Below, in pieces: positions 1-64,000 of a DNA stretch of 64,000 nucleotides; the first letter of the stretch is position 1, and each line of letters begins with the position of its first letter. The position numbers and the translations under genes are program-made. A model generated the notes under the pieces. The model had not been told where the DNA came from. It was given only the letters and a program-made list of their open reading frames with translations, and did not search any database. This DNA comes from an uncultured Gammaproteobacteria bacterium (GTDB taxonomy: Bacteria > Pseudomonadota > Gammaproteobacteria > DRJJ01). Location of the stretch: contig CAMYJU010000008.1 in assembly GCA_947258795.1 (NCBI GenBank), positions 1 to 64,000 of the forward strand, read 5' to 3'.

Positions 1-651
1 GGCTGCGAGACATTAACATTGGTTAGCCCCTATATGTGCTACATGCGGCAAGATATAGCTTTTGCACCTGGCGAAGCAATAAGTCAGGTTATAATTGGTG
101 AGTTTTTGGCAACTTTGTTTGATAATGTTATAACTGTTGATCCACATTTGCATCGTATCCGTTCACTGGACGAAATCATGCCTGACATTCAGGCAAAACA
201 TACCAGTGCAGCGGATGCGATCAGCGCCTACCTGCGCGGCATCGAAACCGACAAACTACTGGTTGGACCCGACCGTGAATCCGAACAATGGGTAGCATCG
301 ATCTCGGAGTTGGCCGCTTGCGACTATGTCATTGGTGAAAAACAGCGGCATTCGGACACCTCGGTGGCAATCACCCTGCCGGAGTTTGCGTATGAAAATC
401 GGCTGGCCATCCTGATCGATGATATCGCCAGTTCCGGCCAGACCCTGATCACCGCCGCCAGGCAACTTTACCGGAAGGGCTGCGCGCGTGTTGATGCCGT
501 GATCATCCATGCCCTATTTATCGAGGACACACTCAAGGCGATGAACGAGGCCGGGATAACGCGGGTGATCAGTAGTGACAGTATCCCGCATCCCAGCAAC
601 GGTATCTCGTTGGCGACGACACTGGCCGAGGCAGTCAGGGCATTACAATAG
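1..651 (+). CDS. Ribose-phosphate diphosphokinase-like protein, 5' truncated by window
   Basis: The reading frame is open from the first base of the window, so the true start lies upstream; the first in-frame TTG at 19 is not a convincing start. The visible 216 codons match the C-terminal two thirds of the PRPP synthetase family, which makes phosphoribosyl pyrophosphate from ribose 5-phosphate and ATP. Seen: the family segment with PYMCYMRQD followed by FAPGEA, a DPHLHR segment at the ATP/metal side, and the phosphoribosyl-binding loop LIDDIASSGQT near the C-terminus. The sequence looks more like the short divergent Prs-type proteins than the canonical housekeeping Prs (about 315 aa), so it may be a paralogue. 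The next gene is convergent and 430 bases away. Family assignment is secure; the exact substrate is not. Confidence 0.8.
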   Translation, partial: GCETLTLVSPYMCYMRQDIAFAPGEAISQVIIGEFLATLFDNVITVDPHLHRIRSLDEIMPDIQAKHTSAADAISAYLRGIETDKLLVGPDRESEQWVASISELAACDYVIGEKQRHSDTSVAITLPEFAYENRLAILIDDIASSGQTLITAARQLYRKGCARVDAVIIHALFIEDTLKAMNEAGITRVISSDSIPHPSNGISLATTLAEAVRALQ

Positions 652-1081
652 GCTGATCCAAGCTACTTGCCATACATCAGGAAAACGGGTATCAGGGCTA
701 CTAATACCAGCCCCGCATAATACAAATACAAACAAAACTTACAAAATTCTTTTTTCTGGTGCAAACGAGTTAAAAACTGCATATTCGTCTCTCTAAGCGT
801 TTTGTATTAATCAATATCGTCCCATATACCTGCTTACCTATCCTTGATCTGGATCAATTTTTCCATTAAACGGGTTATTCAAATCACGTCGATTTGATAC
901 TTTCAAGCTACCTGCTCTGTAAACAATTGTCAAACGATTACCGGGAATTTCAATTTTATTATCAAATACTTATATCGATGTCAGCCGGAAAGAAAAAATT
1001 ACAGCAAATTCCACCAATACATGATGACAGTTGTCGGGAATAGCGAAATGGGCCAAGCTGACCCAAAAGGGTTATACGCTG
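652..1081. other. AT-rich intergenic region between two convergent genes
   Basis: This 430-base gap separates the 3' end of the PRPP-synthetase-like gene (plus) from the 3' end of the sugar transferase gene (minus). No convincing ORF and no clear terminator hairpin with a T-tract were found. It holds one clear signal, a perfect FNR/Anr-type box at 844-857, listed separately. A promoter site is unexpected between two gene ends, so a small RNA is possible but not demonstrated. Confidence 0.6.
844..857. promoter_or_regulatory. FNR/Anr-type binding site
   Basis: The sequence TTGATCTGGATCAA is an exact match to the FNR consensus TTGAT-N4-ATCAA, a perfect inverted repeat around a 4-base centre. 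FNR-family regulators use such sites to switch genes on or off when oxygen is low. No protein gene starts within range on either strand. A -10 element at the class II spacing is weak in both directions: plus-strand TATTCA near 876 and minus-strand GATATT near 813-818. Confidence 0.55.
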
Positions 1082-2515
1082 CTAAACAGCACCCTTGGAG
1101 AGCAATACGACCGGAATGGTCTTGACCAGGATTTTCATATCCAGACCCAAGGACCAGTTCTCGATATATTCCAGATCCAGTTCCAACCATTTCTCAAATG
1201 ACAGGTTGCTGCGGCCTGAAATTTGCCAGATACAGGTCAACCCCGGTTTCACACTGAAGCGTTTACGCTGTATGCCCTTGTCGAACAGGGCAACGTCCCT
1301 GAGCGACATCGGGCGCGGCCCGACCAGGCTCATCTGCCCCCTGATGACATTGAATAACTGCGGCAGTTCATCCAGGCTGAGCTTGCGGATGTATTTACCA
1401 ACCCGCGTAATCCTCGGGTCATTAGTAATCTTGAAGTTCGGGCCTTCCGCCTCGTTCATATCCTCCAGATCTTTGATCTTTTCTTCGGCATCTACCGACA
1501 TGGAACGGAACTTGATCATCTTGAACAGACGTTTGTTTTTACCTACCCTCTCCTGGGCAAAAAAGATCGGGCCGGGTGAATCCAGTTTGACTGCCAGTGC
1601 AACCAGTATCATGACTGGCAAAATAATCGGCATGGATAGCAGCGTCACCACCAGGTCGAACATGCGCTTCATAATCAACTGCAGTTCATTCTGCGCGACC
1701 GGCTCAAAGGTTAACAGTGGAATACCGGCCAGGTCCACCAGCTGGGTACGCATGACCTTCAGATCAAAGATATCCGCCATCAGCCTGAACTTGACACCCT
1801 GTTCTTCACAGGCCTCGACGATATAGGAGACATCACTGAACATGCTTCGGGGAACAGCAAAAATAACCTCGTCCACCACCTTGTTACCGAGCACCTGGTC
1901 TATATCATCAACCGCGCCGATCACCCTGGCACCGCATATTTCCTCACCAATCCTGGTCCGGTCCGGATCGAGATAACCGATGATGGTCACACCCCATTCG
2001 GTATGTTCATGCAAGGTCCGGCACAGGCGTTGTGCCCGCTCACCGGTTCCGATAATCAGTACCTTGTAGAAATTTTCCTTGGATTCGACGTTACGCTTGA
2101 AATACCACCAGACCAGAATCAGGCGTGTCACAACAACACCAACAAACAGGGCCACACAAAAAATGATGATCTGGGAGCGACTGATAAACTCGACCTGTAA
2201 TACAAAGATGAATGACAGCAATAACAACAAACTGATAGAAATTGCCTTGATCACCGACCACATATAGTCATAGATAGATGGAACGGACAAACGGCTGTAC
2301 GCACCATACTGGTTCATTATGTAGGTATACGGCAACAGGAAGAATGGAGCCATAAACAGGTACTGCTGCAGGTCTGTCTTGACCGGCTTGATAAACAGCA
2401 TCTCGAAATGGTAGGTAAATAGGTACACCATTAATACCAGGAAAAAGTCCAGGATCATCAGTAACCTGCCGGCTTGCCTGGATTTTTCGTCATATGTCTG
2501 TCGGTCTACAGGCAT
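1082..2515 (-). CDS. Undecaprenyl-phosphate sugar phosphotransferase (WcaJ/EpsB-type)
   Basis: A polyprenyl glycosylphosphotransferase of 477 aa, the usual length for the family. It transfers a sugar-1-phosphate, often glucose, to undecaprenyl phosphate at the inner membrane to start exopolysaccharide or capsule repeat-unit assembly. Seen: N-terminal hydrophobic helices (about residues 18-135), a central nucleotide-binding-like domain beginning at VLIIGTGERAQRL (about 150-250), then the bacterial sugar-transferase domain with MKRMFDLV at the membrane hairpin, FFAQERVGKNKRLFKMIKFRSM, the LDELPQLFNVIRG segment and the LVGPRP motif. It stands alone with no glycosyltransferases beside it, so the polymer it serves cannot be read from context. 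Sugar specificity is unknown. Confidence 0.9.
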   Translation of the reverse strand: MPVDRQTYDEKSRQAGRLLMILDFFLVLMVYLFTYHFEMLFIKPVKTDLQQYLFMAPFFLLPYTYIMNQYGAYSRLSVPSIYDYMWSVIKAISISLLLLLSFIFVLQVEFISRSQIIIFCVALFVGVVVTRLILVWWYFKRNVESKENFYKVLIIGTGERAQRLCRTLHEHTEWGVTIIGYLDPDRTRIGEEICGARVIGAVDDIDQVLGNKVVDEVIFAVPRSMFSDVSYIVEACEEQGVKFRLMADIFDLKVMRTQLVDLAGIPLLTFEPVAQNELQLIMKRMFDLVVTLLSMPIILPVMILVALAVKLDSPGPIFFAQERVGKNKRLFKMIKFRSMSVDAEEKIKDLEDMNEAEGPNFKITNDPRITRVGKYIRKLSLDELPQLFNVIRGQMSLVGPRPMSLRDVALFDKGIQRKRFSVKPGLTCIWQISGRSNLSFEKWLELDLEYIENWSLGLDMKILVKTIPVVLLSKGAV

Positions 2516-2605
2516 AGTGGTTTACTGTCTCTCTGTTCGGTCAGTGCCATTGTTTATCGTTCTGGAAGGCATATATCCTGGTAACACATATCCCTTAATG
2601 GCAGA

Positions 2606-3886
2606 TTAACTGTTTAGCAGATTTTTTTCACCTTCAGTGCTGGCAATCACTACTGCCGCACAGGAATCACTGAACACATTGGTTGCGGTACGAAACATAT
2701 CCAGAACCCGGTCTACCGCCAGCAACAGACCGATGCCTTCTGCAGGCAAGCCGATCGCCGCCAGGATAATAGAGATCGCCACCAGGCTGGCCGCCGGTAC
2801 CGCTGCGACACCGATAGAGGTCAGCAGCGCGATGGTCACGACCAGGAACTGGGTTCCAAGACTCAGGTCCAGACCATAGGCCTGGGCAATGAACATGGCC
2901 GCAACGCATTCATATAACGCGGTACCGTCCATATTAATGGTCGCACCCAGCGGCAGCACGAAACTGGTGGTACGGTTCGATACCCCAGCCCTTTTCTCTA
3001 CACAGTCCATGGTCAGTGGCAATGTCGCCGAGGACGAAGCAGTGGAAAACGCGGTGAGCAGTGCCGGCGCCATCGCCTTGTACTGCCGGAACGGGTGTAC
3101 GCGTGCGACGTATTTCAATACCAGTGGCAGGGTCAGCAGGACATGCACTGCCAGTGCCAGCAACACGGTAATGAAAAACACCCCGGTCGACTCCGCCAGC
3201 TTGCCCAGCTCGGACGGCTCGATCTCGGCGACGACCTGGGCGACCAGACCAAATACGCCGATCGGCGCAAATTTCATCACCAGTTCGGTGATCTTCAGCA
3301 TGATCTGGAACAGACCGCTCCAGAAATTGATCAGCAGGTCACTCGGTGACTTGTCTATGCGAGTCATGAAGTAACCGAACAACAGGCTGAAGAAAATCAG
3401 GCCCAGCATTTGTCCCTCGCTGGCAGCCTTGACGATGTTCGGTGGCACCATGCTCAGAAACACATCGGCAATCACACTGATATCACGACCGTTGACCTTG
3501 TCCGCTGCCACCTGGGCCTGAGACATGTCCAGCCCGAGCACCTGCCGCAAGGGCTGACCCTCAAGCAGACCCGGTGTAAACAGGTTGACAAATATCAGGC
3601 CGGTCATGATGGCCAGCAAGCTGCTGGCCATATAGAAGATGATGGTCTTGCCACCGAGTCGACCCAGACCCTGGCCACCGCCTGCATTGGCAATACCGGT
3701 AATGATGGACGACATTACCAGTGGCACGATGATCATTTTCAGGGCATTCAGAAACAGGGTACCAACGAAGGTAAACATGGAGATAAAGGTAATGCCGAGG
3801 ATAGACGAGCTCTTGCCCGCCAGCACCCCGGCCACGACGGCCAGGGCCAGCGCTATCAGTATTTGCCAATGTAGTTTCAGACGCAT
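2606..3886 (-). CDS. Dicarboxylate/amino acid:cation symporter (DAACS family)
   Basis: Secondary transporter of the DctA/GltP family, 426 aa, normal length. It moves glutamate, aspartate or C4-dicarboxylates into the cell with protons or sodium ions. Seen: a hydrophobic protein with about eight membrane helices, the serine-rich re-entrant loop FSTASSSATLPLT near residue 280, and the conserved helix-7 segment PLGATINMDGTALYE near residue 310 containing the NMDGT motif. The substrate cannot be decided between glutamate/aspartate and dicarboxylates from the sequence alone. It follows ppiD on the same strand with a 42-base gap, but their roles are unrelated. Confidence 0.9.
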   Translation of the reverse strand: MRLKLHWQILIALALAVVAGVLAGKSSSILGITFISMFTFVGTLFLNALKMIIVPLVMSSIITGIANAGGGQGLGRLGGKTIIFYMASSLLAIMTGLIFVNLFTPGLLEGQPLRQVLGLDMSQAQVAADKVNGRDISVIADVFLSMVPPNIVKAASEGQMLGLIFFSLLFGYFMTRIDKSPSDLLINFWSGLFQIMLKITELVMKFAPIGVFGLVAQVVAEIEPSELGKLAESTGVFFITVLLALAVHVLLTLPLVLKYVARVHPFRQYKAMAPALLTAFSTASSSATLPLTMDCVEKRAGVSNRTTSFVLPLGATINMDGTALYECVAAMFIAQAYGLDLSLGTQFLVVTIALLTSIGVAAVPAASLVAISIILAAIGLPAEGIGLLLAVDRVLDMFRTATNVFSDSCAAVVIASTEGEKNLLNS

Positions 3887-3928
3887 CCTGCTTCCCGGTG
3901 ACTGTTCAGGAAAGCCCTGTCGGGATTT

Positions 3929-5863
3929 CTAGTTGTTTTCCTGCTGTATCAGGTTCGATTCGAATACCTGCACCTCGGCCGCCATACGCAAGCTTGCCAC
4001 CAGCCCCCTGATGGTGTCATCGGCCTGGGCTGTCTGGATCATCTGCTTCATAAACGTAAGCATGGACTCAGGCTGGGCTGCCGGATCACCATCTTCGACA
4101 CCCAGCAGGGTCACAACGGCCAGATCGCCCTTGGTGGTAAAGACCTTCGCGCTGGGCTGGTTGCCTGCAGACGGCTTACCAAGACGAAACGCAGCATCCA
4201 CAATTGCACGGTCTACCGACTGATCCGTCAGTGCGACCTTGGTATTGGCCTTGTAGGCCAACTCGTTCTCGGCCGCCAGGGTCTCCAGCTTGCCTCCTGA
4301 TTTGATTTTACCGAGCAGATCATCAGCAAGCTTTGTCATCGCATCGTTTACCGCAGTCTTTTGCAGTTGCCCGCTGATCCTGTCCCGCACCTCTTCCAGC
4401 TCCAGCGGACGATCGGGAACATACTCGGCCAGGTGCACGACTACGATGGACGCCGGGCGGTCCGAATCTTCCTGTGGCAGCTCGATCAGGCCGCTATTCA
4501 CAGCGCGCTTCAGATCGCCGGCAGCGAGCACGTCTTCACTGTATGTCGCACTCAGTACCTGTGGGTAGGTGGCTATGCCCTCACCACCCTGACGGCTAAA
4601 CAGCTTGCTCTGTTGTATCTTCAGTCCCAGTGTGCTGGCAGCCACCTCCAGAGATTCCGGATTTTCGTAGGCCAGGTCCTGCAACTGTTCGAAACGTTCA
4701 TAATAGACCTTTTCGGCCTCTTCAAGCTTGTAACGCGCGGTCAGTTCTTCCCTGGCCTGGTCGAAAGTCTTGATATCACCCGGCTTGAGTTCGGTCAGCT
4801 TGATCAGGTGATAACCGAACTGTGAGCGCACCGGCTGACTGACCTCTCCCTGCTGCAAAGCCAGGGCCGCGTCCTCGAGCGCCGGGTCCAGCACGCCTTT
4901 TTCGATCACACCGAGGTCACCACCCTGGGTCGCCGAGCCACTGTCGTCCGAGTGCTGTTTGGCCTGCTCGGCAAAATCGCCCCCCTTGTCCAGTTCCGAC
5001 CGGATTTTGGTGATTTTCGCCAGCGCCTCCTGTTCGGCCTCCGGGGTGTCGACACTGACCAGGATGTGAGACACACGCCTTTGCTCGCTCATACCCAGCG
5101 TATCCCTAACCTCGTCGTAGTAACTGCGCAGGGCAGCCTCATCCGGATGGATCTCGGCCTCCAGGTCGCGGATATCCAGTTTGATATAGTCGACCTTGAC
5201 CTCTACCGGTTTGACGAATTGATCGCGATTAGCGTTGAAATGGGCCTCGATCGCCGCGTTATCTGGTTTTGACTGCTCACGATATTTCTCGGCGCTAATC
5301 ACAGTGTAACCCAGATCGACTGTACGACCCTGCAGACGCAACATGTTGTTGAGCTGCGCCGCGACACTGAACTCGCTGCCCTGGATACTCTGCACAAACT
5401 GCCTGACCTGCATCATGCGACGCTGCTCATGCTCAAACGATGAAATTGAATAGCCATTGTCTTTCAGCACCTGCTTGAACTGATCCTTGTCAAACTTGCC
5501 GTCTATCTGGAAGGCCTCGATGTTGCGCACCAGGCTGGATAGCTGCTCGTCGCTGATACGCATGCCGGCCGCGGTCGCTGCCTGTATCAGCAATTCCTCA
5601 CGAATCATACGTTCCAGCACCGACCGCTGGAACTGCACAAACTGCTCGCCTTCCGGGCGCTGCTTGCTGTCGCGCAAATCCAGGTCCACCTGCCGGGCCA
5701 GCGCGTTACGGGTGATGGTCGTATCATTGATGGTGGCCACCTCGGGCTCCCCCCCGACCCCGAAATACTCGCCGACACCCCACAGGGCGAACGGAATAAT
5801 CAATAACGCGACAATAACCCATGCAATCCAGCCGGTTGCGCGGTCACGAATGGCCTGCAGCAT
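3929..5863 (-). CDS. ppiD: Periplasmic folding chaperone PpiD
   Basis: SurA-N/parvulin-type protein of 644 aa, close to the usual 620-640. PpiD is anchored in the inner membrane by one N-terminal helix and helps outer-membrane and exported proteins leave the Sec translocon. Seen: a membrane helix at about residues 14-33 (WIAWVIVALLIIPFALWGVG), an N-terminal SurA-like region, one parvulin-like domain at about 260-360 with VSHILVSV and GGDLGVIEKG, and a C-terminal region typical of PpiD. In relatives the parvulin domain is often inactive as an isomerase. Position downstream of lon-hupB, here with two tRNA genes between, matches other gammaproteobacteria. Confidence 0.93.
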   Translation of the reverse strand: MLQAIRDRATGWIAWVIVALLIIPFALWGVGEYFGVGGEPEVATINDTTITRNALARQVDLDLRDSKQRPEGEQFVQFQRSVLERMIREELLIQAATAAGMRISDEQLSSLVRNIEAFQIDGKFDKDQFKQVLKDNGYSISSFEHEQRRMMQVRQFVQSIQGSEFSVAAQLNNMLRLQGRTVDLGYTVISAEKYREQSKPDNAAIEAHFNANRDQFVKPVEVKVDYIKLDIRDLEAEIHPDEAALRSYYDEVRDTLGMSEQRRVSHILVSVDTPEAEQEALAKITKIRSELDKGGDFAEQAKQHSDDSGSATQGGDLGVIEKGVLDPALEDAALALQQGEVSQPVRSQFGYHLIKLTELKPGDIKTFDQAREELTARYKLEEAEKVYYERFEQLQDLAYENPESLEVAASTLGLKIQQSKLFSRQGGEGIATYPQVLSATYSEDVLAAGDLKRAVNSGLIELPQEDSDRPASIVVVHLAEYVPDRPLELEEVRDRISGQLQKTAVNDAMTKLADDLLGKIKSGGKLETLAAENELAYKANTKVALTDQSVDRAIVDAAFRLGKPSAGNQPSAKVFTTKGDLAVVTLLGVEDGDPAAQPESMLTFMKQMIQTAQADDTIRGLVASLRMAAEVQVFESNLIQQENN

Positions 5864-6146
5864 TTTTACCCACCTATATTTTTCTATTCATTCTGAGATA
5901 CCTGCTGAAGGACCTGGCTGATGCCACCTGGATACCATACGCCCAGGCAAAGGCCCTCCGACAAGCGCTATAGACTACCATAAATTGCCCTGGAATGGCC
6001 TATTACGGGGTGACTTTATTCTGTGAATACAGATTATTGCGTGCTCTTCGTTGTTCGATTCGAGGCACATCTCGATCCAGTAGGTTCATTCTCAATAAGG
6101 CCATCAGAAGGCCTGGCAAAGACACGTGGCTAATACATCCATGTAC
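5864..6146. other. Intergenic region between ppiD and the tRNA-Asp terminator
   Basis: No ORF of note. Only short imperfect hairpins are visible. The ppiD promoter should lie here because a terminator closes the upstream tRNA unit, but no convincing -35/-10 pair was recognised. Confidence 0.4.
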
Positions 6147-6184
6147 ATAAAAAAGGCGCTTTCTGTACAGAAAGAAAGCGCCTT
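6147..6184 (-). terminator. Rho-independent terminator of the hupB-tRNA unit
   Basis: On the minus strand a perfect 12-bp stem (arms 6153-6164 and 6173-6184, loop 8) is followed by a T-run at 6147-6152. It lies 6 bases after the 3' end of tRNA-Asp and so closes the hupB/tRNA-Val/tRNA-Asp transcript before ppiD. Confidence 0.85.
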
Positions 6185-6190
6185 GGTAGA

Positions 6191-6267
6191 TGGCGGAGTG
6201 GACGGGACTCGAACCCGCGACCCCCGGCGTGACAGGCCGGTATTCTAACCAACTGAACTACCACTCC
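6191..6267 (-). tRNA. tRNA-Asp (GTC)
   Basis: A 77-base cloverleaf read on the minus strand with encoded CCA. The anticodon loop CTGTCAC gives anticodon GTC. The acceptor pairs GGAGTGG with CCACTCC, and the T-loop GGTTCGAGTCC is standard. It lies downstream of tRNA-Val and is followed by an intrinsic terminator. Confidence 0.97.
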
Positions 6268-6395
6268 TGATTAGTGGACAGGAAATCCGGAAACCATCCC
6301 GGACCGCCTGCCTGACAACCCTGCCGGCTGCCTTGCTTGGACCCCACAAGCAATCTGGCTGCGATATGCCCGTGCAGATCGCAGCCAGTACAAGC

Positions 6396-6471
6396 TGGTG
6401 GGTGCAGAGAGACTTGAACTCCCGACATTCGCCTTGTAAGGGCGACGCTCTACCAACTGAGCTATGCACCC
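6396..6471 (-). tRNA. tRNA-Val (TAC)
   Basis: A 76-base cloverleaf on the minus strand with encoded CCA. The anticodon loop CTTACAA gives TAC. The acceptor pairs GGGTGCA with TGCACCC. Its 5' end is only 11 bases after the hupB stop codon with no terminator between, so it is probably cut out of the hupB transcript. Confidence 0.97.
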
Positions 6472-6482
6472 AAAAGAGCGCG

Positions 6483-6755
6483 CTAGTTTACGGCATCCTT
6501 GAAAGCTTTTCCAGCTTTAAATCCTGGTGAGTTGCTAGCCTTGATTTCCATGGTCTCGCCAGTCTGTGGATTACGGCCGGTACGGGCGGCACGGGCACGG
6601 ACAGAAAAGGTTCCAAAACCCACCAGCGTAACCTGGTCCCCTGATTTCAGCGAGTTAACGATCGTATCCAGCACACCATCCACGGCGCGTCCGGCATCGG
6701 CTTTTGTCAGATTTGCTGCATCTGCGACGGCATCGATAAGTTCTGATTTATTCAT
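6483..6755 (-). CDS. hupB: DNA-binding protein HU-beta
   Basis: Nucleoid-associated HU protein, 90 aa, exactly the family length. HU dimers bend and compact DNA without strong sequence preference. Seen: start [22 protein letters not shown], core [15 protein letters not shown], the beta-arm region [14 protein letters not shown] with the conserved arm RNPQTG, and the C-terminal [14 protein letters not shown]. Placement just downstream of lon on the same strand is the conserved lon-hupB arrangement. The hairpin after lon and a 386-base gap suggest that hupB has its own promoter, not located here. Confidence 0.97.
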
Positions 6756-7092
6756 TCACACATCCTCTTGTTTGTTTTAGTTAGGTTTGTCTTGCTTAAT
6801 TCTCAAGTATTAACCTGCTTTGACCCTCGCCCACCCTATACGGCAAACCATCATCCAACTAATGCAGGAACCGTGTCTGGGACAACCCGGTAGTGATTCA
6901 GGTGTGATGTAAACGCAGCAGAACAGCCTGGATGCCCTGGTACGCCTGGCTGAACCCCGATCAGTCCAGTTTACACAAAAGTCGCAAGCAGCCTAGCAGG
7001 GCAGCAAAATCCCTGTCAACCGGATGTTTCGGAATTATTGCACAGATTGCAGTGCCGCCCGCTCGATTTCAACTACTTGTAGCATGGGAGTT
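6756..7092. other. Upstream region of hupB
   Basis: No believable ORF: a small plus-strand frame here has no family resemblance and no ribosome-binding site. The hupB promoter must lie here, but no good -35/-10 pair was seen. A plausible Shine-Dalgarno AGGATGTG precedes hupB. Confidence 0.4.
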
Positions 7093-7136
7093 ACCCCCTG
7101 ACATGCAAGGCGCAGAAACGCCTGCTGCCAGGGGGT
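7093..7136 (-). terminator. Large hairpin just after lon
   Basis: Five bases after the lon stop codon. The outer arms ACCCCCTG (7093-7100) and CAGGGGGT (7129-7136) pair perfectly, and an inner AGGCG/CGCCT stem closes a CAGAAA loop. There is no T-run on the minus strand, so it is not a textbook intrinsic terminator; it may protect the lon mRNA 3' end or act with Rho. Confidence 0.5.
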
Positions 7137-7141
7137 GATGA

Positions 7142-9577
7142 TCAATGGGGCCGGATTGAGCCGCCCTTGCCCTTGGCTGCCGATTTTCCTTTTTTATTCA
7201 CTTCACCGCCTTCATCCGGCAGGGAAACAGGTAAATGCTGCAAGGCCAGGCCCAGCACATCATCGATCCATTTGACTGGATGGATATCCAACTGCTCCAT
7301 GATATTTTCCGGAATATCAGCCAGATCCCGGCGATTTTCTTCGGGAATCACAACCGTGCGGATACCACCCCGGTGAGCCGCGAGCAGTTTTTCCTTCAGA
7401 CCGCCGATCGGCAACACCTCACCGCGCAGGGTGATCTCACCGGTCATCGCGACATCGGCGCGCACCTTGATATCGGTCAGCGCCGACACCAGGGCCGTGC
7501 ACATCGCAACACCGGCGCTCGGGCCATCCTTTGGCGTGGCGCCCTCCGGCACATGGATATGAATATCATATTTCTGGTAGAAATCAGCTTCGATACCCAG
7601 GGCCTGCGAATGACTGCGTACCACGGTCATAGCCGCCTGAATCGACTCCTGCATGACATCACCCAGTTGCCCGGTATAGATCAGCTTGCCCTTGCCCGGC
7701 ACCTGGGTGGTTTCGATAGTCAGCAATTCACCACCCACCTCGGTCCAGGCCAGTCCTGTAACCTGTCCGACCTGGTCGTTCTCTTCGGCGCGGCCAAAGC
7801 GGAAACGCTTCACACCCAGGTAGTCCTCGATATTCTTCGGAGTGACCGAGCTTTTTTCACCAGCTTCCTTGAGCAGGATATTCTTGACTACCTTGCGGCA
7901 GACCTTGGACAGTTCACGTTCCAGGTTACGCACACCCGCCTCACGCGTGTAATAGCGGATCACGTCGCCGATGGCCTTGTCTGACATGGACAGTTCTTCT
8001 TCCTTCAGACCATTGGCCTTCATCTGTTTCGGCAGCAGGTAGCGCTTGGCGATATTAATTTTTTCATCCTCGGTATAACCCGGGATACGTATCACCTCCA
8101 TCCTGTCCAGCAGCGGCGCAGGAATATTCAGTGAATTGGCGGTCGCGACAAACATCACGTCAGACAGGTCATAGTCCACTTCCAGGTAGTGATCGGCAAA
8201 GGTATGGTTCTGTTCCGGGTCCAGCACCTCGAGCAACGCTGACGACGGATCCCCGCGGAAATCATTTGACATCTTGTCTATTTCATCTAGTAAATACAGC
8301 GGGTTACGAACACCAGTCTTGGTCAGGTTCTGGATCAGTTTACCCGGCATGGAACCGATATAGGTGCGCCGGTGCCCCCTGATCTCGGCCTCGTCGCGTA
8401 CACCACCCAGTGACATACGTACAAACTTGCGGTTGGTCGCACGCGCGATGGAACGACCCAGTGAGGTCTTGCCCACACCCGGTGGTCCGACCAGGCACAG
8501 TATCGGCCCCTTGAGTTTACGCACACGCTGCTGAACAGCCAGATATTCAAGGATACGTTCCTTGACCTTCTCCAGACCGTAGTGGTCCTCTTCGAGCACG
8601 GTTTCAGCCTCGGCCAGGTCATGCCGAATCTTGGTCTTCTTGCGCCACGGCACTGATACCAGCGTATCGATATAGTTGCGCACCACCGAGGCCTCGGCCG
8701 ACATTGGCGACATCTGCTTGAGCTTGTTCAGTTCGGTATGGGCCTTTTGTCTGGCCTCTTTCGGCATCTTGGCCTTTTCGATACGATCGGTCAGCTCTTC
8801 GATCTCATTGGGCACATCATCCATGTCACCCAGTTCTTTCTGGATCGCCTTCATCTGTTCGTTCAGATAGTACTCACGCTGGCTTTTTTCCATCTGCTGC
8901 TTGACGCGTGAACGGATGCGTTTTTCGACCTGCAGCAGGTCAATCTCGGTCTCCACCAGCCCCAGCAGATACTCGAGCCGGGCACGTACCGAGCCGATCT
9001 CCAGGATTTTCTGCTTTTCTTCGAGCTTCAGGGACATATGTGCCGCGATCGTGTCGGCCAGGCGGCCCGGATCGTCGATGCCGGCCAGCGAGGTCAGGAT
9101 TTCAGGCGGCACCTTCTTGTTCAGCTTGACGTACTGATCGAACTGGGTCATCAGTGAACGCATCAACACATCGGTTTCACGCTCATCATCGTCTTCATCA
9201 TCATCAATCAGGGTGATCTGGGCAGTAAAGAAATCGTCCTTGCTGATATAGGCCAGAACTTTCGCACGCTCTGCCCCTTCAACCAGTACCTTGACAGTGC
9301 CATCGGGCAATTTGAGTAACTGCAGAATGGTCGACAGGGTCCCTGTCCGGTGGATGTCGTCCGGTGTCGGGTCATCAACGTCCGCGCTCTCCTGGGCGAC
9401 CAGCAATATCTGCTTGTCGTCTTCCATCGCGTCTTCGAGCGCACGGATGGATTTTTCCCGTCCTACAAACAACGGTATCACCATGTGCGGGTAAACCACC
9501 ACATCACGCAGCGGCAACACCGGTATCACACGGCTTTGACCATCTATTACTTCTGAATTCTGTTCGTCGTAGTCCAT
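7142..9577 (-). CDS. lon: ATP-dependent protease Lon
   Basis: LonA-type protease, 811 aa against a usual 780-810. It unfolds and degrades misfolded and regulatory proteins in the cytoplasm as a hexamer. Seen: an N-terminal substrate domain beginning [23 protein letters not shown], a coiled-coil middle with [21 protein letters not shown], an AAA+ module with Walker A GPPGVGKT near residue 360 and Walker [10 protein letters not shown], then the protease domain with the catalytic serine in KDGPSAG near residue 690 and the lysine in [14 protein letters not shown]. The C-terminus ends in a short basic tail. AAGGA lies upstream of the ATG. A sigma-32-like promoter is visible at 9645-9673, matching heat-shock control known for lon. 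Confidence 0.98.
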
Positions 9578-9644
9578 ACTCGTATCCTTAAGGGAAGCTG
9601 CGACCTGACTGCGACCGCAATACTTCAGCTATTGACTAGGGTAT

Positions 9645-9673
9645 AGATGTGGGTCAGACACCGGGATTTCAAG
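9645..9673 (-). promoter_or_regulatory. Sigma-32 (RpoH)-type promoter of lon
   Basis: On the minus strand the -35 element CTTGAAA (9673-9667) is a perfect sigma-32 match. A 13-base spacer is followed by the -10 element CCCACATCT (9653-9645), close to the CCCCATNT consensus. Transcription would start near 9636, about 60 bases ahead of lon. Heat-shock transcription of lon is known in enterobacteria. Confidence 0.65.
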
Positions 9674-9736
9674 TGCCCGACTTGATCTGGTGATACCTGG
9701 CAACCGTTCATCCGGATAGTGTGAATCAGCACCAGG

Positions 9737-9758
9737 CGCCCTGACGGAAGTCAGGGCG
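9737..9758 (-). terminator. Hairpin downstream of clpX
   Basis: A perfect 9-bp stem CGCCCTGAC/GTCAGGGCG with a GGAA loop, 12 bases after the clpX stop. No T-run follows on the minus strand, so termination may be weak or Rho-assisted, and some read-through into lon is possible. Confidence 0.55.
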
Positions 9759-9769
9759 TTGAGGCTACA

Positions 9770-11050
9770 TTATTCAGATGATGACACAGCCTTTTGCTGG
9801 TCCCGGTTTTCAAACAGCATATACGGCTTCGCATCGCCATTGATAACCGCTTCATCAATAACGACTTTATGTACATCGTCCATAGAGGGCAGGTCATACA
9901 TAGTATCCAGCAGCACGTGCTCCAGGATGGTACGCAATCCCCTGGCACCGGTCTTGCGCGCCATCGCCTTACATGATATTGCACGCAATGCATCTTCACG
10001 AAACTCCAGTTCACTGCCTTCCATCTCAAACAACTTGGTATATTGCTTGACCAGGGCATTCTTGGGTTCTGTCAGTATCTGTACCAGCGCATCTTCGTCC
10101 AGCTCTTCCAGTGTAGCGACCACTGGCAGACGACCGACAAATTCCGGTATCAAACCGTATTTAACCAGATCTTCGGGTTCCACATCGTGCAACGTTTCAC
10201 CAATACTCTTTTCATCGCTTTTGCTTTTGACTTCTGCGGCAAAACCGATACCACCCTTTTCAGAGCGATCACGTATAACGCGTTCAAGTCCGGCGAACGC
10301 CCCGCCAACGATAAACAGAATGTTGGATGTATCGACCTGCAAGAATTCCTGCTGCGGGTGTTTGCGGCCACCTTGTGGTGGAACCGAAGCTACCGTACCT
10401 TCGATCAGCTTGAGCAGTGCCTGCTGCACGCCTTCTCCCGAAACATCACGGGTAATAGACGGGTTCTCGGACTTGCGTGAAATCTTGTCGATCTCGTCGA
10501 TATAGACGATACCAGTCTGCGCCTTGTCGACATCATAATCGCATTTTTGCAGCAACTTCTGAATGATGTTTTCGACGTCTTCACCAACATAACCCGCCTC
10601 GGTCAGGGTGGTGGCGTCCGCAATGGTGAACGGCACGTTCAGCAGCCGCGCCAGGGTTTCGGCCAGTAGTGTTTTACCGGACCCGGTAGGACCGATCAAC
10701 AGGATGTTACTCTTGGAGATTTCCACGTCTTCCTTGGTGTGCTTGATCTCCAGGCGTTTGTAGTGATTGTAGACCGCAACGGACAGGATCTTTTTGGCCC
10801 GGCTCTGACCGATGACATATTCGTTCAGTACCTCATCGATTTCCTGAGGCTTAGGCAGTTCTTTCGAGTCGCTGGATGACTTCTCCTGCATCTCCTCGCG
10901 GATGATGTCATTACACAGCTCGACACATTCATCACAGACAAAGACCGACGGTCCGGCAATCAGCTTGCGTACCTCGTGCTGGCTTTTGCCACAGAACGAG
11001 CAGTACAGCAGTTTGCCGTTATCGTCTTTGTCCTGCTTATCATCACTCAT
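9770..11050 (-). CDS. clpX: ATP-dependent Clp protease ATP-binding subunit ClpX
   Basis: AAA+ unfoldase, 426 aa, normal length. ClpX recognises tagged substrates, unfolds them with ATP and feeds them to ClpP. Seen: the N-terminal C4 zinc-binding domain with CSFC at about residues 17-20 and CDEC at about 38-41, the Walker A motif GPTGSGKT near residue 120, the pore loop GYVGEDVEN, Walker [11 protein letters not shown], and the sensor region [17 protein letters not shown]. It lies 244 bases downstream of clpP on the same strand, the usual order. Confidence 0.98.
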
Positions 11051-11294
11051 AGCCCAACCTCTATCTTGCTATCCGACTATACGAATATCTAACACTTTTT
11101 CAGCACGGATGTCCGTTTATTGACACCCTGGTTATCGCTGCGCATTTGTTATGCCATTATCCACGTAACCCAGTTTTGTCGACGCCCTACCCTAATTCAA
11201 CACTGTTCTGGGCGTTCTGACAAGTATATCCTTACTTTTTTGTAGGTTTCTATACCTGTCCTTGCTTGCACCTATATGAATAATAGCTGCTAAA

Positions 11295-11936
11295 TCAAGT
11301 ATCTGCACTACCCCGCACATTCATGACCTCGTCGATCAGACCATACTCAGCTGACTCTTCGGCACTCAAGAAATTGTCCCTGTCGGTGTCCTGCTTGATC
11401 CGCTCCATGGTCTGACCGGTATGGTCGGCCAGTATCTTGTTCAGGCGTTCACGAATCAGCAGGATCTCCTGGGTATGGATCTCGATGTCAGTGGCCTGAC
11501 CCTGATAGCCGCCCAGCGGCTGGTGGATCATCATGCGCGAATGCGGCAGCGCGAATCGCTTGCCCTTGGCCCCACCGGCCAGTAGCACGGCCCCCATACT
11601 GGCCGCCTGTCCAATACACATGGTGCTGACGTCGGCCTTGATAAACTGCATGGTGTCATAGATGGCCAGGCCGGCTGTCACGGATCCGCCCGGTGAATTG
11701 ATATACAAATGAATGTCCTTGTCCGGATTTTCGGACTCCAGAAACAACAGTTGCGCCACAATCAGGTTGGCCATGTGGTCCTCTACCGGACCGACAGCAA
11801 ACACAACGCGTTCTTTCAGCAAACGGGAATATATATCGTAAGACCGCTCGCCACGCGGGGTCTGCTCGACAACCATCGGTACCAGATTCAAAGCCTGTAT
11901 CTCACTCATGCCACTATTATTCTTGATATCGGTCAT
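11295..11936 (-). CDS. clpP: ATP-dependent Clp protease proteolytic subunit ClpP
   Basis: Serine peptidase of the ClpP family, 213 aa. It forms a tetradecameric chamber that degrades proteins delivered by ClpX or ClpA. The catalytic triad is visible: Ser113 in QAASMGA, His138 in [10 protein letters not shown] and Asp187 in DTDRDNF. The oxyanion-hole segment SPGGSVTAG is intact. The first 15-20 residues are a probable cleaved propeptide ahead of [23 protein letters not shown]. It follows tig by about 108 bases and precedes clpX, the conserved gammaproteobacterial order. Confidence 0.98.
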
Positions 11937-12044
11937 ACTGATTTATCCTTTAAGTCCCACCCCAGTCCATACGCAGTTTATCGGCTGGTAGCGCCTAGAT
12001 TATGTCGACTGTATCATGAAAACAGCCATTTACCAGCGCTAATC

Positions 12045-13334
12045 TCAACCGGCCTGGTTGCCCAGCTCTTCAAACGATACCGCTTTTTCTTCAGTCTTCA
12101 TGATCGACAGTACATGATCCACAACCTGTTCCTCCAGCGCCAGTCCCTCTATATTGGAGCGCAGATCCTGGCGTGTGTGGTAGGCCCGTTTGACCTCTTC
12201 AGGCTGGTCATAAGTCGCTGCAATTTCATCAATCAGGCTGCTAACCTTGTCCGGATCAACCTCGATATTGTTCTGCTTGGCCACTTCGCCCATCAGCAGG
12301 CCCAGTGATACCCGTCTGCGTGCCTGGCTCTCGAATATCTCGCGCGGTAACTTCATGTTTTGCATGGCTTCCGGCTGATTCTGCATACTCTGTTTGACCA
12401 TATTATCGATTTCATGATCCACCAGGGCATTGGGCAGATCGATTTCATTCTTTTCTACCAATGCGTCCAGTACCTGTTTTTTGACCTGTTCCCGGGCTCT
12501 TTGTTTCGTTTCGCGCTGCATATTGGCACGTACCTCTTCACGTAGGGCGTCCAGGCTATCGGCACCGAATACCCTGGCGAACTCATCATTCATTTCAGGT
12601 AACTCGGCCTCATTAACCTTGTTCACATCCACTTCGAATACAGCCTGCTTACCGGCCACTTCCTTGCCGTGATAATCCTCCGGGAAGCTGATATCCAGTG
12701 TACGGTGTTCACCGGCGCTGGCGCCAATCAGCTGGTCTTCGAAACCCGGTATCATCTGACCGGAACCCAGCACTAGTGGCGTGTCTTCCGCTTTGTTGCC
12801 AGCAAACGCCTCACCGTCAATGCTACCCTCAAAATTGATAATAACCTGGTCCGTTTCCTGTGCCGGGCGGTCAACTTCCTTGAAGCTGGTTCGCTGGACC
12901 TGCAGCTTTTCCAGCATTTTATCCATGTCGGCATCGGCCACCTCGACCACGGGCTGTTCGATGGTCACGTCGGACAAGTCAGCCAGTTCAATCTCCGGAT
13001 AAACCTCAAAGGTAGCGATGTATTCCAGTGCCTCTCCGGCCTTTATGTTGGTCGGTTCGATGTGGGGGCCGCCTGCAGGATTGATTTTTTGCTCGGTTAG
13101 CGCCTCATAAAAGGTGCGCTGCATAACCTCATTCATGACCTCCTCACGTACCCGGCTGTCAAAGCGCTTTTTCACGACCTTGAACGGCACCTTGCCGGGC
13201 CGGAATCCATCCAGTTTCACCTCGCGTGCGAGACTCTGCAAGCGCTTTGTCACTTCGTTTTCAATCTGCTCTGCCGGTACCTGGACCGTCATCTTGCGTT
13301 CCAGATTACCTGTGGATTCCACGGAAACTTGCAT
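12045..13334 (-). CDS. tig: Trigger factor, ribosome-associated chaperone
   Basis: Trigger factor of 429 aa (usual about 432). It binds the ribosome at the tunnel exit and shields nascent chains. Seen: an N-terminal ribosome-binding domain with the signature GFRPGKVPFKVVKKRF near residues 44-59, a central FKBP-type PPIase domain at about 150-245 (DQVIINFEGSIDGEAF, ending FEVDVNKV), and a long helical C-terminal domain. The gene begins 45 bases downstream of tRNA-Leu on the same strand without a visible terminator, so it can share the tRNA-Leu promoter at 13548-13576. Confidence 0.97.
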   Translation of the reverse strand: MQVSVESTGNLERKMTVQVPAEQIENEVTKRLQSLAREVKLDGFRPGKVPFKVVKKRFDSRVREEVMNEVMQRTFYEALTEQKINPAGGPHIEPTNIKAGEALEYIATFEVYPEIELADLSDVTIEQPVVEVADADMDKMLEKLQVQRTSFKEVDRPAQETDQVIINFEGSIDGEAFAGNKAEDTPLVLGSGQMIPGFEDQLIGASAGEHRTLDISFPEDYHGKEVAGKQAVFEVDVNKVNEAELPEMNDEFARVFGADSLDALREEVRANMQRETKQRAREQVKKQVLDALVEKNEIDLPNALVDHEIDNMVKQSMQNQPEAMQNMKLPREIFESQARRRVSLGLLMGEVAKQNNIEVDPDKVSSLIDEIAATYDQPEEVKRAYHTRQDLRSNIEGLALEEQVVDHVLSIMKTEEKAVSFEELGNQAG

Positions 13335-13379
13335 AGTGCTACCTCAAACCTTTGCCTAGTGTTAAATCAATCCTGAATA

Positions 13380-13464
<85 letters not shown>

Positions 13465-13547
13465 GTGATCTGTCATAACCCTTTGTAAACAAAAAGTAAT
13501 ATTGCTGTATATGACCTGTCTGACTGGGTCAGCTATTTAAGCCGACT

Positions 13548-13576
13548 ATTATACAGCGATATTCGGCATACTTCAT
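13548..13576 (-). promoter_or_regulatory. Candidate promoter of tRNA-Leu/tig
   Basis: On the minus strand a perfect -10 TATAAT lies at 13553-13548. The -35 position 17 bases upstream reads ATGAAG, a weak match. The predicted start near 13541 is about 77 bases ahead of tRNA-Leu. An FNR-like palindrome CTGATCCGGATCAA at 13597-13610 is centred near -62 of this start, a class I activator position. Assignment is tentative. Confidence 0.4.
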
Positions 13577-13647
13577 AAACAAACCGGGGATTGCGACTGA
13601 TCCGGATCAAATCAGCCCGGATTTGTCTAGGCAGAACGCCAGGAAAT

Positions 13648-13723
13648 TGGTGGGCCCTCAGGGACTCGAACCCTGGACCAAGAGATTAAGAGTCTCCTGC
13701 TCTACCAACTGAGCTAAAGGCCC
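13648..13723 (-). tRNA. tRNA-Lys (CTT)
   Basis: A 76-base cloverleaf on the minus strand with encoded CCA. The anticodon loop CTCTTAA gives CTT, which reads AAG. The acceptor pairs GGGCCTT with GAGGGCCC across the usual seven pairs, including a wobble. It sits 32 bases downstream of tRNA-His. Confidence 0.95.
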
Positions 13724-13755
13724 ATATCATCGTGTGCAAACCTGCACCAACAAAA

Positions 13756-13832
13756 TGGGGTGGACGATGGGGCTCGAACCCACGACCACCGGAATCACAA
13801 TCCGGGGCTCTACCAACTGAGCTACGTCCACC
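13756..13832 (-). tRNA. tRNA-His (GTG)
   Basis: A 77-base tRNA on the minus strand with encoded CCA. The anticodon loop TTGTGAT gives GTG. The extra 5' G (position -1) opposite the discriminator C, an identity element of histidine tRNAs, is encoded in the DNA. Confidence 0.97.
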
Positions 13833-13859
13833 ATAAAAACTACACATCACTGCCGGATA

Positions 13860-13936
13860 TGGCGCGCCCGGCAGGACTCGAACCTGCAACCCTCGGCTTA
13901 GAAGGCCGATGCTCTATCCGGTTGAGCTACGGGCGC
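13860..13936 (-). tRNA. tRNA-Arg (TCT)
   Basis: A 77-base cloverleaf on the minus strand with encoded CCA. The anticodon loop CTTCTAA gives TCT, reading AGA/AGG. The acceptor GCGCCCG pairs with CGGGCGC. It is second in the cluster after tRNA-Pro. Confidence 0.97.
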
Positions 13937-13949
13937 AGTTACTTAAAAA

Positions 13950-14026
13950 TGGTCGGGGTAGAGAGATTTGAACTCCCGACATCCTGCTCCCAAAGCAGGC
14001 GCGCTACCAGACTGCGCTATACCCCG
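13950..14026 (-). tRNA. tRNA-Pro (TGG)
   Basis: A 77-base cloverleaf on the minus strand with encoded CCA. The anticodon loop TTTGGGA gives TGG. It is first in the cluster, 27 bases downstream of the predicted start of a strong promoter. The gene order Pro-Arg-His-Lys-Leu is related to the argX-hisR-leuT-proM type of tRNA operon. Confidence 0.97.
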
Positions 14027-14059
14027 ATAGTCCGGCTCAGAGATCCGGAAAGGGCTGCG

Positions 14060-14089
14060 ATTCTACGCGTTAACCACCTTTCAGGTCAA
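14060..14089 (-). promoter_or_regulatory. Sigma-70 promoter of the tRNA cluster
   Basis: On the minus strand: -35 TTGACC (14089-14084), an 18-base spacer and -10 TAGAAT (14065-14060), followed by a GC-rich stretch as in stringently controlled stable-RNA promoters. The start would be near 14053, 27 bases ahead of tRNA-Pro. Confidence 0.65.
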
Positions 14090-14184
14090 TAATAGCCGGA
14101 TTTTTCTTTGTTTAGACTGCTTTCCACTCGCGTTCGGCTTCGGCCCGTGCGAAAATCCACTTTCATTATACGCGGCTAGGATTC

Positions 14185-15036
14185 ATGACAGCAAAAATTA
14201 TCGATGGCAAGGCGATCGCTGCATCCACACTGGACAATATCAGCGCACAGGTCAAGACACGTATCGATCGAGGGCAGCGCCCCCCCGGACTGGCTGTCAT
14301 ACTGGTAGGGGAAGACCCGGCATCACAGGTTTATGTGCGTAACAAACGCCGAGCCTGTGAACAGACCGGGATCCTGTCGAAATCCTGGGACCTGCCCGAA
14401 ACCACCTCCCAGGCCGAACTGCTGACCCTGCTCGACCAGCTCAATGAAGACCCGGAAATCGACGGTATCCTGGTACAGATGCCGGTCCCGGATCAAATAG
14501 ACCCGGAGACCGTGATCGAGCACATCCGCCCGGACAAGGATGTGGATGGCTTCCACCCGTACAATATCGGCCGCCTGGCGGTACGCCAGCCGACCCTGCG
14601 CTCCTGCACCCCGTATGGCGTGATGAAACTGCTGGACAGTACCGGTGAGACATACCACGGTCGCAACGCATTGGTGGTCGGTGCCTCCAACCATGTTGGG
14701 CGACCCATGATGCTGGAACTGTTGCTGGCTGGTTGTACCACCACGGTGACGCACCGCTTTACCCGCGACCTGCAGGTCTGCGTCAGTGAGGCCGAGATCC
14801 TGGTGGTTGCGGTGGGCAAGCCCGGCCTGGTGCCCGGTGAATGGATACGCCCCGGCGCAACCGTAATCGACGTCGGTATCAACCGCACCAGCGACGGCAG
14901 GCTGGTCGGCGATGTGGGTTATGAGCCCGCCGCCGATCGAGCGGCCTGGATCACGCCGGTACCCGGAGGCGTCGGGCCGATGACGGTGGCGATGCTGATG
15001 CAGAACACCCTGCAGGCAACCGAGCTGCATAGCTGA
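14185..15036 (+). CDS. folD: Methylenetetrahydrofolate dehydrogenase/cyclohydrolase FolD
   Basis: Bifunctional one-carbon enzyme, 283 aa, typical length. It oxidises 5,10-methylene-THF with NADP and hydrolyses the methenyl product to 10-formyl-THF. Seen: [30 protein letters not shown] with the catalytic lysine of the YVRNK segment near residue 56, the LVQMPVP loop near 99, [10 protein letters not shown] near 120, the NADP-binding region [14 protein letters not shown] near 160, and the C-terminal [16 protein letters not shown]. It is convergent with the next gene. Confidence 0.98.
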
Positions 15037-15056
15037 GCAGGACCACAACTTTTATT

Positions 15057-15692
15057 TTACTGGGGTTGTATGTAGATGCCGACGCGTTTGCTCTTGCCTT
15101 CAAAGCAGGCCTTGTAGACCTCGGATTCCATCACCCTGTCACCATAGTCACCATTGGAAAAAAGGTCATCCTCGAACAGGCGTAACTGCACCGGCTTGCC
15201 CTTATAGGTCCCCTCACAGGACTCGTAAATCAGGTCTCCACCCGCATCAAACTGCCTGAAGCTGTGCAAGTCACCATTATAGTGATGCAGGTTAATCAGG
15301 GTCTGAACCGGTGCATTACGGTAATCCGGTAAATAGGCGGCTGAATAGTCACGTATCACCCTGCCCCGGACGTCAAAGACATTGACCTCGATGGTATGCA
15401 GGCGATCAGGATTTTCCTTTTCCCAGCAAATACGACTGACCAGTTGGCCATTGGCCTTGTCATAGTAGTTTTCCTCGATGTAAAAGTCCGGGTTCTGTTC
15501 ATACCCACCGCTCTTTGTCTCCTTGCGTAAGGTATTTTTCTTGCTCAGATCACCGTGTAGCGCCAGAATCGATTGAGCAAAACCGTTCCAGGTCTTTATA
15601 TGAGACTTGTCTTCTTTCAGGGACTCAGAAGTCGTCGCTGCCTGTACAGCCATTACGGCCAAAGATAACAATATAAGTATGCCAGTACGCAT
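15057..15692 (-). CDS. Secreted protein of unknown function
   Basis: No recognised family. The 211-aa product begins with a clear signal peptide (residues 1-18, MRTGILILLSLAVMAVQA) and is otherwise soluble, so it is probably periplasmic. It is rich in charged and aromatic residues, with three cysteines in the mature part (in RICWEK, YESCEG and YKACFEG), two of which could pair. The body reads like repeated beta-strand stretches (NGQLVSRICWE, NVFDVRGRVIRDYSA, HSFRQFDAGGDLIYE), reminiscent of proteins that hold Y/D-containing repeats, but no family can be claimed. It lies alone between folD and cysS. Confidence 0.65.
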   Translation of the reverse strand: MRTGILILLSLAVMAVQAATTSESLKEDKSHIKTWNGFAQSILALHGDLSKKNTLRKETKSGGYEQNPDFYIEENYYDKANGQLVSRICWEKENPDRLHTIEVNVFDVRGRVIRDYSAAYLPDYRNAPVQTLINLHHYNGDLHSFRQFDAGGDLIYESCEGTYKGKPVQLRLFEDDLFSNGDYGDRVMESEVYKACFEGKSKRVGIYIQPQ

Positions 15693-15866
15693 TACTCCGC
15701 CCTCCGTTCTGATTCTTATTATGGTTTTTGATTAAAAAAGTCTGAAAAGTCTGCACACTTTGAACTATGACCACAAACAACTGGAAAAATTTCACGGTTT
15801 GACCATAAACCCGTTACAGATACATCGTCGCCAGTACGAGCGTACCCTGACAATCCCGGAATACCG

Positions 15867-17249
15867 CTATTTTCTGCGCCAGCGGGTACCACCCTGTCCG
15901 TCTTCGAGTACAATGCCGGCCTCCTGTAACAGGTCACGCAGGCGGTCAGATTCGGCCCATTCCTTGTTCGCACGCGCCTGGTCACGCTGTGCGACCAGTT
16001 CATTGATTTCCTCGTCACCCAGGCCTGTCCCGGGGCCGCCCTGCTGTAGCCAGCTCTCCGCATCCTGCTGTAACAGACCCAGCACCCCGGCCAGTTCGCG
16101 CATGGTCGCTGCTAGCGCGGCGGCGCGCGATTGATCGTCTGCGCGGCAGCGATTGATCTCATGGGCCATATCAAACAGCACGGCCAGGGCCTCCGGACTG
16201 TTGAAATCATCGTCCATAGCCCTGTTAAAGCGTTCCCGATAAGCGAGTTCATCAGCCGCCGGCACATGCGGCAGATCACGCAAGGCCGTGTACAGACGCA
16301 CCAGGGCACCCCGCGCCTGGTCCAGGTTGTCGTCCGAATAATGTAACGGACTACGATACTGGCTGGACAGGATAAAATAACGGATCTCTTCCGCACGATA
16401 GGCCTTCAGGATTTCGCGCACGGTAAAGAAATTGCCCAGTGACTTGGACATTTTCTCTTCATTGATCTGCACAAAACCGTTATGCATCCACACGTTAACA
16501 AAATGTTCGCCGGTGCAGGCCTCGGACTGTGCGATTTCATTTTCATGGTGAGGAAATGCCAGGTCCATACCACCACCATGGATATCAAAATGATTACCCA
16601 GGCACTGTACCGACATCGCCGAGCATTCGATATGCCAGCCGGGCCGCCCCGCTCCCCAGGGGGAATCCCAACTCGGCTCACCCGGTTTGGCCAGCTTCCA
16701 CAACACAAAGTCCAGCGCGTCCTGCTTGGCCTCATCGACTTCCACCCGTGCCCCGGCGCGCAGGTCTTCGATACGCTTGCCGGACAGGCGACCGTAGTCG
16801 GCAAAACTGCTGACATCGTAATACACATCGCCATTGCAACCGATATAGGCCGCTTTGTTGTCGATCAGCGTCTGGATCATATCGAGAATCGCCTGCATCG
16901 AATGGGTCGCGCGTGGCTCATGATCCGGTGGCATCACACCCAGTGCTTGCGCATCTTCATGCATGGCCTGGATAAAACGGCCGGTCAGCTGGTCAATAGG
17001 CTCGGCATTTTCATTGGCACGCTGGATGATCTTGTCATCGACATCGGTAATATTGCGTACGTAGGTAACGTCATAACCGCTGTAGCGCAGGTAACGCACC
17101 ACGGTATCAAATACCACCAGCACCCTTGCGTGCCCGAGGTGACAATAATCATAAACCGTCATACCACACACATACATGCGCACCTTGCCCGGCTCGATAG
17201 GTGTGAACGGTTCCTTGCAACGTTTAAGGGTGTTGTAGATTTCCAGCAT
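15867..17249 (-). CDS. cysS: Cysteinyl-tRNA synthetase
   Basis: Class I aminoacyl-tRNA synthetase, 460 aa, normal. It charges tRNA-Cys in the cytoplasm. Seen: the zinc-ligand cysteine in [17 protein letters not shown] with the HIGH-type motif HLGH at about residues 37-40, WHIECSAMS near 205-213 carrying another zinc ligand, the FPHHENE segment near 231-237, and the KMSKS-class loop as KMSKSLGN near 265. It is followed on the same strand by nothing related; gltX lies 14 bases upstream, so the two synthetase genes are likely cotranscribed. Confidence 0.98.
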
Positions 17250-17263
17250 AGTCTTTATTCAAC

Positions 17264-18706
17264 TCAGGTTTCACACGCGAGGCGCAAGCGTGCCGCGATA
17301 CGATCCGTACCCAGCAGTGGCCATAAGCGTGCCATTTCGGGACCGGAGCTGTGCCCGGTGATGGCAGCGCGCAACGGCATGAACAACTGTTTTCCCTTGT
17401 TCCCCGTTTCCTTGCCAACAGCACTGGCGAAACTGCGGAAATCGCTAGTCAGTTCATCCTGCTGTAAAGACAGCAGCTCTACGGCAGCCTGGTAAAACGC
17501 CCCGCCTGCCTCGGCGATGACCTTGTTCGCATCATCGTTATAGGGCGGCAACTCATCGTACACGACCTGCGCCCAGTGCGATACCTGCTGCGGGAACAGG
17601 CAGTTATCGCGCACTGCCAGTAGAAAGTCCTGCCGTTGTCCGGCTGGCACCCGCTCATGCACGGCCCGCTGCTGCTCATCCCGGTAGTCGGCACACCAGT
17701 GCCAAAGTTCATCAATCCCGGTATGCTCGAGCGCCTGTTTCTGCCAGTAATCCAGTTGCGCCGGATCAAACCGGGCCGGGGCACGCCCCAGCGAGGCCGG
17801 TGAAAACTCGTGCTGCAGCGCATCGGTATCCATGAACCCGTCGTTGCTGTACTGGTGCCCGAGCCGTGCCATGTAATTGACTACCGCAGCACTGAGATAA
17901 CCGGCTTCACGCAATGAACGTATGCTGCGACTGCCGCTGCGTTTGGACAAAGGCGCGCCCTTTTCATCAACAATCATCGCAGTATGGCCGTATTGTGGTA
18001 GTGGCAATGCCAGTGCCTGCAGGATCAGCATCTGCCGCGGGGTGTTGGACAGATGGTCTTCGCCACGCAACACATGGGTAATTCCCATCAATGCGTCATC
18101 CACGGCATTACAGAAGAAAAACGCCGGACCGCCGTCAGAGCGCTTGATAATAAAGTCACCGATATCCGCGCACTGAAAACGCTGCGCGCCGCGCACCATG
18201 TCTTCAAACAACACTTCGCCCTCGGCCGGCACCCTGAAGCGCCAGGCCGGCCGTTCACCACCAGCCAGCTTTTGCTCAATTTCTTCCTGCGTCAGTCGTG
18301 CGCAGGTACCGGCATAACGCGGTGGACGTCCACTGGCCATCTGTGCCTTGCGCGACAGGGACAACTGCTGTGGGGTGCAGAAACACGGATACATCAACCC
18401 CTGATTCTGTAATTGTTGATAATACTGCTGGTAAATAGCCAGTCGGTCAGACTGGTGATACGGGCCATGCTCACCGTCACAGCCCGGGCCTTCCTGCCAA
18501 TCCACTCCCAGCCAGTGCAAGTCCTCGATCAGGGCCTGTTCATGACGTTTTTCGCTGCGTTCGAGGTCAGTGTCCTCGATCCGCAACACGAACACCCCCT
18601 GTCGACTTCCGGCATACAGCCAGTTAAACAGTGCGGTGCGTACATTACCCAGGTGTATCTCTCCGGTCGGACTGGGCGCAAAGCGGGATTTGATCTGTGT
18701 GCTCAT
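17264..18706 (-). CDS. gltX: Glutamyl-tRNA synthetase
   Basis: Class Ib synthetase of 480 aa from the chosen ATG (18706); an in-frame GTG nine bases upstream would add three residues and is less likely. It attaches glutamate to tRNA-Glu. Seen: FAPSPTGEIHLGNVRTALFNWL, where HLGN takes the place of the HIGH motif at residues 18-21; the RIEDTD segment; the HVLRGEDHLSNTPRQ motif near 205; and the KMSKS loop as PLSKRSGSRSI near 235. The usual proteobacterial GluRS has HVGG and LSKRHG, so this looks like the divergent GluRS subtype. Such subtypes can be non-discriminating or specific for tRNA-Gln; that remains inference. Confidence 0.92.
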   Translation of the reverse strand: MSTQIKSRFAPSPTGEIHLGNVRTALFNWLYAGSRQGVFVLRIEDTDLERSEKRHEQALIEDLHWLGVDWQEGPGCDGEHGPYHQSDRLAIYQQYYQQLQNQGLMYPCFCTPQQLSLSRKAQMASGRPPRYAGTCARLTQEEIEQKLAGGERPAWRFRVPAEGEVLFEDMVRGAQRFQCADIGDFIIKRSDGGPAFFFCNAVDDALMGITHVLRGEDHLSNTPRQMLILQALALPLPQYGHTAMIVDEKGAPLSKRSGSRSIRSLREAGYLSAAVVNYMARLGHQYSNDGFMDTDALQHEFSPASLGRAPARFDPAQLDYWQKQALEHTGIDELWHWCADYRDEQQRAVHERVPAGQRQDFLLAVRDNCLFPQQVSHWAQVVYDELPPYNDDANKVIAEAGGAFYQAAVELLSLQQDELTSDFRSFASAVGKETGNKGKQLFMPLRAAITGHSSGPEMARLWPLLGTDRIAARLRLACET

Positions 18707-18881
18707 AAGACGCACATGGTAACGGAAAGCGCAGACAGCCTCAAAACAAAGGGGCTTTGAGCCTGGAGCTCAAAGCGTTTATGATGGCAGGCTGCTGAAC
18801 AGGGTATCCTGGATCACAAATAAGAAACCTGCGCTTGCCGCGAGCGGAAGCGCATAGACCAGTCACAGATGGAGATGCAAT

Positions 18882-19523
18882 ATGCGCAATGTGATCATTG
18901 TCCTGATACTGGCTGTATCAGCATTTGTTATATATAAATTCGTTATGCCGTCCCTGGCCGGGACTGACAAACCGGGCGAAACGCCTGTCACCACTCAAAC
19001 TAAAACTGCAACAGGAGCCAAGCCCATGACCGTAGAAATGAAAACCAGCCTTGGAACCATCACGCTGGAACTGGATGCCGAAAAGGCGCCGGAAACCGTC
19101 GCCAATTTTGTCCAGTATGCGAAGGATGGTTTCTACAGCAACACCGTATTCCACCGTGTTATTCCCGGGTTTATGATCCAGGGCGGCGGTTTCGAACCCG
19201 GTATGAACCAGAAACCGACCCGCGACCCGATCAAGAACGAAGCCGACAACGGTCTCAAAAACGACAAGTACACCATCGCGATGGCACGTACACCGGACCC
19301 GCATTCCGCCAGTTCACAGTTTTTCATCAATGCCAAGAATAACGATTTTCTGAACTTTACCGCGCCGACCGCGCAAGGATGGGGTTATTGCGTATTCGGT
19401 AAGGTAAGCGCGGGGCAGGATGTGGTCGATGCGATCGAAAAGGTCAGCACCGGCGGCAGCGCCGGTCATCAGGACGTACCGGTTGAAGACGTGATTATCG
19501 AATCGGTAACCGTGCTGGAATAA
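18882..19523 (+). CDS. Membrane-anchored cyclophilin-type peptidyl-prolyl isomerase
   Basis: Cyclophilin of 213 aa that catalyses cis-trans isomerisation of prolyl bonds. The first 27 residues form one hydrophobic helix ([24 protein letters not shown]) with a short linker rich in T, K and G. The catalytic domain begins at [17 protein letters not shown] (residue 49) and is a PpiB-type core with [32 protein letters not shown] and the tryptophan-containing segment [10 protein letters not shown]. Classical PpiB is cytoplasmic and starts at that internal methionine; here the helix predicts an inner-membrane anchor facing the periplasm, or a signal peptide. An SD-like GGAG lies before the ATG. lpxH follows 17 bases downstream. 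Confidence 0.9.
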
Positions 19524-19540
19524 GTAGCCGATACTGTCAT

Positions 19541-20293
19541 TTGAAACCGCATGACCCGCACACCCTGTTTATCTCGGATCTGCATCTAGACCAGACCAGG
19601 CCGGATATCATAAAGCTGTTCAGGGACTTCGCTGAGCAGGACGTGCGTCATGCCGATGCCCTGTATATCCTCGGCGACCTGTTCGAGGTCTGGATTGGCG
19701 ATGACGACGACGATCCTTTCAGTCTGGAAATACAGGATATCATTACCGGCATGACCACCAGCGGTCTGCCGGTTTTCTTTATCCACGGTAATCGAGATTT
19801 TCTGCTCGGCCCGGCATTCGAGCAACGCACCGGCATGCAGTGCCTGGCAGAGGAAACCGTAATTGATCTTTACGGTACGCCGACGCTGATCATGCATGGT
19901 GATACCCTATGTACCGATGATCATGACTACATGCAATTTCGAGCCATGGTCCGGGATACGGAGTACCGGCAGGCCTACCTGACTAAGCCCCTGTCTGAAC
20001 GCCGTCAGATCGCCTCAGATTTACGCCGTCAAAGCCAGCAGGCCATGCGCCAGAAGCCCGAGGATATTACCGATGTGAATGCGCAGGCGGTAGCGGATGC
20101 ATTCAGGCGCCATCATGTACAACGACTGATACACGGTCATACGCACAGACCCGCTGTGCACGACCTGATCATCGATCAGCAAGCCGCCCAGCGCATCGTG
20201 CTCGGAGACTGGTATAAACAGAGCAGTATCCTGACGGTCAGTCCGACCGAACTAGATCTGTGCAGCAAAAAACCGGGGCTAGCCACCCCGTAG
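19541..20293 (+). CDS. lpxH: UDP-2,3-diacylglucosamine diphosphatase LpxH
   Basis: Metallophosphoesterase of the lipid A pathway, 250 aa. It cleaves UDP-2,3-diacylglucosamine to lipid X and UMP at the inner face of the inner membrane. Metal-site motifs are visible: FISDLHLD (residues 10-17), YILGDLFEVWIGDDDD (near 43-58), HGNRDFLLG (near 81-89) and the terminal GHTHRPA (near 202). The start is TTG; an internal ATG is not a better choice because it would cut into the first metal motif. It is probably cotranscribed with the cyclophilin gene, an arrangement also found in enterobacteria (ppiB-lpxH). Confidence 0.95.
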   Translation: MKPHDPHTLFISDLHLDQTRPDIIKLFRDFAEQDVRHADALYILGDLFEVWIGDDDDDPFSLEIQDIITGMTTSGLPVFFIHGNRDFLLGPAFEQRTGMQCLAEETVIDLYGTPTLIMHGDTLCTDDHDYMQFRAMVRDTEYRQAYLTKPLSERRQIASDLRRQSQQAMRQKPEDITDVNAQAVADAFRRHHVQRLIHGHTHRPAVHDLIIDQQAAQRIVLGDWYKQSSILTVSPTELDLCSKKPGLATP

Positions 20294-20469
20294 CTCCAAT
20301 AACCCCTCTATTTTTACTCTTAGCTATTGTTTTTTATATAAAAATATAAAATCGTTCGAAAAGGTGATTAATATCATAATTTTCTAAAGGTTTTATGCCA
20401 GCCAGCCGTTAATTTCAGTAAGCCGACAGATTTCAAGTCCAAATCGTGCCAAGAAGTGAGGAATACGAA

Positions 20470-20619
20470 ATGAAAAAGTCATTGATCGCTATGTTTTATG
20501 TCCTGATAATGCTCGGTTCAGGCAGTGTCGTGGCTGCCGATGCCAATCAACCTGTCAAAGAGCATGCTAAAGCCAAATATGTCGATTCCAAGACCCTGAA
20601 AGAGGAAGGTTGCGGCTAA
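20470..20619 (+). CDS. Small exported peptide ending in GCG
   Basis: A 49-codon ORF starting at ATG 20470, with a good Shine-Dalgarno GTGAGG eight bases upstream. The peptide has a strong signal sequence (residues 1-23, ending VVAAD) and a 26-residue mature part with one cysteine at position 48 in the terminal EEGCG. The mature part is lysine-rich (VKEHAKAKYVDSKTLKEE). No family was recognised. It stands alone, 176 bases after lpxH, with an AT-rich leader. The signal peptide and ribosome site make it likely to be a real gene. The single C-terminal cysteine invites comparison with metal-binding or modified peptides, but nothing proves this. Confidence 0.55.
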   Translation: MKKSLIAMFYVLIMLGSGSVVAADANQPVKEHAKAKYVDSKTLKEEGCG

Positions 20620-20650
20620 GCTATTGCGTAACGCCAGGGCCGAAAATCTT

Positions 20651-20920
20651 TCATACAACACGAAAATCAGCCCAGGCCTCAAAAGGCTGGTCTGCGCAAC
20701 TGACGCACGTCACTTGCGCATATCGCGGCCCGGTATGTAACCATACGCTCAACTGATCGACTGCCACGGGCTCACCACAGACCAGCAGTCTGACAGTGCC
20801 ATCCGGTTCATTTCTTACCCAGCCCTTGACACCCAGGCGTTCGGCCTCAGCCTGTGTGCTGGCGCGGAAGAACACCCCCTGCACCTGGCCACTGACCACA
20901 CACTGACGACAGATCATCAC
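20651..20920 (-). CDS. acyP: Acylphosphatase
   Basis: Small enzyme (89 aa) hydrolysing carboxyl-phosphate bonds. Family signature seen: VSGQVQGVFFRASTQAEAERLGVKGWVRNEPDGTVRLLVCGE, with the phosphate-binding loop and catalytic arginine in QGVFFR near residue 18, and the catalytic asparagine in RNEPDG near residue 36. Its start overlaps the adaptor protein stop by four bases, so it ends a four-gene operon (thioredoxin-fold, TolC, adaptor, acylphosphatase). The functional link to an export system is unclear. Confidence 0.95.
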   Translation of the reverse strand: MMICRQCVVSGQVQGVFFRASTQAEAERLGVKGWVRNEPDGTVRLLVCGEPVAVDQLSVWLHTGPRYAQVTCVSCADQPFEAWADFRVV

Positions 20921-21690
20921 GGTAACTCGATCGTAGCCGGCAGACCGGACCTCAGTAATGTGCCATCAGCCAGATCGAATACCACCTTGAGACGGTAACC
21001 ACTGACCGACCCTCGGCTTTGCAGCTCGTAACCCAGCTGTCTGACCAGCGCACTATAAACCTGTCCGTTGGCCCTGACCTGTACCTTATCACCTGGTGAC
21101 AAGGCGGATGCCTGTTGCGCATTGATCAGTGCGCTGGCAGCCATACTGCGCTTGCCGGCTATTTTCAGCATTGGCTGGGCCAGCTGGGTCTGGATCACGG
21201 TTTCACCGGCTGCTACATGGCGCGCCACGACCACACCCGCGTACGGTGCGTGAATCCGGCTGTAGTCCAGATCAAGCCTGGCCTGTTTCAACGCAGCCTT
21301 TGCACTGGCCAGTTCGGCACGCGCTTTCGCCAATGCAATCTCGACCAGTTGCTGCTCATGGGTGGACATCACGGTGCGATCAAACAATTCCTTCGCACGC
21401 TGCTCCTCGCGTTTCGCCTCATCCATCTCTGCCTGTGTCGCGGCAACACGCGCACGACCCTGCTCGACCCGTACCCTGAACGGCCCGGGATCCAGCTCCA
21501 GTAACAGGTCACCCTTGCTAACAAGCGCACCGATATCGACATGGACAGCCTGAATCCGACCGGACACCGGCGTACTGAGCGTTGCCTGTTGTGCCCATTC
21601 CAGTTTCGCATCAACACTGTCTGCGAACACAGGACCCGTAGGCAAAACCAGCATCATGATGAACAGATACTGCACCAGTTGCTGCTTCAT
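20917..21690 (-). CDS. Periplasmic adaptor protein of an efflux system (HlyD/RND-type)
   Basis: Membrane-fusion protein of 257 aa, shorter than the usual 350-400. It would connect an inner-membrane pump to TolC. Seen: a signal peptide (residues 1-23), the lipoyl-like half ATLSTPVSGRIQAVHVDIGALVSKGDLLLELD, a helical hairpin at about 75-140, the second lipoyl half SRIHAPYAGVVVARHVAAGETV, and a beta-barrel domain to the end. The membrane-proximal domain appears reduced, explaining the short length. The stop/start overlap with tolC-like gene is ATGA. No RND, ABC or MFS pump gene lies next to it. Confidence 0.88.
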   Translation of the reverse strand: MKQQLVQYLFIMMLVLPTGPVFADSVDAKLEWAQQATLSTPVSGRIQAVHVDIGALVSKGDLLLELDPGPFRVRVEQGRARVAATQAEMDEAKREEQRAKELFDRTVMSTHEQQLVEIALAKARAELASAKAALKQARLDLDYSRIHAPYAGVVVARHVAAGETVIQTQLAQPMLKIAGKRSMAASALINAQQASALSPGDKVQVRANGQVYSALVRQLGYELQSRGSVSGYRLKVVFDLADGTLLRSGLPATIELP

Positions 21691-23057
21691 GGTGACTTTT
21701 TCTCCTCATGCCTTGTTGCATTATCCGGTGTTTGTGCAGTTACCACTGGTGCATCGATCAACGCGTCAATACGTTCCCAGGCCAGCTCCAGCTCAAAACG
21801 CACACGGGCTGCCTCCAGACGCGCTTCGGAAAAGCGGCCCATCGCATCACCCAGATCTGTCCTCAGGTCCAGTTCATACTGTGCACGGCTACGGTCCAGA
21901 TACAGATCCCGGAAATCGGTCAGCACATTGGCCTCATCACGCCTGGCATGCAACACATAAAGATCCTGCCAGCGTTCCAGCACTTGCTGGTGTATAGCCA
22001 TTTGCTTCGCCTGCAACTCTGCATGCAGGCGCTTGGTGTCTGCCCGCTCACTGGCAATCTCGGCATCAACGGCACCACCTGTGTACAGCGGGTATTTAAA
22101 AACCAGTCCGACACGGAAGGGATCACGGCCACTGGTTTCCCGCGAGTACTCGGCCGCCTCCAGTTGCGCATCAATGGTGGGGCCGCCTCCTGCTTCGGCA
22201 CGCTCGAGTCTCGCCTCGGCCGCAGCCAGCTGGCGGCGCATGGCCCGTAACACCGTATTGCGGTCCTGCGCCTGTTTTTGCATCTCTTCCAGTTCCGGTT
22301 GCTTACGTTTCTGATGTTGCAACACCGGTAGTTCCAGGTCGGACGACAGTTGACCGGTGCGATTCATACTCAATGCCAGCCTGGAGCGTGCTACCTGTCG
22401 CGCAATATCCGATGTATAGCGCTTCCGACGCGCCTGCTGATACCTGTTTTCGGCGGCCAGCAGATCCACATCGGAAACCTGTCCAAGCTCACTACGGTCA
22501 CGAACCTTGTCATAACTGACAAATGCGGTCGCCATATCTTCATTATCACGAATGTAGGCCAGATCAGCCAGGATCACATTGAAATAGGCCTGCATGATGC
22601 TGATACGACGTAAACGAATCACACTGTTCAACAGCAAACGCCTGCCGGTGATATCCTCTTCGCTGGCACGCAGACCTGCCTGGTGACGACCAAAGTCGTA
22701 CAGGCGCTTGTTGATTTCAAGTGCAACCCGATTATCGTCATTCTGTTCGATCAGGGCGGTGTCGCTAGGTTCGATATAACGCAAACGCCCGGTGACCGAC
22801 GCATTCACACCGAACTCCGCCTCCGTTTGTGCCTGCTGTGCCAGGGCCTGGTCCAACTCGGCTTGCGCAGCGAGCACATCCGGATGCATCGCATGAGCCT
22901 GCTGTAGTGCGAAATCCAGTGTCAACGGTTCCGGTAAGGGTGCGGGTTGTTGCGCAAACACAAGACCACCAGCCTGCAAACAGACCATGACCACAGTCAG
23001 CCGTGCAAGCCGGCCATACCAGGCTGTCAGAACGCGATAGTCTAGCAGTGAACACAT
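21687..23057 (-). CDS. TolC-family outer membrane factor
   Basis: Outer-membrane efflux channel, 456 aa from the chosen ATG at 23057; the frame stays open further upstream but that part overlaps the thioredoxin-fold gene and lacks family sequence. Seen: a signal peptide ending near LVFAQQ, then two OEP repeats with long helices: PLTLDFALQQAHAMHPDVLAAQAELDQA at the start and the second repeat FRVGLVFKYPLYTGGAVDAEIASERAD in the middle. Trimers make a channel across the outer membrane. It starts 14 bases after the stop of the thioredoxin-fold gene and overlaps the adaptor by 4 bases, so the genes are tightly coupled. The pump partner is missing locally. Confidence 0.9.
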   Translation of the reverse strand: MCSLLDYRVLTAWYGRLARLTVVMVCLQAGGLVFAQQPAPLPEPLTLDFALQQAHAMHPDVLAAQAELDQALAQQAQTEAEFGVNASVTGRLRYIEPSDTALIEQNDDNRVALEINKRLYDFGRHQAGLRASEEDITGRRLLLNSVIRLRRISIMQAYFNVILADLAYIRDNEDMATAFVSYDKVRDRSELGQVSDVDLLAAENRYQQARRKRYTSDIARQVARSRLALSMNRTGQLSSDLELPVLQHQKRKQPELEEMQKQAQDRNTVLRAMRRQLAAAEARLERAEAGGGPTIDAQLEAAEYSRETSGRDPFRVGLVFKYPLYTGGAVDAEIASERADTKRLHAELQAKQMAIHQQVLERWQDLYVLHARRDEANVLTDFRDLYLDRSRAQYELDLRTDLGDAMGRFSEARLEAARVRFELELAWERIDALIDAPVVTAQTPDNATRHEEKKSP

Positions 23058-23070
23058 GTTTTTATAATTA

Positions 23071-23649
23071 TTAACTGCCTTCAGCGGCACGTAACGCCTT
23101 GCGTTTTTGTCGCTTGTAACGGGTAAAGCTGGTTTTTTTATAAAGCCCCTGGCTGGCATATTCGCCCAGCCAGATGAATTCCTGTACGCCGGTTGCGGCG
23201 CCGGTATAGCGAACCACCAGCTTGCCATCCAGATCGAAAAAGGCCATCACCGGTGTCGCGCCACGATTGCGACTCACCTTAGCGAAAAAGTCCTTGGGTG
23301 TGGTCGCATTACCCTGAAAATCGGTGATCTCGAACGTGGTCTCGATATCGACGGCATAAAGCAGAAAGTGTTTCTTGTAATAATCCTGCACTTCCGGCTG
23401 ATTCAGAACCGTTTCTTTCATACGATGACAGAATGGGCACTCCTCCTGCTCGAAAAACAGGAATATCCCCTTCTTGTTGTCGTCGCGCGCGGTCTGTAAT
23501 TCTTCCGTGAAGTCGCCCAGTGACTGGTCGAAGAAATATTCATACGGGTCACGGGGGGCCTGGGCAGCTACCGTCGACAGGAATGAAAGCGTCATCACGG
23601 CCATCAGAAAATGTACAAATTTGTGTCTGTATTGTTGAGTTTTCGCCAT
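23071..23649 (-). CDS. Exported thioredoxin-fold protein (CPFC)
   Basis: A 192-aa thioredoxin-like protein with a signal peptide (about residues 1-29). The active-site motif CPFC lies at residues 71-74 in FFEQEECPFCHRMKETVL, followed by the cis-proline loop ATPVMAFFD. The fold matches the thioredoxin-7/SoxW-like group, which reduces disulfides in the periplasm. The start MAKTQQYRHK at 23649 is preferred over a longer frame, because the extra upstream 39 residues show no signal peptide and no ribosome site. It heads the operon with the TolC-like protein, the adaptor and acylphosphatase. A lysine/arginine-rich C-terminus is unusual. Confidence 0.85.
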   Translation of the reverse strand: MAKTQQYRHKFVHFLMAVMTLSFLSTVAAQAPRDPYEYFFDQSLGDFTEELQTARDDNKKGIFLFFEQEECPFCHRMKETVLNQPEVQDYYKKHFLLYAVDIETTFEITDFQGNATTPKDFFAKVSRNRGATPVMAFFDLDGKLVVRYTGAATGVQEFIWLGEYASQGLYKKTSFTRYKRQKRKALRAAEGS

Positions 23650-23895
23650 AACAGTAGTTTCCCTTATCCGGGTTAAGCAGGTCAATCCCAAACCAGATAC
23701 TAGCGCACTGCTAGCACTATCAAACTGACCTTTTGCTTCGTCCAGCTGCAAGCTGTCAGTACACATCTTGTTGTTATTTCGGTAAATTCTATCCGTCCCG
23801 TCAGATCGGGCTTATAATCGACCAATGAAACCAGTAAGGTTTATGACAAGCGCGTAGATAGTGAGTTCAGACTCACCCGGAAAACGGAGACCCAG

Positions 23896-25419
23896 ATGAC
23901 CACCATTGCACAAGATGACCTGATCAGCAGTGTCGCTGATGCTTTGCAGTATATCTCGTTTTATCATCCGCCGGATTTTATTCACGCACTGGCTGAGGCC
24001 TATAAACGGGAACAGTCCCCTGCCGCGCAGGATGCCATTGCACAGATACTGGTCAATTCCCGTATGTGCGCCGAGGGGCACCGCCCGATCTGCCAGGATA
24101 CCGGTATTGTCACCGTGTTTGTCGAAATCGGCATGGATGTCCGCTGGCAGGCAGTGATGGGGCTGGAAGAAATGATCAACGAAGGCGTACGCCAGGCCTA
24201 TACGAATCCGGACAACCCGCTGCGTGCATCGATAGTCAGTGATCCTGCCGGACTACGCAGGAACACCGGTGACAATACCCCGGCCGTGATCCATACGCGT
24301 ATAGTGCCGGGCAACCAAGTTGATATCATCATTGCCGCCAAGGGTGGTGGCTCGGAAAACAAGGCCCGCTTCACGATCCTGAATCCGGGTGACGATATCG
24401 CTGGCTGGGTAGAACAAACGCTACCCGGGATGGGGGCCGGCTGGTGTCCGCCCGGCATCCTCGGCATCGGCATCGGTGGTACCGCCGAGAAGGCCATGTT
24501 GCTGGCCAAGCAGTCGCTGATGACACCGATCGATATAGCGGAACTGTTACAGCGTGGCCCGGACAACGCCCTGGAGGAGCTGCGCCTGGATATATATCGG
24601 CGCGTGAATGCGCTCGGTATTGGCGCCCAGGGGCTAGGCGGCGTCACCACCGTGCTGGATGTGAAGATTTGCGATTACCCGACCCACGCGGCCTCGAAGC
24701 CGGTAGCGATGATCCCGAACTGTGCCGCGACCCGGCATGTACATTTCAGTCTCGATGGCAGTGGCCCGGCGCGACTGGCACCACCGCAGTTGCAGGACTG
24801 GCCGGATATCACTTGGGAGGCGGGTGCACAAGCGCGCCGGGTCAATCTGGACAACATCAGTCAAAACGAGATCAAGCAGTGGCAGCCGGGTGAAAGGCTG
24901 TTATTGTCTGGCCACCTGCTAACCGGTCGCGATGCGGCACATAAACGTATTGCCGAACTGCTGCAGTCGGGACAGGCACTGCCCGACGGGCTGGACTTCC
25001 ATAACCGCTTTATCTATTACGTCGGACCGGTCGATCCGGTTGGCGACGAGGTGGTCGGACCAGCGGGACCGACCACCGCGACCCGCATGGACAAATTCAC
25101 CGATATCATGCTGGACCAGGCCGGACTGTTGGGCATGATCGGCAAGGCCGAGCGCGGCCAGCATACCATTGACGCCATACGCGAGCACCAGTCCGTTTAC
25201 CTGATCGCAACCGGTGGCGCGGCTTACCTGGTGGCACAGGCGATACGCGACTCACGCGTGGTCGCATTCCCGGAATTGGGTATGGAAGCCGTATATGAAT
25301 TTGATGTACAGGATATGCCGGTGACCGTCGCGGTTGACAGCCGGGGTGTCTCGCTACATCAAACCGGTCCGGCCGAGTGGCAGGCAAAGCTGGCCGGTAT
25401 ACCAATTGAACAGGGGTGA
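23896..25419 (+). CDS. Fumarate hydratase, class I
   Basis: Iron-sulfur fumarase of 507 aa, the usual single-chain class I length. It interconverts fumarate and malate in the TCA cycle, using an oxygen-sensitive 4Fe-4S cluster. Seen: the alpha-type N-terminal domain with CQDTGIVTVFVEIG (first cluster cysteine near residue 76), AAKGGGSENKARF near 152-164, PPGILGIGIGGTAEKAMLLAK near 190, CAATRHVHF near 280, and the beta-type domain with YYVGPVDPVGDEVVGPAGPTTATRMDKF. The promoter region holds a perfect TATAAT at 23813-23818 but a poor -35. It is convergent with the following gene. Confidence 0.96.
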   Translation: MTTIAQDDLISSVADALQYISFYHPPDFIHALAEAYKREQSPAAQDAIAQILVNSRMCAEGHRPICQDTGIVTVFVEIGMDVRWQAVMGLEEMINEGVRQAYTNPDNPLRASIVSDPAGLRRNTGDNTPAVIHTRIVPGNQVDIIIAAKGGGSENKARFTILNPGDDIAGWVEQTLPGMGAGWCPPGILGIGIGGTAEKAMLLAKQSLMTPIDIAELLQRGPDNALEELRLDIYRRVNALGIGAQGLGGVTTVLDVKICDYPTHAASKPVAMIPNCAATRHVHFSLDGSGPARLAPPQLQDWPDITWEAGAQARRVNLDNISQNEIKQWQPGERLLLSGHLLTGRDAAHKRIAELLQSGQALPDGLDFHNRFIYYVGPVDPVGDEVVGPAGPTTATRMDKFTDIMLDQAGLLGMIGKAERGQHTIDAIREHQSVYLIATGGAAYLVAQAIRDSRVVAFPELGMEAVYEFDVQDMPVTVAVDSRGVSLHQTGPAEWQAKLAGIPIEQG

Positions 25420-25434
25420 GTGGGCACTGGCGGG

Positions 25435-26118
25435 CTAGCGTCTCAGTATCGACGCCCATCGCCAGAAATTCAGCAGGCTGGCCAGGGCCGCGGCGACATA
25501 GGTTAAGGCCGCTGCCAACAGGATCTTGCGTGCCGCTGGCATATCCTCTGCATGCAGATACTGTCCGGCCTCCAGTATCGGCAATGCCCGGGAAAAACTG
25601 GCATTCCATTCCACCGGCAAGGTCACCAGCTGTACCAGTACACCCAGTAACATGCCCGATGCAGCCAGCAACAACAGGCCTCCTCCGGCAGCAGGTGCGC
25701 GTGTGATTGCGGCCAGTACCGGCGCAATCATGATCAGGCCCACCGAGATTTTTTGTAATACCTGGTACAGTAATACCACCCGGGTACGCCATAACATGGG
25801 CGCATACTGATTGGCATGCTGATGCGCATGACCGACCTCATGCGCCGCCACCACGACCGCAGTCAGGGAACGCCCGTTATACTTGTCGGCGGTCAGGCAA
25901 ACCCGTTGCTGTTGCGGGTCATAAAAATCGGCCTGCTCATGACTTTCGACCTTTACCTCGGGCAGATGTAGCTGTTTGAGCAGGTGTTCCGCAAACTGCC
26001 CGCCGGTACCGGCCAGGTCGGCACGATCTGCCGAGTATCGCTTCAGCACACTGCGCACCCACAGCGTCGGCCCAAACACAATCAGCAACAACAATATCGT
26101 GACACCTACAATCGCCAT
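25435..26118 (-). CDS. Zinc metallopeptidase, YugP family
   Basis: Membrane protein of 227 aa with the zinc-binding motif HEVGH in VVAAHEVGHAHQHAN (about residues 92-106), as in the neutral zinc metallopeptidase YugP family (PF04298). Seen: one N-terminal membrane helix (residues 2-18), a helical pair in the middle (about 130-170) and one at the C-terminus (about 195-220). The family function is poorly known. It is followed 6 bases upstream in sequence by an SDR protein on the same strand, so they may share a transcript. Confidence 0.85.
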   Translation of the reverse strand: MAIVGVTILLLLIVFGPTLWVRSVLKRYSADRADLAGTGGQFAEHLLKQLHLPEVKVESHEQADFYDPQQQRVCLTADKYNGRSLTAVVVAAHEVGHAHQHANQYAPMLWRTRVVLLYQVLQKISVGLIMIAPVLAAITRAPAAGGGLLLLAASGMLLGVLVQLVTLPVEWNASFSRALPILEAGQYLHAEDMPAARKILLAAALTYVAAALASLLNFWRWASILRR

Positions 26119-26124
26119 GATTGC

Positions 26125-26991
26125 CTAGCAGGCCTGCAGACCGCTCGTCAGATCAGGATACATCGGCTCCACCCCCAGATGGGTGCGCATCAGGCTATTA
26201 TCAATGCGTTTCGATTCGGCCAGATAAGCAAGCATACCGGCGCTGAGTTGTTCGCTGGCCTGTGCCCGGTTGATCTCTGGTGGACGCGGCAGGCCCATGT
26301 AATCGGCAACCTGAAAGAAATAGTCGGTCATGGTCGACGGATGACCGTCACTGACATTGTAAACCACAGCTGGATGATCGTGACGGGCTGCCGCCAGGCA
26401 ACAACGCACCAGGTCACTTGCGTGGATACGATTACTCCAGGGTGATTCATGCCGATCAAGCACCGGGGTGCCACTTTCGAGGCGTTTGCGCGGCAGACGT
26501 CCCGGCCCGTAGATCCCGGGTACGCGCAGGATGACTGACGAGACACCCCTCGCCTGTGCCCAGGCAGTGAACAGCTGTTCGGCATCGACACGCCTGCGCG
26601 CGCGATCGACCTGCGGCGCAACAGGCCGGTCTTCAGTCACCCATGCGCCTTCACAATCGCCATACACGCCGGTGGTACTGATCAACACCGCACGATCCGG
26701 ATATGTTTGAGACTGGGCGGACACAAAATTTCGCATCCGGCTATCCTCGACACCACCTGATGGTGGTGGTGCAAGATAATACAGCCAGGCATGTTGCAGA
26801 TTGATGTATTCAGCATCCTGTTGCCGGTCCAGGTCAGTTCGTACCACATCCAGACCCTGTTCGGCCAGATACTCAGCACGCTCTGCACGCCTGACCAATA
26901 CTGTCACCTTGTTGCCCTGCTGCAGCTCCTGCTTCGCTATCTGTTCACCGATATAACCGCAGCCAACGATGACAATACGTCTGCCTGACAT
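26125..26991 (-). CDS. SDR/NAD-dependent epimerase-like protein (YeeZ-type)
   Basis: Rossmann-fold protein, 288 aa. The N-terminal dinucleotide-binding motif is IVIVGCGYIGEQIAKQ (residues 5-20, GxGxxG), and the middle holds LISTTGVYGDCEGAWVTED, the variant Ser/Tyr segment of extended SDRs. It resembles E. coli YeeZ, whose substrate is not established. The gene lies three bases downstream of the EEP nuclease stop on the same strand and 6 bases ahead of the YugP-type gene, so the three likely form an operon. Confidence 0.85.
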   Translation of the reverse strand: MSGRRIVIVGCGYIGEQIAKQELQQGNKVTVLVRRAERAEYLAEQGLDVVRTDLDRQQDAEYINLQHAWLYYLAPPPSGGVEDSRMRNFVSAQSQTYPDRAVLISTTGVYGDCEGAWVTEDRPVAPQVDRARRRVDAEQLFTAWAQARGVSSVILRVPGIYGPGRLPRKRLESGTPVLDRHESPWSNRIHASDLVRCCLAAARHDHPAVVYNVSDGHPSTMTDYFFQVADYMGLPRPPEINRAQASEQLSAGMLAYLAESKRIDNSLMRTHLGVEPMYPDLTSGLQAC

Positions 26992-26994
26992 GAC

Positions 26995-27975
26995 CTAGTC
27001 CCGCACCTGAAATTCTCCCCATAAGGGCAGATGATCCGATATGCGCCAGGACAACTGGTTTTTTGTCAAGTCGCGGGATTGCAGGACCTGATCGGCAAAA
27101 TTAAAACTGCCACCCTGCAGGTAGTTCATGGACAGCATCGGCAGATTGTCCTTGCCGGTAAACCAGGCGATCTGGTCATAGAATTTTTCCTTTTCGGGTT
27201 TACCCGGTTTACTGAACAGTGACCTGGGCTGGTTGAGCAAATCCTCGGGTACGGTCAGCCCCTCCGAGGTCAGCGCCTTGTACAGATCATCGTCAAGCCT
27301 GTCGATATTGAAGTCGCCCAGCAGGATCAGGTTCTGGTTCCATTTTCTGCTACGTCCGGCCCATTCGGCCATCCATCTGGCAATCGCTTTCAGCTCGGGG
27401 ATTCGTTCCCTGGGGCTGTCACCATATAACACATGCATGGTCACCAGGATAAACGTCTTTTTGCCGCAACGAAAACTGACCGCATAGGGCGTCCGTGCAA
27501 ATTGCTGTTGCAGCGCATCGGCACTGATTTCTTCCAGCCAATCCGGCGGCACCACCAGTTCTCCGGCCAGACCGGACAGGGCGAGCTTGCGCGTATCGAA
27601 CAGATAAGCCATGCGTTCATTGTTACCCAGGTCACCCAGGGTCACATCGGTCATCAAAAAACCCCAGTTTGGTCCCAGCACCTTAAGCAAATGCCTCAAG
27701 GCGCGGATATTGTCCTTGACCTCCTGCACCGCAACCACATCAAAGCGTGCAACGATATCCGCTATCGCCAGAAGTGATTGCAGATCGCGTTTCGGACTGT
27801 CGTCATCACCCGACTTCCATTTGTCATTTAGATCGCCAAATGCACGTATGTTCCAGGTGGCAATCAGCAGGTTATCGTCAAGACGTTTGGCCGGGATCTG
27901 CTCATCCAGGGCATCACGTAGTATTTTCAGATCCGCCTGTACCGTCGCAGGCGGGGTATCGGTAATCTTAGCCAT
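26995..27975 (-). CDS. Endonuclease/exonuclease/phosphatase family protein
   Basis: EEP-fold metal-dependent hydrolase, 326 aa. The start at 27975 (MAKITDTPPATV) has GGGAGTGGAATA ahead of the ATG; a longer frame reaching 28035 lacks a ribosome site. Seen: LLIATWNIRAFGDLND (metal-binding Asn near residue 42), DVVAVQEVKDN with the metal Glu, LVTMHVLYGD, LILLGDFNIDRLDDD with the catalytic Asp-x-Asn pair, and the terminal ISDHLPLWGEF with the catalytic His. Members act on DNA, RNA or phosphorylated lipids; the target cannot be told. No signal peptide. Confidence 0.88.
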   Translation of the reverse strand: MAKITDTPPATVQADLKILRDALDEQIPAKRLDDNLLIATWNIRAFGDLNDKWKSGDDDSPKRDLQSLLAIADIVARFDVVAVQEVKDNIRALRHLLKVLGPNWGFLMTDVTLGDLGNNERMAYLFDTRKLALSGLAGELVVPPDWLEEISADALQQQFARTPYAVSFRCGKKTFILVTMHVLYGDSPRERIPELKAIARWMAEWAGRSRKWNQNLILLGDFNIDRLDDDLYKALTSEGLTVPEDLLNQPRSLFSKPGKPEKEKFYDQIAWFTGKDNLPMLSMNYLQGGSFNFADQVLQSRDLTKNQLSWRISDHLPLWGEFQVRD

Positions 27976-28035
27976 TATTCCACTCCCTGTTGTCACGCCA
28001 TCTGTATGAATCAGCATACACCAAATCAAGCACAT

Positions 28036-28077
28036 ACGAGTACGGACTTGACCCGATCCGACAGTCCATGTAGATTG
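28036..28077. other. Short gap between the nuclease gene and the riboswitch
   Basis: This gap separates the divergent nuclease and btuB transcripts. The btuB promoter should lie around here, but no clear -35/-10 pair was recognised. Confidence 0.3.
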
Positions 28078-28262
28078 AGCCCCGCTTCAGGTGTCCTGAT
28101 AAAGGATGAAACGGGAAGCCGGTGATAGTCCGGCGCTGCCCCCGCAACGGTGATCGAGTAATCACGCACATGCCACTGTGACCCTATCTAGTCATGGGAA
28201 GGCGCGTGACATCACACTGGTTCAACCAGTGACTCGTCAGCCCGGAGACCGGCCAGAGGCAA
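28078..28262 (+). promoter_or_regulatory. Cobalamin (adenosylcobalamin) riboswitch
   Basis: Conserved blocks of the B12 riboswitch occur in order: CTTCAGGTG (28085-28093), GGGAAGCCGGTG (about 28113-28124), the paired CCGGCGCTGCCCCCGCAACGG (28130-28150), and the B12-box GTCAGCCCGGAGACCGGCC (28236-28254). The element controls the btuB gene that begins at 28373. In gram-negative relatives bound cobalamin lowers expression. Confidence 0.93.
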
Positions 28263-28274
28263 GCAACCAGTACT

Positions 28275-28339
28275 GCGGAGGGCGGTGTGACGGTTAGTGC
28301 CTCCAACAGGTTTCTGTCCGTTCGTATCACCTCCCCCGC
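28275..28339 (+). promoter_or_regulatory. Probable expression platform hairpin of the riboswitch
   Basis: A long imperfect hairpin: GCGGAGGGCGGTG (28275-28287) pairs with CACCTCCCCCGC (28328-28339), extended by GACGG/CCGT inside. It ends about 30 bases before the btuB start and has no T-run after it, so control of translation, or Rho-dependent termination, is likelier than intrinsic termination. Confidence 0.5.
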
Positions 28340-28372
28340 TGTTCTGATAATAACGATACACCGGGGAAATAG

Positions 28373-30439
28373 ATGAAAAATTCGACACTAGCATACCTGC
28401 TGACCGGTCTTACCGGTGTCCAGTCAGGTCTAATCTGCCTGAACACTTATGCCAGCACCGAACAGGAGCCATCGCCTGTGATCGTGACCGCTACCCGTCT
28501 TGACAATACCGGGGAACAGGCACGGGGTTTTGTCACCGTGATCACGCGTAAACAGATCGAATCAAACCCGGCGCAGACCCTGCCACAATTATTATCACAA
28601 CAGGCCGGTGTACTCAGTCGCAGCCTGTTTGGCAACAATGGCACCCGCGCAACCGTCGATATCCGCGGCTTTGGCGCTACTTCCGGACAAAACACACTTA
28701 TCCTGGTGAATGGCCGACGCCTGAACGATATCGACCTTGCCGCAATCGACTTCTCTTCGATACCATTGCAGAATATTGAACGCATTGAAATCATGCGTGG
28801 TGGCGGCAGCGTGCTTTACGGTGATGGCGCGGTAGGGGGTGCGATCAATATCATTACCCGTACCCCCGAAACACCGGGAGTCAGCGGCTATGCAGAACTG
28901 ACCGCCGGCTCCTTTTCCCACAAGGAAATCAATGCACACCTGGATACTGTTTCCGGTCCCTGGGCCATGCGCCTGGCCGTGCAGGGCATCGATTCCGATG
29001 GTTATCGCGACAACAATGATCTGCAACAGCGCAACCTGCAAGGTGATGTGCGTTACTCCAGCCAGGCACAGGAGTGGTATCTGAACTTCAGTGTCGATAA
29101 CCAGGAGCTGCGCCTGCCCGGCGAGCGCCGGGTCAACACCGGCACCGGCCTGGATGAACTCGGCAATGATCGCCGTGGCACCGGCACGCCAAATGATTTT
29201 GCCAACCAGGATGGTTACCAGATCACTGCCGGTACGCGCTTCGATCTCGGCAACAGCACGGACGCGATTATCGATATCGGCTATCGCAGCAAGGACCAGC
29301 AGGCGTTTTTTGATGATTATGATTTTGGTGGCCTGTTTTCAAGATATGTTGACACCACCCTGTCGACCTGGTCTGTCACCCCACGCTTCACACTGGATCA
29401 CAGCCTGTTCGATCGCAACGCAACCACGATCGCCGGTATCGACTATTACAATTCAAGCTACGACTCGGGTCGCAGTCAGAACGAGGCCAGCAGTTCCACA
29501 CCGGTCCACCGCGTAGACATGGAACAGCAATCCACCGCCGTGTATGTCGACACAAGCGGCAAACTGTCTTCAGACAGCGCCTACAACCTTGGCGCCAGAC
29601 TGCAATGGGTCAGTACCGAGGCACGTGATCGCTACGATCCCACCGCACCAGGCGGCGCATTCGACAGTCAGGCCCCGGACTTCGATCGTGCGGACCGGGT
29701 ACATATGCTGGAGGCGGGCCTGCGCTATCTGCTGCAAGCCGATACTGCGGTACACTTCAAGGCCACACGCAGCGCACGTGTTGCGACACTGGATGAGCTG
29801 TATGAATTCAACAGCAGTTTTTCACGCGTATTCTCGCCGTTAAACCCGCAAACGGCTACCGGCGTTGATCTCGGCGTCAACCATAAACGCGATGACTGGC
29901 GTATGACTGTGAATCTCTATTTTCAGGAGCTCAACAACGAGATTTATTTCAGTCCGGCCACCTTCACTAACATTAATCTGGACCCAACCAGTCGTAAAGG
30001 TTATGAGCTATCCGCTTACAGGAAAATCAGCCAGCTACTGTCTGTCAACGCCAACTATACTCGCATGATCTCGAAATTCCGTGAAGGGCCGTTTGCCGGC
30101 AAGCGGGTACCACTGGTACCCCTGGATACAGCAAGTCTGCAGGCCATATGGCAAGCCACGCCTGAAACCCAACTCAACGTGATCGCCAACTATAGCGGCA
30201 GCAAGTTTTTTGATAACGACCAGGCCAATAACTTCGGACTGAAGATACCGGGTTACAGCTGGATAGATCTGCAAATCAACCACGACATCGGCAACTGGAA
30301 ACTGAAGGCGGCGGTAAACAACCTGTTCGATCGCGAGGCTTACAACTATGGTGTAAGCAGTAACTTTACACCGGGGCGTTATAACGCCTACCCGTTACCG
30401 GAACGCTCCTACAGCCTGTCGCTGAGTGGAACATTCTGA
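28373..30439 (+). CDS. btuB: TonB-dependent vitamin B12 receptor BtuB
   Basis: Outer-membrane TonB-dependent transporter, 688 aa. It has a signal peptide (about residues 1-27), a TonB box VIVTATR near residue 37, the plug domain (about 55-165: VNGRRLNDIDLAAIDFSSIPLQNIERIEIMRGG and DGAVGGAINIITR) and a 22-strand barrel ending in the aromatic LSLSGTF. The cobalamin riboswitch directly ahead makes B12 or another corrinoid the substrate. The gene is somewhat longer than E. coli BtuB (about 614 aa). A BtuF-like binding protein lies 600 bases downstream on the other strand. No permease/ATPase (BtuCD) gene is in the window. Confidence 0.9.
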   Translation: MKNSTLAYLLTGLTGVQSGLICLNTYASTEQEPSPVIVTATRLDNTGEQARGFVTVITRKQIESNPAQTLPQLLSQQAGVLSRSLFGNNGTRATVDIRGFGATSGQNTLILVNGRRLNDIDLAAIDFSSIPLQNIERIEIMRGGGSVLYGDGAVGGAINIITRTPETPGVSGYAELTAGSFSHKEINAHLDTVSGPWAMRLAVQGIDSDGYRDNNDLQQRNLQGDVRYSSQAQEWYLNFSVDNQELRLPGERRVNTGTGLDELGNDRRGTGTPNDFANQDGYQITAGTRFDLGNSTDAIIDIGYRSKDQQAFFDDYDFGGLFSRYVDTTLSTWSVTPRFTLDHSLFDRNATTIAGIDYYNSSYDSGRSQNEASSSTPVHRVDMEQQSTAVYVDTSGKLSSDSAYNLGARLQWVSTEARDRYDPTAPGGAFDSQAPDFDRADRVHMLEAGLRYLLQADTAVHFKATRSARVATLDELYEFNSSFSRVFSPLNPQTATGVDLGVNHKRDDWRMTVNLYFQELNNEIYFSPATFTNINLDPTSRKGYELSAYRKISQLLSVNANYTRMISKFREGPFAGKRVPLVPLDTASLQAIWQATPETQLNVIANYSGSKFFDNDQANNFGLKIPGYSWIDLQINHDIGNWKLKAAVNNLFDREAYNYGVSSNFTPGRYNAYPLPERSYSLSLSGTF

Positions 30440-30449
30440 TCAAAGCAGA

Positions 30450-30485
30450 GAGCACCCTGTCAACGGAGAGGGTTGCTCCAGCTTT
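30450..30485 (+). terminator. Terminator-like hairpin after btuB
   Basis: GAGCACCCT (30450-30458) pairs with AGGGTTGCTC (30469-30478) with one internal bulge, followed within five bases by TTTT (30482-30485). It lies 10 bases after the btuB stop. Confidence 0.5.
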
Positions 30486-30497
30486 TCGTTGTACCGC

Positions 30498-31013
30498 TTA
30501 TCGCCTGCCCAGAGCCTCGAGCACGACCCGCCATTCTTCCAGTTTCTGTTCACGCGTCATCATCGCCATGGCCGGGCTGGTCGACACCAGTCGCTGGTAC
30601 TTGATTGTCCTGTCGACATCCTTCAGTGCCGGTAATACACGTTTCATGTATTCTTTCTCTGCACGGGCACCATTAAAAAAGACATGATGGATTCCGGGTG
30701 CCAGCCCGAACAGACTTTCAAAATCGTTTACCCGGATAGATTCATCCCTGATCGAGGAATCCAGACTGCCTTCGCGCTGACAGGCATGCAGTACATCCCA
30801 TAACGCGATCCGGTTTTGTACGAGCATGCCTGATCTGACCTGATAGTCCACAGCACTATCAAAACCCAGTATCTGGCCCAGAATAAACCAGAATGCATTA
30901 CGCCGGTTTGCATAGTACTGGTTCTGTGCCAGTGACTCCTCACCCGGCATACTGCCAAGTATCAGCACCCGGGCATGCGCATCGACGATTGGCGTAAATC
31001 CGTATTTCAGCAT
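30498..31013 (-). CDS. DNA-deoxyinosine glycosylase-like protein (UDG superfamily)
   Basis: A 171-aa member of the uracil-DNA glycosylase superfamily, of the hypoxanthine-DNA glycosylase (family 6) type. Seen: the active-site segment VLILGSMPGEESLAQNQYYANRRNAFWFILGQ (residues 17-48) with the characteristic YYANxRNAFW, the asparagine position HHVFFNGARAEK near 105, and the C-terminal LVSTSPAMAMM in place of the HPSP loop. Such enzymes remove deaminated bases. It is 15 bases downstream of the btuF-like gene and on the same strand, but functionally unrelated. Confidence 0.85.
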   Translation of the reverse strand: MLKYGFTPIVDAHARVLILGSMPGEESLAQNQYYANRRNAFWFILGQILGFDSAVDYQVRSGMLVQNRIALWDVLHACQREGSLDSSIRDESIRVNDFESLFGLAPGIHHVFFNGARAEKEYMKRVLPALKDVDRTIKYQRLVSTSPAMAMMTREQKLEEWRVVLEALGRR

Positions 31014-31028
31014 ATGACCTGGTGACGA

Positions 31029-31937
31029 TTACAGGCGAGCGGATTTTTTTCTGGCCTTGTCCAGCAAGCCGCATAACCGGGTTGTTCCCTGCAACAGGCG
31101 CAGGGTCTGACGCTGGATAATATCGGCGGGCAAAGTGTACACATGACCCTGTTTTACAGCTCGAATATTCTTCCACTTGCGCCAGTTGTCCAGCCACTCG
31201 GGACGCTTTTCAATTTCACTGCTGGCCACGATTACTTCCGGGTTCGCCTTGATCACCGCCTCTCTGCTGACCTGTGGCGCCAGTACTTTCTGTTCAGAAA
31301 AAACGTTGTGGCCACCACACAACTGTATCACATCACTGATCATATGCTCGCCGTTGATAGTAATCAGCGGCCTGTCCCAGACCTGGTAAAAAACACTCAC
31401 CTTGCGTTTTTTCCGGTAGTGCTGTTTGATACCATGAATGGTCTGGCGATACAGTTGCGCGACATCCTGTGCAGATCGGGATGTACCAGCCAGTATACCC
31501 AACCGTTCGATCAGGCTGGGTACATCATCGAGCTCGACCGGCTCAGACACGAATACCACCAATCCGAGCTTCCTGAGATGCTCTATCAGAAACGGGCCGT
31601 TGCCACTGCCCCATGCCAGCACCAGGTCCGGTTTCATACTCACTATGCGCTCCACATCAATGGTCTTGTAGCCACCAATACGCGGCAGCTTTCTGGCCTT
31701 GCGTGGATAATCGCTGAACTCGACGGTCGCAACCAGTGCCTTGCCCGCACCTGCAGAGTACACATTCTCAGCGAGATGCGGTGACAGACTGATGATACGC
31801 CTGGCAGGCTCAGGCAGGCTTACCAGTGTACCCTCGTCATCACGCACCTCTATGGCCTGTAACAGTTCCTGAGCCTGAGCAGGAGCGAACATCGGCCAGG
31901 CAAGTAACAGAACGACAAGACCGATGTATCTCTTCAT
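31029..31937 (-). CDS. btuF: Cobalamin ABC transporter substrate-binding protein (BtuF-like)
   Basis: Class III periplasmic binding protein, 302 aa from ATG 31937; a longer frame lacks a signal sequence at its start. Seen: signal peptide (residues 1-22), then LPEPARRIISLSPHLAENVYSAGAGKALVATVEFSDYPRKARKLPRIGGYKTIDVERIVSMKPDLVLAWGSGN, the typical N-lobe of BtuF/FepB proteins, and a C-lobe with VFYQVWDRPLITINGEHMISDVIQLCGG. It would pass B12 to a BtuCD transporter. Proximity to the riboswitch-controlled btuB supports the assignment. The permease and ATPase genes are not here. Confidence 0.82.
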   Translation of the reverse strand: MKRYIGLVVLLLAWPMFAPAQAQELLQAIEVRDDEGTLVSLPEPARRIISLSPHLAENVYSAGAGKALVATVEFSDYPRKARKLPRIGGYKTIDVERIVSMKPDLVLAWGSGNGPFLIEHLRKLGLVVFVSEPVELDDVPSLIERLGILAGTSRSAQDVAQLYRQTIHGIKQHYRKKRKVSVFYQVWDRPLITINGEHMISDVIQLCGGHNVFSEQKVLAPQVSREAVIKANPEVIVASSEIEKRPEWLDNWRKWKNIRAVKQGHVYTLPADIIQRQTLRLLQGTTRLCGLLDKARKKSARL

Positions 31938-32007
31938 GCGCAGTAATGCCTGATTAAACCCAGGTGCTAACTGTACAGCAATATGGTCATCGGTGGTAAA
32001 ATACAAC

Positions 32008-32448
32008 ATGGATCAAGCACAGCCCAAACCCTACTGGGAAACCAAATCCCTGACCGAGATGAGCACCGAGGAGTGGGAGGCACTCTGTGATGGCTGTGGG
32101 CGCTGCTGTCTGAACAAACTGCAGGATGAAGACAACGGTAAAATATACCTGACCTCGGCCGCCTGCTATCTACTCGATATCGATAGCTGCCGTTGCAGTG
32201 ACTACCAGAACCGCAAGCAGCGCATGAGTGAATGCATCAGCCTGTCGCCGGACAATACCGGGTGGCTGGAATGGCTGCCGGACACCTGTGGCTATCGGCT
32301 GCGGGCGCGCGGCCTGCCGCTACCGGACTGGCATCCACTGGTTAGTGGCGACCCGGATAGCGTTCACCAGGCCGGTATTTCGGTCCGCCACCTGGCCATC
32401 TCCGAACTGGATGTCGACGACCTGAGGGACTACGTGCTGGAAGACTAG
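32008..32448 (+). CDS. ycgN: YcgN-family cysteine cluster protein
   Basis: A 146-aa protein of the UPF0260/YcgN family with the cysteine-rich motif CDGCGRCCLNKL (residues 28-39) followed by CYLLDIDSCRCSDYQNRKQRMSEC, typical of the CxxCxxCC metal-cluster fold (PF03692). Function is unknown; a zinc or iron-sulfur role is suspected. ATG 32008 is preferred to GTG 31993, since the extra residues are not conserved in the family. It is divergent from btuF and overlaps the convergent YihY gene by four bases. Confidence 0.92.
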   Translation: MDQAQPKPYWETKSLTEMSTEEWEALCDGCGRCCLNKLQDEDNGKIYLTSAACYLLDIDSCRCSDYQNRKQRMSECISLSPDNTGWLEWLPDTCGYRLRARGLPLPDWHPLVSGDPDSVHQAGISVRHLAISELDVDDLRDYVLED

Positions 32449-33728
32449 TCCCTGCTGTCGAGCTGTTTACCGGCCACAGTCAGTACCGGCCCGTCACCTG
32501 AAACGTCCAGTTCGGTATATAGCTGTTTCAACGGTACATCCATCATATCTTCCAGTTCGCCTTCGACCCGATCCAGGATATCGAACAATCTGTCATCCCA
32601 TGGGGTCTGGTCGGCCCAGCGATGTTCCTTGCCAGGCAGGGTGATCGCCATGCTTTCATATAAAGCATGCAGGGTCAGCTCGGACAGGTCGCGCGCCAAC
32701 AACCAGTTGCCGTCATGCGTCTGCACGATTAAATGACGTTCGGACAAGCGATCGAGCACACCCTCCAGCACTTCTTCGGAAATATGTGACATCTCAGCCA
32801 GCATAGCCTCTGACGACATCGCATTTCCCCGCAGCTGCTCCCGCCACAACTGCCCCATAACCCTGAAGGCCACCATAAAGGCATGACCTCGCTCCGACAG
32901 ACAGGGAGCCTTGTCCCGGTAGACCGCCAGACTTCTTGTCACCTCAGCACCAATCAACACCATGACCCAGGATGCATAGACCCACATTAGGAAGATCGGG
33001 ATGGTCGCCATTGCGCCATACAGGGTCGTATAGGTCGGGAAATGCGTGACATAATAGGCAAAGCCTTTCTTCGCCAGTTCAAACAGTAGCGCAGCGACAA
33101 TCGCGCCGGTTAATGCGTGACGATAGCGGATCGAACGATTTGGAACCACCAGATAGAGCAGCGAAAAGGCACCGGCCTCAAGCAGAAACGGCAGGATACT
33201 CAGCAACTTCTGCTGCAAGTCCAGCCCGGTCGCTGCATCACCCAGCACCAGCAGCGAAGTGAGATACGATGAAACGACCAGTCCGATGCCAACCATCAGC
33301 GGACCCAGCGTCAGTACCGCCCAGTAAACCAGAAAGCCGGTCAGTGGCTTGCGCCGTCTGCGCACATTCCAGATTGCATTCAGGGCCCGGTCTATGCGTG
33401 ACATCAACATCAGCGCCGTTACCACCAGGAAGCCGATACCAATGCCGGTCAGACGGTTAACATTACTGGTAAACTGCTGCAGGTAGGTCTGGATCGATTC
33501 ACCAGCAGCCGGGACAAAATTCTGGATCACATAATCCTGTATCTCGACCTGTACCTTGTCGAACACCGGGAAGGCCGAAAGTACCGACAGGCCAACGGCT
33601 AGCAAAGGCACCAGTGACAACAATGTGGTGAAGGTCAGGCTGGCCGAGTTATCGATCAGCTGATCATGTCTGGCACGCTCCAGGACGAAGCGCAGAAAGC
33701 GGAGTAATTTTTGCAGTTTATCTTGCAT
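32445..33728 (-). CDS. YihY/UPF0761 family inner membrane protein
   Basis: Integral membrane protein of 427 aa, family formerly called RNase BN. Seen: N-terminal amphipathic segment then FTTLLSLVPLLAVGLSVLSAFPVF, helices at about 37-58, 97-115, 135-160, 180-205, 215-240 and 245-275 (six in all), then a long cytoplasmic C-terminus resembling winged-helix-like YihY C-tails. It was once named as tRNA-processing nuclease, but that activity belongs to another protein, so function is unknown. A terminator of the neighbouring LysM gene lies just ahead of its start. Confidence 0.9.
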   Translation of the reverse strand: MQDKLQKLLRFLRFVLERARHDQLIDNSASLTFTTLLSLVPLLAVGLSVLSAFPVFDKVQVEIQDYVIQNFVPAAGESIQTYLQQFTSNVNRLTGIGIGFLVVTALMLMSRIDRALNAIWNVRRRRKPLTGFLVYWAVLTLGPLMVGIGLVVSSYLTSLLVLGDAATGLDLQQKLLSILPFLLEAGAFSLLYLVVPNRSIRYRHALTGAIVAALLFELAKKGFAYYVTHFPTYTTLYGAMATIPIFLMWVYASWVMVLIGAEVTRSLAVYRDKAPCLSERGHAFMVAFRVMGQLWREQLRGNAMSSEAMLAEMSHISEEVLEGVLDRLSERHLIVQTHDGNWLLARDLSELTLHALYESMAITLPGKEHRWADQTPWDDRLFDILDRVEGELEDMMDVPLKQLYTELDVSGDGPVLTVAGKQLDSRD

Positions 33729-33737
33729 AAATGCAAA

Positions 33738-33755
33738 GAGCCCCTTTCGGGGCTC
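33738..33755 (-). terminator. Terminator of the LysM lipoprotein gene
   Basis: A perfect 7-bp stem GAGCCCC/GGGGCTC with a short loop, with TTTGCATTT following on the minus strand, 31 bases after the LysM gene stop. Confidence 0.75.
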
Positions 33756-33785
33756 TCCGTAGTCTATATCTGCCTGACTATGTGT

Positions 33786-34406
33786 TTACTGGGCAAGATA
33801 GGCCTGGTCAGTAGCTTCAACTGCACCCAGGGACCAGGCGCCACGTGTCTTGGCATGGTTTACTGCCGCTGACACTGCATCTGCAGAAGGCGAGGTATCC
33901 ACATCCAGCTCCTGCCCCGGATAAATCAGGTCGGCATCCTTGATCTTGTCACTGTTAGACTTGTAGATCAGTGGCCACTGGTACGGGTCGCCGTAAACAG
34001 AGTCCTTGCTGGAAATACCCCACAGATGATCGCCACGTTCAACCGTGTAGGACATCGAAGTACTGGCAGGGGCCGATATGGATCGGTCAATACCCTGTTC
34101 ATAGTTGTACTGACGCAAAGCCGCTTCTCCCTCGAAACGTGCCTTGTTGGCGAGCTTCAGTGCAGTTTTCTCATCGCCTTTCTTCAGTGCCTCTTCGGCC
34201 TTCTTGATCAGCTTGCCGGTATCACGCCATGCAAAGCCAACAGCCTCGGCCTTTTTAAGCGCCTCTTTAGCAGCCTTGATAGCAAGTTCAGCAGCAGATG
34301 GCTGATCTGATGGGGCCGGTTTTTGCTGCTGTTGTGTACAACCGATCGTGACACCCAGTGCCAGTACTGCAATCATGGCTGACTTGAGAATAGAAGAAAA
34401 ATTCAT
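33786..34406 (-). CDS. Lipoprotein with SoxK-like helical domain and LysM domain
   Basis: A 206-aa exported lipoprotein. Seen: signal peptide with lipobox LGVTIGC (cysteine 23), a helical domain at about residues 40-110 with VGFAWRDTGKLIKKAEEALKKGD and QYNYEQGIDRS, then a LysM domain at about 118-170 (YTVERGDHLWGISSKDSVYGDPYQWPLIYKSN, ending LIYPGQELD). The helical part resembles the SoxXA-binding (SoxK/SAXB) family, whose hallmark is a WRDTGKxIKKAE segment. LysM suggests peptidoglycan binding. The neighbour at 34466 carries the same helical domain, evidently a duplicate. What it does in this cell is unknown. Confidence 0.8.
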   Translation of the reverse strand: MNFSSILKSAMIAVLALGVTIGCTQQQQKPAPSDQPSAAELAIKAAKEALKKAEAVGFAWRDTGKLIKKAEEALKKGDEKTALKLANKARFEGEAALRQYNYEQGIDRSISAPASTSMSYTVERGDHLWGISSKDSVYGDPYQWPLIYKSNSDKIKDADLIYPGQELDVDTSPSADAVSAAVNHAKTRGAWSLGAVEATDQAYLAQ

Positions 34407-34465
34407 GGATTCAGGACTCCGTAATTATTGTTGATTCCGCAATATGCACCTTGGCTAGACCATCA

Positions 34466-34822
34466 CTATTTGACCGTCCGGTCTATGCCTTTTTCTAGTT
34501 CGTATTGTTTATATGCCAATTCTGCCTCAGATTTGGCCTTGCTGGCAAGTTTCATGGCACCTTTACTATCACCTTTTTTGGCTGCTGCTTCGGCTTTTTT
34601 GATCAGTTTGCCGGTATCCCGCCATGCGAAACCGACTGACTGGACCTTCTTGTTTGCAGTCTTGGCAGCTGCAATGGCATTTTGAGCCTCAGTTGCTTCT
34701 GCAGCCACCTCAGCAGCGACATCCACTGCTTCGTCTTTTTTCGAGGTATCAGCGCAACCTACCGTCAATACCAGTACCATTCCCGCTGTCGCGATAAATT
34801 TGATGATTGATAGTCTTTTCAT
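34466..34822 (-). CDS. Small lipoprotein with SoxK-like helical domain
   Basis: A 118-aa lipoprotein; the start MKRLSIIKF (34822) is preferred to one three codons earlier. The lipobox is LTVGC, with cysteine at residue 23. The mature part is alanine/lysine-rich and helical, with VGFAWRDTGKLIKKAEAAAKKGD and QYELEKGIDRT near the C-terminus. The segment from the AWRDTGK motif to GIDR is clearly homologous to that of the LysM protein at 33786, so the two arose by duplication. The family match is to SoxXA-binding proteins, so sulfur-compound oxidation is possible but unproved; sox genes are not in the window. Confidence 0.75.
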   Translation of the reverse strand: MKRLSIIKFIATAGMVLVLTVGCADTSKKDEAVDVAAEVAAEATEAQNAIAAAKTANKKVQSVGFAWRDTGKLIKKAEAAAKKGDSKGAMKLASKAKSEAELAYKQYELEKGIDRTVK

Positions 34823-34940
34823 GCGTTCCACCCCGCCACCAATATTATTGATTCTAGGACATTTCTGTACTTATTCAATTCAAGCTAACACCCGATCTGA
34901 CAATGTGTCAAGTTTACGGCGTGATCTGACGCATGGTTTT

Positions 34941-35228
34941 TTATTTTGGCTGTTGATGACTGGTCTTTTCGATCGCTTCAAGGGCCGCTTTTTTCGCAGA
35001 AACAGCTGCCTTGCGGGCCTGTTCATAGCGGCCTTCATCAAGCTCTTTGACCGCCTGGTCCAGTAGCGTCTCTGCCTGTTGATACAGATCCATGGCCATT
35101 TGCTCAGCGCCTGCGTCATGCGCTGCGCGCACCGCCTGGCGGGCATCGCTCATTTCCTGCACCGGTGCAACACCACATGCGGATAGCCCGAAAAGCACCA
35201 GCAAGGCCACTAACTGTACTTTTTTCAT
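34941..35228 (-). CDS. Small helical lipoprotein (DUF4398-like)
   Basis: A 95-aa lipoprotein with start at MKKVQLVALL (35228), a signal peptide and lipobox GLSAC (cysteine 18). The mature part is one or two amphipathic helices rich in alanine, glutamate and lysine, with EMSDARQAVRAAHDAGAEQ and EARKAAVSAKKAALEAIEK, matching DUF4398 lipoproteins. No known activity. It is the first of three small-lipoprotein genes transcribed in the same direction. Gap to the next is 118 bases, so separate promoters are possible. Confidence 0.75.
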   Translation of the reverse strand: MKKVQLVALLVLFGLSACGVAPVQEMSDARQAVRAAHDAGAEQMAMDLYQQAETLLDQAVKELDEGRYEQARKAAVSAKKAALEAIEKTSHQQPK

Positions 35229-35331
35229 ATCGCGATTATCGTGACTGGTTGCCAATATTGGCAAAAAAAGGTTAAAGGCCAACTATACACAGGGTATAGT
35301 ACCGGTCAAGTTTCGCTTGAGAGATAAGTCT

Positions 35332-36302
<971 letters not shown>

Positions 36303-36323
36303 ACACAGGATATCAATGCAGCC

Positions 36324-36674
36324 ATGTTACGTTTAACACGCATCGGCACACTGGTCGGCTATTTCGGCTTGTGGTTGTTGATACCTGTCTGGTATATCTG
36401 GCTGACTGAATCGCATCTGCCATTGGGACTGATACTTGGTTTTCTGCTGCTGCCCCTGCTGTTCCCGCTGAGAGGATTATTGCGCAACAATACCTATACC
36501 TATGCGTGGAGCACCTTCCTGTCCCTGCTGTATTTTGCCCACGGTGTATCCGAGGCCTGGACCATACCACAGGACAGGCTGTATGCAGGACTGGAAATCT
36601 TTCTGAGCCTGCTATGGTTTATCAGCGCAATGTATTATGTAAGGCTGGCAGCCAGGCACCGCGCCGGTGACTAA
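36324..36674 (+). CDS. DUF2069 membrane protein
   Basis: A 116-aa membrane protein with four predicted helices (about residues 9-28, 35-53, 62-80, 88-108). Family motif MLRLTRIGTLVGYFGLWLLIPVWYIWLT. No known function; usually found beside wrbA and hda in gammaproteobacteria, as here. Confidence 0.88.
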   Translation: MLRLTRIGTLVGYFGLWLLIPVWYIWLTESHLPLGLILGFLLLPLLFPLRGLLRNNTYTYAWSTFLSLLYFAHGVSEAWTIPQDRLYAGLEIFLSLLWFISAMYYVRLAARHRAGD

Positions 36675-36695
36675 CGACTTCTGGTATACAAACAG

Positions 36696-37394
36696 TTATG
36701 ACTCTGCCGATCCCAGTACCTGTTTGACAAACGGCACGGTCAGGCGCCGGCTGGCCGCCAGCGATGCCTGGTCCAAACTTTCGAACAAGGCCATCAGACT
36801 GACCATGTCACGCGGATAACGCCTGATCAGGTACGACGCTGTTTCATCAGGCAGATCCAGTCCCTGCCCGACCGCACGGTTTCGCAATACCGCCAGCTTG
36901 TCTGGCTCGCTCAATTCCTGCACGGTGTAGACCTCTCCCCAGCCCAGGCGTGAAACCAGGTCCGGCAACTCAATGCCGGTTTCTGCCGGTGACTGGCGCG
37001 CCGCAAACAGCATACGCCTGCCCTGTTCCCTGGCCCGGTTATACAGATTAAACAACGCCTCCTGCCACTGTGCATGACCGGCGACACAACCCAGGTCATC
37101 GATACACAGCAGCTGCATCATTTCCAGCCCGGTCAGCACATCGACAGGATGGTCACGAAACTCCTTCAATGGCAGATAGGCGACAGTCTGGCCCTGTTCA
37201 GAGACCAGTTGACAGGCAGCCTGCAACAAATGGGATTTACCGCTGCCAGACACCCCCCATAAATAAAGCTGCTGCAATTGTCCTGAGCACAGGCGTTGTA
37301 TCGCATCGATGACAACAGCGTTGTCACCCGGCTTGAAACTTTCCAGGTTGATGCGCTCCGGTATGACCAGGCCTAATGGAAGCTGTGACAACAT
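36696..37394 (-). CDS. hda: DnaA regulatory inactivator Hda
   Basis: A 232-aa AAA+ protein related to DnaA domain III. Bound to the sliding clamp, it stimulates ATP hydrolysis by DnaA after initiation so that replication starts once per cycle. Seen: an N-terminal clamp-binding motif MLSQLPLGLV (QLPLG type), Walker A WGVSGSGKSHLLQA near residue 47-60, the Walker B-like LLCIDDLGCVAG near 95-107, and ARQSPAETGIELPDLVSRLGWGEVY, with the arginine-finger region after it. ATG 37394 is chosen; the codon before is TTG. It lies four bases after the CDP-alcohol transferase gene. Confidence 0.95.
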   Translation of the reverse strand: MLSQLPLGLVIPERINLESFKPGDNAVVIDAIQRLCSGQLQQLYLWGVSGSGKSHLLQAACQLVSEQGQTVAYLPLKEFRDHPVDVLTGLEMMQLLCIDDLGCVAGHAQWQEALFNLYNRAREQGRRMLFAARQSPAETGIELPDLVSRLGWGEVYTVQELSEPDKLAVLRNRAVGQGLDLPDETASYLIRRYPRDMVSLMALFESLDQASLAASRRLTVPFVKQVLGSAES

Positions 37395-37400
37395 CAAACG

Positions 37401-37946
37401 CTAAGTCCTGTTACGGGCACGCCGTCCCCATACCCATACGTAGTACATGCCACTGAGTATGGTGGTTGCCAGGACCATCCAGACCATGAACTCAATCAAT
37501 GATGGCGGTAAACCGAGTACGCCTTCCGAGAACATCACCAGCAGCACCAGCGTAATCTGTGCAAGCGTGTTCAGCTTGCTGATCAGGCTGGGCTCGGCAC
37601 TCACTTTCTCGATATGCGTGTAGTAGACGATACCGCCGGTGACGATCACCATGTCGCGAATAATCACACAGGCCATCAGCCAGATTGGTAAAAGACCGAT
37701 GGATGCAAGCACCAGGTAACAGGTAACCAGCAGCATCTTGTCGGCTATCGGGTCCAGCCAGCCACCCAGTTCACTTTCCCAGCCATAGGTCTTGGCCAGG
37801 TAACCATCCAGAGCGTCGGAAGCGCCGGCGATCGCAAACAGCAGCAAGGCCAGATCGAAACGCCGGTTCAGCATCAGCACCAGTATTGGAATAATCAGCA
37901 CGATGCGGAACATCGAAATCAGATTGGGAATGTCCCGGCGTGTCAC
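37401..37946 (-). CDS. CDP-alcohol phosphatidyltransferase family protein
   Basis: Inner-membrane enzyme of 181 aa. The family transfers a phosphatidyl group from CDP-diacylglycerol to an alcohol such as glycerol 3-phosphate. The active-site motif is seen in GASDALDGYLAKTYGW with LDPIADK 12 residues later, matching D-x2-D-G-x2-A-R-x8-G-x3-D-x3-D except that AR is here AK. Five to six helices are predicted. GTG start overlaps the DUF2066 stop (GTGA). Such a second copy beside hda and purM occurs widely in gammaproteobacteria; it may not be the main PgsA. Confidence 0.88.
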   Translation of the reverse strand: MTRRDIPNLISMFRIVLIIPILVLMLNRRFDLALLLFAIAGASDALDGYLAKTYGWESELGGWLDPIADKMLLVTCYLVLASIGLLPIWLMACVIIRDMVIVTGGIVYYTHIEKVSAEPSLISKLNTLAQITLVLLVMFSEGVLGLPPSLIEFMVWMVLATTILSGMYYVWVWGRRARNRT

Positions 37947-39055
37947 GGTGTGTATTGGTATATCAGTGGCGCAGTAGTTACCGGTGTTAGCGGTGCTTCC
38001 GGTGAAAGGCCCACGGCCTGTGGTGACAACAGGGTACTGACTGACAAACTCTGTTTCAGGATTTGTTCACCGCCGCGCACTGCCAGTCGATAATGCAGTT
38101 GACCGGCCTGCATACTGACCAGTTCCACATCGGTTACCGGGTCGAGTTTACCGAACATTGCGTTCAGACGGGCATAGGCGTCCAGGTCCGGCACCGGGCT
38201 GACCACGATATCGACCGGCTGGACTTCTGCGTCTCCCAGGTACAGGGCATAACGATTGATCATTGCATTGGCCACGCCATCGATACCATCACCCAGCGCG
38301 GTATTCAACTGTGTACTGCTGGCCTGCCAATGCAAGTCCTGGTCTGGCAGGTACAGGCTCCAGCGCCCGGCCCAGCCACCACCCTGGCCCTGCCAGATAC
38401 GACCTACCACGACTGCGTCAGCACCATAGCGACGGGAGGCCTTGCGTACCGAATCGTCAAACCCGCCCCAGACATCGGCCAGTTTTATCGTCGACTGGTC
38501 TTCCAGATCCATTAGCGGCAACAGCAGTGGAATACCCCTGCGCCTGGCCTGCTGATCTACCAGCGGACGAATCTCGCTATCCTGGCCATCAGCCAGCAGA
38601 TAACGCTTGCCACCCTGCTCCAGTGCCAGCCATACCAGGATTGACGGTCGTGTATTACCCCAGATTGCCAGCCCGCTTTGCTCCAGCAGTTTATGCAAAC
38701 GCCCGGCATCAAAGATCATACGCAACATCAGTTGTGACTGTAACTGACCGCTCTGGTCAACGACCTCTGATTCAAAATAATTGTACTGCTGAACGTAGTG
38801 CCCGGCGCCGGCCAGCGCCCGGGTCAGTGACGGTTGACTGGAAATCGGGTCACGACCGGCCAGCCGTACCAGCATTTCGACTAGCGCCGCACCCATGACC
38901 CGGTTGCGCTCGGCGGCATCCTGGCTGGAGACCGGCCTTTCCACCTGATACAGACCCTCCACCTCGACCACGGCCCAGGCCGGAACCGGAATCAGCAATA
39001 GCAGCAACAGACAGATACCCGCTGTACTGTGTACGGCCGGTTTTGATCCAGTCAT
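37943..39055 (-). CDS. DUF2066-domain exported protein
   Basis: About 370 aa. The start is uncertain: MTGSKPAVHSTAG (39055) precedes the signal peptide (hydrophobic stretch GICLLLLLLIPVPAWA), while earlier in-frame starts reach 39160 and would overlap the purM promoter area. Seen: after signal cleavage VVEVEGLYQVERPVSSQDAAERNRVMGAALVEMLVRLAGRD, the DUF2066 signature, then TRPSILVWLALEQGGKRYLLAD and a C-terminal region. Periplasmic or lipoprotein-like; role unknown. It is cotranscribed with the phosphatidyltransferase and hda and divergent from purM. Confidence 0.8.
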   Translation of the reverse strand: MTGSKPAVHSTAGICLLLLLLIPVPAWAVVEVEGLYQVERPVSSQDAAERNRVMGAALVEMLVRLAGRDPISSQPSLTRALAGAGHYVQQYNYFESEVVDQSGQLQSQLMLRMIFDAGRLHKLLEQSGLAIWGNTRPSILVWLALEQGGKRYLLADGQDSEIRPLVDQQARRRGIPLLLPLMDLEDQSTIKLADVWGGFDDSVRKASRRYGADAVVVGRIWQGQGGGWAGRWSLYLPDQDLHWQASSTQLNTALGDGIDGVANAMINRYALYLGDAEVQPVDIVVSPVPDLDAYARLNAMFGKLDPVTDVELVSMQAGQLHYRLAVRGGEQILKQSLSVSTLLSPQAVGLSPEAPLTPVTTAPLIYQYTP

Positions 39056-39183
39056 GAATATAAAAGGTATTCCCATCATCGCGCGTACCATACCCCATGA
39101 CCCGTAAAACCGCAAAGCACATCGCCTGCGGTGCGTGTACAATAGCCTCCTGAACAGCATAGCCCAACCAGAATCTGGAAAAA

Positions 39184-40248
39184 ATGACCGTGTCTACAGA
39201 CAAACCAAACAACAGCAACACCCCACTTACCTACCGTGATGCGGGTGTCGACATCGATGCAGGCAATAAACTGGTCGATCGCATCAAGCCCATCGCCAAT
39301 TCCACCAGCCGCCCGGAAGTCATGGCCGGCCTCGGCGGTTTTGGAGCCATGTTCGAACTGCCGCTGGACCGCTACAAACAACCGGTGCTGGTGTCAGGTA
39401 CCGACGGGGTCGGCACCAAGTTGCGCCTGGCCATGATGATGAATAAGCACGACACCATCGGCATCGACCTGGTCGCAATGTGTGTCAATGACCTGCTGGT
39501 GCAGGGTGCTGAACCGCTATTTTTCCTGGACTACTATGCAACCGGCAAACTCGACGTGGACAGCGCGGCCAGTGTGATGAGCGGCATCGGTGAGGGTTGC
39601 CGGCAGGCCGGGGCGGCGTTGATCGGTGGAGAAACCGCCGAGATGCCGGGCATGTATGAAGGTGAGGACTACGACCTGGCCGGTTTTTGTGTCGGCATTA
39701 TCGAAAAAGAGCAAATTATCGATGGCAGCAAGGTCAAGGCCGGTGACGATATTATCGGCATTGCCTCCAGTGGCCCGCATTCTAACGGTTATTCGCTGGT
39801 ACGCAAGATCCTGGAACGCAGCCAGGCCAACCTGGACAGCCCGCTGGGTCCAGGCACCCTCGGTGAAAGCCTGCTGGCGCCAACACGCATCTACGTAAAA
39901 CCGGTACTGGAACTGATCGCCCGGCTCGATATCCATGGCCTGTGCCACATCACCGGCGGCGGACTGCTCGAAAACCTGCCACGGGTAATGCCTGAACACT
40001 GTCAGGCCGTGATCGATACCGAATCCTGGACAGAACCCGCGGTTTTCGACTGGTTACGCGAACAGGGCCAGGTACCCAGAGATGATATGTATCGCACTTT
40101 TAATTGTGGTGTCGGCATGGTCGTAACCTGTGATCCCGCGGACACGGACAAGGCGCTGGATATACTCGCCACCCAGGGCGAGACCGCCTGGCGCATCGGC
40201 CAGGTCGAGCCCCAGGACGACAAAACCCCGTCTGTGCAAATCAATTGA
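39184..40248 (+). CDS. purM: Phosphoribosylformylglycinamidine cyclo-ligase PurM
   Basis: AIR synthetase of 354 aa, fifth step of purine synthesis, closing the imidazole ring with ATP. Seen: [41 protein letters not shown] (near residue 76), [30 protein letters not shown] (near 97-127), [11 protein letters not shown] near 149-159, [17 protein letters not shown] near 195 and [14 protein letters not shown] near 260. Standard length. purN follows 24 bases downstream. Confidence 0.98.
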
Positions 40249-40272
40249 AACCGTTGCGTCCGTTACAGACAG

Positions 40273-40962
40273 ATGACTAACGAACACAACACTCATGCGC
40301 ACTGCTCCCTGGTGGTGCTGATTTCCGGCAGCGGCAGCAACCTGCAGGCGATCATCGATGCCACCCGTAACGGTAGGATACCGGCCCGTATCGCCGCGGT
40401 AATCAGCAACCAGGCCGAGGCCTACGGCCTGCAACGTGCACAGCAGGCCGGTATCGAAACACGTGTACTCGATAATAAAAATCACCCGACCCGGGAGGCC
40501 TATGACCATGAGTTACAACAACTGGTAGACGGTTTCAAACCGGACCTGGTTATCCTGGCCGGCTTTATGCGCATACTCACACCCGGGTTTGTCGAGCACT
40601 ACCAGGGCAGGATGCTGAATATCCACCCCTCGCTGCTGCCCCGGCATCGCGGACTGCATACCCATCGCAGCGCCCTGGAGGCAGGTGATACCGAGCATGG
40701 CGCCAGTGTGCATTTTGTCACCGCTGAACTGGACAGCGGTCCCGTTGTCCTACAGGTAGCGGTTCCGGTAAACGCCACGGATACCGAAAATGGACTGGCT
40801 GCACGTGTACTGGAACAGGAACACCGCATATACCCGATGGTGATTGACTGGTTTGTGCGTGGTCGCCTGAAAGTCGAACAGGACAAGATCATGCTGGATA
40901 ACAAAACCCTGGCGGGACCATGCCGGTTCGACACGAAAACCGGGAAGGCACTATGCCCATAA
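40273..40962 (+). CDS. purN: Phosphoribosylglycinamide formyltransferase PurN
   Basis: GAR transformylase, 229 aa (usual about 212). It adds a formyl group from 10-formyl-THF in step three of purine synthesis. Seen: LVVLISGSGSNLQAIIDA near the phosphate-binding loop, LAGFMRILTPGFV near 95, NIHPSLLP (the catalytic Asn and His), and VHFVTAELDSGPVVLQ with the catalytic Asp. A 15-residue C-terminal extension (LDNKTLAGPCRF...) is longer than in E. coli. The DUF3108 gene start overlaps its last codons, so translation is coupled. Confidence 0.97.
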   Translation: MTNEHNTHAHCSLVVLISGSGSNLQAIIDATRNGRIPARIAAVISNQAEAYGLQRAQQAGIETRVLDNKNHPTREAYDHELQQLVDGFKPDLVILAGFMRILTPGFVEHYQGRMLNIHPSLLPRHRGLHTHRSALEAGDTEHGASVHFVTAELDSGPVVLQVAVPVNATDTENGLAARVLEQEHRIYPMVIDWFVRGRLKVEQDKIMLDNKTLAGPCRFDTKTGKALCP

Positions 40963-41717
40963 AGCGATACAGACTGATCAGTGTCACCCTGATACTGACG
41001 GGTTTACTGATTGCAGCATTAAACCCGATTGCACAGGCAGCTGAGGAACCCGGCCTGTTTGCGTACAAAGCGCGTTACAGCATCCGCAAGGGCGGGTTCA
41101 AGCTGGCCAATATCAATATCCAGTTGCAGCGCGATGGCGACCAGTACCACTACATCAGCCATTCTATGACGACCGGTTTTGTATCGATGTTCCGCTCTGA
41201 CGAGATACATGAGACCAGCAAACTGGCTGTGCGTGATGGCCGTATTATTCCGATGCACTATTATTACGAACGCATCAGTAAAAAACCCAAAAAGATAAAT
41301 CTGCTGTTTGACTGGCAGGCCAGAAAGGCGGTCAATACCGTCAGCGGGCAGGAATGGACGGTCGAGAACCTGCCTGACAGTACGGTCGACAAATTTTCAG
41401 TGCAGCTGGCCTCGATGCTCGCGGCGCGCAAAAACACCAAAACCATGCGCTTTCACTATGCCGATAAAGGTCAGCTGAAGGAATACCAGTTCAACATCGA
41501 AGGAAAGGAACAGGTCGAAACCGAACTGGGTGAATTCGAAGCGATCAAGGTCAAACGCGTACGCGCGAAAAAGAAAAAGCGCATCACATACAGCTGGCTG
41601 GCCCCGGAACTGGGTTATTTACTGGTGCGCATGCAGCATGTGGAGCCGGACGGCGCCAAGCTGGACCTGGTACTGGAAGAGTTCACCCGCCTGGACGACA
41701 AGCCGGCCAGGGAATAA
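40953..41717 (+). CDS. DUF3108 exported protein
   Basis: A 254-aa protein; start MPIKRYRLISVTL at 40953 has GGAAGGCACT ahead and overlaps purN by 10 bases. Seen: signal peptide to about residue 29 (PIAQA), then a beta-rich body typical of DUF3108: FAYKARYSIRKGGFKLANINIQL and YYYERISKKPKKINLLFDW, ending with TYSWLAPELGYLLVRMQHVEPDGAKLDLVL. Periplasmic location inferred. Unknown activity, but linked to purN in many gammaproteobacteria. Confidence 0.87.
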   Translation: MPIKRYRLISVTLILTGLLIAALNPIAQAAEEPGLFAYKARYSIRKGGFKLANINIQLQRDGDQYHYISHSMTTGFVSMFRSDEIHETSKLAVRDGRIIPMHYYYERISKKPKKINLLFDWQARKAVNTVSGQEWTVENLPDSTVDKFSVQLASMLAARKNTKTMRFHYADKGQLKEYQFNIEGKEQVETELGEFEAIKVKRVRAKKKKRITYSWLAPELGYLLVRMQHVEPDGAKLDLVLEEFTRLDDKPARE

Positions 41718-41719
41718 CC

Positions 41720-42286
41720 TCAGGCCTTGGGCAGCGTAACCCCCTTCTGTCCCTGGTACTTGCCACCACGGTCCGAGTAGGAAGTTTCACAAATCTCATC
41801 TGATTCAAAAAACAGCATTTGCGCGACGCCTTCATTAGCATAGATCTTTGCCGGTAACGGCGTGGTGTTGGAAAACTCCAGTGTCACATGCCCTTCCCAT
41901 TCCGGCTCCAGTGGCGTGACATTGACGATAATACCACAACGCGCATAGGTCGACTTGCCCAGGCAGACGGTCAGCACACTGCGCGGGATACGGAAATACT
42001 CCACCGTCCGCGCCAGTGCAAAGGAATTGGGTGGAATAATACAGACATCTGATTTCACATCCACAAAACTGTCATCATCGAAATTCTTCGGATCCACTAT
42101 CGCCGAGTTGATATTGGTAAATATCTTGAACTCGTCAGCGCAACGAACGTCGTAACCATAACTGGAAGTCCCGTAGGAGATGATACGGCCCTGATCGTTC
42201 TCACGGATCTGACCCGCCTCAAACGGCTCGATCATACCGTGTTCGTTCGCCATACGGCGGATCCATTTGTCTGATTTGATGCTCAT
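41720..42286 (-). CDS. dcd: dCTP deaminase
   Basis: A 188-aa enzyme that deaminates dCTP to dUTP, feeding thymidylate synthesis. Seen: [85 protein letters not shown], with the catalytic Glu in [12 protein letters not shown] and the SKSTYAR-type SKSTY nucleotide loop. Closely follows the DUF3108 gene convergently (3-base gap). Length normal. Confidence 0.97.
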
Positions 42287-42420
42287 AGTGAACTCTATAC
42301 TGGACAGATAAACAGGCCGTACTTTACCGGATTACACAACATAACGCGAATAGGTCATTGCACAGCCACCATATGGGTAGGGCGCAATAAACAACGTGCA
42401 TTGCGCCATTTCGGCAGAAT

Positions 42421-42447
42421 AAAAAAGGGCGCCAATGGCGCCCTTTT
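42421..42447 (-). terminator. Terminator of apbC
   Basis: A perfect 10-bp stem AAAGGGCGCC/GGCGCCCTTT with a three-base loop (42424-42446) followed on the minus strand by a T-run. It lies 21 bases after the apbC stop; A/T tails on both sides make it workable in both directions, but no converging gene needs it. Confidence 0.85.
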
Positions 42448-42467
42448 CTGCTGGCATCCCCAGAAGC

Positions 42468-43559
42468 TCAGTTATTCTGAATAACAATCTGCGGGAACTT
42501 GGCCGAGTAGTTCTTGGCCTGCAGTGACAACTTGGCCGCCGTACGGCGTGCAATCTCGCGGTAGATCTGCGCGATACGGCTGTCCGGTTCTGCGACCACG
42601 GTTGGCTTGCCGCTGTCGGTCTCCTCGCGAATACGTATATCCAGCGGCAGTGCACCGAGGAAATCCACGTCATGGTCTTCCGACATGCGCATACCGCCGC
42701 CTTCGCCGAAGATATGCTCTTCATGGCCGCAGTTGCTACAAATATGGATACTCATGTTTTCGACGATACCCAGCACCGCAACCTCGACCTTCTCGAACAT
42801 CTTCAGGCCTTTTTTCGCATCCAGCAACGCGATGTCCTGCGGGGTGGTGACAATCACAGCGCCACTGACCGGCACTTTCTGCGCCAGGGTCAGCTGGATA
42901 TCACCGGTGCCGGGCGGCAGGTCGATAATCAGGTAATCCAGGTCTTTCCAGCCGGTATCCTTGAGCAGCTGCTCCAGCGCCTGGGTTACCATTGGGCCAC
43001 GCCAGATCATCGGCGTATCCTCATCAATCAGGTAACCGATCGACATCGACTGCAGATGGTAGCTGTTCATTGGCTCCAGGCTACGGCCATCGGTAGACTC
43101 GGGCTTGCCACTAATGCCCAGCATGCGCGGCTGGCTCGGACCATAAATGTCAGCATCCAGGATACCGACGTTCGCACCTTCTGCCGACAGGGCCAGCGCC
43201 ATGTTCACCGAGGTAGTTGATTTACCAACACCACCCTTGCCGGAAGCAACCGCAATAATGTTCTTGACACCCTCGATGGCCTCGACATTTTTCTGGGCGA
43301 CATGTGCCTCGATTTTCCATGAAATATCGATATCCGCTGAGGAAACACCGTCCATAGCCTCGACTTTGCTCTTCAACTCCTCTGCCAGCTTGTCCTTAAA
43401 GCCCTTGGCCGGATAACCCAATACAACCTTGACTTTCACCTTATCGCCATCGATTTCGACGGATTTGATGCTCTTGGTCGATACCAGATCCTTATCCATA
43501 TGCGGATCGATGTAAGATTTCAGAACCTCTTTTACCTGTTCTTCGGTGATATTTGCCAT
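42468..43559 (-). CDS. apbC: Iron-sulfur cluster carrier protein ApbC/Mrp
   Basis: P-loop NTPase of the Mrp/NBP35 family, 363 aa from MANITEEQVK (43559), which has GGAGG upstream; a longer frame to 43592 is less likely. It carries and delivers 4Fe-4S clusters. Seen: an N-terminal DUF59-like domain (about 1-90), the deviant Walker A IAVASGKGGVGKSTTSVN near residue 103-120, the LDADIYGPSQPRM segment, DYLIIDLPPGTGDIQLTL, and the CxxC motif ICSNCGHEEHIFGEGGG near 270 with CSNC. It is divergent from metG, the same pairing as in E. coli. Confidence 0.96.
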   Translation of the reverse strand: MANITEEQVKEVLKSYIDPHMDKDLVSTKSIKSVEIDGDKVKVKVVLGYPAKGFKDKLAEELKSKVEAMDGVSSADIDISWKIEAHVAQKNVEAIEGVKNIIAVASGKGGVGKSTTSVNMALALSAEGANVGILDADIYGPSQPRMLGISGKPESTDGRSLEPMNSYHLQSMSIGYLIDEDTPMIWRGPMVTQALEQLLKDTGWKDLDYLIIDLPPGTGDIQLTLAQKVPVSGAVIVTTPQDIALLDAKKGLKMFEKVEVAVLGIVENMSIHICSNCGHEEHIFGEGGGMRMSEDHDVDFLGALPLDIRIREETDSGKPTVVAEPDSRIAQIYREIARRTAAKLSLQAKNYSAKFPQIVIQNN

Positions 43560-43683
43560 GTTAGTAAACCTCCTGACCAGCTGCCGGCACACTGCCAGCC
43601 AAAATGCCTTAGAAAATTGATCGGGTATTATACATGAATCTGACCAGTATAGAAGCCAATACTAATAAACCCGGGAGGCGCGA

Positions 43684-43693
43684 TTATACCATC
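43684..43693 (-). promoter_or_regulatory. Extended -10 promoter of apbC
   Basis: On the minus strand TGGTATAAT (TGnTATAAT extended -10) ends at 43684, about 125 bases ahead of the apbC start. No good -35 was seen, which extended -10 promoters do not need. Confidence 0.4.
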
Positions 43694-43796
43694 GCTGACA
43701 ATTCATGCAGCATGATCCGGGGCAGAACATACTATCAAATGCATCAATAGGTTATACTGCCGCGCTGCGGACACCCCAAAATGATATTAATGAGTC

Positions 43797-45881
43797 ATGA
43801 GTATTGAACAGCGCAAAATCCTGGTTACCAGCGCCCTGCCGTATGCGAATGGCAGCATCCATCTCGGCCACCTGGTCGAATATATCCAGACCGATATCTG
43901 GACACGATTCCAGAAACTGAACGGCCACGAGTGTTACTACGTGTGTGCCGACGATACCCATGGCACCCCGATCATGCTGCGCGCCGAGCAGGAAGGCATC
44001 ACCCCTGAACAGCTGATCGAGCGCATGCAGGCCGAGCATCTGGCTGATTTTAAAGGCTTTAATATCAAATTTGATAATTACTACTCGACCAATTCCCCGG
44101 AAAACCGGGGACTGTCAGAGGGAATATACCTCAACCTGCGCGATGCCGGCCTGATCGAAAGCCGTATGACCGAGCATTATTATGACCCGGAAAAGGAAAT
44201 GTTCCTGCCGGACCGTTACATCAAGGGTGAATGTCCCAGGTGCCATGCGCAGGATCAGTATGGTGACGGCTGTGAGGTCTGTGGTGCGACCTATACCACC
44301 ACTGACCTGATCGAACCCTATTCAGCCGTTTCCGGTGCCAAGCCGGTACGCAAGGAGACCGAGCATTACTTTTTCAAACTCAGCGAGTGTATCGATTTCC
44401 TGCGTGACTGGATGAAAACCGGAAATCGCGGGCAAAGCCCGTTGCCGGCCGAAGCGGTCAACAAGCTTGAGGAATGGTTCGAGGCCGGTCTGCGCGACTG
44501 GGAAATCTCGCGTGATGCACCCTATTTCGGCTTTGAGATACCGGATGCACCGGGCAAGTATTTCTATGTCTGGCTGGATGCACCGGTCGGCTATATGGCC
44601 AGTTTCAAAAACCTGTGTGCACGCGAAGGCCTGGATTTTGATACCTGGTGGAAACCGGACAGTGATACGGAACTGCTGCACTTCATCGGCAAGGACATCC
44701 TCAGCTTCCATGCATTGTTCTGGCCGGCCACACTGCATTTCGGCGGCTACCGCACACCGGACAAGATCTGTGTGCATGGTTTTTTGACCGTTAATGGCCA
44801 AAAGATGTCCAAGTCACGTGGCACCTTTATAACTGCACGTGCCTATCTGGAGCATCTGCAACCGGAATACCTGCGCTATTACTTTGCCGCCAAACTCAAT
44901 GACCGGGTCGAGGATATCGATCTGAATCTCGAAGACTTTGTCGCGCGTGTAAACAGCAACCTGATCGGCAAGTACATTAATATCGCATCGCGTTCGGCCG
45001 GCTTTATCAGCAAGCGTTTTAACGGCAAACTGTGCGCCAGTCTGCCGGACGATGAACTTGAGTTAATCGCAAGCCTGCAAAACGCTGCCGATGACATTGC
45101 CAGCCTGTATGAGCAGCGTCAGTTCAGTGAAGCGGTCAAACAGGTTATGGCACTGGCCGATACCGCAAACGAGTTCATCAATGACACCAGACCTTGGGAA
45201 CTGGCGAAACAGGATGGACAGGATCAGCGCCTGCAGGAACTGTGCAGTACCAATATCAACCTGTTCCGCCTGTTAAGCCTGTACCTGAAACCAATTCTGC
45301 CGGAACTGGTTGGACAGGTCGAGGCATTTCTGAACATCGAGCCACTGGTCTGGTCAGACAGTCAGAATCCATTGCTGGACCACAGCATTAACAAATACAA
45401 ACACCTGGCCAAACGCATTGAAAGTTCACAGGTAGAAGCCATGCTGGAAAAAAACAAGGCCGACCTGGCCGCCCATGCCGGCAAGACCGAGCACAGCCCA
45501 ACCCGTCATGCCGACAAGCAGATCGCCGAGCATCCGCCGATCGCAGACACCATCGCGATAGACGATTTCGCCAAGGTCGATTTGCGCATTGCGCACATCG
45601 TCAAGGCCGAACATGTCGATGGTGCTGATAAGCTGTTGCAACTGACGCTGGATATCGGTGATCCGGACGGTCAGACCCGTAACGTGTTTGCCGGCATCAA
45701 GTCCGCCTATTCACCGGAGCAGCTGGAAGGCAAGCTCACAGTGATGGTCGCCAACCTGGCGCCGCGCAAAATGCGTTTCGGTGTTTCCGAGGGTATGGTA
45801 CTGGCCGCCGGGCCTGGCGGTCAGGATTTATGGATACTGTCGCCGGATCAGGGCGCGCAACCGGGTATGAAGGTCAAGTAA
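43797..45881 (+). CDS. metG: Methionyl-tRNA synthetase
   Basis: MetRS type 1, 694 aa with the C-terminal domain. Seen: [27 protein letters not shown] with the HIGH motif HLGH at about 22-25, the zinc knuckle [18 protein letters not shown] near 146-163, the KMSKS motif [10 protein letters not shown] near 333, an anticodon-binding helical domain, and the C-terminal OB-fold tRNA-binding domain [28 protein letters not shown] (about 590-694). Divergent from apbC. The convergent kinase ends 5 bases after its stop, with no terminator between. Confidence 0.98.
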
Positions 45882-45886
45882 ACAGA

Positions 45887-47761
45887 TTACCCGGCAGATT
45901 GTTGTCGGGGTTCATCAGGCTGTTGTTCCGGCACGACGAAATAAAATGTCGCCCCTTCGTTCACAGCAGCATCAACCCAGATCCGGCCACCATGCCGGCT
46001 GATGATGCGTTTGACGGTCGCCAGGCCAATACCGGTTCCGGGAAACTCATCACTGCTGTGAAGACGCTGAAACGCACCAAACAGTTTTCCTGTATGGCGC
46101 ATGTCAAACCCCACCCCGTTATCCTTGATATAAACAACCTGTTCACCTTGCTGCAAACGCTGACCCATCTCAATGCGTGCCTTGCTCTGCTTGCCGGTAT
46201 ATTTCCATGCATTGCCAAGCAGATTTTCCAGCACGGTCTCGATCAGACTCGGATCAACATAGATTTGAATATCCGGCTGCAATTCCAGCTCTACCTCTCT
46301 TTCGGGATGACTGATACGTAATTGATATACAATTCTTTCTGCCAGATCACTGATATTGGTCATTACCGGGGTAAATCCACGCTGTGTCGTTCTTGAAAGC
46401 ATCAATAAACCATCAATCAGGGCGCCCATACGCTGTGCAGAATTCCGGATACGTTGTAAATAGTCCTTTCCCTGATCATTTACCTGGTCTGCACAATCTT
46501 CTTCCAGCGCTCGACTGAACCCATCGATACTGCGCAGGGGAGCCCTGAGGTCATGAGATACAGAATAACTGAATGTCTCCAACTCCTTGTTGATTGTTTC
46601 CAGTTCTCGCGTACGCGTCGACACCAGTTTTTCAAGATGATAGCGATGCTGCATGAGTTCCTTGTTTCGGGCAATACTCTCACTGATATCCCTGAACACC
46701 AGTATCGCACCAATCGTCTTGTTATTATGATCACGCAAAGGTGCCGCTGTATCTTCAATAGCCAATCGCCCTCCATCACGCGTAGTCAGTATTGCGTTGG
46801 GCCTGGAATGCCTGATCCTGTCTTTAAGCAGGCATTCCTCTACCGGGTCCTCGATCATTTTTCCTGTATCCTCGATGTGTATCCTGTAGACACTGACCAA
46901 TGGCTTGCCCGCACCCTCCCGATTACTCCATCCGGTCAGTGTCTCTGCCACAGGATTGATGTATTCAATCTCGCCTTTCAGGTTGGTCGTTATCACAGCA
47001 TCAGCGATAGACTCCAGCGTAATCTGTAGACGCCGCTTCTCATCCATCAGCGCATCAATCCTGTCACGCACCGCCTGTGTCATCTTATTATAGTCAGCCG
47101 CCAATTGACCGACTTCGTCCTCACTGGCAATCAATATGTCTTTATCATACTGACCCTGGGTGACATTCCTGATCCCGGTCATCAATTCATACAGGTGACG
47201 TGTCAGATAGTACCCAAGCAAACTTAATAGCAGAATCGTCATCAGAATCTCGACCACCGCTATCAGAAAACCCTGTTGCATTATACTGTCCCTTGAGGTG
47301 ACGAGTGCAGAGACATTCAAACCGTAATATACCTCGCCAACCTTCTGATCAGCCATGTATAAATGAGCCGAGCTATGCTGAACAGGATCAAACAACACAT
47401 TATTAACTGACTGTCCGGCAGGTTGGGGTAAATCGGGCACAGGGCCTGTATTTGCATAGAGCCGATTCTGGTCATCATATACCGCGATATAGATAAAACT
47501 GCTTTTAGGACGCTTTAGTAATTTTTCCAGTATTCCAATCAGTGATGCATAGTCGCGGGTAAACACGTACTCACTGAGCGATGTCTCCAGCAGTGGATTT
47601 ATCGATTCGACATGGAGCGTGGTTTGCTCCTCTATCGTGTTATTAATAATTCGCAGACTGTTACCAAGCAGCAGTGACAGCATTACTACCTCTACCACCA
47701 CACTGGCCAGTACCAGTTTTAACCTCAGCGACTTGCGTAGCTTCTTATACAACATAGCCAA
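45887..47761 (-). CDS. Sensor histidine kinase with periplasmic domain, HAMP and PAS
   Basis: A 624-aa membrane histidine kinase. Layout: first membrane helix about 13-35, a periplasmic sensor part about 36-165, second helix about 165-188, HAMP about 190-240, one PAS domain about 245-365, a coiled coil, the HisKA domain with FSYSVSHDLRAPLRSIDGFS (His in a SHDLRAP motif), and the ATPase with ENLLGNAWKYTGK, DNGVGFDM and GTGIGLATVKRII. No receiver domain is attached and no plain response regulator lies next to it. It starts four bases after the PhnD-like binding protein, so the two probably work together: the binding protein may present a ligand to the periplasmic part. Confidence 0.92.
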   Translation of the reverse strand: MAMLYKKLRKSLRLKLVLASVVVEVVMLSLLLGNSLRIINNTIEEQTTLHVESINPLLETSLSEYVFTRDYASLIGILEKLLKRPKSSFIYIAVYDDQNRLYANTGPVPDLPQPAGQSVNNVLFDPVQHSSAHLYMADQKVGEVYYGLNVSALVTSRDSIMQQGFLIAVVEILMTILLLSLLGYYLTRHLYELMTGIRNVTQGQYDKDILIASEDEVGQLAADYNKMTQAVRDRIDALMDEKRRLQITLESIADAVITTNLKGEIEYINPVAETLTGWSNREGAGKPLVSVYRIHIEDTGKMIEDPVEECLLKDRIRHSRPNAILTTRDGGRLAIEDTAAPLRDHNNKTIGAILVFRDISESIARNKELMQHRYHLEKLVSTRTRELETINKELETFSYSVSHDLRAPLRSIDGFSRALEEDCADQVNDQGKDYLQRIRNSAQRMGALIDGLLMLSRTTQRGFTPVMTNISDLAERIVYQLRISHPEREVELELQPDIQIYVDPSLIETVLENLLGNAWKYTGKQSKARIEMGQRLQQGEQVVYIKDNGVGFDMRHTGKLFGAFQRLHSSDEFPGTGIGLATVKRIISRHGGRIWVDAAVNEGATFYFVVPEQQPDEPRQQSAG

Positions 47762-47765
47762 TTTG

Positions 47766-48572
47766 CTATTTTAAAACTGCTGTGAACTCATCGAATGTCT
47801 GCATCGACTTCTCATCGATCAATGCCAACCCCTGGAACAGATATTTCTTGCCGGCAGCGGTATCATTAAACGAGAGACTTGTTTTTCTAAGCCTGTCCAC
47901 GGTTTGTTTGTCAACTTCAGGAGCGGCCATAATCATAAAACCGGGAACAGGCCGGGTCGACTCAAGTGCGCGCAGCTTGTCTTTATAATGCATACCCAGT
48001 GTCTTCCATAGTTTAACCCCGGTTATGGCCGCATCGCTATCGCCATTAATCACCGAGAACATCGCGTTATCAAAATTCCTGACCTTGATTTCAGTAAAAC
48101 CGTTATCAGGCTGTAAACCAGCGTCTCGTAATTCCTTTCTCGCCATTTGAGACAGGATTGCCAGTGGGGGTACCAGACCGATGCGCCTGTCTCGCAGGTC
48201 TGATAACTGCGTATAGGATGCCGTCTTTAATGTAATAAACATACCCTGGATCTTGTGGGTGGTCATCGCAATACGCTGATAGGCATAATCCTGGTCCAAT
48301 AGCCGCGCCAGATGCGGCGCAGTGTATACCAGATCATATGCGCCTGCCTTGGCATTTTGAATAAACACCTTGAAATTTTTTGCCGTAATGATCGAGACCG
48401 GTCTACCCAATCCTTGCTCAAGGTGGTCTTTAAGTCCTTTTTGATGTCGAACCAGTTTTTCCGGACTGGCATATGGAAAAATACCCAGCACAATCGGCTT
48501 CTGCGCAAAAACCGGTGTTAGCTGAATCAGCAAAACAAGTATGGAAAATGATTTAAGTAAAGAGCGAAACAT
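47766..48572 (-). CDS. PhnD-like periplasmic substrate-binding protein
   Basis: A 268-aa exported binding protein with signal peptide (residues 1-23, ending PVFA). It belongs to the phosphate/phosphite/phosphonate-binding (PhnD-like) group by VLGIFPYASPEKLVRHQKGLKDHLEQGLGRPVSIITAKNFKVFIQNAKAGAYDLVYTAPHLARLLDQ. No transporter permease or ATPase is nearby. The kinase gene follows four bases downstream, so it is likely a sensor subunit and not an uptake protein. The ligand is unknown. Confidence 0.85.
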   Translation of the reverse strand: MFRSLLKSFSILVLLIQLTPVFAQKPIVLGIFPYASPEKLVRHQKGLKDHLEQGLGRPVSIITAKNFKVFIQNAKAGAYDLVYTAPHLARLLDQDYAYQRIAMTTHKIQGMFITLKTASYTQLSDLRDRRIGLVPPLAILSQMARKELRDAGLQPDNGFTEIKVRNFDNAMFSVINGDSDAAITGVKLWKTLGMHYKDKLRALESTRPVPGFMIMAAPEVDKQTVDRLRKTSLSFNDTAAGKKYLFQGLALIDEKSMQTFDEFTAVLK

Positions 48573-48642
48573 AGTATCCCTCCCTGACTAATGATTGATG
48601 AATATCGGGCGGCCTGTTCCTGCTTCTGTTACCAGTCGTGAA

Positions 48643-49827
48643 TCAGGTGGCTTCTTTATCCGCTTGCTGAACCAGCCATGCCGTTATCGCATCGCCGGGC
48701 TGCGGCCGGGCAATGTGATAACCCTGTGCCAGGTCGCAGCCCATTGCCTCCAGCCGGTCGAGGTTCTGCTGGGTCTCCACCCCTTCGGCAACCACCTTCA
48801 TGCCGAGTTTCTGACCGAGCAGGATGACTGTTTCGATAATCGCAACCGCCTCCTTGTCGACATCCATGTCCATCACAAAGGAGCGGTCAATCTTGATCTC
48901 TGAAAACGGTGTCCTATGAAGCTGCACCAGGGATGAATAACCGGTACCAAAATCATCAATAGACAAATGAAAGCCTTTCATACGCAATCGTGTCAGTATA
49001 TCCAGCGATTTGGTCAACTCCTGCATCAGGGCCGTTTCAGTCACTTCCAGAATCAATTGCGACGGGTCGTGTCCATATTTATTGACCAGCTCACCCATTT
49101 TTTCCGGTAGACTGAGTTCCTTCAGTGTAATCGATGACATGTTAACCGCCATATGTACAATCAACCCCTGCTCACGCCATGACTGACATTGCCGTAAGGC
49201 TTGCTCAAGCACTACCCAGGTCAGCTCGTCAACCAAACCATGGTCTTCGGCGACCGGGATAAACAGGTCTGGTCCAATCATGCCATGCTCGGGATGCTGC
49301 CAACGTACCAGGGCCTCCACTGCAGTTACATCAAGTCCGTTGAGCCCGATCTTGGGTTGATAATTAAGATGCAATTCATTGTTTGTCAGGGCACTGTGTA
49401 AGTCATCCGCAGATGGGGGATGGACCGCGATATTACGGTCCATTTTCCTTTGTGCTATAGAAAGCCCACTCAACAACTTGTACAGGTCGTCATAACGGAA
49501 CGGTTTGTTCAGACTGCCAATAAAATTCAATCCCTGTTCTATCGCCAGCTTTTGTGATGAATGCAGTACACCTGAATCAAAACCGCTGATCAGTATCAGC
49601 CTGGCATCGCAATCGATGCCGGCAAGGAAACGAATAACTTCCACTCCATCCAGACCCGGCATCATCAAATCCAGAACTATTACATCCGCGCGTTTGTCAT
49701 AGCGCTCTATAAATAACCCGGCGTTATTAAACTGCTCCACCTCAAAGCCTGACTGTTCCGCGACATCACATACAAATCCGGCCAGATCAGGTTCGTCGTC
49801 AATGACAATCAATCTTGGGTGATTCAT
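48643..49827 (-). CDS. Response regulator with EAL (c-di-GMP phosphodiesterase) output
   Basis: A 394-aa RocR-like regulator. Receiver domain at residues 1-115 with the phospho-acceptor Asp53 in VIVLDLMMPG and the conserved lysine in SLNKPF. The EAL domain (about 140-385) keeps the catalytic set: EALVRW (EVL/EAL motif), VNMSSITL (Asn), EVTETA (Glu), SIDDFGTGYSSL (Asp pair), SEIKIDRSF (Lys) and VAEGVETQ (Glu). It should therefore hydrolyse c-di-GMP. It sits between the PhnD-like protein and the large hybrid kinase, all on the same strand. Confidence 0.94.
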   Translation of the reverse strand: MNHPRLIVIDDEPDLAGFVCDVAEQSGFEVEQFNNAGLFIERYDKRADVIVLDLMMPGLDGVEVIRFLAGIDCDARLILISGFDSGVLHSSQKLAIEQGLNFIGSLNKPFRYDDLYKLLSGLSIAQRKMDRNIAVHPPSADDLHSALTNNELHLNYQPKIGLNGLDVTAVEALVRWQHPEHGMIGPDLFIPVAEDHGLVDELTWVVLEQALRQCQSWREQGLIVHMAVNMSSITLKELSLPEKMGELVNKYGHDPSQLILEVTETALMQELTKSLDILTRLRMKGFHLSIDDFGTGYSSLVQLHRTPFSEIKIDRSFVMDMDVDKEAVAIIETVILLGQKLGMKVVAEGVETQQNLDRLEAMGCDLAQGYHIARPQPGDAITAWLVQQADKEAT

Positions 49828-49885
49828 CTCCTTGGTATCCTGACCGAATCATGCATCATGAACCAGTTTAGCAAGGCGTAATTAA

Positions 49886-52800
49886 TCATGCGCATAATAC
49901 CCGTTCCAGCACCTGCTTCATCGTGTCACGGTTAAAATCCTTTTCCAATGTGCCATTAAACCCATGGTCCTGGTAATGAGTCATTTCCGGACAAGCTGTA
50001 TCACCACTGGCAACGATTAACTTTGCCTGCGCATCCAGAGACCTGATTTCTTCGGCAACGGCCTGACCACCCATGCCACCCGGAATACTCAAGTCCAGTA
50101 TCACCACATCTACAGGCTGCCCACTTCTCTTTGCATCCTGGTACAGCTTCACGGCCTCTCCACCATGACTGGCCAGTACCGCCTTGCAGCCCAGTCTTTC
50201 CAGGTTAAACCGGAACAGATCACGGGTATCCTCTTCGTCATCTACGACCATCACCGTCCGGCCTGAGAGCCTGTCTTTGGCTTGCTCTGACTCCGCATGG
50301 ACGTCTCGCTGCGCTTTCTTTTCATCCAGGGTTTGCCGGATTTGCATTGCCAGGTCCTGCTTACGATACGGCTTGTTCAGTAGATGAGAAGCATAGTAGT
50401 TCATCTCTGGCTGCACATTCGCTTTCGATGTATGACCGGAGGTCAGCAATACCTTGAGATCAGGCCTCAATGACAAAGCCTTGTTGGCCAGTTCCACACC
50501 ATTCATTCCACCTGGCAGCACTACGTCACTGAACAACATGTCGAATGACCCGTCTTCCTCCAACAGACCCAGCGCCTGTGCCGCGTGCTCGGTTGCCTGG
50601 GTCTGATAGCCCAATTCAGTGAGGTACTTGTCAGCCAGCTCGAGCAGGTCCGCCTCATCATCGACAATCAGGATCTTTTCAACTCCACCCGGCAACTCGT
50701 TTTTATGCGCCTCCATGGAGGTTTCATCCATCACCGGGCTGCTGGTGCGTGGAAAATAAATACGGATCGTCGTACCGACATCCGGTTCTGAATAAACCTT
50801 GATGTAGCCGCCATTGCGCTTGACAAAACCATACACCATGGACATACCCAGGCCTGTACCTTTACCTTCGGGCTTGGTGGTAAAGAAAGGCTCAAAGATA
50901 TGATCCAGCGTCTCCTTATCCATGCCGGCACCGGTATCTCTGATCATCAACTGGACATAGTCGCCAGATTCAAAGCCAGGATTGATAGTGGCAGAGTCAG
51001 TATCAAGGTGCCTGTTACCGGTCTCGATCAACAGCTCGCCGCCATAGGGCATTGCGTCGCGGGCGTTAATGACCAGATTCAGGATGGCATCCTGAAACTC
51101 GCCGGGATCAATCTCGGTCGGCCACAGGTCTTCAGCCAGAGAATACCCCAACTCCACCTCGGGTGTGACTGAACGGGCAATCATGTTATCCATTTCCCCG
51201 AGTGAGTCATTTAGGTTGATGACCGATTTTATACTGCTCTGGCGACGCGAGAAGGCCAGCAACTGCCGGGTCAGATCCATACAGCGTAATGTCGCACGGG
51301 TCGCGGTATCCACCCATTGGTAGGGTTTTTCATCTTCAGAGAAATAGTTTTTCAGGAAATCCAGGTAGCCGATGATCACACCGAGCTGGTTGTTGAAGTC
51401 ATGCGCTATACCGCCTGATAGCTGGCCGATCGCCTCCAGCTTCTGCGAACGCCGCAGGGCCTCTTCCATGCTAACCCGCTCAGTAATATCCTGTACGGTG
51501 CCTACAGAACGTATCGGTACTCCTTCATCGTTAAAAAAAGTCTCGCAACGCTCAATGACATACTTGATGGTATCGTCCGGCATGCGTAAACGGTGCTCAA
51601 GGCTAGAGGGCGATTTACTTTTGAGCGACTCAATATAGGCAGCATTCACTCGCTCCCTGTCATCCGGATGCACGACTTCCATAAAAACCTCATATGAGGC
51701 ATCGGATTCCCGGGGATCAAGTCCAAAAATATGGTAGATTTCGTCCGACCAGTCCAGTTTGCCAATAACCAGGTCATGTTCCCAGTTACCAATATGGGCC
51801 ATGTGCTGCGCATCAGCCAGACGCTGCTCGCTATCCAGTATTCCTTTCTCGGCAAGCTTGCGCTCGGTAATGTCTTCATATACCCCCATTATGCCAAATA
51901 TATTACCACCCAGGTCCTTTAACGCGACCTTGCTGGTTTGTAGCCAGAGCCTGGATCCATCCAGCCTTGATTGGGGTTCTTCATAACTCAGGCTGGGCAC
52001 ACCGCTCTGCATAACTCGCTGATCATCCGACCGATAGAGTTCTGCCTGCTCCTGCCAGCTTAGTTCGAAGTCATTCTTGCCGATAATTTGTTCGGGTGAC
52101 TCCAGCCCTGCATCTTCGGCAAAGTGCTGATTACACCCAAGATACACGGAATCCCGATCCTTCCAGAATACACGTACCGGAATTGAATTCAACACCAACT
52201 GCAGCATCCTTTGTGATTCCAGTAATGCATCTTCTGCCTGTTTGTACTGGGTGATATCTTCAACACTTGACCAGATAAAAATCTCTCCCCCTTTTTCCAG
52301 CAGTGAACCCTGCAATCGCACCGATACCAAATGGCCGTCTTTATGGATATATTCTTTTACATACGGTCCATATTGGCCGGTCTTTTTCAGGCGCTCCAGT
52401 TGGCACTGTTCATCCCTGGCATATTTTTCCGGGGTAATATCCCAATAGGTCAGCTGCAGGGTCTCTTCTACACTGCGGCCTAAGATCCGGGCATAAGCAG
52501 GATTGATGTCGACCAGTTCACCATTCATGCGGCATAACACCAGTCCTATGTTGGATTGCTCGAACAACATACGGTTGTAGCGCTCACTTTCCCGCAACGC
52601 CTTATCTGTCCTCAGCCGTTCCAATTCGGCCGCTGCCCGGACCGCAAAGATCTGCAGGATGGTTTCTACCTGCTCGGTATTTTCCATGGGTTTATTACCC
52701 ATCACCACGATCAGACCAATAGGCTTGCCGGCAGTATCCAGCAACGGTGCGCCGATATAGCTTTGCGTCCCCATCTCAGTAAGCATCGGGTCACCAGGAA

Positions 52801-54271
52801 ACAGTTGCTGGATATTTTCGGAATAGGCATGGATGCCGCAGCAATCTCCCACTACATGATGACAGGGGGTGTCCACCAGGTCGTAGCCCAGGTTGTCGAC
52901 AACCTCGCCGTTGATACATATGGCGACGGTATTGACCTTGCCCGGTTGTTGTTCATCCAGCAGGCCGATAAAGGTATATTCAATGTCGAAGATCTTCGCC
53001 AGATGTTTTACCAGGGACTGGAAAAAGGCCTCACCGGTCTGGGCCGACACGCCGGCAGCGATGTTCCTGATGGCCTCCTCACTGCGCTTGCGTTCGTCGA
53101 TATCGCGCACGATGGCCTGGACAAAGATTTCATCGCCTAATTTAATCCGGTTAAGGCTGACTTCCGCATGAAAAGGAGTACCATCAAGACGCGTATGCAG
53201 CCATTCAAAGAACTGCGGCTTATCCTCCAACGCTGCACTAATCTTTTCCATTGCCTTTTCAGTGGACGGGCGATTATCAGGCTGACGTTCTGGTGAAAAC
53301 GCCATCGGCGTATTACCCACGATATCTTCTTTCTTGCAATCAAATATTTCTAGCGTCTTGGGGTTGCAGTCAGTAAATAGCTCACCCTGCATCAGAAAAA
53401 TGGCATCGTTTGCGGAATTGAATAATGTCCGATATATCGCCTCGCTCTTCTCCAGTGCTTCTTCGGCCTGCTTGCGTTCGGTAATATCGCGTAACAGGCC
53501 GATAAAGCCGATAGTCTCACCATCATTATTTTTTACCTGGGTGCCGAGCGTTTCGGCCCAGAATAAACTGCCATCCTTGCGCCGGTACTGGATCTCATAA
53601 GCATCCGCTTTTGTTTCTGTCTGTGAGTTATAACGGTTTTTACCTTGCTCGACATAGCCCTGCTTGCTGGCATACAGCATCTCGGTACTCTGCCCGATCA
53701 GTTCCTCGTCTGTATAACCAAACATCTGATATATGGCCGGGTGACCCATCACAATGCGTCGCTCAGTGTCAGCAAATACCACTGCATCGGTAATAGAGTT
53801 GAATATCGCCTCGAACTGTGCCTTGCTGGTTGCCAGGTCTTTCTCGGTCTTACGGCGTTCCTGTATCTCCTTTTGCAACTGGGTTATTTTATCATTCAGA
53901 GCAGTGAAACTTTGGGTGAATTTTTCCCGGCGCACGATGCGCAACATGATTAATGCAGGTGCATCATCGGTTCTGGACTGTATGAGATGGCCATAGCCAT
54001 GGCATTGAACAATATCACCATCAGTATGGTGCACATGTAGGCTGCCCGGCGTCGCGTCGCGACTACTTGACCAGGTACGAATAATCTGTTCGAGCTTCTG
54101 TTTTTCGTCTATGACCAGGTCAAACAGCGACTTGCTGTCCAAACTATGATGATCCCCGGTGAAAAAACGTAAAGCTGCAGGATTGGCGGCCAGAATCAGG
54201 CCAGTAGTATCAATCAGACATAGTGGTTCTGGCAGGGGCTTGGCGAAGGTGGTAAATTGTATGGGCGTCAT
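49886..54271 (-). CDS. Large multi-PAS/GAF hybrid sensor histidine kinase with two receivers
   Basis: A 1461-aa soluble kinase. Domain order: PAS 1 (about 5-120), coiled coil, PAS 2 (about 150-265), PAS 3 (about 275-395), GAF (about 400-565) containing [18 protein letters not shown] with three cysteines and one histidine pair, PAS 4 (about 570-690), PAS 5 (about 695-815), PAS 6 (about 820-945), HisKA with [17 protein letters not shown], HATPase with [14 protein letters not shown], receiver 1 ([18 protein letters not shown]) and receiver 2 ([15 protein letters not shown]). No membrane helix was seen, so it senses an intracellular signal such as redox, oxygen or a ligand. The terminal receivers may pass phosphate to the EAL regulator next door. 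The stop lies 58 bases before that gene. Confidence 0.93.
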
Positions 54272-54273
54272 TA

Positions 54274-54819
54274 TTATTTTTCAGTTTCGAAATACTCCCT
54301 GCCCTTCGCTGCCTGTGCCTGTTCGCTTTCTGGATCAAGATAGACCACCACGCGACAGCCCGGATCACCACGGGCTATGGCCTTTTCCAGATCGACCTTG
54401 GCATAACCCAGATTATCGGCTGTAATAACGCCGAACACGTTCGAGGTTATCATACATAAAGAAGGGCGATCTTTGATCTTCTCGCCAAATGGACAACGCT
54501 TGTTGACCAGCACGATTTTGTTATCATCCTGTTCGATAACTTCAAAATCGCCTTTAATACGACGCTTAAGATCGGTCAGCACTTCTGCAACCTGTTCCCG
54601 ATCCAGTTTCGGAATGTTCATTTCCTTTCGGTATAACTGGTTTATCTGGCTGCCGATGTGCTGACCGACCACGCTGATAAAGCCGGCCGTTTCCTCAAGA
54701 CCCACCATTTCTTCAAGCAGACCGGACAGCTCACGAATCAGGTTACGCATAAACCAGTCGCGCTCCAATGGCAGTTCCAGCTTTTTCAGATCGTCTATGT
54801 CATGACGAGTATATGCCAA
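54274..54819 (-). CDS. Signalling protein with MetOD1-like output domain
   Basis: A 181-aa protein. The start is TTG (54819), chosen because AGGAGG lies six bases before it; a longer frame begins at ATG 54852 but has no ribosome site. The N-terminal half is helical ([49 protein letters not shown]), the C-terminal half has a [25 protein letters not shown] segment with two cysteines, resembling the methanogen output domain 1 (MetOD1) seen on methanogenic and proteobacterial two-component systems. It precedes the large kinase by two bases, so a sensing or output role in the same pathway is likely. Function unknown. Confidence 0.68.
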
Positions 54820-55146
54820 GATAACCCTCCTTAAGTGCCGGGTATATATCATCCCGAAGGTATCATGATAAATTCCCTGCAGTGATATTTATGAAACCCC
54901 GGCATTATCGCCAGAATAACTGACTGATACAGGCACAAAATCGGGTTATCCTGGTATATCAAACATTACATTGGCTCAATGGTCGATACATTTGCGCAGT
55001 TTAGTCTGAGTTATACTTTAAAGTATAGCCATCCTGACAGGGAGGTGGCGTCTTTGCTGTATACATCTGTTGCCAATGTAGCAAGTGTAACGATGTAGAC
55101 CGGGTCTAAATCCCACAGTTTCCATCTGATCTGATACTATATAAGC
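54820..55146. other. Divergent intergenic region between the signalling block and rnfA
   Basis: This 327-base region holds the promoters of the MetOD1-like gene and of the rnf operon. A perfect palindrome at 55012-55027 is listed separately. No ORF is likely; no clear sigma-70 promoter was seen. TATACT/TATATA-rich segments just before rnfA could serve as a -10. Confidence 0.45.
55012..55027. promoter_or_regulatory. Perfect 16-bp palindrome, candidate operator
   Basis: TATACTTTAAAGTATA is a perfect inverted repeat about 120 bases ahead of rnfA and 185 ahead of the MetOD1-like gene. The length and symmetry fit a dimeric repressor site. The regulator is not known. Confidence 0.4.
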
Positions 55147-55728
55147 ATGTCGGAATATATACTGATCCTGGTTAGCACCATACTGGTCAATAACTTCGTA
55201 CTGGTGAAGTTTCTGGGCCTGTGCCCGTTTATGGGTGTTTCACGTAAACTCGAAACCGCCACCGGCATGTCTCTGGCCACCACTTTTGTACTGACCATGT
55301 CATCTATCTGCAGTTACCTTGCCAATGAATACCTGCTGATCCCGCTCGGATTGGAATACTTGCGCACCATGACCTTTATCCTGGTCATCGCATTCGTGGT
55401 GCAATTTACCGAGATGGTTGTACATAAAACCAGCCCGCTGCTGTACCAGGTACTGGGGATATTCCTGCCATTGATTACAACTAACTGTGCCGTACTGGGC
55501 GTGGCCCTGCTGAATATCCAGGAGCGTCATGGTTTTATTGAATCCGCCCTGTATGGTTTCGGTGCAGCAGTAGGTTTTTCAATGGTGTTGATCCTGTTCT
55601 CAGCCATGCGTGAACGCATCGCTGTCGCAGATGTCCCGGAGGCGTTCAAGGGTAACTCAATTGCACTGATCACCGCCGGACTGATGTCCCTGGCCTTTAT
55701 GGGATTTGCCGGCCTGGTCAAACCCTGA
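55147..55728 (+). CDS. rnfA: Electron transport complex subunit RnfA (RsxA)
   Basis: Integral membrane subunit, 193 aa, of the Rnf complex, which couples ferredoxin:NAD electron transfer to ion transport. About six helices are predicted. Seen: [31 protein letters not shown] near the start, with the membrane cysteine in GLCPFMG, and [13 protein letters not shown] near 115, where the second cysteine contributes to a 2Fe-2S site between RnfA and RnfE. It heads the operon rnfABCDGE-nth-DUF1841. No good Shine-Dalgarno was seen before its ATG. Confidence 0.96.
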
Positions 55729-55754
55729 CATATGAAAAAAAGCAATAACACAAA

Positions 55755-56339
55755 ATGTTAACAGCGATACTGGCCATAAGCCTGCTGGCACTGGTATTCG
55801 GCCTGATACTGGGGCTTTCCGCGCGCTATTTCCAGGTCGAGAGTGACCCGATCGTGGACAAGATAGACGCACTGCTGCCACAAACCCAGTGCGGACAATG
55901 CACCTTTGCCGGCTGCCGGCCGTATGCCGAGGCCATGGCCAAGGGTGAAGCCGATATCAACCAGTGCCCACCTGGCGGCCAGGCAACTATCGACGCACTG
56001 GCGGAACTACTCGGTGTCGACTCCAAGCCACTCAATGCGGAACATGGTGAGGAAGAAGAACCCACCGTGGCGTATATCGATGAGGAGGTGTGTATCGGCT
56101 GCACGCTGTGTATCCAGGCCTGCCCGGTAGACGCCATACTCGGTGCGGCGAAGCAAATGCATACCGTGATCGCAGATGAATGCACCGGCTGCAAGTTATG
56201 TATCCCGCCATGCCCGGTGGAATGTATCGATATGGTACCGATCAAACAGGATATCGAACTCTGGAAATGGCCCTACCCTGAAACCACACCGGAAGCATCA
56301 CGAACCGATACGCCTCAGACACAGGAAGCAATGCCTTGA
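55755..56339 (+). CDS. rnfB: Electron transport complex subunit RnfB (RsxB)
   Basis: A 194-aa ferredoxin-like subunit. N-terminal membrane helix (2-22), then a four-cysteine cluster site at Cys46, 49, 54 and 71 ([10 protein letters not shown]...CPPGG), and two further 4Fe-4S sets: Cys113-116-119-123 and Cys143-146-149-153. It passes electrons between ferredoxin and the membrane subunits. Stop overlaps the rnfC TTG start (TTGA). Confidence 0.96.
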
Positions 56340-57941
56340 AAAAACCTTCGGGTAAATTATGGCACTTCAAGGGTGGCCTGCATCTGCCGGATCACAAGGA
56401 CATATCCACACAGACCCCGGTACAACAGATGGCCATACCGGAGCGCCTGATCATCCCGTTACAGCAACATATCGGCGAACCTGCAGAACCACTGGTGATT
56501 GCCGGTGACCCGGTCAACAAGGGGCAAATTATTGCGCGCGCCAGCGGATATTATAGCGCCTCTATCCATGCCTCGACCTCCGGCACCGTAATCGATGTCA
56601 TCGAGCAACCGGTGGCTCATCCTTCCGGCCTGTCAGCGCCCTGTATTATTATCAAGGCGGATGGAGAGGATCGCTGGGGCAAGCGACCACCACATCAGGA
56701 CTATAAAAAGCTGACACCGAGCACTCTGCGCAGCCTGATACGCGAAGCCGGCATCGTCGGCCTGGGCGGCGCAGGTTTTCCAACCTTTATCAAGCTTAAC
56801 CCGGGTAGCAAACATCACATCGACACCCTGATCCTGAATGGCGCAGAATGCGAACCCTACATCACCTGCGACGACATGCTGATGCGTGAACGGCCTGAAG
56901 ACATTATTCATGGCCTGATCATCATGCGTCATGCATTGCAGGCGAAACGCTGCCTGGTCGGTATCGAGGAGAACAAGCAAGAGGCCTATGACACCATGCG
57001 TGATACGGTGCATGCATTGGGCGTGGAAGGCGTTGAAGTCATCATGATCCCGACGCTGTATCCGACTGGAGGAGAAAAACAACTGATACGGGTACTCACC
57101 GGTCTGGAAGTTCCACATAACGGGCTACCTCTGGATATCAGCGTCGCCTGCCAGAATGTGGGTACGGCGGCCGCGGTGTTCGACGCCGTGGAAAAATCAC
57201 AACCACTTATATCCCGCGTAGTGACCGTTACCGGCGACGGAATAGCCAATCCCGGTAATATGCAGGTGCTTATCGGCACACCGTTACAGGAGTTGATTGA
57301 AACGTCTGGCGGCTATACCGACCAGGTGCAACGACTTGTGATCGGCGGCCCGATGATGGGATATACCGTGCAGTCCGATCAGGTTCCGATTACCAAGACC
57401 ATCAACTGCATACTCGCCGCTAGCGAGGCGGAAACCGACACGCCTGACACGCACTACCCGTGTATCCGTTGCGCTGCCTGTATGGACGTCTGCCCGGTCA
57501 GCCTGCTGCCGCAACAACCTGTTTGACTGTATCGAATGTGGCTGCTGCGCCTATGTCTGCCCAAGCCGGATACCGCTGGTGCAATATTACCGCTTTGCAA
57601 AAACCGAGATCTGGGAGCAGGAACGCACACGTCGCAAGTCCGATACCGCCCGTCAGCGACATGAATTCAGACTCGAACGACTGGAGCAGGAAAAACGCGA
57701 GCGCGAAGAACGCATGCGCAAGAAAAAAGCCGCACTGAAAAAGTCTGATAGCAGTGATGATCCGAAAAAAGCCGCTATCAAAGCCGCCCTGGAACGCGTC
57801 AAAAAGAGACAAGCGCAACGCCCTGTCGAAAAGACTAATGTATCCGACCTGACCGAGGAGCAACAACGAAAAATCCAGGAAGTTAAACAGCGGCGGGCCG
57901 ATAACAAACCGACTGAACAAACCAATAAACCCGAGGCCTGA
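56336..57941 (+). pseudogene. rnfC: Electron transport complex subunit RnfC (RsxC), frameshifted
   Basis: Peripheral NADH/ferredoxin-facing subunit, broken at about 57513-57526. The first frame (56336-57526, 396 aa, TTG start overlapping rnfB) contains the flavin/NAD-binding core (GGAGFPTFIKLNPG, GAECEPYITCDD) and the first 4Fe-4S set at Cys376-379-382-386, then after LLPQQ it runs into a stop. The +1 frame from about 57513 continues with NLFDCIECGCCAYVCPSRIPLVQYYRFAKTEIWEQ, the second 4Fe-4S set, then a long charged K/E/R-rich C-terminal coil ending at 57941. About 16-20 residues normally between LLPQQ and the NLFDC segment are missing. The junction lies on an AACAAC repeat; see findings. 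It could be an assembly error. Confidence 0.85.
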
Positions 57942-57958
57942 TTTCATGCGGAGCCAGT

Positions 57959-58990
57959 ATGCCATTCATTAACACCAGTTCTCCACATCAGCAGAATCAA
58001 AGCAGTGTGCCGGACCTGATGCGCAAGGTTTTACTGGCCCTGATACCCGGCGCCCTGGCCTGCCTGTACTATTTCGGCTTTGGAGTCCTGGTCAATATTG
58101 TGATTGCGTCCGCAACCGCCCTGGCATCTGAAACCATCATGCTGAACCTGCGCCACTATCCGGTCAGACGTTATCTGACTGACTACAGCGCGCTGGTCAC
58201 AGCGATACTACTGGCACTGGCCTTACCGGCCACCGTACCGTGGTGGCTGACCGTGATTGCAACCAGCTTTGCGATTGTCATAGCCAAACAACTTTATGGC
58301 GGGCTGGGTTACAACCCGTTCAACCCGGCCATGATCGGTTATGTGGTCGCACTAATCGCCTTTCCACAACAAATGACCCAGTGGCCAGTGCCACAGCCCG
58401 GCGGCGCACTGGGCCTGCTCGATGTCCTGCTACTGCAACTGACCGGCACACTATCAGACCCGGCAATACTGGACGCGGTCACCTCTGCCACACCGATGGA
58501 CCAGATCAAGACCGGCATCGGCCTGAACAGGACCATAGGCGAAATCAGTACCGGCGCCCTGTTCGGGACAGTCGCCGGCAGAGGCTGGGAATTAGTCAAT
58601 CTGCTGTTTCTGCTGGGCGGTTTGTGGCTGCTGTGGAAAAAGGTCATTAATTGGCAGATACCGGTTGCGGTACTGAGCGCCCTGTTCTTCTGGTCGTGGA
58701 TGTTCAACCTGTATGACGGCGACCTGTATAGTTCTCCGTTCTTTCACTTATTCAGCGGCGGTACCATGCTGTGTGCCTTTTTCATCGCGACCGATCCGGT
58801 CACCGCCAGCACCACACACTGGGGCCGTCTGATCTATGGCATGGGTATCGGCATCCTGACCTTTATTATCCGCAACTGGGGCGGTTACCCGGACGGCATT
58901 GCTTTCGCTGTCATTCTGATGAATATGGCCGTACCGACGATTGACTACTACACCCAGCCACGTGTATTCGGGCATCAGGACGAAGATTAG
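57959..58990 (+). CDS. rnfD: Electron transport complex subunit RnfD (RsxD)
   Basis: Membrane subunit of 343 aa with about eight helices. The covalent FMN threonine is Thr178 in DAVTSATPMDQIKT (S/T-x-A-T), the site seen in RsxD of E. coli. Also seen: KQLYGGLGYNPFNPAMIGYV near 110-130 and GGYPDGIAFAVILMNMAVPTIDYYTQPRVFGH at the end. RnfD/G flavins move electrons across the membrane. It begins 17 bases after rnfC; GGAG precedes the ATG. Confidence 0.96.
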   Translation: MPFINTSSPHQQNQSSVPDLMRKVLLALIPGALACLYYFGFGVLVNIVIASATALASETIMLNLRHYPVRRYLTDYSALVTAILLALALPATVPWWLTVIATSFAIVIAKQLYGGLGYNPFNPAMIGYVVALIAFPQQMTQWPVPQPGGALGLLDVLLLQLTGTLSDPAILDAVTSATPMDQIKTGIGLNRTIGEISTGALFGTVAGRGWELVNLLFLLGGLWLLWKKVINWQIPVAVLSALFFWSWMFNLYDGDLYSSPFFHLFSGGTMLCAFFIATDPVTASTTHWGRLIYGMGIGILTFIIRNWGGYPDGIAFAVILMNMAVPTIDYYTQPRVFGHQDED

Positions 58991-58999
58991 TGGTGCTCT

Positions 59000-59680
59000 A
59001 TGCGTAATACCGCTATTTCAGCCATTATCCTGGGACTGTTTGCGATCATTGGAACAACGCTGGTCGCTTATACCTTCGAGTCTACAAAGGAGCAGATAAA
59101 AACCAACCAGCGCATGGCACTGCTACGCAGTCTGCATCATATTATCAGTACAGAAGAACACGACAACGACATCTTCCAGGATAAAATCAGGGTGATTAAT
59201 CCAACGCTGCTGGGTAGTGACGAGCCGGTCTCGATCTATCGGGCACGCATGCAGGGCAAGCCGGTGGCCGCGGTAATCGCCGCCGTCGCACCAGACGGTT
59301 ACAATGGCCGCATCTATCTGCTGGTTGGCATCTATTACGACGGCACACTGGCCGGTGTACGTGTGGTCCGCCACGCCGAGACCCCTGGCCTGGGCGACCT
59401 GGTTGATGAACAGAAATCTAACTGGATACTGGGCTTCAGGAACAGGTCCCTGGCTGATCCGACGCCGGACGGATGGAAGGTCAAGCGTGACGGCGGCCAG
59501 TTTGACCAGTTTACCGGCGCGACCATCACACCCAGGGCCGTGGTTAAGGCGGTATACAACTCTCTGATATACTACAGGCAGAACCGAGATACGCTGTTCC
59601 GACCCTTACCCGAAAACGAGGCAGGTACGAAACAGGTTCAGCCGGCATCCGGTGCGAAACAAGAGACCTCAAAACCATGA
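59000..59680 (+). CDS. rnfG: Electron transport complex subunit RnfG (RsxG)
   Basis: A 226-aa flavoprotein with an N-terminal membrane helix (about 5-25) and a periplasmic FMN-binding domain. The flavinylation motif is T172-G-A-T175 in [17 protein letters not shown] on Thr175. Also seen HAETPGLGD near 126-134. The downstream rnfE start overlaps its stop by 4 bases. A tail rich in Q, P and K follows the domain. An ApbE flavin transferase would be needed; none is in the window. Confidence 0.96.
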
Positions 59681-60360
59681 GTAACGGATTTAACAAAATC
59701 ATTCGCGATGGCCTGTGGGACAACAATCCGGGCCTGGTACAGTTGCTTGGACTGTGCCCGCTGCTGGCCGTTACCGGTACCCTGATCAATGGACTGGGAC
59801 TGGGTATTGCCACCACCCTGGTCATGGTCGCTTCCAATCTAACCGTTTCATTGATACGCAACCTGGTGCGATCCGAGGTCCGTATCGCAGTCTTCGTACT
59901 GATTATCGCCTCGTTTGTCACCGCGGTCGAACTGGCGATGCAGGCTTACTTCTATGATCTGTACAAGGTACTGGGTATCTTTATTCCGCTGATAGTTACC
60001 AATTGTTCCATCATCGGCAGGGCCGAGGCCTATGCCTCAAAAAACACCCCGCTCAATGCCGCTGTCGACGGCCTGTTCATGGGTCTGGGCTTCACTGGTG
60101 TACTGGTGGTACTGGGGGCCATGCGTGAGCTGGTCGGTATGGGCACTATTCTGGCACAGGCCCATATCATGTTCGGTGAGGCAGCCCGCAATATCACACT
60201 GGAACTCAGTGCTACCCATGAAGGCTTTTTACTGGCCATCCTGCCACCGGGCGCATTCATTGGACTGGGACTGATAATTGCCGCTAAAAACATCATCGAC
60301 CGGCGTATGACAGCAAGGGAAGCCCTGACCACTACCCAGACCGCAACCAGCCAGGCCTGA
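59677..60360 (+). CDS. rnfE: Electron transport complex subunit RnfE (RsxE)
   Basis: Integral membrane subunit, 227 aa, about six helices, related to RnfA. The membrane cysteines for the shared 2Fe-2S site appear in [12 protein letters not shown] near residue 24 and [15 protein letters not shown] near 108. Also seen: [23 protein letters not shown] and GTILAQAH. It ends the Rnf genes proper. nth follows 12 bases later, the usual order. Confidence 0.96.
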
Positions 60361-60372
60361 GGCCAACGATAG

Positions 60373-61005
60373 ATGAATGCCAGTAAAAGGCAGGAGATTT
60401 TCGCACGCCTGCAAGCCGCCAACCCGGAACCGACTACCGAGCTAAATTACAAGAACACCTTCCAGCTGTTAATCGCGGTCATGCTATCTGCCCAGTCTAC
60501 TGACGTTGGTGTGAACAAGGCGACCGAAACCCTGTTTAAAAAAGTCAAAACGCCAGCGGCCTTACTCAAGCTCGGCGAACAGGGGCTGAAACACACTATA
60601 AAAACTATCGGCCTGTATAACACCAAGGCCAAAAACGTGATCAAAACCTGCCATATCCTGGTTGAACAGCACAAGGGCAAGGTTCCGAGCGAGCGCAATG
60701 CACTGGAGGCCCTGCCCGGGGTCGGACGTAAAACCGCCAATGTGATCCTGAATACGGCCTTCGGGCATCCGACCATTGCGGTAGACACCCATATTTTCAG
60801 GATATCCAATCGCATCGGCCTCGCCCCCGGCAAGACCGTCGACCAGGTCGAGAAAAAGCTGCTGAAAGTGGTGCCAAAGGAATATATGCACGATGCCCAT
60901 CACTGGCTGATACTGCACGGACGCTATACCTGTATCGCCCGCAAACCACGCTGCGGATCGTGTATCATCGAAGACCTGTGTGAATACAAGCACAAAACCG
61001 AGTAG
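60373..61005 (+). CDS. nth: Endonuclease III
   Basis: A 210-aa bifunctional DNA glycosylase/AP lyase for oxidised pyrimidines. Seen: the helix-hairpin-helix LPGVGRKTANVILNTAFG (catalytic lysine in GVGRKTAN near residue 120), the catalytic aspartate in AVDTHIFRISNRIG (VDTH near 138), and the 4Fe-4S C-terminal loop CIARKPRCGSCIIEDLC (C-x6-C-x2-C-x5-C). Normal length. It is cotranscribed with rnf, as in E. coli. Confidence 0.98.
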   Translation: MNASKRQEIFARLQAANPEPTTELNYKNTFQLLIAVMLSAQSTDVGVNKATETLFKKVKTPAALLKLGEQGLKHTIKTIGLYNTKAKNVIKTCHILVEQHKGKVPSERNALEALPGVGRKTANVILNTAFGHPTIAVDTHIFRISNRIGLAPGKTVDQVEKKLLKVVPKEYMHDAHHWLILHGRYTCIARKPRCGSCIIEDLCEYKHKTE

Positions 61006-61017
61006 CGTAGAGACCAC

Positions 61018-61440
61018 ATGTACAGCCAGGACCGAAACCAGTTACGTATGCAGTACTACCGGATATGGGAAAAGTACCAGAACGGTCAGGTGCTGGAACC
61101 GCTGGAAAAACTGTTACTCGACATCATGCTGATGCACCCGGAATATCATCAGGTCATCGAGGCCCTGGGCCTGGAACAACAATCCGATGCTGATATCGAA
61201 GAGCAACATAATCCTTTCCTGCATATGGGGCTGCATATTGCATTAATCGAGCAGATCCAGACCAATCGGCCAGATGGTATCGCCTCGGTCTACAGCAAGC
61301 TGTTGAACAGGCATCAGGACGAACACATGGTTCAGCACCTGATGATCGACTGCCTGGCCGAAGCCCTGTGGCAGGGCCAGCATAATCCCGCCGGTCCGGA
61401 TGAAGTGCAATATCTGGAATGCCTTGAAAAACTGAGCTAG
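61018..61440 (+). CDS. DUF1841 family protein
   Basis: A 140-aa soluble protein. The family signature is seen: MYSQDRNQLRMQYYRIWEKYQNGQVLEPLEKLLLDIMLMHPEYHQVIE, then NPFLHMGLHIALIEQIQTNRP and a conserved C-terminal HxxQHxLMDCLAEALW-like segment (HLMIDCLAEALWQGQ). Function unknown. It is linked to nth and rnf in many gammaproteobacteria; gap to nth is 12 bases. Confidence 0.9.
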   Translation: MYSQDRNQLRMQYYRIWEKYQNGQVLEPLEKLLLDIMLMHPEYHQVIEALGLEQQSDADIEEQHNPFLHMGLHIALIEQIQTNRPDGIASVYSKLLNRHQDEHMVQHLMIDCLAEALWQGQHNPAGPDEVQYLECLEKLS

Positions 61441-61449
61441 TGGTCCGTT

Positions 61450-61481
61450 TTTATCCATTATAAAAAATGGGTAAATTTTTT
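61450..61481 (+). terminator. Terminator after the rnf-nth-DUF1841 operon
   Basis: A 10-bp A/T-rich stem (61450-61459 with 61466-61475, one T-G wobble) and a T-run of six at 61476-61481. It lies just after the DUF1841 stop and separates that operon from the hvf cluster. Confidence 0.65.
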
Positions 61482-61616
61482 ATAATTCTGTGAAACTTCA
61501 CACTTAAGACCCTGTCATATTGCATACAGTTTGACCTTCTGTTAGTTTTTTCAAGCTTACGGATAGTACAAACCAGAACTAAACCAAGAACTTTTTATAC
61601 GTATGGAGAGATAACC

Positions 61617-62057
61617 ATGTCTACAACCCTTAAGCAGAAACCCCTGGCTGCAACAGTAGGTGCAGCGTTTGTATCAAGCATGGCCGCAGGTGTACCTGCC
61701 GTGGCCAATGCCGATCAATCCCCTTTCTCCGCTACCAGCATGTCAGAAGGTTACATGGTCGTTGCCGGCATGGAAGGTAAATGTGGCGAAGGCAAGTGCG
61801 GCGGCAAGAAGGCCGAGAAAAAGTCTGAAGGCAAATGCGGCGAAGGCAAGTGCGGCGCCAAGAAGAAAGCCGAAAAGAAAATGGAAGGTAAGTGTGGCGA
61901 AGGTAAATGTGGCGGCGAAAAGGCCGAAGGTAAAGCCATGAAGAAAATGGAAGGTAAGTGTGGCGAAGGCAAATGCGGTGGCGAAAAGGCTGAGGGTAAA
62001 GCCAAAAAGAAAATGGAAGGTAAGTGTGGTGAAGGCAAATGCGGTGGCAAGAAATAA
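61617..62057 (+). CDS. hvfA: HvfA-type RiPP precursor with ten EGKCG motifs
   Basis: A 146-aa exported precursor. The N-terminal signal peptide ends about residue 32 (VANA-DQ), followed by a short linker and a repeat region rich in K, G, E and C. Ten cysteines occur, all in EGKCG pentapeptides arranged as five EGKCGEGKCG pairs: Cys56/61, 74/79, 93/98, 115/120 and 137/142. Related precursors in Haemophilus are modified by HvfB/HvfC at these cysteines to oxazolone and thioamide groups that bind copper. Here the two gaps after blocks 3 and 4 contain EGKA, a near-motif without cysteine. GGAGA precedes the ATG. hvfB follows 12 bases later. Confidence 0.93.
   Translation: MSTTLKQKPLAATVGAAFVSSMAAGVPAVANADQSPFSATSMSEGYMVVAGMEGKCGEGKCGGKKAEKKSEGKCGEGKCGAKKKAEKKMEGKCGEGKCGGEKAEGKAMKKMEGKCGEGKCGGEKAEGKAKKKMEGKCGEGKCGGKK
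61770..62054 (+). repeat. In-gene tandem repeat encoding EGKCG blocks
   Basis: Five copies of a unit beginning with ATG/TCT-GAAGG-AAATG-type DNA (codons for M/S-EGKCGEGKCG), starting at 61770, 61824, 61881, 61947 and 62013. Spacings are 54, 57, 66 and 66 bases; the last two units are nearly identical (66-base period). Copy number may vary by slippage. Confidence 0.85.
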
Positions 62058-62069
62058 TCACTGTATAGC

Positions 62070-62933
62070 ATGAACATGAAAGCATATTCTGTTCATGGTG
62101 CCGGCCTCGGCCTGAGGCGGACCCTGTTGGGTCCGTTGGCCGAGCAGCCACCCACCCAGGTCGGCTTCATGGAAGTCGCACCGGAAAACTGGATGCGCGT
62201 TGGTGGCAGTCTGGGAAAACAATTCCGTGAATTTACCGAACGTTACCCGTTTGTCTGCCATGGCCTGTCCCTGTCTATCGGCAGCCCGGCACCACTGGAC
62301 GTGGATTTTCTGAAGGAATTAAAGGTCTTTCTGAAAACCCATGACATTAAACTTTATTCTGAACACCTCAGTTACTGCAGCGATGAAGGTCATTTATATG
62401 ACCTGATGCCGATCCCGTTTACTGAAGATGCAGTCAGTTATGTCGCTGCACGCATCAGACAGGTACAGGATATCCTCGAACAACGTATCACGATGGAAAA
62501 CGTTTCCTACTATGCCGCCCCCGGCCAGGAGATGTCGGAAACAGATTTTATCAACGCGGTGCTAAAAGAAGCGGACTGCGATCTGCTACTGGATGTTAAC
62601 AATATCTACGTTAACAGCATTAACCATCGCTATGATGCGGAAGAATTCCTGCGCGCCATGCCGGCCGAACGGGTCAGCTATTTCCACATCGCCGGTCATT
62701 ATGATGAAGCGGAAGACCTGCGTGTAGACACCCATGGATCCGATGTAATCGACCCGGTCTGGAACCTGCTGGACGTCGCCTACGATCACTGTGGTGTCGT
62801 GCCGACTCTGCTGGAACGTGATTTCAATATCCCGCCTCTGCAGGAACTGCTTGCTGAAGTGGATACCATCATTCGCTATCAGCAAAAATGGGCCAACACT
62901 AATGTCAGCGATCACCAGCTTGCCCAGGGATAA
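62070..62933 (+). CDS. hvfB: HvfB family MNIO-type (DUF692) RiPP maturase
   Basis: A 287-aa TIM-barrel protein of the DUF692/MNIO (multinuclear non-heme iron oxidase) family. It should convert EGKCG cysteines of the precursor to oxazolone-thioamide groups using iron and oxygen. Likely metal ligands: His64 in [11 protein letters not shown], Glu98/His99 in YSEHLSY, Glu143/Asn144 in MENVSYY, Asp175 and Asn177 in [10 protein letters not shown], His206 and His210 in FHIAGH, Asp220 and His222 in DTHG, and Glu249 in [11 protein letters not shown] start six bases later is possible; there is no strong ribosome site, so translation may be coupled to hvfA. The end overlaps hvfC by 32 bases. Confidence 0.93.
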
Positions 62934-63687
62934 GCAACCCGAATTCATACGCAAGCAGTATGAGTTCGCAGCACATATCCGTGACCCGGAAAATACACCA
63001 CGCCCCGATGATGTCGAGGCCCGGCGCATGGATATATACAACGAACTGTTTTACAACAATGTAGCGTCTTTTATTTCCGATGGCTTTCCTGTCATACGCA
63101 GCCTGTATTCAGACCAAGACTGGCATGCCCTGGTGAGAGATTTTTTTGTAAGCCACCATTGCAAGACACCACTGTTTCTGGAAATCGCGCAGGAATTTCG
63201 TCAATACCTCGAAAGCGAACGCAACAACCCGCAGGATCCACCATTTTTAAAAGAACTGGCGCATTATGAATGGGTCGAAACCGCGGTCGGCATTGCCGAA
63301 GAGGAAATTGACGATAGTCATACCGACATCAACGGGGATTTGCTCGATGGCATCCCGGTACTGTCACCCCTGGCAATGCCACTGCAATACCAGTTTGACG
63401 TTCAGCATATCAAGCCTGAATATCAACCTGACACAACACCCGAACAACCCACCTGCATCATAGTGTATCGCAACCGCGCAGACGAAGTCGGCTTCATGGA
63501 GATCAACCCGGTAAGCCTGCGCCTGGTACAACTGATTGCGACACAGCCGGATCAGACAGGCCGGCAACATCTACAATTAATTGCCAAAGAACTGAACCAC
63601 CCCAAACCGGAAGTTGTCATAACTGGTGGAACAGAGACCCTGGAAACCTTACGCAGTAAAGAGATTATCCTGGGTTCCAGAAGATAA
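62902..63687 (+). CDS. hvfC: HvfC family (DUF2063) RiPP maturation partner
   Basis: A 261-aa protein, start ATG 62902 ([14 protein letters not shown]), inside the end of hvfB; longer frames beginning further upstream lie entirely within hvfB and are not coding. The DUF2063 N-terminal domain is seen as [61 protein letters not shown] (about residues 18-78). The C-terminal half holds [18 protein letters not shown]. In the family the partner binds precursor leader or substrate for the MNIO enzyme. Overlap predicts translational coupling. The four genes are one transcript. Confidence 0.92.
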
Positions 63688-63742
63688 GCCCGGCCGTCAC
63701 TTGACGGCAATGGCATAAAATAAACCTTACGAGGATGGAGAG

Positions 63743-64000
63743 ATGTTGACAAAGCTGCAACAGCTGCTGGATAGCACCCGTGCAATCGATTTCCTGGCGC
63801 CGCTGGCATTGCGTCTGTACCTGGCACCGATCTTCTGGATGGCCGGCATGAGCAAGGCCACCAGTTTTTCCGACACCGCGGCCTGGTTCGGCAACCCGGA
63901 ATGGGGACTGGGCCTGCCGTTCCCGACCCTGATGACTGCACTGGCAACAGGCACCGAACTGGGTGGCGCGATACTGCTGCTGTTCGGGCTTGGCGTACGC
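63743..64000 (+). CDS. hvfX: HvfX-like DoxX family membrane protein, cut by window end
   Basis: The first 86 codons of a DoxX-family membrane protein; the rest lies beyond the window. GGAGAG lies ahead of the ATG. Membrane helices at about residues 19-38 (PLALRLYLAPIFWMAGMSK) and 62-83 (LMTALATGTELGGAILLLFGLG). DoxX-family members are regular partners of DUF692/DUF2063 RiPP operons (bufferin and Hvf types). A sulfur or redox role has been proposed for DoxX; here it is inferred to assist copper-peptide maturation or export. Confidence 0.85.
   Translation, partial: MLTKLQQLLDSTRAIDFLAPLALRLYLAPIFWMAGMSKATSFSDTAAWFGNPEWGLGLPFPTLMTALATGTELGGAILLLFGLGVR

Follow-up and report, generated by a model that had tools for sequence, protein, structure and literature searches.

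The region analysed here (“the window”, a stretch of 64,000 nt from a contig of an uncultured Gammaproteobacteria bacterium) contains a small precursor gene with many EGKCG motifs. The locus raises the question of how such an array has grown, and whether the EGKA strings in its spacers, which resemble the motif and lack the cysteine, are traces of motifs gained or lost. Translation yields ten EGKCG motifs, which form five EGKCGEGKCG pairs with pair-start spacings of 54, 57, 66, and 66 nt, i.e. units of 18, 19, 22, and 22 residues from pair to pair. Tandem Repeats Finder detected a period of 66 at 61866-62048 (2.8 copies, 90% matches, score 303) and a period of 54 at 61770-61928 (score 191), and a repeat finder returned a single family of five copies with spacings identical to those of the translated pairs. 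The original prediction of ten motifs in five pairs, a period of about 66 nt in the last units, and an EGKA string in each of spacers 3 and 4 was exact by translation and by Tandem Repeats Finder; the span 61770-62054 extends from the Met ahead of pair 1 to the final sense codon. The array is no chance pattern, its match to the domain model NF050137 reaching 87.9 bits in four stretches against a cut-off of 19.5. The features are listed in Table 1.

Table 1. Positions of the hvf genes, the repeat units, and the upstream element in the window
Feature	Position	Strand	Basis or remark
Inverted repeat GTGAAACTTCAC upstream of hvfA, in or preceding the block conserved with the genus mate	61490..61501	+	single exact genome copy
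hvfA-type RiPP precursor, 146 aa	61617..62057	+	NF050137 87.9 bits (cut-off 19.5); NF050188 85.9 bits (below cut-off 95)
Signal-peptide-like N-terminal leader of the precursor	to about residue 33	+	by eye
EGKCGEGKCG pair 1	61773..61802	+	translation
EGKCGEGKCG pair 2	61827..61856	+	translation
EGKCGEGKCG pair 3	61884..61913	+	translation
EGKA in spacer 3 (GEKAEGKAMKKM), out of motif register	61926..61937	+	translation, repeat register
EGKCGEGKCG pair 4	61950..61979	+	translation
EGKA in spacer 4 (GEKAEGKAKKKM), 66 nt downstream of the spacer-3 EGKA	61992..62003	+	translation, repeat register
EGKCGEGKCG pair 5	62016..62045	+	translation; 1/30 nt differs from pair 4
hvfB, MNIO (DUF692) maturase	62070..62933	+	NF003818 457.7 bits (cut-off 360); PF05114
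hvfC, DUF2063/RRE partner; ATG start at 62902 chosen by reading, longest ORF from 62791	62902..63687	+	NF050145 326 bits (cut-off 142); PF09836
hvfX, DoxX-type; continues beyond the window to contig position 64336	63743..64000	+	NF050144 91.5 bits (cut-off 80), in-window part

The precursor gene is the first of an hvfABCX operon, and its HvfB-, HvfC-, and HvfX-type neighbours each exceed the cut-off of their own model (NF003818, NF050145, and NF050144). On the basis of this operon and the domain-model score, the precursor was filed at the domain level in the HvfA/Buf_EGKCG (“captophorin”) RiPP family, to which its sequence assigns it. It was left out of the HvfA equivalog, because its 85.9 bits with NF050188, the model for oxazolin proper, are under the curated cut-off of 95. 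A search of the 3.36-Mb draft genome (42 contigs) with NF050137 had the window array as its sole match. Ahead of D33, the precursor has a hydrophobic stretch and the residues ANA (by eye), and a helix spans residues 10-24 in a low-confidence model.

With HvfA/oxazolin of nontypeable Haemophilus influenzae, the precursor shares EGKCGEGKCG pairs and an operon of hvfA, hvfB, hvfC, and a DoxX-like hvfX, and its leader may correspond to the signal peptide of that protein (PMC13419390). The H. influenzae peptide has three AEGKCGEGKCG motifs (six Cys), whereas the window precursor has ten Cys in five pairs, its Lys-rich spacers are longer, and its score is under the NCBIfam equivalog cut-off. Fontiphorin FonA of Fontimonas thermophila also has EGKCG repeats matured by an MNIO and a DUF2063 protein; its repeats are all similarly modified and bind Cu, and it has seven sites, hence not five pairs (PMC13097082). 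MmrA/bulbicupramide of Microbulbifer resembles the window precursor in its two-Cys cassettes with Lys runs; the strain studied has three cassettes as opposed to five pairs, Microbulbifer precursors vary from five to eight Cys with a conserved leader, and no EGKA-bearing spacer appears in the extract describing MmrA (PMC12538549). The Buf_EGKCG/oxazolin family likewise has two EGKCG per repeat and a variable repeat number, its members having 31-506 residues and as many as 58 Cys (PMC12452194). The published account of that family gives 17-residue repeats and a beta-helix model, whereas the window units are longer and their model is disordered: an AlphaFold2 prediction (14 sequences) gave a mean pLDDT of 41.2, a pTM of 0.11, and zero strands. 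A beta-helix fold for the window array was rejected on account of this strand-free model, which is uninformative on the modified, copper-bound form. In 76 relatives (see below), the distance between adjacent pairs is 17 residues in 19 of 111 cases, the commonest value being 16 (40 of 111).

To assess how the array has grown, we compared the five pairs with one another. Pairs 4 and 5 differ at one of 30 nt, while a mean of 5.5 differences is expected from the codons of neighbouring genes (P for one or fewer, 0.004); when the codons of the array itself were shuffled, P was 0.026. Ten comparisons were made, of which that of pairs 4 and 5 showed the fewest differences, and the P values are uncorrected. 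There are two differences in 30 nt between pairs 1 and 2 (P for two or fewer, 0.025) and three between pairs 3 and 4. Averaged over all five pairs, the difference of 3.8 is not clearly lower than that of the shuffled arrays (4.2, P 0.20). The sequence supports tandem duplication towards the 3′ end of the array, because a 66-nt period with 90% matches coincides with pairs 4 and 5 that differ by a single nucleotide, and duplication of the last unit is the best supported step. An order of unit duplications was also sought and could not be derived, since pairs 1 and 2 are near as well and the overall mean is close to the shuffles. That the array length is an artefact of assembly, i.e. a collapsed or expanded tandem repeat, is very improbable: the genome is a draft in 42 contigs and one other genome from the class search has a frame-changing array, but the window array stays in frame up to the stop codon, comprises only about 285 nt, and has units that can be distinguished by codons and spacers.

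The repeat number was then compared across 110 related loci, i.e. 80 found with HvfB as the query (the best 80 of 568 confirmed loci), one from the same genus, and 29 from a class search. The class search compared the precursor with 369 genomes, of which 123 matched, the window's own included, and returned 30 loci, the thirtieth being the window itself. The genus, family, and order searches each gave the same two genomes, that of the window and one genus mate. Eighteen of the 110 loci had no open frame with at least two GKCG (ten with 3 kb upstream of hvfB, eight with less), 11 were cut or contained unknown letters, and five were duplicates, leaving 76 precursors. The ten loci that have no such frame although 3 kb upstream of hvfB is available (L010, L011, L030, L032, L036, L040, L049, L066, L071, and L077) point to other precursor types or a different gene order. 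Kept among the 76 was L106 (G126:C19), in which the EGKCG array shifts frame midway and later repeats match in another frame, as a true frameshift or an assembly error; its first frame alone was counted.

In the 76 precursors, kept from 110 loci that include the best 80 of 568 HvfB loci, the number of EGKCG motifs ranges from 1 to 13 with a median of 7, and 13 have ten or more. Ten motifs are thus a high number without being exceptional, and the variation anticipated for related genomes was found. HvfB could be obtained for 70 of the 76, and for these and the window there are 17 locus pairs with HvfB at least 85% identical; these pairs share members and are non-independent. The GKCG count differs in 12 of the 17 and is unchanged in five, which counts against general instability. 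Two Neisseria gonorrhoeae records have four EGKCG each, too few for a conclusion. The genus mate, whose HvfB is 85% identical to that of the window (the pair lies just under the 85% line), has nine motifs in another layout and no EGKA in its precursor, so neither a fixed number nor a conserved EGKA was observed.

Both EGKA strings of the window are at offset 9 from the preceding motif, i.e. no multiple of 5. They read as EG plus an old spacer dipeptide KA, because KA-x-K-K-[M/S] stands immediately ahead of the next pair in all four window spacers and AAAGCC, which codes for KA, recurs in the 66-nt register at 61866, 61932, and 61998; the second copy would be explained by one 66-nt duplication. 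The proposal that EGKA is a trace of repeat birth or loss was therefore not borne out at this locus. Two points count against the spacer origin. The KA ending is not shared by all spacers of the genus mate, of which three of six end in KADMKKM or KGDMKKM, one residue longer and hence shifted by one residue. Furthermore, a partial copy of a motif start is possible as the source of EGKA, because the EGK codons of the first EGKA (GAA GGT AAA) also encode EGK in two true motifs of the array and because EGKA arises in only 2.5% of spacer-3 shuffles.

Motif-like strings without cysteine are present in register in the relatives. EGK followed by a residue other than C occurs 16 times at offset 5 in the 76 precursors, compared with 2.0 in shuffled spacers (0 of 2000 shuffles reach 16), an excess that is overstated since the shuffles ignore the positional pattern (G/E)-x-K-A. 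Elsewhere it occurs 8 times, compared with 10.5 in the shuffles, 82.5% of which reach 8. A fairer sign of in-register strings is the contrast within 251 spacers of four or more residues, in which an E directly after the motif has G as its next residue in 32 of 62 cases and a G at that place has G next in 1 of 145. Mid-spacer GKA was found 12 times after a residue other than E (in five precursors) and twice after E, and the sister spacers of one relative (L043) contain EGKA, EEKA, and ESKA. Judged from these sequences, in-register strings are over-represented in the family, but the EGKA of the window belongs to the out-of-register strings, whose frequency does not exceed chance. Some of the in-register cases may themselves be spacers of the pattern (G/E)-x-K-A with G as x. 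An in-register degenerate motif was rejected as a description of the window's EGKA, given its offset of 9, the spacer origin of KA, and the frequency of out-of-register near-motifs, which does not exceed that in shuffles. The EGKA strings could alternatively be EGKCG remnants, either from a lost block that left EGK fused to the spacer KA or from a motif that lost its cysteine and was then duplicated. The motif-identical EGK codons of the first EGKA and the in-register EG(K/M)x strings of relatives (the 16 EGK at offset 5 and the contrast of 32/62 with 1/145) are consistent with such an origin, but the offset of 9, the fixed place of KA in four of four spacers, and the genus mate without EGKA make it unlikely. 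A limited literature search, in extracts of the articles, yielded no account of EGKA spacers.

The chemistry of relatives bears on what the additional motifs might do. EGKCG cysteines are converted to 5-thiooxazoles by an MNIO and its DUF2063 partner (PMC13097082, PMC13419390), and the same conversion is tentatively assigned in PMC12538549. FonBC processed a two-motif peptide and left a one-motif peptide unprocessed (PMC13097082), and motifs without cysteine stay unmodified (PMC12538549; PMC13097082). By inference, the ten cysteines of the window precursor are modified, and its EGKA strings, which have no cysteine, should stay unmodified. By analogy with FonA, the ten cysteines may provide fewer than ten copper sites, because native MS of this seven-site peptide, fused to MBP, showed at most four bound Cu (PMC13097082). 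One copper site per cysteine is not borne out by these published data, Cu being fewer than modified Cys in FonA, and the number of Cu bound by the window product would be lower than its number of cysteines, perhaps a single ion for each pair. It is rather unlikely that the motif number has been tuned by selection for copper capacity, with more motifs binding more copper and being favoured under copper stress. The range of 1 to 13 motifs and the copper binding of relatives (PMC13097082) would fit such selection, but neutral gain and loss of tandem units accounts for the variation equally well, and the copper load of FonA speaks against it.

The layout of the motifs was compared between loci with similar maturases. 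The nine motifs of the genus mate form two pairs and five singles. Small plasmids of Moraxella sp. DOX410 and Acinetobacter ursingii (L131 and L132) carry MNIO clusters with AKCG arrays, and 271 of the 276 residues of their maturases are identical. In Moraxella, the precursor contains three AKCGEAKCG pairs; in A. ursingii, it contains one pair and five singles. In both the genus-mate and the plasmid cases, the layout changed while the maturase changed little. The plasmid MNIOs are 56-57% identical to that of the window, and a tblastn search of plasmids with the window precursor, with the low-complexity filter on, gave zero matches. On the Moraxella plasmid, an IS4-family transposase gene is located between the MNIO gene and a putative DNA-binding (DUF2063-type) gene. 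We suggest tentatively, and with some doubt, that captophorin-type arrays repeatedly switch between a paired and a mostly single layout with little change of the maturase, that HvfBC tolerates wholesale replacement of the core, and that layout, rather than number, may set copper binding. No account of a pair-to-single switch beside near-identical maturases was found in a limited search of the literature, seen in extracts.

The leader and a block upstream of hvfA are well conserved between the window and the genus mate. The inverted repeat GTGAAACTTCAC is a possible operator or promoter element; as a shared operator it was rejected, having one exact copy in the genome. The looser pattern TGAANNTTCA was found at any place in ten of 81 loci in a one-strand scan, one instance being the genus mate's own copy, and a scan for sigma-70-type promoters found none.

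Overall, the window gene is likely to encode a captophorin precursor whose cysteines become 5-thiooxazoles and whose exported product sequesters copper, with a core grown by tandem duplication and EGKA as a spacer feature duplicated once. HvfC would present the precursor to the iron enzyme HvfB, which would convert the EGKCG cysteines to 5-thiooxazoles, as published for relatives; the product would be exported via the putative signal peptide and would then sequester copper. The core would have grown by tandem duplication, its last units being 66-nt copies, and the 66-nt copy would have carried the EGKA spacer along, so that the two EGKA would represent one spacer feature and not two lost cysteine sites.

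Several further loci were observed. The window genome has two MNIO loci besides hvfB. One is a second MNIO system (L096 3279-5831, G000:C20) with a bufferin-type maturase over the cut-off, a small Cys-containing precursor candidate that matches BufA2 weakly (17.4 bits against a cut-off of 60), and a divergent sigma-factor-like gene with a possible anti-sigma neighbour (both by eye). At the third (G000:C6:148474-149117), two reading frames share the match and the N-terminal part is missing from the longer open frame, so the gene may be broken; inspection by eye of the listed ORFs of at least 70 aa revealed no precursor there. The precursors of L006 and L020 contain an EF-hand pair within the EGKCG array, with motif pairs on either side (Pfam EF-hand_5 over cut-off); published EF-hands are C-terminal to a short EGKCG domain without 17-residue repeats (PMC12452194). 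In the methane-oxidizing endosymbiont of Gigantopelta aegis (L056), the precursor carries several GEMSCGAMM-type repeats along with ACGEGKCG motifs, so that another kind of Cys repeat adjoins an HvfB-type maturase.

The copper-binding family and its variable repeat number are already known, and the evolutionary detail of the window array is of moderate interest. The array is a well-bounded example of a copper-binding RiPP gaining sites, with units duplicated in frame together with their spacers. The layout can turn over between relatives with maturases that are 85% or 98% identical, and this turnover yields natural substrate pairs, with paired and with single motifs, for asking whether thiooxazole pairs are the copper-binding unit.
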